Origin: Candidatus Tectimicrobiota bacterium
Lineage (GTDB): Bacteria; JACPSX01
Assembly (NCBI GenBank): GCA_016193065.1
Contig: JACPSX010000269.1
Location: 1-17,287 of the forward strand
Direction: 5' to 3'
Length of the DNA stretch: 17,287 nt
Shown here: positions 1-17,287 of the stretch, piece after piece
Position numbering within the stretch: the first letter of the stretch is position 1
Layout: each line of letters begins with the position of its first letter
Translations under genes and position numbers: made by a program
The notes under the pieces: generated by a model
Databases searched by the model: none
Told to the model about the DNA's origin: nothing
Seen by the model: only the letters and a program-made list of their open reading frames with translations

Positions 1-547
1 TCCCCGGCAAGAACATGGCCGGAATTTTTTCCTTGTAGAGGCGGTAACTCTGGCCGAACTTCCGCTCCATCCTTCCTTCTTCGTTGCGGGCCAGGAGGTA
101 GTACACGAACAACATCGTGATGTAGGCCACAAGAATGAAGAAGCGAGGCCAGTACAGGAGGAGCCCCAACCCCGCGATCCCGAGTCCCAGGTACTGTGGG
201 TGGCGAACATGCGCGTAGAGCCCCTTGGTTACCACCCCCCGACGGAACAGCTTCGCCGAGTAAACCTGGGCGGCGCAGACAAAAAAGAGCAGCAGTCCCA
301 GGGCAAACAGGATGGGCCCCAGATAGGCAAGCAAGGTCAACAGCCCGTTGTCGCTTGCCGTGATATGGGGGAGAAAGAAAGCGGTGAGCCAGCTTGTCCA
401 GGGACTGGCTTCCAGCCGGTTGAGGACGGGGGCGTAGAGGGAGTAAAAATAGACGGTAAACGGGGTGATCATGATGATCACTTCCAGCCCGATGAGCAGG
501 TAAAACAGGATCACCGCTCCAGGTCCCGCCTTTTTCCAGATACTCAT
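1..547 (-). CDS. Isoprenylcysteine methyltransferase-like membrane protein (3' end outside window)
   Basis: Translating the minus strand from an ATG at 547 gives an open frame to the window edge, 182 residues without a stop. The protein has several hydrophobic segments (about residues 10-35, 70-95 and 125-150). It then carries the RHPQYLG signature and a C-terminal ARNEE...FGQSYRLYKEKIP block typical of the ICMT/phospholipid-methyltransferase family of membrane methyltransferases. A strong GGAGGAGG site precedes the ATG by about 10 bases. In heavy-metal clusters this family is common but its substrate is unknown. Here it is the last visible gene of the copper operon, 126 bases after the YHS gene. 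The family call is firm; the substrate cannot be inferred. Only the far C-terminus should be missing. Confidence 0.8.
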   Translation of the reverse strand, partial: MSIWKKAGPGAVILFYLLIGLEVIIMITPFTVYFYSLYAPVLNRLEASPWTSWLTAFFLPHITASDNGLLTLLAYLGPILFALGLLLFFVCAAQVYSAKLFRRGVVTKGLYAHVRHPQYLGLGIAGLGLLLYWPRFFILVAYITMLFVYYLLARNEEGRMERKFGQSYRLYKEKIPAMFLPG

Positions 548-591
548 GACCGTTTCTCCCTCCTCCGACTCCCTTCGGAGAAATTCCTTGG

Positions 592-615
592 GGGCGGGTG
601 GGGCCAGGCCCGCCC
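592..615 (-). other. GC-rich hairpin between YHS gene and methyltransferase gene
   Basis: GGGCGGG (592-598) and CCCGCCC (609-615) form a perfect 7-bp stem with a 10-base loop. It lies in the 126-base spacer upstream of the methyltransferase ribosome binding site. No U-tract follows in the direction of transcription, so it is more likely an mRNA stabiliser or attenuating structure than an intrinsic terminator. The role is inferred. Confidence 0.35.
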
Positions 616-673
616 TTCGGTCTGCCACAGTTTTGCTTTCCCTTGAGGCCCCGCGTTCAACATTGCAGACCGA

Positions 674-856
674 TTAGTGTCCGTGCTTGTCGCCGATGTG
701 TGACGGAGACTTCGGAGCCAGGTACTTTTCCGGGTTCTTCAAGAAGGTCTCCTTGCAACCCTTCGCACAAAAGTAGTACGTCTTACTCTGATGCATCGCC
801 GTGGCTGCGGCCTTCTTCTCGTCCACCTCCATCCCGCAGACTGGATCCTTGGCCAT
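674..856 (-). CDS. YHS-domain protein (small metal-binding protein)
   Basis: The product is a 60-residue protein that is essentially one YHS domain. It begins MAKDPVCGMEVD, where the DPVCGM motif carries the first cysteine, and continues with YYFCAKGCKETF, giving a CxxxC pair, and KNPEKYL. YHS domains of this type occur at the ends of heavy-metal P-type ATPases or as free proteins beside them and are thought to bind copper or other soft metals. The tail is histidine-rich (KHGH), consistent with metal binding. Three in-frame start codons lie close together (865, 862, 856). The ATG at 856 is chosen because AGGAGG sits 8 bases upstream, while the other two overlap or abut that site. Four genes upstream is CopA in the same operon, supporting a copper role. 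Confidence 0.88.
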   Translation of the reverse strand: MAKDPVCGMEVDEKKAAATAMHQSKTYYFCAKGCKETFLKNPEKYLAPKSPSHIGDKHGH

Positions 857-1127
857 TCTCATCACCTCCTTTCCGCTGATGAATCAACATGCTCCCTGAA
901 CCCTTCCTCTTTTCTTGATCCTCTAAACTTCCACCACTGCAAACTCCAAGGCATACCAGAAGCAACGCTCCAAACAGGGCTGCTGCCGCGAGGCCTCCGA
1001 TCTTCCACCCGAAAAGCGGAACAACAACCAAAGCAATCAGGACCAGGCTGCAGACCCACAGCATGAGGGTCATCCACATGACAGGCCCGCAGAGACCCTT
1101 GCGCCTCAGCGACCCCAAAGAGAACAT
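783..1127 (-). CDS. Small two-helix membrane protein, C-terminal tail overlapping the YHS gene
   Basis: From an ATG at 1127, preceded by AAGGGGG, the frame encodes MFSLGSLRRKGLCGPVMW and then two hydrophobic stretches (about residues 17-38 and 43-65), ending in VCLGVCSGG. The first about 70 residues look like a real small inner-membrane protein, with 'GLCGPVMW' giving a conserved-looking cysteine. The remaining about 45 residues are hydrophilic and low in complexity, and 74 bases of the frame run inside the YHS gene in another frame. The natural protein may therefore end near position 920 and the tail may be the result of a lost stop or a small frameshift. I do not recognise the family. The spacing (25 bases after the preceding small gene) fits membership in the copper operon. 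Confidence 0.55.
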   Translation of the reverse strand: MFSLGSLRRKGLCGPVMWMTLMLWVCSLVLIALVVVPLFGWKIGGLAAAALFGALLLVCLGVCSGGSLEDQEKRKGSGSMLIHQRKGGDENGQGSSLRDGGGREEGRSHGDASE

Positions 1128-1152
1128 GGAATCCCCCTTCCATGCTGCTTTG

Positions 1153-1368
1153 CTACCCCTGGACCTTCTTCTTGAAGTACGAGGTGATCAGGGGCATGGT
1201 GACGATCATGGAAAGGATAAAGACCCAGATCGCTCCCCCGGTTCGCGCCGCCAGGGGATAGCTGCCCACCAGCCCACTGGCGATGAAAAAGGCCAGGGTC
1301 AATCCCAGGGAAGTCCCCGTGTAGGTGAAAGCGCTCCGCGTGGCGACTCGATCTTCGCTTCTTGCCAT
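1153..1368 (-). CDS. Small two-helix membrane protein, unknown function
   Basis: The product is 71 residues. A short charged N-terminus (MARSEDRVATRS) is followed by two predicted membrane helices (about residues 20-38 and 45-62) and ends in FKKKVQG, a positive tail expected on the cytoplasmic side. The start has a good AAGGAGA site 8 bases upstream. It sits 25 bases after copA and 25 bases before the next small membrane gene, so the three are almost certainly cotranscribed. The overall plan (basic tail, glycine-containing helix pair) is vaguely like AtpZ-type small proteins, but no family is recognised with confidence and no function is assigned. Confidence 0.7.
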   Translation of the reverse strand: MARSEDRVATRSAFTYTGTSLGLTLAFFIASGLVGSYPLAARTGGAIWVFILSMIVTMPLITSYFKKKVQG

Positions 1369-1393
1369 GAGAATTTCTCCTTCCCGGCCGGAA

Positions 1394-3958
1394 TCACTTC
1401 ACCGACGGAACCTGAGCGAATTCCCCGAGCAGCGGTTCCGCCTTTTGTTCCCCTCTCTTGATGGACGGGGAAAACCGCTTGAGCAGCAGTGTGTTCAACG
1501 TGACCGTGACGGAACTGACCGCCATGAGAAGGGCCGCCAGCTCGGGGCTCACGACCAGCTTGAAGAACGGATAGAAAAGCCCGGCCCCGATGGGGATACT
1601 GGCCGTGTTGTAGGCAAAGGCCCAAAAGAGGTTCTGCTTGACCTTGCGCATGGTGGCCTTGGCTACTTCCAGGGCTACAACCACATCCCGCAGGTCCTCC
1701 TTGATCAGGATCACATGCCCCGTCTCTTTGGCCACGTCGGTCCCCGAGCCAATGGCCATCCCCACGTCGGATTGGGCCAGGGCCGGCGCATCGTTGATCC
1801 CGTCTCCCACCATGGCGACCTTCTTCCCTTCGGACTGGAGCTTCTTCACCTCGGCTGCCTTATCGTGGGGGAGAACCTCGGCCAGGAGCCGATCGATCCC
1901 TACCTGGCGGGCAATTGCCTGCCCCGTGCGGCGGTTATCTCCCGTGATCATGATGACCTCAAGCCCGAGCTTCTTCAGGAGGCTTACCGCTTCCTTGGAA
2001 TGCTCCTTGACGGTATCCGCCACCGCAATGAGTCCTGCCGCCTTTCCTTCCACAGCCAAAAACATGGCCGTCTTGCCGTCGTCTTCCAGCGCCTCTGCTT
2101 TCCCCAGCAGAGGCTCGATGTGGATCTCCCGCTCGACCATGAGCTTGCGATTTCCCAGGAGGATGCTCTGGTCTCTGTACCGGGCAACGACCCCGTGACC
2201 CGGAATCGCCTCAAAGGAATCCGCATCGGGAACTATCAGGCCATACTCTCGAGCCCCTCCGAAAATGGCCTCCCCCAAAGGGTGCTCCGAATTTTTCTCG
2301 GCGATGGCCGCCAGCTCGAGGACGTCCTCCTGGCGGAACCCGTTCGTTCCAATCACATCCGTCACGGAGGGCTCTCCCCGGGTCAGCGTCCCTGTTTTGT
2401 CGAAGATGATGGCTTGCAGCTTGCTGGTGGCCTCAATTGCATCCGCTCCCTTGAACAGAACCCCGTGCTCGGCCCCTTTTCCCGTTCCTGCCATCATGGC
2501 CGACGGGGTTGCCATTCCTACCGCGCAGGGACAGGAGATGACCAGAACCGTGATGGAGAGGAGAATGCTAAAGCCAAAGACACCGATGGCTCCCAGTTGA
2601 TTGGGAGTTAAAAGGAAGCGCGAGGCCGGATCAAAAAAGAGCCCGTAGCCCGCAAAAAACCAAAACAGGAACACGGTGAGGGCCAGGATGTGAACCCCCA
2701 GGATAAAATGTCCGGCGACCCAATCGGCCAGTTTCTGTATGGGGGCCTTGCTGGCCTGCGCGTCCTCCACCAGCCGGATGATCTGAGCCAGAGCCGTCTC
2801 CTTCCCCACCTTGGTCGCCCGGAATTTGAAGGCCCCGGTTTTATTCATGGTGCCGCCGATCACTTCATCTCCACTCTTCTTCTCGACGGGAAGACTCTCC
2901 CCCGTCAGCATTGATTCGTCCACAGCCGAGTAGCCCTCGATCACCAGGCCGTCCACAGGGATCCTCTCTCCCGGCCGGACCAGGACGATGTCCTCGGCCA
3001 CCACTTCGTCGGCAGGAAGTTCGATTTCCTGCCCGCCCCGGATCACCCGGGCCACCTTGGGCTGCAGGGCCATCAGACGGCGGATTGCCTCGGAGGTGCG
3101 GCCCCGAGTAAGCGCTTCCAGCCAGCGCCCCAGTATAATGAAAGCCGTAAGCAGAGCCGCCGATTCAAAAAAGACTGCCTTCTCCCCGCCAAAACCCGCA
3201 TCGGGCCAGAAGGTGTTGACCACTCCGATCAGATAAGCCGCCCCGATTCCTGTAGCGTAGAGCAGGTTCATGTCCGTGACCCCGCGCCTGAGCCCGTTGA
3301 AGCTGTTCTTGAAGAACTGCAGGGCGGGACCCAGGATCACCGGAGTAGTCAGGAGAAATAGGACAAGGCGATCGGCCAGAAACTCGGGCACGAAGCGCGG
3401 GAAGATCCAGTATTCCCGAAAAGTCCCCAGCATGATCACGAAAGAAAGAGGCCAGGCGACCAGCATCCAGTTCCCCTGCTTGCGGATCTCCCTCTGGCGC
3501 GCTTCCCGCTCGCGGTCCATGAGGGCAGCCCCTTCCAGCTTTTCGGAAGCTTCGTAGCCCAGGCCCTTGATGGTTTCCTTCATTTCGGCCAGGGAGGTCA
3601 GATCGGAGAAGTACTGGACCTTGGCAAGACCGGCGGCAAAGTTGACCAGTGCTTTACTGACACCGGGGAAACTCTTAAGAGCCCCCTCGATGGTCTCCGC
3701 ACAGGAGACACAGCTCATGCCGCTAACATTTAAAGAGACTTCCTCGGGGACCACCTCGTAGCCCACACCCGCAACGCTGCCGGCAATCTCCTGGATCCCA
3801 ACCCGACTGGGATCGTAGGCCACCTGTAATTTCCCGGCGGCGAGGTTCACGCTCGCCTTTGAAACTCCGGGAGTGTTCCCGACGGCTCCCTCAATGGTTG
3901 CCACGCAGGACGCGCAGCTCATTCCCTCGACTCGCAAGGTCACGCTCTTCGTCGCCAT
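1394..3958 (-). CDS. copA: Copper-exporting P1B-type ATPase CopA
   Basis: This 854-residue Cu(+) efflux ATPase has two N-terminal HMA domains with GMSCxSC metal sites (CxxC at residues 15-18 and 83-86). It has a membrane CPC motif (ISCPCAVG, about residue 477), the phosphorylated Asp in DKTGT (about 520), HP in the N-domain (HPLGEA, about 559) and GDGINDAP (about 718). The last two helices carry YN (FAYNTAS, about 782) and MxxSS (LMAVSSVTV, about 811). The CPC/YN/MxxSS combination is that of Cu(+)-transporting P1B-1 pumps, so it should move Cu(+) from cytoplasm to periplasm. The ATG at 3958 is preferred over the one at 3964 because GGAGG lies 6 bases upstream of it; longer versions would translate a repeat element. 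It is the core gene of the operon, flanked by periplasmic and small metal-associated proteins. Confidence 0.97.
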
Positions 3959-3994
3959 ATTCATCCTCCGTATGACGAATGCAACCACTCCACC

Positions 3995-4016
3995 CCCTCT
4001 CCCTTGAGGGAGAGGG
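3995..4016. repeat. Intergenic hairpin repeat (CCCTCTCCC/GGGAGAGGG)
   Basis: CCCTCTCCC (3995-4003) and GGGAGAGGG (4008-4016) form a perfect 9-bp stem around TTGA, in the 74-base spacer between the Spy-like gene and copA. The flanking text 'CAAGGGTGAGGG' belongs to a widely dispersed class of bacterial intergenic repeats with this sequence style. There is no U-tract, so read-through into copA is expected. Confidence 0.7.
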
Positions 4017-4032
4017 CAAGGGTGAGGGTGGT

Positions 4033-4578
4033 TCACGCCCTGTCAGGCCCTGCGGGCTGCAGATCTTCCTCGTCGCAATGGTCCACAGGTGCCCCTCCGG
4101 GAACCTCTCTCCCGGGCTCGCTGGAGGCGGTGGTCATCAGCTTCTCGCACTTCTCCCGCTGCTCCGGCGTCAGGAGGGCTTGCGCCTGCAGGATGCCCCG
4201 GATCCGCTGGATCTGCAGGTCCGCTCGCCTTCTCTCCGCTTGCCGAATTTTTGCCTCAATGGTGGCAAGGTCTGCGGAGCCACCTTCTACCAAAGCCATG
4301 ATCTCATCCTGCTGTTGAATCATCTCCTGCTGGGCCTGGCGGGCAGCTCCCTCGAAATCTGCGCGCAACTTCTCAAGCTCGCTTACCTGAGTTTCCGTAA
4401 GCCCCAGACGATCCTTGAACTGGATCATCCAGGTGATCGGCTGGCCCGAGAAAATGGCCCTATGAGAAATCCCACCCGATCCTTTGCTACCACCAGCCTC
4501 CTGGGAAAACCCGTAAGCCCCAACCCCCATGACTCCCAGCAACAGGACAGCCAGCAACCCAATCTTGATCCTCCCCAT
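4033..4578 (-). CDS. Spy/CpxP-like periplasmic protein (LTxxQ family)
   Basis: The product is 181 residues with a signal peptide (MGRIKIGLL, then a hydrophobic core to about residue 22). The mature part is mostly helical: [18 protein letters not shown], a glutamine- and arginine-rich coiled region, and the hallmark [12 protein letters not shown] near residue 143. This layout matches Spy/CpxP/CnrX-type proteins, which act as periplasmic chaperones or metal sensors under envelope and metal stress. The unusual C-terminal tail contains a DHCDEED stretch that could bind metal. The ATG at 4578 is preferred over 4602 because GAAGGAG lies 8 bases before it and the resulting N-terminus is a clean signal peptide. 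It lies directly upstream of copA in the operon, suggesting periplasmic copper sensing or protection. Confidence 0.85.
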
Positions 4579-4645
4579 GTCTTTTTCTCCTTCTTTCTTC
4601 ATGATTCCTCGCTAGCGGGCCCCGACCTGACTCGCTTGACAGGCC

Positions 4646-4909
4646 CTAAGCCTTGCTCTCCCGAACCTGAAACAGGTTATAGAGAGGGACCAAAACAAAG
4701 GCGGTGTAGATTCCGTACAGGAAGGTCACCACCAGGCCCAGGAAAAAGCTCCCCCATGTCAAGCTCTGATATCCCGGGATCAAGAATCTCCACAGCCCTT
4801 CCATGGACAGGGACGGGAAGAGAAGATCCCAGAGGCTGCAGAGAACGAAAGTAACGGCAAAAAAGGCGCTCAGTGCATGGGCGACCTGCCTGAATTTGAG
4901 CCGGTTCAT
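4646..4909 (-). CDS. Small membrane protein, DUF5676-like
   Basis: The product is 87 residues with two hydrophobic segments (about residues 13-30 and 48-75) separated by a loop with IPGYQSLTWGSFFLG, and it ends in FVLVPLYNLFQVRESKA. The central PGY..S..G..LG pattern and the closing LYN resemble the DUF5676 family of small membrane proteins, which are often found beside copper or heavy-metal genes; this match is from memory of the family pattern. The ATG at 4909 is chosen since GGAGG stands 8 bases upstream, whereas the GTG at 4915 overlaps that site. It is 30 bases downstream of the frameshifted first gene of the operon. Confidence 0.7.
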   Translation of the reverse strand: MNRLKFRQVAHALSAFFAVTFVLCSLWDLLFPSLSMEGLWRFLIPGYQSLTWGSFFLGLVVTFLYGIYTAFVLVPLYNLFQVRESKA

Positions 4910-4939
4910 CGTCACTTCCTCCCTAACGTCGCGGGGATC

Positions 4940-5321
4940 TCAGAAGGCCCTCTGGGTCCAGCCGGTCTGTTTGTTGATCTGGACTTTTTCCACCAGGGAA
5001 TTGTCCCTGGTCACGATCTCCACTTCAAAGATCCCGTCCTTCTCGGTCACGTTCCCGATCTTCAGATTCGGGTTGCCGTACCCGTTTAGCTGGTTCTGAA
5101 CCAGGGCTGTGGCCTGCTCCTTGGTCAAAGGCTGCCCGGTAGCCGGGGAGCCCCAGTAGCTCCCCATCATGCCTCCCCCCCATCATTCCCCCCCCCCTCA
5201 TGCTGTGCCCCATCCCGTAACCCGGGCCATCTCCTCTGCCGTAACCGAAACCCTGGGCATAGGCCAGGGTGCCTGCTGCCAGGACAGCCGCCGCGGCCAC
5301 TGCGATGATCCCTTTCTTCAT
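4940..5321 (-). pseudogene. Glycine-rich exported PepSY-like protein, split by a one-base frameshift
   Basis: An ATG at 5321 with AAGGAGGA 8 bases upstream starts a clear signal peptide (MKKGIIAVAAAAVLAAGTLAYA) followed by a Gly/Tyr/Met-rich segment (GFGYGRGDGPGYGMGHSM). That frame goes wrong after about 50 residues. A second frame, ending at 4940, supplies MMGSYWGSPATGQPLTKEQA and a domain ending in VEKVQINKQTGWTQRAF, typical of PepSY-like repeats. The two join if one G is removed from the 7-G run (plus-strand C at 5175-5181), giving M-G-G-G-M-M-G-S. The shift cannot lie in the nearby 10-G run (5188-5197) because a TGA would follow it. The intact protein would be about 126 residues. It is the first gene of the copper operon; such Met/Gly-rich exported proteins often accompany copper pumps. 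A sequencing error is possible. Confidence 0.8.
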
Positions 5322-5447
5322 CTTTCTTCCTCCTTGTTTTCCGCCCCATCTCGTGCAGGAGGCTGGTTCCTCCCCTCCATGAGTTTCTCACTCTGCACGG
5401 GAGTATCTCCTGAACCTCAAACCCTACCCCCCTAGGCTATTTGATTT

Positions 5448-5463
5448 TGCAAGCCCTGTGCCA
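5448..5463 (-). promoter_or_regulatory. Sigma-54 (RpoN) promoter of the copper operon
   Basis: Read on the minus strand, 5463-5448 is TGGCACAGGGCTTGCA, which fits the sigma-54 consensus TGGCAC-N5-TTGCA with the invariant GG and GC exactly 10 bases apart. The start codon of the first operon gene (5321) lies about 115 bases downstream of the predicted transcript start near 5438. Sigma-54 promoters need an AAA+ activator bound upstream; I see no certain binding site, only an inverted CTTCCC...GGGAAG pair inside 5589-5623. Confidence 0.82.
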
Positions 5464-5645
5464 CGAGACTCCATGACTGTGTCCTTGTAACCATTTAAAA
5501 ACACGCGTCTTTAGGGGCAAGTGGAAGGGAACCCCCAGAGGCCCAGGTGAGAAATGACATTTTGGCGAAAAAGACCGCTTGCCGGCCTTCCCAGGGGACT
5601 TTTCGTCACACGAGGGAAGAACGGCACCGGACCCAGAAGAAATCC
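5464..5645. other. Divergent intergenic region upstream of the sigma-54 promoter
   Basis: No gene is seen. As the upstream flank of the sigma-54 promoter this is where an enhancer-binding activator would be expected. Short inverted or related words are present (TTTTGGCGAAAA, TCGTCACACGA, CTTCCC...GGGAAG), but none can be called an operator with confidence. Confidence 0.4.
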
Positions 5646-5674
5646 TTGATCCTCTGTAATCTATAGACTACAAT
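5646..5674 (+). promoter_or_regulatory. Sigma-70-type promoter of the PIN toxin-antitoxin operon
   Basis: TTGATC (5646-5651) and TACAAT (5669-5674) are separated by 17 bases and match the -35 and -10 consensus at 4/6 and 5/6 positions. The likely transcript start near 5681 leaves a leader of only about 13 bases, containing AGGGGG as the ribosome binding site, before the ATG at 5694. Confidence 0.7.
5655..5672. promoter_or_regulatory. Palindromic operator overlapping the -10 box
   Basis: TGTAATCTATAGACTACA is an 18-base palindrome with one mismatched pair (16 of 18 bases paired), centred on CTATAG and covering most of the spacer and -10 element. A related half, TGCTACAG, follows at 5676-5683. 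This is the expected position for autorepression by the ribbon-helix-helix antitoxin encoded downstream; that link is inferred. Confidence 0.6.
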
Positions 5675-5693
5675 ATGCTACAGGGGGTTTTTA

Positions 5694-6152
5694 ATGGATG
5701 CGGATTGTTTGATTAAACTGACCAAAGCCGGGCTCAAGGAATCCATTGGCAAACATGTCGCGATCGTGATTCCGGAAATGGTCCAGAGAGAGGTTGTCGA
5801 GGCCGGTAAAGACAAAGGATACCCTGACGCTGCCCTGGTAGAGAGAAATATCGCTGCAGGGCTGATACAGATCACTGGGAAATCCTCCTCTCACCGCAGC
5901 GGGGATGACGCCCTTGTAACTGTTTTTCAAGGAGAAGAGTACGATGCTGTGGCAACTGATGACAGGAAACTGACCCGTATCCTGAAAGCAGCGAACGTCC
6001 CTTTCATCTTGCCCGGCTTGATTCTTTACTCTCTCAAACAACAGGGACTGATGAATCAAGAAACCGCTTTGAGAAGTCTGGATCAATTGGCTCCTTTCAT
6101 CAGCAATGATGAATACAGCACTGTGAGATTATTGCTGGAGGGAAGATCATGA
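5694..6152 (+). CDS. PIN-domain toxin (VapC-like ribonuclease, DUF3368 type)
   Basis: This 152-residue PIN-fold protein starts MDADCLIKLTKAG, where Asp2 matches the first catalytic aspartate of PIN nucleases. Further acidic positions follow at Glu33 (VQREVVEAG), Asp71/Asp72 (GDDALV) and Asp89/Asp90 (VATDDRKL), which would bind Mg2+ for RNA cleavage. The pattern ...VATDDRKLTRILKAANVPFI is typical of the family. No start codon exists further upstream in frame before a stop at 5664, so the very short N-terminal strand is genuine. The gene precedes and overlaps the antitoxin gene by 4 bases (ATGA), the reverse of the usual antitoxin-first order. AGGGGG at 5682-5687 serves as ribosome site. The target RNA is unknown. 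Confidence 0.88.
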   Translation: MDADCLIKLTKAGLKESIGKHVAIVIPEMVQREVVEAGKDKGYPDAALVERNIAAGLIQITGKSSSHRSGDDALVTVFQGEEYDAVATDDRKLTRILKAANVPFILPGLILYSLKQQGLMNQETALRSLDQLAPFISNDEYSTVRLLLEGRS

Positions 6153-6433
6153 ATGTAAAATCCCTAAGAATTCCCGAAGACATCGAAAAGGCCATTGAAT
6201 ACGTGGCGAAGGTTGAGAAGATCGAAAAAAGTCAATCCCTGCGAAAACTCACGCGCATCGGGTTCGAGTGCTACGTGGCGAAATCCTACGAGGCCGGAAA
6301 GCTGACTCTCTGGGAAGCAGGGAAACTTTTGAAACTGCCCCTTTCGGGAACTCTCGACCTCCTGGCGGAAATGGGGGTCAAGGGGAACATCCGGTCCAGC
6401 GAAGTCTTGGAAAGCCTGAGAACGATCCCGTGA
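6149..6433 (+). CDS. Antitoxin with ribbon-helix-helix and UPF0175-like regions
   Basis: The product is 94 residues. The N-terminal 45 residues (MNVKSLRIPEDIEKAIEYVAKVEKIEKSQ...) have the strand-helix-helix pattern of RHH repressors. The second half, EAGKLTLWEAGKLLKLPLSGTLDLLAEMGV, matches the helix-turn-helix core of UPF0175 antitoxins. It overlaps the PIN gene by four bases, so the two are translationally coupled and form one toxin-antitoxin module. By analogy it should neutralise the PIN nuclease and repress the operon from the palindrome on the -10 box. The fusion-like combination of RHH and UPF0175 patterns is seen directly in the sequence; the neutralising role is inferred from family and position. 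Confidence 0.85.
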   Translation: MNVKSLRIPEDIEKAIEYVAKVEKIEKSQSLRKLTRIGFECYVAKSYEAGKLTLWEAGKLLKLPLSGTLDLLAEMGVKGNIRSSEVLESLRTIP

Positions 6434-6435
6434 GT

Positions 6436-6478
6436 ACCGGCTGCAACCTTTGTTCAGGATCTACTTGCTATAGCCGGT
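6436..6478. terminator. Possible hairpin between convergent genes
   Basis: ACCGGCT (6436-6442) and AGCCGGT (6472-6478) are perfect inverted repeats with a 29-base loop between the antitoxin stop and the convergent bacterioferritin stop. Its position suits a bidirectional terminator but the loop is long and there is no U-tract. Confidence 0.25.
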
Positions 6479-6490
6479 GAAAAACGCGGT

Positions 6491-6958
6491 CTAGTCAGTC
6501 TGCTCCGCGAGATAGTTCTGAAGCCCCATTTGCTTGATCTGGTCATGCTGGGCTTCGATCCAGTCGATATGATTCTCTTCGTCCTTGAGAATCGACTCGA
6601 ACAGATCCCTGGTACCGTTGTCACCCACCTCGACAGCCAAACGGATCGCCTCGTTGTACTCCCGGACCGCGGAATCCTCGCTGGCCCAATCGTTTGCGTG
6701 TTGCGCTTCCACCGCCGCGCCGATCTTCACCTCTTTCAGAACACCGACAACGGGAGAACCCTCGAGGAACAGGATGCGCTCAATCAGCCTCTCCGCGTGC
6801 TTCATCTCGTCGATCGCCCGCTTCTTGATTCCATTCTTCAGCCGCTCATACCCCCAGTTGTCGCACATCTCGGCGTGAACGATGTATTGATGAATCATGG
6901 TCAACTCCGAGGACAGGATATCGTTCAGCTTCGCTATGATCTTTTCGTTGCCCTTCAT
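6491..6958 (-). CDS. bfr: Bacterioferritin
   Basis: The product is 155 residues, the normal bacterioferritin length. All six dinuclear ferroxidase ligands are visible: Glu18, Glu51 and His54 (in DEMKHAE), Glu93, Glu126 and His129 (DEENHIDWIE). Met52 is the expected axial ligand of the heme bound between subunits, and the family end MGLQNYL is present. The protein should assemble into a 24-subunit cage that oxidises Fe(II) and stores it as ferric mineral, also lowering oxidative stress. The ATG at 6958 has GAGGAG 8 bases upstream; extending further upstream gives implausible sequence. It is transcribed towards the toxin-antitoxin pair and is probably a single-gene unit, or follows the MNT/HEPN genes after a 130-base gap. 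Confidence 0.96.
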   Translation of the reverse strand: MKGNEKIIAKLNDILSSELTMIHQYIVHAEMCDNWGYERLKNGIKKRAIDEMKHAERLIERILFLEGSPVVGVLKEVKIGAAVEAQHANDWASEDSAVREYNEAIRLAVEVGDNGTRDLFESILKDEENHIDWIEAQHDQIKQMGLQNYLAEQTD

Positions 6959-6987
6959 GAGTTCATCTCCTCGAAAACAAGTTTCCT

Positions 6988-7086
6988 CTACGACACAACC
7001 GCCGCGTGGTCGAACGCAGTCCAGTTGACCGGCAGCACATCGAACCGGATGTCCTCCATCACCTCTTGCAGTAAAACGCACGCCAT
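6988..7086 (-). CDS. Possible 32-residue ORF downstream of the HEPN gene
   Basis: An ATG at 7086, four bases after the HEPN stop, opens a 32-residue frame: MACVLLQEVMEDIRFDVLPV, then NWTAFDHAAVVS and a TAG at 6988. The composition looks more like a real protein than random sequence, and the spacing would allow translational coupling, but GGAAG is only a weak ribosome site. It may be a small third component, or the decayed end of a larger gene. No family is recognised. Confidence 0.3.
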   Translation of the reverse strand: MACVLLQEVMEDIRFDVLPVNWTAFDHAAVVS

Positions 7087-7090
7087 CTTG

Positions 7091-7348
7091 TCACTCAGCT
7101 TCCATCGTCAGTATGTCTTCGATTTTCTGAAGAAAACGTGGAAGCTCCTCTCTGGCGATCGTCCACACAATCTCATAATTGATGCCAAAGTAGTGATGAA
7201 TCATTTTGTCCCTCACGCCTGCCAGGTCTTTCCAAGGAATTTGGGAATACCTCTTCCTCAAACGGCTGGAGAGATTCTTCGCCGCCGCAATGCGCTGTAT
7301 CGCCTCCTGGATATCGCTGAGGAAGTCCTGATCTCTTCGCTTAGACAT
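7091..7348 (-). CDS. hepT: HEPN toxin, HepT/DUF86 family, internally shortened
   Basis: The product is 85 residues. It keeps the family's N-terminal DFLSDIQEAIQRI helix and the C-terminal half AKNLSSRLRKRYSQIPWKDLAG. The catalytic Rx4HxY motif is present as RDKMIHHY, followed by FGINYEIVW. HepT proteins are usually about 110-140 residues. Here AIQRI is joined directly to AAAKNLS, so roughly 30-35 residues containing the usual second helix and the 'LEIIGEAA' segment are absent without breaking the frame. HepT is an RNase toxin held in check by its MNT partner, which modifies the tyrosine of this motif. The start overlaps the MNT gene by 8 bases, confirming the pair. Whether the shortened toxin still folds or cleaves RNA is doubtful. 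Confidence 0.85.
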   Translation of the reverse strand: MSKRRDQDFLSDIQEAIQRIAAAKNLSSRLRKRYSQIPWKDLAGVRDKMIHHYFGINYEIVWTIAREELPRFLQKIEDILTMEAE

Positions 7349-7664
7349 ACCTCAACGTCCTTTGGATGTCGCCAGCAATGCGTTTGTATCGAGGGTTTTC
7401 CAGACTCCGATGCAGAGTATCAAAGGTCGCCAGGTCCACCTTTCTGCCTAATGTCTCTTCAAGATAGTAAGCCAATCCGACAAACTCCAGCCCAAGTGGT
7501 TTTACAAGCTGGACTAGGATGTCAACGTCGCTTTTCGTTGTGGGGGAGCCTTTCGCAAACGAGCCGTAGAGGGCTATTCTTTCCACGCCATACTTGTCCC
7601 GCAAATATGGCAGTTCTTTCCTCAAGATTTGCATGACTTGTTCTTTGGTCAGTGACTTTTTCAT
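7341..7664 (-). CDS. mntA: MNT-type nucleotidyltransferase antitoxin
   Basis: This 107-residue minimal nucleotidyltransferase carries the GSx10DxD active site as GSFAKGSPTTKSDVDILV (about residues 34-51), and VDLATF supplies the third acidic residue. In HepT/MntA systems this enzyme transfers AMP units from ATP to the tyrosine of the HEPN toxin motif and so inactivates it. The gene ends inside the first codons of the HEPN gene (8-base overlap), so translation is coupled. The ribosome site before 7664 is weak (AGTGAG). The start is only 10 bases after the stop of a truncated upstream frame, so transcription may come from further upstream. The enzyme looks intact although its partner is shortened. 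Confidence 0.9.
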   Translation of the reverse strand: MKKSLTKEQVMQILRKELPYLRDKYGVERIALYGSFAKGSPTTKSDVDILVQLVKPLGLEFVGLAYYLEETLGRKVDLATFDTLHRSLENPRYKRIAGDIQRTLRYV

Positions 7665-7674
7665 AGTCTCACTG

Positions 7675-7899
7675 TCACCACCAGATCAGCGGTTTGACCC
7701 GCTTCCAGTCCAGGTTCTTGTTGTCCACCACCTCGCCGCCCTCGAATTCCACCGAGCTTGCCCTGAGAGCATTCGAAGGGTCGGCGCTAATGCGCTTGAT
7801 CCACTTGCCCGTCAGGTTGGTCAGCGTCTCGCCAATATCAATGCCGTCGGACAGTCTCCTCAAGTCCACCTGGACCGTGTTTTTCTTGGTGTCACAAGC
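7675..7899 (-). pseudogene. C-terminal remnant of an unidentified protein
   Basis: The frame is open from after a TAG at 7902-7900 down to a TGA at 7675. It has no start with a ribosome site (only a GTG at 7869) and well-formed protein sequence: DLRRLSDGIDIGETLTNL, then TGKWIKRI, and the end NLDWKRVKPLIWW. It reads like the last 75 residues of a larger enzyme whose front was removed by the adjacent 7913-8211 element. The closing 'KPLIWW' recalls the end of some DNA-modification enzymes, but this is only a guess. Confidence 0.45.
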
Positions 7900-7912
7900 C
7901 TATTCTTATAAT

Positions 7913-8211
7913 ATTGTCCATCACTGCCGTCCAAATTAGCCGAAAACCCGGCTCTTGGACAAGCTAACATGCTGATTTACAAGGGCACCGGTGCTCCGTC
8001 CAAAGTCAGGCCCCCAGGACTCGCAGAATGCTGTCCAAATTGCGGGGGGCACCCCTGGGTCCGACCGAATCGTCCCGAATGGGCCAGAAAGCCCGTCTGC
8101 GGCCCTTCTGGGAGCATTGAGCAGGGCACTGTGCCGCCTGCGGTGTGTCGTATGCTGTCCAAGATATGACTTGGCGAACCCTAATTTGGACAAGAGTGAT
8201 TGTCCATCACT
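7913..8211. mobile_element. About 290-base element with inverted ends and 13-base direct repeats
   Basis: ATTGTCCATCACT occurs at 7913-7925 and again, identical, at 8199-8211. Just inside, the left end (7920-7939) and the reverse complement of the right end (8181-8200) share ATCACT-N3-GTCCAAATTAG, 17 of 20 bases. Further copies of GTCCAA in either orientation occur at about 7955, 7999, 8033 and 8156. The interior has no convincing gene. The structure fits a non-autonomous (MITE-like) or decayed insertion sequence with multiple terminal repeats; the family is not identified. Confidence 0.55.
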
Positions 8212-8406
8212 TGTAAAGAATACGTTGAAGGTCAGGGCTGTGACAAACACAGCACGCATTTCGGCCTGATCGGTCTCACTGTGGGCAGGGAGTTTGCCGC
8301 AGCCCGAAGTCATCGCGGGCCAGGAATCCATCTGCAGCCGGGATTGAGAATGTGGGCGTAGAGGGTACAGCCCGGCGAGATCCTGAAGAACGAGATAAAG
8401 GCCGAT
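8212..8406. other. Non-coding or degenerate stretch
   Basis: No intact gene is seen. A plus-strand frame to a stop at 8360 gives protein-like text (CKEYVEGQGCDKHSTHFGLI, then GLTVGREFAAARSH), but it has no start and meets a TGA at the element's right end, so it could be the tail of another interrupted gene. Confidence 0.3.
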
Positions 8407-9297
8407 CTACCTCAGCGGTTTGCCGCACTGGCCGCAGAAGCGGTCACCGGCGTCCAGTGGAGATCCGCAGCGGGTGCAGAAGCGGGCAGTCCGATCCGCT
8501 TTCTTGGCTTCTCCGGTCGCAGCCGTTGGGGTCCCTGGGGTCTGCGCACTCTGGCGCCTTCTGCGGCTCATAGTGGCAAATCCGCCAATGGCGATTACCG
8601 CAATTGTAGTCCCCACGGCCAGGTAAACATACGGGGATTTGCGTACTTCCTTCACCGGCACCTTTTCGCCGCCGACCTCTTTCTTGACGGAAGGTTTGCG
8701 GTCGCTCTTCGTGTAGGCGATCTTCAGGGACACATCCTTTCCGGGAGCGAGGTTCTCGAAGCCCAGGTGGGCGTAGTTGAACCCCTGCTGGTCCCCAAAA
8801 ACATTTGCCGGTTTGGGCTCCACCTGAAAATTCTCGGAGCGCAACGGTTGCTGCACATCCACGGCCAGCCTCTCCACGGGATAGGCAAGCTTCAGGAAGG
8901 GTACAATTTCCCGCCGCGTGTCACCCTTTACCCCGTCAAAGTAGTACTCCATCCGGAAGCGGGGCTCGGGCAGGTTGTATTTGACTTTCTTGACTCCCTT
9001 CTCTTCCGCAATCTCCCAGGTCTGGCAGAGATGTTCTTCTTTTTCCGTCATCGCGCAGGCTTCCGTCACCTCGGCCCCCGGAGGAAGGTAAAACACGACG
9101 GAGGAAGGCTTCCCCGTGTTTTGGGAAAAGACTCCCTCATACATCACCAGGACCCTGGGGTCGTCGTACTCGGGCCAGACGGAAATCTTGAGTTCTGAAA
9201 TCTTGTAAGCCGGAGATCCCTGCGCGTTGTCCCCCAGCAGGCCGATGAAGAGGAAAACACCCAGCAGGAACGCCGTCGCGGCAACTCTCTCCTTCAT
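8407..9297 (-). CDS. Exported membrane protein with C-terminal zinc ribbon
   Basis: The product is 296 residues. It has a signal peptide (MKERVAATAFLLGVFLFIGLL to about 28) and a beta-rich extracytoplasmic domain of about 190 residues (ISVWPEYDDPRVLVMYEG near the start; LAPGKDVSLKIAY near the end). A membrane helix at about 222-243 (VYLAVGTTIAVIAIGGFA) is followed by a basic stop-transfer RRRR. The cytoplasmic tail ends in a zinc ribbon with Cys274, 277, 288 and 291 (Cx2Cx10Cx2C). AAGGAG 8 bases before the ATG at 9297 fixes the start. It is the last gene of the cytochrome c maturation operon. The plan suggests an envelope domain linked to a cytoplasmic ribbon, but no function is known to me. 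Confidence 0.8.
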   Translation of the reverse strand: MKERVAATAFLLGVFLFIGLLGDNAQGSPAYKISELKISVWPEYDDPRVLVMYEGVFSQNTGKPSSVVFYLPPGAEVTEACAMTEKEEHLCQTWEIAEEKGVKKVKYNLPEPRFRMEYYFDGVKGDTRREIVPFLKLAYPVERLAVDVQQPLRSENFQVEPKPANVFGDQQGFNYAHLGFENLAPGKDVSLKIAYTKSDRKPSVKKEVGGEKVPVKEVRKSPYVYLAVGTTIAVIAIGGFATMSRRRRQSAQTPGTPTAATGEAKKADRTARFCTRCGSPLDAGDRFCGQCGKPLR

Positions 9298-9314
9298 GCT
9301 CTCATCTCCTTTGA

Positions 9315-9369
9315 CAACGCCCCTCACCCTCCCCTCTCCCCGGGTACCCCGGGTGCCCTTTGGGCGTTG
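9315..9369. repeat. Intergenic palindromic repeat with CCCGGGTACCC core
   Basis: CAACGCCC (9315-9322) and GGGCGTTG (9362-9369) are perfect inverted repeats bounding a C-rich interior (CCCTCACCCTCCCCTCTCCC) and the palindrome-rich CCCCGGGTACCCCGGG. It lies between two genes of the maturation operon and shares its ACCCTCCCC and CCGGGTACCC words with the repeat at 9857-9895. Confidence 0.65.
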
Positions 9370-9380
9370 CGGCGAGGGGG

Positions 9381-9803
9381 TCAAGATGTGACAATGGCAG
9401 CCAGCTCAGCGCCACAAATGCGGCAGAAATGATCCCCAGCCCCCCGCGGTGTCCCGCACTGGGCGCAGAATCGGGCTTCACCGCGGTGATTGTCGATGGC
9501 ATCCATCACCTGTTCGTCCACCAGGCCCCTCTTTTGGGTTGTCCGGTCGATTTGCTCCAGCAACGTGAGGGCCTTGAGACGATAGCGATCCTTGAGCTCT
9601 CCATAGTCTTTGGCGTCAATCTTCCCCATGCGGTGGTCAAGCTCCAGGTCCTTGAGAGCCGCGTAGACCACCTCCTTTTCAGACTCCAGGGCCTCCAATT
9701 CCTTCTTCCCTTGAGACCTCGGAGAAACCGCCGGGCGCACGAGAGGCCAGCCGACGAATGCCAGCGTCCCCAACACCAGGGTCACGATTAGTACCGTCTC
9801 CAT
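9381..9803 (-). CDS. CcmI-like protein with C-terminal zinc ribbon
   Basis: The product is 140 residues. An N-terminal membrane helix (TVLIVTLVLGTLAFVGWPLV) is followed by a charged helical segment, KEVVYAALKDLELDHRMGKI, then YGELKDRYRLKAL. This is the pattern of the N-terminal part of CcmI/CycH-type cytochrome c maturation proteins, which help deliver apocytochrome to the heme lyase. Instead of the TPR domain of longer CcmI proteins it ends in a zinc ribbon with Cys113, 116, 127 and 130 (Cx2Cx10Cx2C). The start at 9803 has GAGGAG 8-9 bases upstream. It follows ccmH in the operon after a repeat-filled 141-base gap. The position and helical block support a maturation role; the zinc ribbon is an unusual addition. 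Confidence 0.78.
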   Translation of the reverse strand: METVLIVTLVLGTLAFVGWPLVRPAVSPRSQGKKELEALESEKEVVYAALKDLELDHRMGKIDAKDYGELKDRYRLKALTLLEQIDRTTQKRGLVDEQVMDAIDNHRGEARFCAQCGTPRGAGDHFCRICGAELAAIVTS

Positions 9804-9856
9804 TGTCCTCTCCTCAGAAATCTCTTGATCACCCCCACCCTGACCCTCCCCGCACG

Positions 9857-9895
9857 CCCCGGGTACCCTCTGGGTGCCACCCGGGGTACCCGGGG
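9857..9895. repeat. Intergenic inverted repeat, 12-bp stem with nested hairpin
   Basis: CCCCGGGTACCC (9857-9868) and GGGTACCCGGGG (9884-9895) are perfect 12-base inverted repeats. The 15-base loop contains a second small hairpin, GGGT-GCC-ACCC. It lies in the 141-base gap between ccmH and the CcmI-like gene and resembles the repeat at 9315-9369. It could pause or terminate part of transcription, or mark mRNA ends. Confidence 0.75.
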
Positions 9896-9944
9896 GGAGG
9901 AATCCGAGTTTTTCCCTCCTCCTGGGGAATGGGCAGGGGGCTTT

Positions 9945-10415
9945 TCAGTCAAAATCCTTAAGCTCGGCCTCCATGCGCCTCTGATAACGCTCCTCCAGAC
10001 GGGCGAGGTCTTCGCCGCCCAGAGCGTCAGAGGCCGCGGGCTGCCGGGAAGCCCAGCGCCGAACCACAGCGAAGATCGCTCCGCCAGCCACCAGAATCGC
10101 GGCAAATGGGGTGAGCCAGGCGGTCAGGTTGAACCCCTTCTTGGTGGGCGCTGCCAGCAGCTTCTCCCCGTAGTTGTCGATCATGTACGCGACGATCTTG
10201 GGCTTGTCCCAGCCCTGCTCAATCTTAGTGGCAATGACCTTGCGGAGCTGCTCACCGCACTCCATATCGCAGACCGGCAGGAGGTTGTTGCAGCCGCAGT
10301 TGCAGATGAAGTCCTTCCCCACATCCCGAACGGTCAAAGTCGCAGCCATGGCGGGAGAAGAGAGCAAAAGAGTCACCAGGAACCCGATCACGAACACCGG
10401 CTCAGACCAGCGCAT
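9945..10415 (-). CDS. ccmH: Cytochrome c maturation protein CcmH (CcmH/NrfF family)
   Basis: The product is 156 residues. It has a signal peptide (MRWSEPVFVIGFLVTLLLSS to about 25) and a compact helical domain with a cysteine-rich motif FICNCGCNNLLPVCDMECG (Cys38, 40, 42, 49, 53). It continues with VIATKIEQGWDKPKIVAYMI and NYGEKLLAAP, all typical of the CcmH/NrfF family. A membrane helix lies at about 103-122, with a charged tail after it. CcmH is the periplasm-facing thiol protein that resolves mixed disulfides of apocytochrome c before heme attachment by CcmF. The motif has more cysteines than the LRCxxC of Proteobacterial CcmH and resembles the CxCxC variant of other phyla. The gene overlaps ccmF by 14 bases, with GGGAGGT 8 bases before its ATG. 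Confidence 0.92.
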   Translation of the reverse strand: MRWSEPVFVIGFLVTLLLSSPAMAATLTVRDVGKDFICNCGCNNLLPVCDMECGEQLRKVIATKIEQGWDKPKIVAYMIDNYGEKLLAAPTKKGFNLTAWLTPFAAILVAGGAIFAVVRRWASRQPAASDALGGEDLARLEERYQRRMEAELKDFD

Positions 10416-12393
10416 TTTCGGGTACCTCCCTGGGAACGGCGGGAACCGACCGGAAGGTCTTACGGGGACGCTCGCTTCCCATGACCACCAGAATCCCAAA
10501 GCCCATGACGTAGGTGCCGATCCACATCCACATCATCAAGGGATTGACCAGAACCCGGAAAGATGCCCCTTGCGGGTCATAGCCCGCCAGGATCACGTAG
10601 AGATCTTCCTTCAGGTTGCTGCGGATGGCGACCATCCCGTGGGGTTGTTCGGAGCCCGGATGAAACTGCTTCTGGGGCAAAAGGGTCTGCAGGAACTTCC
10701 CTCCTTTGTAGACTGCCATCCGGGCCGCCACAATCATCGTGTCCCCCTTGGGGTACCCGACCAGGTTCTCGTACTTGAGGGTATAGGGGCCGATCTCCAG
10801 CGATTCCCCCTTCTTCACATAGCCCTCCTTCTCAACCTTGAAGGCTCCGCCGGCAACGGCCAAAACCAGGAGGAGAATCCCCAGGTGGATGATATAGCCG
10901 CCGTAGCGCCTCTTGTTGCGGGATACCAGATTGGAGAACGCCTTCACGAAGCTCTCCCCCGTCATGTGGGCCCGGGCCCGCGTCCCCCGGTAGAACTCGG
11001 TTCCGATAGTGATTCCAATGAAGAGGAGGAGCCCGAAAGTGACATTGACGAGAGGGTCTCGAACCCCCGAAACGGGAATGAGGAGAACAGCGCCCAGAAG
11101 AGCCGTCAGGAAGGGCAGGAGAAAGTTTCGCTTGAGGTTGGACCAGGAAGCCCGCCGCCAGGCAATCAGGGGGCATACCCCGGTGAGAAACAGCAGTGCG
11201 ATCCCGATGGGGATCATGACCTGGTTAAAGAAGGGGGGCCCCACAGTGACCTTCACGCCGCGAACGGCCTCGGCAATCAGCGGGTAGAAGGTCCCCCACA
11301 AGGTTGTAAACGCCACCCCCACGAGAAGGAGGTTGTTCACCAGGAAACTCGTCTCGCGGGACACGAGCCCGTCGAGCTCATTTTTGCTTCTGAGTTCCGG
11401 CAGGCGATAGAAGAGGAGCCCCAGGGAAACCAGAAGGACGACCGCCAGGAAGCCCAGGAACAAGGGGCCAAGGCCCGTCTGGGAGAAGGTGTGGACCGAG
11501 GACAGGATGCCGCTGCGGGTAAGAAACGTGCCCAGGATCGAGAGCCCGAAGGTGGCAATGATGAGGACCATGTTCCAGACCTTGAGCATATCTTTCTTTT
11601 CCTGGATCATCACCGAGTGCAGATAGGCTGTCCCCGTGAGCCAGGGCAGAAACGAGGCGTTTTCCACGGGGTCCCAGGCCCAATAGCCTCCCCAGCCCAG
11701 AACTTCATAGGCCCACCAGGCCCCGAACATGTTTCCCAGGGTCAAGAAGAACCAAGTGACCAGTGTCCAGCGCCGGGTGCTGCGGATCCACTCGTCCCCC
11801 AATCTCCCCGTGATCAATGCCGCCATGGCAAAGGCAAACGGAATTGTGAACCCCACGTAACCAATGTAGAGAGTCGGAGGGTGAAAGAACATGCCCGGGT
11901 TCTGCAGCAGAGGGTTGAGCCCATGGCCATCGGGAGGCGGCACGGGAACCGGTGTAAACGGGTTCGAAAAGAAATTGAGGACTGCTAGAAAGAAAATCGA
12001 GACGCCCATGTTGGTGGCCATCACGTAAGGCATGAGTTCCCTGTGCCGGTAGCGGTTTTGCAGGGTCACAACGGCTACAAAGATGGAGAGCATGAAGCTC
12101 CAGAACAGCAGTGAGCCGTCCTGCCCGCCGTATAGGGCCGATACCTTGTATGCGAGGCCCTGGCCCTTTCGAGAATAGTTCATCACATAGGCCAGGCTGA
12201 AGTCGTCCCGCAGGAAGGCCGCCAGCAGTGCCAGAGTGGAAACCCCGAGGAGGAAGGCAAGGGCCAGGGAGGCCTGCTCCGAGGAGCGCACCAATTCAGG
12301 CCGTTTTTTCAGATGCCCCAGCAGCGCCGCCGCCCCCGCATAGGCAGCCACAGCCAGTGACAGGAGAAGGGAAAATTCTCCAAGGGTGTTCAT
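10402..12393 (-). CDS. ccmF: Cytochrome c heme lyase subunit CcmF
   Basis: This 663-residue polytopic membrane protein has about 15 hydrophobic segments. It carries the periplasmic WWD heme-handling domain (WGGYWAWDPVENASFLPWLT, about residues 235-255) and the family landmarks YGGQDGSLLFW (about 85-95), NPGMFFHPPTLYIGYVG and FLTRSGILSSVHTFS (about 290-305). CcmF accepts heme from CcmE and attaches it to apocytochrome c together with CcmH and CcmI (System I). The ATG at 12393, 6 bases after GAAGGAG, is preferred to a TTG at 12408. It follows the FxLYD-like gene by 18 bases and overlaps ccmH by 14. CcmABCDE genes are not in this window, so the full pathway must be encoded elsewhere or upstream in another cluster. 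Confidence 0.97.
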   Translation of the reverse strand: MNTLGEFSLLLSLAVAAYAGAAALLGHLKKRPELVRSSEQASLALAFLLGVSTLALLAAFLRDDFSLAYVMNYSRKGQGLAYKVSALYGGQDGSLLFWSFMLSIFVAVVTLQNRYRHRELMPYVMATNMGVSIFFLAVLNFFSNPFTPVPVPPPDGHGLNPLLQNPGMFFHPPTLYIGYVGFTIPFAFAMAALITGRLGDEWIRSTRRWTLVTWFFLTLGNMFGAWWAYEVLGWGGYWAWDPVENASFLPWLTGTAYLHSVMIQEKKDMLKVWNMVLIIATFGLSILGTFLTRSGILSSVHTFSQTGLGPLFLGFLAVVLLVSLGLLFYRLPELRSKNELDGLVSRETSFLVNNLLLVGVAFTTLWGTFYPLIAEAVRGVKVTVGPPFFNQVMIPIGIALLFLTGVCPLIAWRRASWSNLKRNFLLPFLTALLGAVLLIPVSGVRDPLVNVTFGLLLFIGITIGTEFYRGTRARAHMTGESFVKAFSNLVSRNKRRYGGYIIHLGILLLVLAVAGGAFKVEKEGYVKKGESLEIGPYTLKYENLVGYPKGDTMIVAARMAVYKGGKFLQTLLPQKQFHPGSEQPHGMVAIRSNLKEDLYVILAGYDPQGASFRVLVNPLMMWMWIGTYVMGFGILVVMGSERPRKTFRSVPAVPREVPENALV

Positions 12394-12411
12394 GAGGATC
12401 TCCTTCAAGCC

Positions 12412-12804
12412 TCAATTGCCATAGGGGTTGCGATAGCTCGGCACGCTGACCCGGAAGTGAGCAGCAGCGGGAAGCTGTTGCACTGAAGTGTGAAAGGGAA
12501 CACTCCCGCGAGGCGGAATCCCCTCGATCTGGGCTTTGCTTTCCCCGACCTTCTCGTGGGAGCTGCTGAAGAACTCCACTTGAACCTCCACATGCTCCAC
12601 CGGGTTTCTCAGGCGATTGGTGACAATCCCCGACACCCAGACTTTCCCACCTTCCTTGGAAAACCGGGTTTCGTTGACGCCGATCTCAGCGGACCGGGTA
12701 GAAGACCAGGCCAGATAGACGACGAAGACGACGGGAAGCAGAATCCAGAGAACTTTCTTGAATCTGCGATCTCCCCTCTCCTTGCCGCTGTTTTCCGTTT
12801 CCAT
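12412..12804 (-). CDS. Membrane-anchored FxLYD-like protein
   Basis: The product is 130 residues. A short basic cytoplasmic start (METENSGKERGDRRFKK) precedes one membrane helix (about 17-34), then an extracytoplasmic beta domain: VWVSGIVTNRLRNPVEHVEV, then FFSSSHEKVGESKAQI and IPPRGSVPFHTSV. This 'G.V.N....V..V.V...F....G........I.PG....F' pattern matches FxLYD/DUF3426-type domains found in many envelope proteins. It is the first gene of the cytochrome c maturation operon, 18 bases before ccmF, so it may assist the heme lyase, but that is inferred only from position. The ribosome site is a modest AGGGGCAGGG just before the ATG at 12804. Confidence 0.75.
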   Translation of the reverse strand: METENSGKERGDRRFKKVLWILLPVVFVVYLAWSSTRSAEIGVNETRFSKEGGKVWVSGIVTNRLRNPVEHVEVQVEFFSSSHEKVGESKAQIEGIPPRGSVPFHTSVQQLPAAAHFRVSVPSYRNPYGN

Positions 12805-13203
12805 GCCCTGCCCCTAAATCAAGGTCCTCACCGCTTTCTAGCAAACAAGATGCCATGGAAAAATTTCGGAACAGCACCGTAATCACTGATGAAAGAAGGA
12901 ACTTGCTATTCGCCCGCGACGGCAGTGGAGCCGAAAGCGACGGCTCTTGACAATCTGGCAAAAACAGCGCAAAGACCCGCCGCCGTCTCGACATTTTGGC
13001 AAGCCAAGATTACGTCCTCGCTGTTGGAGATCCGAAGTACCGGCGCCTGATCGGCTTTGATCCGTCTCTAAGTAGAAGTTTTCTAACGTCCCTTACGAGC
13101 TTCCGGGCCCGGGCGACCGGGAGGGAGAACGGCAGGAAACTTGCATACCCGCAACCGGTGTCAGAGCTGTTTGTAATGTACCGATCCAATGGGAGGACCT
13201 ACT
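12805..13203. other. Divergent intergenic region, about 400 bases
   Basis: This region lies between the divergently transcribed maturation operon and the selenoprotein unit and must hold both promoters. No convincing gene is present; a plus-strand frame through 12996-13188 has no ribosome site and poor composition. A partial sigma-54-like sequence (TGGCAAAAACAGCGC, 12956-12970, plus strand) has the right GG-N10-GC spacing but a weak -12 box. A TTGACA occurs at 12948 without a good -10 partner. Confidence 0.4.
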
Positions 13204-13749
13204 GTGTCAGTGAAAAGCTCCAGAAGGAGATACCGCATCAATTACTGGCTGTTTTTCCCTGTTCTTGGCGCTCTGCTCCTCGCGGCCATTCCCCCGCAGG
13301 CGGAAGCCGGGCCGAAGCAACTTCCCCTTCCCACAACTCTTGGCGAGATGCGCCTGGACCACTCCCTCCAGGGACAGGAGGCCCTCAAGGATATCTTCCG
13401 CCTGCACGGCAAGACCTTTGATCTCAAGGACGGTTACGTAGGCCACTACAGCAACAAGGCTGCCAAGGCCATGGTCTGGGTGTCAGAGTCCAAGAACCAG
13501 GACCAGTCCCGGCAGCTCTTGCAAATGATGGCGGCGGAAATCCGCCGCGGGCGCGGCCCTTACAGCAATTTTCAGGAGTTTGACGTCAACGGCAAAGTCG
13601 TCTACTCCGTGGATGGCCAGGGGCAGCAACACTACTTCTACGGCTCGGGCAAGCGGAACGTCTGGCTCGCCGTGGACCCCCCAGCAGCACAGAAGGCCCT
13701 CCACGAACTTTTGATGAAAATCAAACCCTTCGAAGTAACCAAGCCATGA
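13204..13749 (+). CDS. Exported protein of unknown function, partner of the selenoprotein
   Basis: The product is 181 residues from a GTG start. The basic start SVKSSRRRYR and hydrophobic core (WLFFPVLGALLLAAI) ending in AEA-GPK form a signal peptide. The mature domain of about 150 residues runs through GQEALKDIFRLHGKTFDLKD, then GYVGHYSNKAAKAMVWVSES, a YSVDGQGQQHYFY strand region and WLAVDPPAAQKALHELL. It has no cysteines in the mature part and no recognised domain. The GTG at 13204 is preferred to the ATG at 13189 because GGGAGG (13191-13196) lies 7 bases before the GTG and overlaps the ATG reading. Its stop overlaps the start of the redoxin gene (ATGA), so the two are coupled and probably act together in the envelope. 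Confidence 0.8.
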   Translation: MSVKSSRRRYRINYWLFFPVLGALLLAAIPPQAEAGPKQLPLPTTLGEMRLDHSLQGQEALKDIFRLHGKTFDLKDGYVGHYSNKAAKAMVWVSESKNQDQSRQLLQMMAAEIRRGRGPYSNFQEFDVNGKVVYSVDGQGQQHYFYGSGKRNVWLAVDPPAAQKALHELLMKIKPFEVTKP

Positions 13750-14324
13750 AGCGCCGCAGCATCTTCTGGATTGTTGTTCCGCTGGTTCTTTTGTTTCTTG
13801 GTCTGCTGGGACGCAGCACGCTGATCAAGGCCAAACAGCAACAGCGCACAGCAGAAGGCTACCAGGTCTTCGCCAAGATCCTCAAGGACAGGCGTGAGGC
13901 CCCCGAGCTTTCCCTGAAGCTCCTGGGGGGAGGGCCGGCCGACCTGCGCGAGTTCCGCGGCCGGGTCGTGATGCTCAACTTCCGGACCACCTGGTGACAC
14001 AGTTGTAAACAGGAGGGTCCTTCTGTAGAAAAACTCTTTCAGGAGCACAAAGGGCACCCCGATTTTGCCCTCCTTGCCGTCGATGTGGGGGAAGCCGAGG
14101 AGATTGTGGACCGCCGCTCCCGGGAGCTGGGATGGACCTTTCCCGTGCTCCTGGACAGCCGGGGCGAAATTTCGTCCCGATACGGGATCACTGGGCACCC
14201 GGAGACCTTCCTCATCGATAAGCAAGGACGCATCGCGGCCATGGCCATTGGACCCCGCAACTGGCAGAGCCCGGAGGCCGAGCGTCTCATTACTGCTCTT
14301 GTGAAGGAGGATCAGCCCTTCTGA
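13746..14324 (+). CDS. TlpA/CcmG-like thiol-disulfide oxidoreductase, probable selenoprotein (Sec84)
   Basis: This is a 192-residue product if the in-frame UGA at 13995-13997 is read as selenocysteine. The N-terminus has a membrane anchor (FWIVVPLVLLFLGLL, residues 7-21). The thioredoxin fold then follows: APELSLKLLGG, VVMLNF, TTW-[UGA]-HSCKQEGPSVEKL, DFALLAVDVGE, FPVLLDSRG, and the cis-proline region GHPETFLIDKQGRIAAMAIG. The UGA falls exactly where TlpA/ResA/CcmG proteins have the first Cys of WCxxC, giving UHSC (Sec84, Cys87). The frame continues without a break for 108 codons to the true stop at 14322-14324. A SECIS-type hairpin follows the UGA. The protein would reduce disulfides in the periplasm, possibly of apocytochrome c, since ccmF/ccmH lie divergently next door. 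A nonsense mutation is the alternative. Confidence 0.88.
14009..14026 (+). promoter_or_regulatory. Bacterial SECIS element downstream of the Sec UGA
   Basis: The RNA ACAGGAG-GGUC-CUUCUGU forms a 7-bp stem (one G-U pair) closed by a GGUC tetraloop. The stem begins 11 bases after the UGA, and the loop GGU begins 18 bases after it. A GGU/GGUC apical loop at this distance is the hallmark recognised by bacterial SelB, as in the E. coli formate dehydrogenase SECIS. It lies inside the coding region, as bacterial SECIS elements do. Confidence 0.82.
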
Positions 14325-14441
14325 ACCGACTGGACAGCTCCCGGTCGGCCGCGATTTGCGGAACACCCGGGCTGCCGCCATATCTACCGGACGGCAAGCC
14401 CACGGCTTCCGCGGCAGATTGTCCGCTTGCTCAAAAATCTT

Positions 14442-14468
14442 TTGACCTTGCCCGCCTTGGGATATAAT
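14442..14468 (+). promoter_or_regulatory. Sigma-70-type promoter of the ABC importer operon
   Basis: TTGACC (14442-14447) and a perfect TATAAT (14463-14468) are separated by 15 bases, shorter than the optimal 17. The start codon of the permease gene lies 41 bases downstream of the -10 box. It is the best promoter-like sequence in the gap after the selenoprotein gene. Confidence 0.55.
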
Positions 14469-14509
14469 AAGAAAAATCATCCAAAACCCAGGAATTCCGG
14501 GGACAGTTC

Positions 14510-15379
14510 ATGGAGAAGCAAGACAAGGCACTGGTCGTGCCGGGGGAAGCTGAATCCTTTGATCGAGAAGACGCGCCGGTCCGTCCCAGCCGGAAGGCTG
14601 CCAGCAGAAGGAAGGCGGCGTGGGACAACAGCCTCAGGATCGGCTCTATCGTGGCGATCTTCTTTATCTGGTGGATCCTGAGCCTGATCTTCCCCCCTAC
14701 CCTGATCCCCAAGCCATGGGAAACTCTCGCGGAGGCAGGGGCCATCATCAGCACGGGGAACTTCTTTGTGGAGATAGGGAACACGTTGCGCCGGGTTCTG
14801 GTCGGCTTCGGCCTGGCCATGGCCGTCAGCATCCCCCTCGGGATCCTCATGGGAACTCTGCGTCGCATGGAGAGCTTCTTCGAGCCGCCGGTCATTCTGG
14901 GGCTCACCATGCCGGGACTCATCTGGGCCGTGCTCATGATCATGTTCTTCGGCCTGACGGAGACCAGCGCCTACGCCGCCGTGGCCATAACGATCTTTCC
15001 CATGCTGACCATCAGCATCTGGCAGGGGACAAAGTCCATTGACAAGGATCTCATCGACATGAGCAATGTCTTCCAGGCCACTCCCGTGATGAAAATCGTT
15101 GAGGTGATCCTGCCTCAGCTCATTTCCCATATCCTGGCGGCCATCCGCTACGGTCTGGGACTGGCCTGGAAAGTGGTCGTAGTGGTGGAAATGTTCGGCT
15201 TCAGCAACGGAGTGGGCTATCAGGTGGTCCGAGGCTTCAACGTCTTCTCCATGAAGACCGTGCTGGCCTGGGCCCTCACCTTCCTGATCGTCATGATCCT
15301 GATCGAGTTCGGCCTCATCGGGTGGTTCGAGCGAAGTGTGACGCGCTGGCGCCCCCGGGTCGAGGCGTGGAGGCGTTGA
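14510..15379 (+). CDS. ABC importer permease (SsuC/TauC/NrtB type)
   Basis: The product is 289 residues. A polar N-terminal extension of about 45 residues is followed by six or so membrane helices in the BPD-transport inner-membrane fold. Family marks are visible: IPKPWETL, EIGNTLRRVLVGFGLAMAVS, IPLGILMG and the EAA-like loop FQATPVMKIVEVILPQLISH (about residues 190-210), which couples to the ATPase. YGLGLAWKVVVVVEMFG follows, which in this family is normally RxALGxAWxxxVxAEM. The protein forms the membrane channel for a small organic or inorganic anion in the nitrate/sulfonate/taurine group. GGGGA precedes the ATG. The ATPase gene starts 3 bases after the stop, so the operon is tight. The substrate is unknown. 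Confidence 0.9.
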   Translation: MEKQDKALVVPGEAESFDREDAPVRPSRKAASRRKAAWDNSLRIGSIVAIFFIWWILSLIFPPTLIPKPWETLAEAGAIISTGNFFVEIGNTLRRVLVGFGLAMAVSIPLGILMGTLRRMESFFEPPVILGLTMPGLIWAVLMIMFFGLTETSAYAAVAITIFPMLTISIWQGTKSIDKDLIDMSNVFQATPVMKIVEVILPQLISHILAAIRYGLGLAWKVVVVVEMFGFSNGVGYQVVRGFNVFSMKTVLAWALTFLIVMILIEFGLIGWFERSVTRWRPRVEAWRR

Positions 15380-15382
15380 TCC

Positions 15383-16156
15383 ATGGCCTATATCCATGTG
15401 GATCGGGCGGTCAAGTTCTTCCCCCGGGAAGACGGCACGGAGATGCTGGTTCTGGATGGGGTTTCCTTCGATTCGAAGGCCTACGGCATTACCTGCCTGC
15501 TGGGCCCATCGGGCTGCGGCAAGTCCACCCTTTTGAACGTGATCTCGGGGCTCGAGCGTCTGGACCGGGGCCGGGTGGAGATCATCTCGAACCACCGGGA
15601 TACGGGGGCCAGACCTCCGAAGCTGGGGTACGTGTTCCAGGACCCCCGCTTGCTCAGTTGGAAGCGGGTGGAAGACAACCTGATCTTCGCCCTGAAAGGG
15701 ATGAAGGTGCCTCCCTCCGAATGGCAGGAGCGGGTTCACAAATACCTGGACCTGGTGGGCCTGCTCGAGTTCCGCAAGCAATATCCCCTCTATCTGTCCG
15801 GGGGGATGCGCCAGAGAATCGGACTCGCGCGCGGCCTAGTGGTGCAGCCGGAAGTTCTCCTTATGGACGAGCCCTACAGCAAGCTGGATCAGTTGACGGC
15901 CCGTAAGTTGCGGGAGGACACCCTGTCCATCTGCGCCCTCCTGAAGCAGACCACCCTTTTAGTGACCCACGACGTGGAGGAGGCCGCCTACATGGGAGAC
16001 CGGATCGTGGTCATGTCCGCCCGGCCCGCGCGCGTCGTGGACATATTCGATAACCCCTTTTCGGCTCTGGAGAGAAACCTGGACGACGTGCACTTTATCG
16101 AGTTCAAGAAAAAGGTGCTCCAGACGGTCCTCAATCTCGTCAAAGAGGAGGTTTGA
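15383..16156 (+). CDS. ABC importer ATP-binding protein (SsuB/TauB/NrtD type)
   Basis: The product is 257 residues with all ABC ATPase motifs: Walker A GPSGCGKST (41-49), Q-loop in GYVFQDPRLLSWKRVEDN (about 92-100), signature LSGGMRQRIGLARGL (about 139), Walker B VLLMDEP (about 158-164), D-loop SKLD and the switch histidine in LLVTHDVEEAAYMGDRI (about 194). The QDPRLL.W..V.DN block is diagnostic of the nitrate/sulfonate/taurine importer ATPases. Most relatives have 'FSALD' where this has YSKLD, a minor change. It hydrolyses ATP in the cytoplasm to drive the permease encoded directly upstream. GGAGG lies 10 bases before the ATG. Its stop overlaps the first of two candidate start codons of the binding-protein gene. 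Confidence 0.94.
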   Translation: MAYIHVDRAVKFFPREDGTEMLVLDGVSFDSKAYGITCLLGPSGCGKSTLLNVISGLERLDRGRVEIISNHRDTGARPPKLGYVFQDPRLLSWKRVEDNLIFALKGMKVPPSEWQERVHKYLDLVGLLEFRKQYPLYLSGGMRQRIGLARGLVVQPEVLLMDEPYSKLDQLTARKLREDTLSICALLKQTTLLVTHDVEEAAYMGDRIVVMSARPARVVDIFDNPFSALERNLDDVHFIEFKKKVLQTVLNLVKEEV

Positions 16157-16158
16157 TG

Positions 16159-17160
16159 ATGAGAAGGCATTCCAGCAAGATCCTGATCATCGCCGCTGTG
16201 GTCCTGGTGTCCCTGTGGGGAATATCCGCTCCATATCCGAAAGTTGAGGCGGCCGAGCTCCCCTCCGTTGAAGTGGGCCTTCCCCAGGACGGGCTTTTCG
16301 GCCTGGGAGGCCAGTACATTCTGGACAAAGGCCTGGACCGCAAGAACGGGTTCATCATGAAACCGCGCTGGGCCGGCGTCCCGGAGATCCAGCGGCTTTT
16401 GGGCATACAGGCCATTTCCGTGGGATTGATGACGCCCGAGGCGGGGCTGCGGGCCAATCTACAGGGCACCCTGATCCGCTTGGTCCAGCCCTATCAGACC
16501 GCCCATATGTACGTCCTGGTCCGGAAGGATTCCCCCTACCAGAAGGTGGCAGACCTGAAGGGAAAATCCATCGCCTTGACTCCGGAAATCACCGGTCTCT
16601 ACAACATGTTTGACTTCATGATGAAGAAGAGGGGCATCAACATCGAAAAGGATTTTCAGTTGAAGAAGCTCGGAGCGCCGGCCATCATCGCCGTGCTGGA
16701 AAGAGGAGAGGTGGAAGCGGGCATCATCTGGGAATCCCATGTCTCCCGGCTCCTCATGACGGGAAGATACAGGACGATCATGGGATTTCGGGATGAGCTG
16801 AACTCCCTCCTGAACACGAAAGTCTTCCCCGTGATCTGGCTGTCCGGCCTCGAACCCTGGGTCAAGGCAAACCCCGCTCTGGTCTCCAAACTGCGGGCCG
16901 CCTGGACGGAGGCCTACCGGGGTGTCCAGCAGGATGAGGCCCATTTCCGGAAGTACGCGAAACAGTTCTTTGGATTGGACAAGCCCGAGGAACTCACTCT
17001 GGCCTGGCAGCGCACCCGGGAGTTCTTGCTCCCGGCAGATTTCACCTGGCCCGATGCCTCCAGCCTGAGGGCCGCCAAGAACTATCTCCGGGAGGCTACG
17101 GAGATGGGGATGTTTTCCAAGGAGGCGGCCGGCTATATCGACAGCTTTTACGCCCCTTGA
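16159..17160 (+). CDS. Periplasmic substrate-binding protein of the ABC importer
   Basis: The product is 333 residues. It has a signal peptide (MRRHSSKILIIAAVVLVSLW to about 31, ending KVEA) and a two-lobed binding-protein fold of the NMT1/SsuA-like group. Lobe 1 includes QAISVGLMTPEAGLRA, HMYVLVRKDSPYQKVADLKG and KSIALTPEITGLYNMFDFMM; lobe 2 includes ERGEVEAGIIWESHVSRLLM and a helical C-terminus. The block 'VRKDSP..KVADLKGKSIA' is a strong family signature. Two ATGs overlap (16156, 16159); the second is 7 bases after GAGGAGG and is preferred. It should deliver the ligand to the permease and ATPase encoded just upstream. The ligand cannot be read from sequence; sulfonates, nitrate, aromatic acids or pyrimidine precursors are all possible. 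Confidence 0.9.
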   Translation: MRRHSSKILIIAAVVLVSLWGISAPYPKVEAAELPSVEVGLPQDGLFGLGGQYILDKGLDRKNGFIMKPRWAGVPEIQRLLGIQAISVGLMTPEAGLRANLQGTLIRLVQPYQTAHMYVLVRKDSPYQKVADLKGKSIALTPEITGLYNMFDFMMKKRGINIEKDFQLKKLGAPAIIAVLERGEVEAGIIWESHVSRLLMTGRYRTIMGFRDELNSLLNTKVFPVIWLSGLEPWVKANPALVSKLRAAWTEAYRGVQQDEAHFRKYAKQFFGLDKPEELTLAWQRTREFLLPADFTWPDASSLRAAKNYLREATEMGMFSKEAAGYIDSFYAP

Positions 17161-17220
17161 TCGAGCGAAGCCTGCCTCTGGCTAGTGGAATGTCACCGAA
17201 GCTCGCTGTGTAGTAGCGTT

Positions 17221-17287
17221 CCGACCCCCAATCCCCCCTTTGCCAAATCCCCCCTCCGCCCCCCTTTTCCAAAGGGGGGACGGGGGG
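17221..17287. repeat. C-tract repeat with CCCCCCTTT/AAAGGGGGG hairpin
   Basis: A run of C-tracts (AATCCCCCCTTTGCC, AAATCCCCCCTCCG) leads into CCCCCCTTT (17259-17267), a TCC loop and AAAGGGGGG (17271-17279), a perfect 9-bp hairpin. This style of intergenic repeat is dispersed in many bacterial genomes. It follows the ABC operon by about 60 bases and could aid termination, although no U-tract follows. The repeat may continue beyond the window. Confidence 0.65.

Follow-up and report, generated by a model that had tools for sequence, protein, structure and literature searches.

ResA and CcmG, which are fed by CcdA or DsbD, act as reductants of apocytochrome c, at its CxxCH disulfide, or of CcmH. 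Thioredoxin-like proteins in which selenocysteine (Sec) opens the active-site motif (UxxC) are on record from several surveys. The Sargasso Sea survey lists UxxC Prx-like/TlpA-like selenoproteins, the thiol-disulfide isomerase-like one included (PMC1088965), a bacterial survey describes 8 Prx-like thiol:disulfide oxidoreductases (PMC1794560), the Global Ocean Sampling data hold 225 sequences of Prx-like 1 and 321 of Trx-like 1 (PMC2398784), and a 2026 inventory lists UxxC Prx-like and TlpA-like selenoproteins (PMC13188914). The Prx-like UxxC family is described from Geobacter, Syntrophus and marine metagenomes (PMC1794560, PMC2398784, PMC13188914). Many UxxC TlpA-like selenoproteins have been catalogued in this way, mostly without an assigned process, and the available text of the four surveys (PMC1088965, PMC1794560, PMC2398784, PMC13188914) makes no link between UxxC families and cytochrome c maturation. 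A literature search that paired selenoproteins with CcmG or with cytochrome c maturation yielded no relevant paper, most subscription papers lying outside its reach.

Here, a 17,287-nt stretch of DNA from a Candidatus Tectimicrobiota bacterium (in the following, the window) was analysed, in which 13746-14324 is, as judged from its sequence, almost certainly a real selenoprotein gene. Its product has the Pfam domain (PF00578) and the UxxC motif with Sec first in common with the Prx-like thiol:disulfide oxidoreductase/Prx-like 1 selenoproteins, a likeness of domain and motif, and the TlpA-like fold and UxxC motif in common with the thiol-disulfide isomerase-like selenoprotein (cd02966, TlpA-like; PMC1088965, PMC13188914). 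The available descriptions give no ccm linkage for the Prx-like selenoproteins and assign no partner to the thiol-disulfide isomerase-like one, known as a sequence family, whereas the window gene adjoins genes for cytochrome c maturation (ccm). The preliminary description of the locus had presented the Sec variant as biologically notable; the novelty so suggested was overstated, since UxxC thioredoxin/Prx-like selenoproteins have, by the available text of the reports, been catalogued since 2005 (PMC1088965, PMC2398784, PMC13188914). The kind of protein is already known; its neighbourhood suggests a new job, and what is newer is the connection with cytochrome assembly.

The reading frame and its internal UGA

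The gene and the features needed for its description are the following.

13746-14324, + strand: predicted selenoprotein gene, TGA read through; N-terminal membrane anchor (residues about 3-40) and ResA/TlpA/CcmG-type thioredoxin domain (residues about 44-188)
13995-13997, + strand: UGA codon 84, first position of UxxC, probably read as selenocysteine; aligned to Cys in 25 homologues and to UGA in 11 others
14004-14006, + strand: codon (TGT) of the putative resolving Cys87 of UxxC; column invariant in the homologue alignment
13189-13749, + strand: upstream gene of no known family with a signal- or anchor-like N-terminus; ends in a TGA that overlaps the selenoprotein ATG (ATGA)

The sole in-frame stop before the end of the frame 13746-14324 is the TGA at 13995-13997, and it falls, as had been claimed, on the first Cys of a WCxxC site (NFRTTW-U-HSCKQE). 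The count of 108 sense codons between UGA 84 and the terminal TGA at 14322-14324 was reproduced; a stop-free run of that length after a stop occurred in 2% of base shuffles. Family sequence on both sides of the UGA was found as well: one thioredoxin-fold domain spans it, with Pfam AhpC-TSA (PF00578) matching residues 50-165 at 72.8 bits (cut-off 26), next to matches to Redoxin (63.4 bits) and Thioredoxin_8 (41.1 bits). The codon-position base composition is alike before and after UGA 84 and resembles that of neighbouring genes. Automatic annotation would leave only an 83-residue fragment of this gene, and the enzyme would be missed.

Since the ATG overlaps the TGA of the upstream gene, the two genes are probably co-translated. 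Nothing above the Pfam or NCBIfam cut-offs was obtained for the upstream gene, and no promoter or terminator of note was seen within 12800-14700. The upstream product looks periplasmic, and a homologue with 40% identity is encoded about 2 kb upstream of a UGA-containing TlpA gene in another genome, G056 (L137 2402-2812). The membrane protein adjoining that homologue on L137 has the appearance of CcdA and was set aside, being without Pfam support.

Exchange of UGA and Cys at codon 84

Homologues were searched in 98 genomes, each related to the host only at the level of the domain, with translation through TGA. With the window gene included, 12 UGA genes were obtained from 9 genomes; each has one internal TGA in the thioredoxin domain, always at the first Cys of CxxC (WUHSC, WUQSC, WUGIC, WUPSC, WUPWC, WUPTC, WUPDC, WUPYC, TUPNC, WUGNC, WUGIC and TUGGC). 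Alignment of the homologues, as the preliminary description had advised, placed UGA from these 12 genes and Cys from 25 in column 84. The invariant columns are 84 (Sec/Cys), 87, Glu90, Pro152 and Gly161. A further entry of the search table, G293, was rejected as a UGA homologue because its TGA is the terminal stop.

The closest homologue of the window protein is G047:C20 (47-48% identity), with UGA at the same codon, and the two proteins form a clade with support of 100/99. The tree has 8 Cys-to-Sec changes (5-9 in bootstraps), a number that is not fixed, as the starred branches remain compatible with a single origin of Sec. The host itself carries a second UxxC (WUPSC) TlpA-like selenoprotein gene on another contig (L130, G000:C245; about 3164-3730, minus strand).

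A SECIS-like hairpin with the spacing of fdhF

A hairpin of the bacterial SECIS type was predicted directly after the UGA.

14009-14026, + strand: predicted SECIS-like hairpin ACAGGAG-GGUC-CUUCUGU with a 7-bp stem and a GGUC loop; GGU at +22 to +24 from the U of UGA

The hairpin starts 11 nt past UGA 84 and its GGU lies 18 nt past it, in agreement with the earlier reading of the sequence; GGU stands at +22 also in Escherichia coli fdhF (sequence from NC_000913.3), so the spacing matches that of the window gene. As the RNA is under constraint from the encoded peptide, stability was compared with that of 500 recodings of the same peptide, kept synonymous and matched in GC3, for each sequence. 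The window hairpin was more stable than its recodings (z -2.74, p 0.008). Across 13 UGA sites, one selD included, the mean z was -2.2 and 9 had p <0.05, as against a mean z of -0.16 and 4 sites with p <0.05 among 40 Cys homologues (Mann-Whitney p = 1.7e-5, which is only indicative as the sequences are related). Counting both strands, the window has 569 TGA triplets, and UGA 13995 is the only one followed at that distance by a GGU loop with a stem of 7 bp or more. The stability of the whole 56-nt stretch 13990-14045 was not unusual (z -0.41), so that folding of that stretch alone is weak evidence and only the short hairpin stands out. The Rfam gathering search over the window gave no matches.

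Proposed decoding of the UGA in the host

The host draft genome has 2.9 Mb in 294 contigs, is 86% complete and includes the window as contig C254. The preliminary description had named selA, selB, selC and selD as the genes to look for, and the result was divided. Found were selB (370.6 bits, cut-off 242.25; C175:269-2155) and two selD genes over the cut-off (410.5 and 382 bits) with one in-frame UGA each, while searches of this assembly for selA and tRNA-Sec found neither; the host matches above the Rfam tRNA-Sec cut-off were Ser and Trp tRNAs by an ARAGORN check. The selD paralogues lie on L012 around 8454 (+; C175) and L013 around 4856 (-; C120), with the UGA at the catalytic position in CAG-U-AGK and GAG-U-GCK. 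The start of selB is 268 nt from its contig end, and these 268 nt hold no selA end. Gene selA immediately precedes selB in G047, G031, G057, G084, G086 and G094, and the cluster of G084 also includes tRNA-Sec; the host selA and tRNA-Sec may therefore sit on a missing contig. Their absence leaves a gap in the case for the selenoprotein and does not refute it.

Two of the 9 genomes with a UGA homologue, G056 and G072, gave no selA or selB match; G072 (L134, L181) has a tRNA-Sec match of 77.6 bits despite this, and in G056 (L137) none of selA, selB and tRNA-Sec was matched. As selB was present in 7 of 9 UGA genomes and 8 of 16 Cys genomes of a chosen set, it fails to separate the two groups cleanly and its distribution was not used as evidence.

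A nonsense mutation or a sequencing or assembly error (TGA in place of TGC or TGT), or a truncated pseudogene, might be suspected in a fragmented draft genome without selA or tRNA-Sec matches. Such an origin is highly improbable, as UGA at the same codon is shared with homologues in other genomes, the SECIS-like hairpin has canonical spacing and the codon-position composition continues across the UGA. Thioredoxin sequence conserved on both sides, together with the same-codon UGA in unrelated genomes, excludes chance. A genome-wide reassignment of UGA, for example to Trp or Gly, by which residue 84 would not be Sec, would account for in-frame UGA read through in at least 4 host genes, yet every one of these codons is at a catalytic Cys/Sec position. 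Moreover, 14 of the 18 window genes, the selenoprotein gene among them, plausibly end in UGA; the codon is thus an ordinary stop here, which leaves reassignment with a negligible probability. On the preferred reading as a selenoprotein, UGA 84 would be decoded as Sec by the ribosome while SelB occupies the hairpin that follows.

Fold and nearest protein families

The AlphaFold2 model of the protein (pLDDT 93.9) consists of a long N-terminal helix (3-40) and a thioredoxin domain. The best solved match by VIA-align was ResA 2h1b (Z 22.9, rmsd 1.4, 137 aligned), with a Geobacter metallireducens thioredoxin close by (Z 22.8, rmsd 1.4, 141 aligned), TlpA bound to ScoI or CoxB at Z 20.4-20.6 and CcmG 1kng at Z 19.0 (rmsd 1.8, 133 aligned). 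ResA of Bacillus subtilis and CcmG/DsbE resemble the window protein in fold, in membrane anchor, in the positions of the second Cys (87), Glu90 (CxxE) and Pro152 and in ccm neighbourhood; they differ in having Cys as the first residue of the motif, which in the window protein would be Sec. The label CcmG-like, given to the protein earlier, is supported by gene order, but the NCBIfam cut-offs for ResA (90.9 of 170 bits) and DsbE (52.8 of 123.15 bits) were not reached.

Two described selenoprotein groups were considered and rejected. NF041054, the ResA-like WAxxUGC motif selenoprotein, likewise has Sec in a ResA-like domain; the window protein scores 34.8 bits against a cut-off of 300, and NF041054 is a long protein with a UGC motif as against UHSC here. 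The SaoT/Sao system, as in the window, places a thioredoxin-like UxxC selenoprotein near an ABC transporter; SaoT gave no match, and the scores for SaoP (95.8 of 295 bits) and for SaoA (173 of 360) fell short of their cut-offs. The transporter concerned is encoded downstream of the selenoprotein gene at 14510-17160 (permease, ATPase and an NMT1/phosphonate-type binding protein), and the best NCBIfam match of its permease is SaoP of the selenoprotein-associated Sao transporter, far below cut-off.

Neighbourhood of ccm genes

Upstream of the selenoprotein gene, on the opposite strand, the following genes were identified.

10402-12408, - strand: ccmF (cytochrome c haem lyase subunit), divergent neighbour; Pfam CcmF_C 192.8 bits, Cytochrom_C_asm 143.1
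9945-10499, - strand: ccmH (apocytochrome c thiol reductase subunit), after ccmF with no ccmG between; Pfam CcmH 72.2 bits
9381-9803, - strand: small zinc-ribbon protein resembling the product of the gene between ccmF and ccmH of G047 (26% identity over 150 residues); Zn_Ribbon_1 25.4 bits

The pair ccmF-ccmH lies just upstream of the selenoprotein gene and is divergent from it, so there is no common operon in the window. In G047 one strand carries, in this order, ccmF, a zinc-ribbon gene in the place of ccmI, ccmH, the UGA homologue and genes for a Rieske protein, a cytochrome b and a multihaem cytochrome c; the selenoprotein thus has the place of ccmG there. The UxxC gene on host contig C245 has a DsbD_TM/ccdA gene a few bases after it (about 2400-3188, minus strand), and this pair is flanked by CxxCH proteins (cytochromes). 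Cys relatives adjoin ccmH in G086 and G047:C22, and a CcmF-like/CcsA-like gene in G214. CcmE was searched for and not found. Most of the other UGA homologues (G097, G084, G006, G094) showed no ccm gene match in the stretches fetched.

Several other genes of the window were recorded. A conserved zinc-ribbon protein is encoded near the ccm genes at 8407-9384, and its homologue in G031 (L171 1888-2589) lies between two TlpA-like Cys genes. At 1394-4036 a copper-type P-ATPase has two N-terminal CopZ-like metal-binding domains, which are matched as well by NF041115, the model for UxxU metal-binding selenoproteins, though here with Cys. The two-gene units at 5694-6433 and 7091-7664 resemble toxin-antitoxin pairs by sequence, one putatively composed of a PIN-like protein and a small partner and the other of a nucleotidyltransferase and an HEPN-like partner.

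Proposed function

Taken as a whole, the protein is very probably a membrane-anchored ResA/TlpA/CcmG-type thioredoxin, predicted to face the periplasm, with Sec as attacking residue, and its most likely task would be to hold thiols in the reduced state during cytochrome c maturation. Judged by itself, a part in this pathway as reductant of apocytochrome c or CcmH is reasonably probable from the gene order. Gene order, in the form of the ccm genes and the C245 UxxC-ccdA pair, is also what the electron path from CcdA via the UxxC thioredoxin to apocytochrome or CcmH is inferred from. Electrons would enter through a CcdA-type membrane protein and pass to the UxxC thioredoxin; the attacking residue would be the Sec of U84-H-S-C87, and the targets may be the CxxCH disulfide of apocytochromes c, CcmH beside CcmF, or both. 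Evidence against such a role lies in the divergent orientation of the window gene to ccmF, the lack of a CcmE match, the scores below the NCBIfam ResA and DsbE cut-offs and the missing ccm matches around most other UGA homologues in the stretches fetched.

The same protein could instead be a selenoprotein of general use, a periplasmic thiol:disulfide reductase or a peroxide-defence relay (TlpA-, Etrx- or Sco/cytochrome-oxidase-related), and would then have no specific part in cytochrome c maturation. Fold and family cannot separate these roles, as the match to TlpA in complex with ScoI or CoxB illustrates; genes for copper handling share the window, and the UGA homologues of G097, G084, G006 and G094 stand without a ccm match in the stretches fetched. 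Against this, the one close orthologue, that of G047, lies within a ccmF-ccmI-ccmH operon, and several Cys relatives are found beside ccmH or a CcsA-like gene. A general reductase is thus judged unlikely, and the role in cytochrome c maturation is preferred. A wider proposal, towards which the balance tips narrowly, is that of a dedicated Sec version of CcmG/ResA in at least two bacterial lineages, where UxxC thioredoxins supplied by CcdA would reduce apocytochromes c or CcmH.

The ccmF-ccmI-ccmH-Sec operon of G047, the neighbourhood in the window and the UxxC-CcdA pair of the host tie UxxC TlpA-like selenoproteins to cytochrome c assembly, and this link makes testable why a cell spends selenium on a periplasmic reductant. 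If the wider proposal holds true, the thiol-reducing arm of cytochrome c maturation would run on selenium in these lineages.
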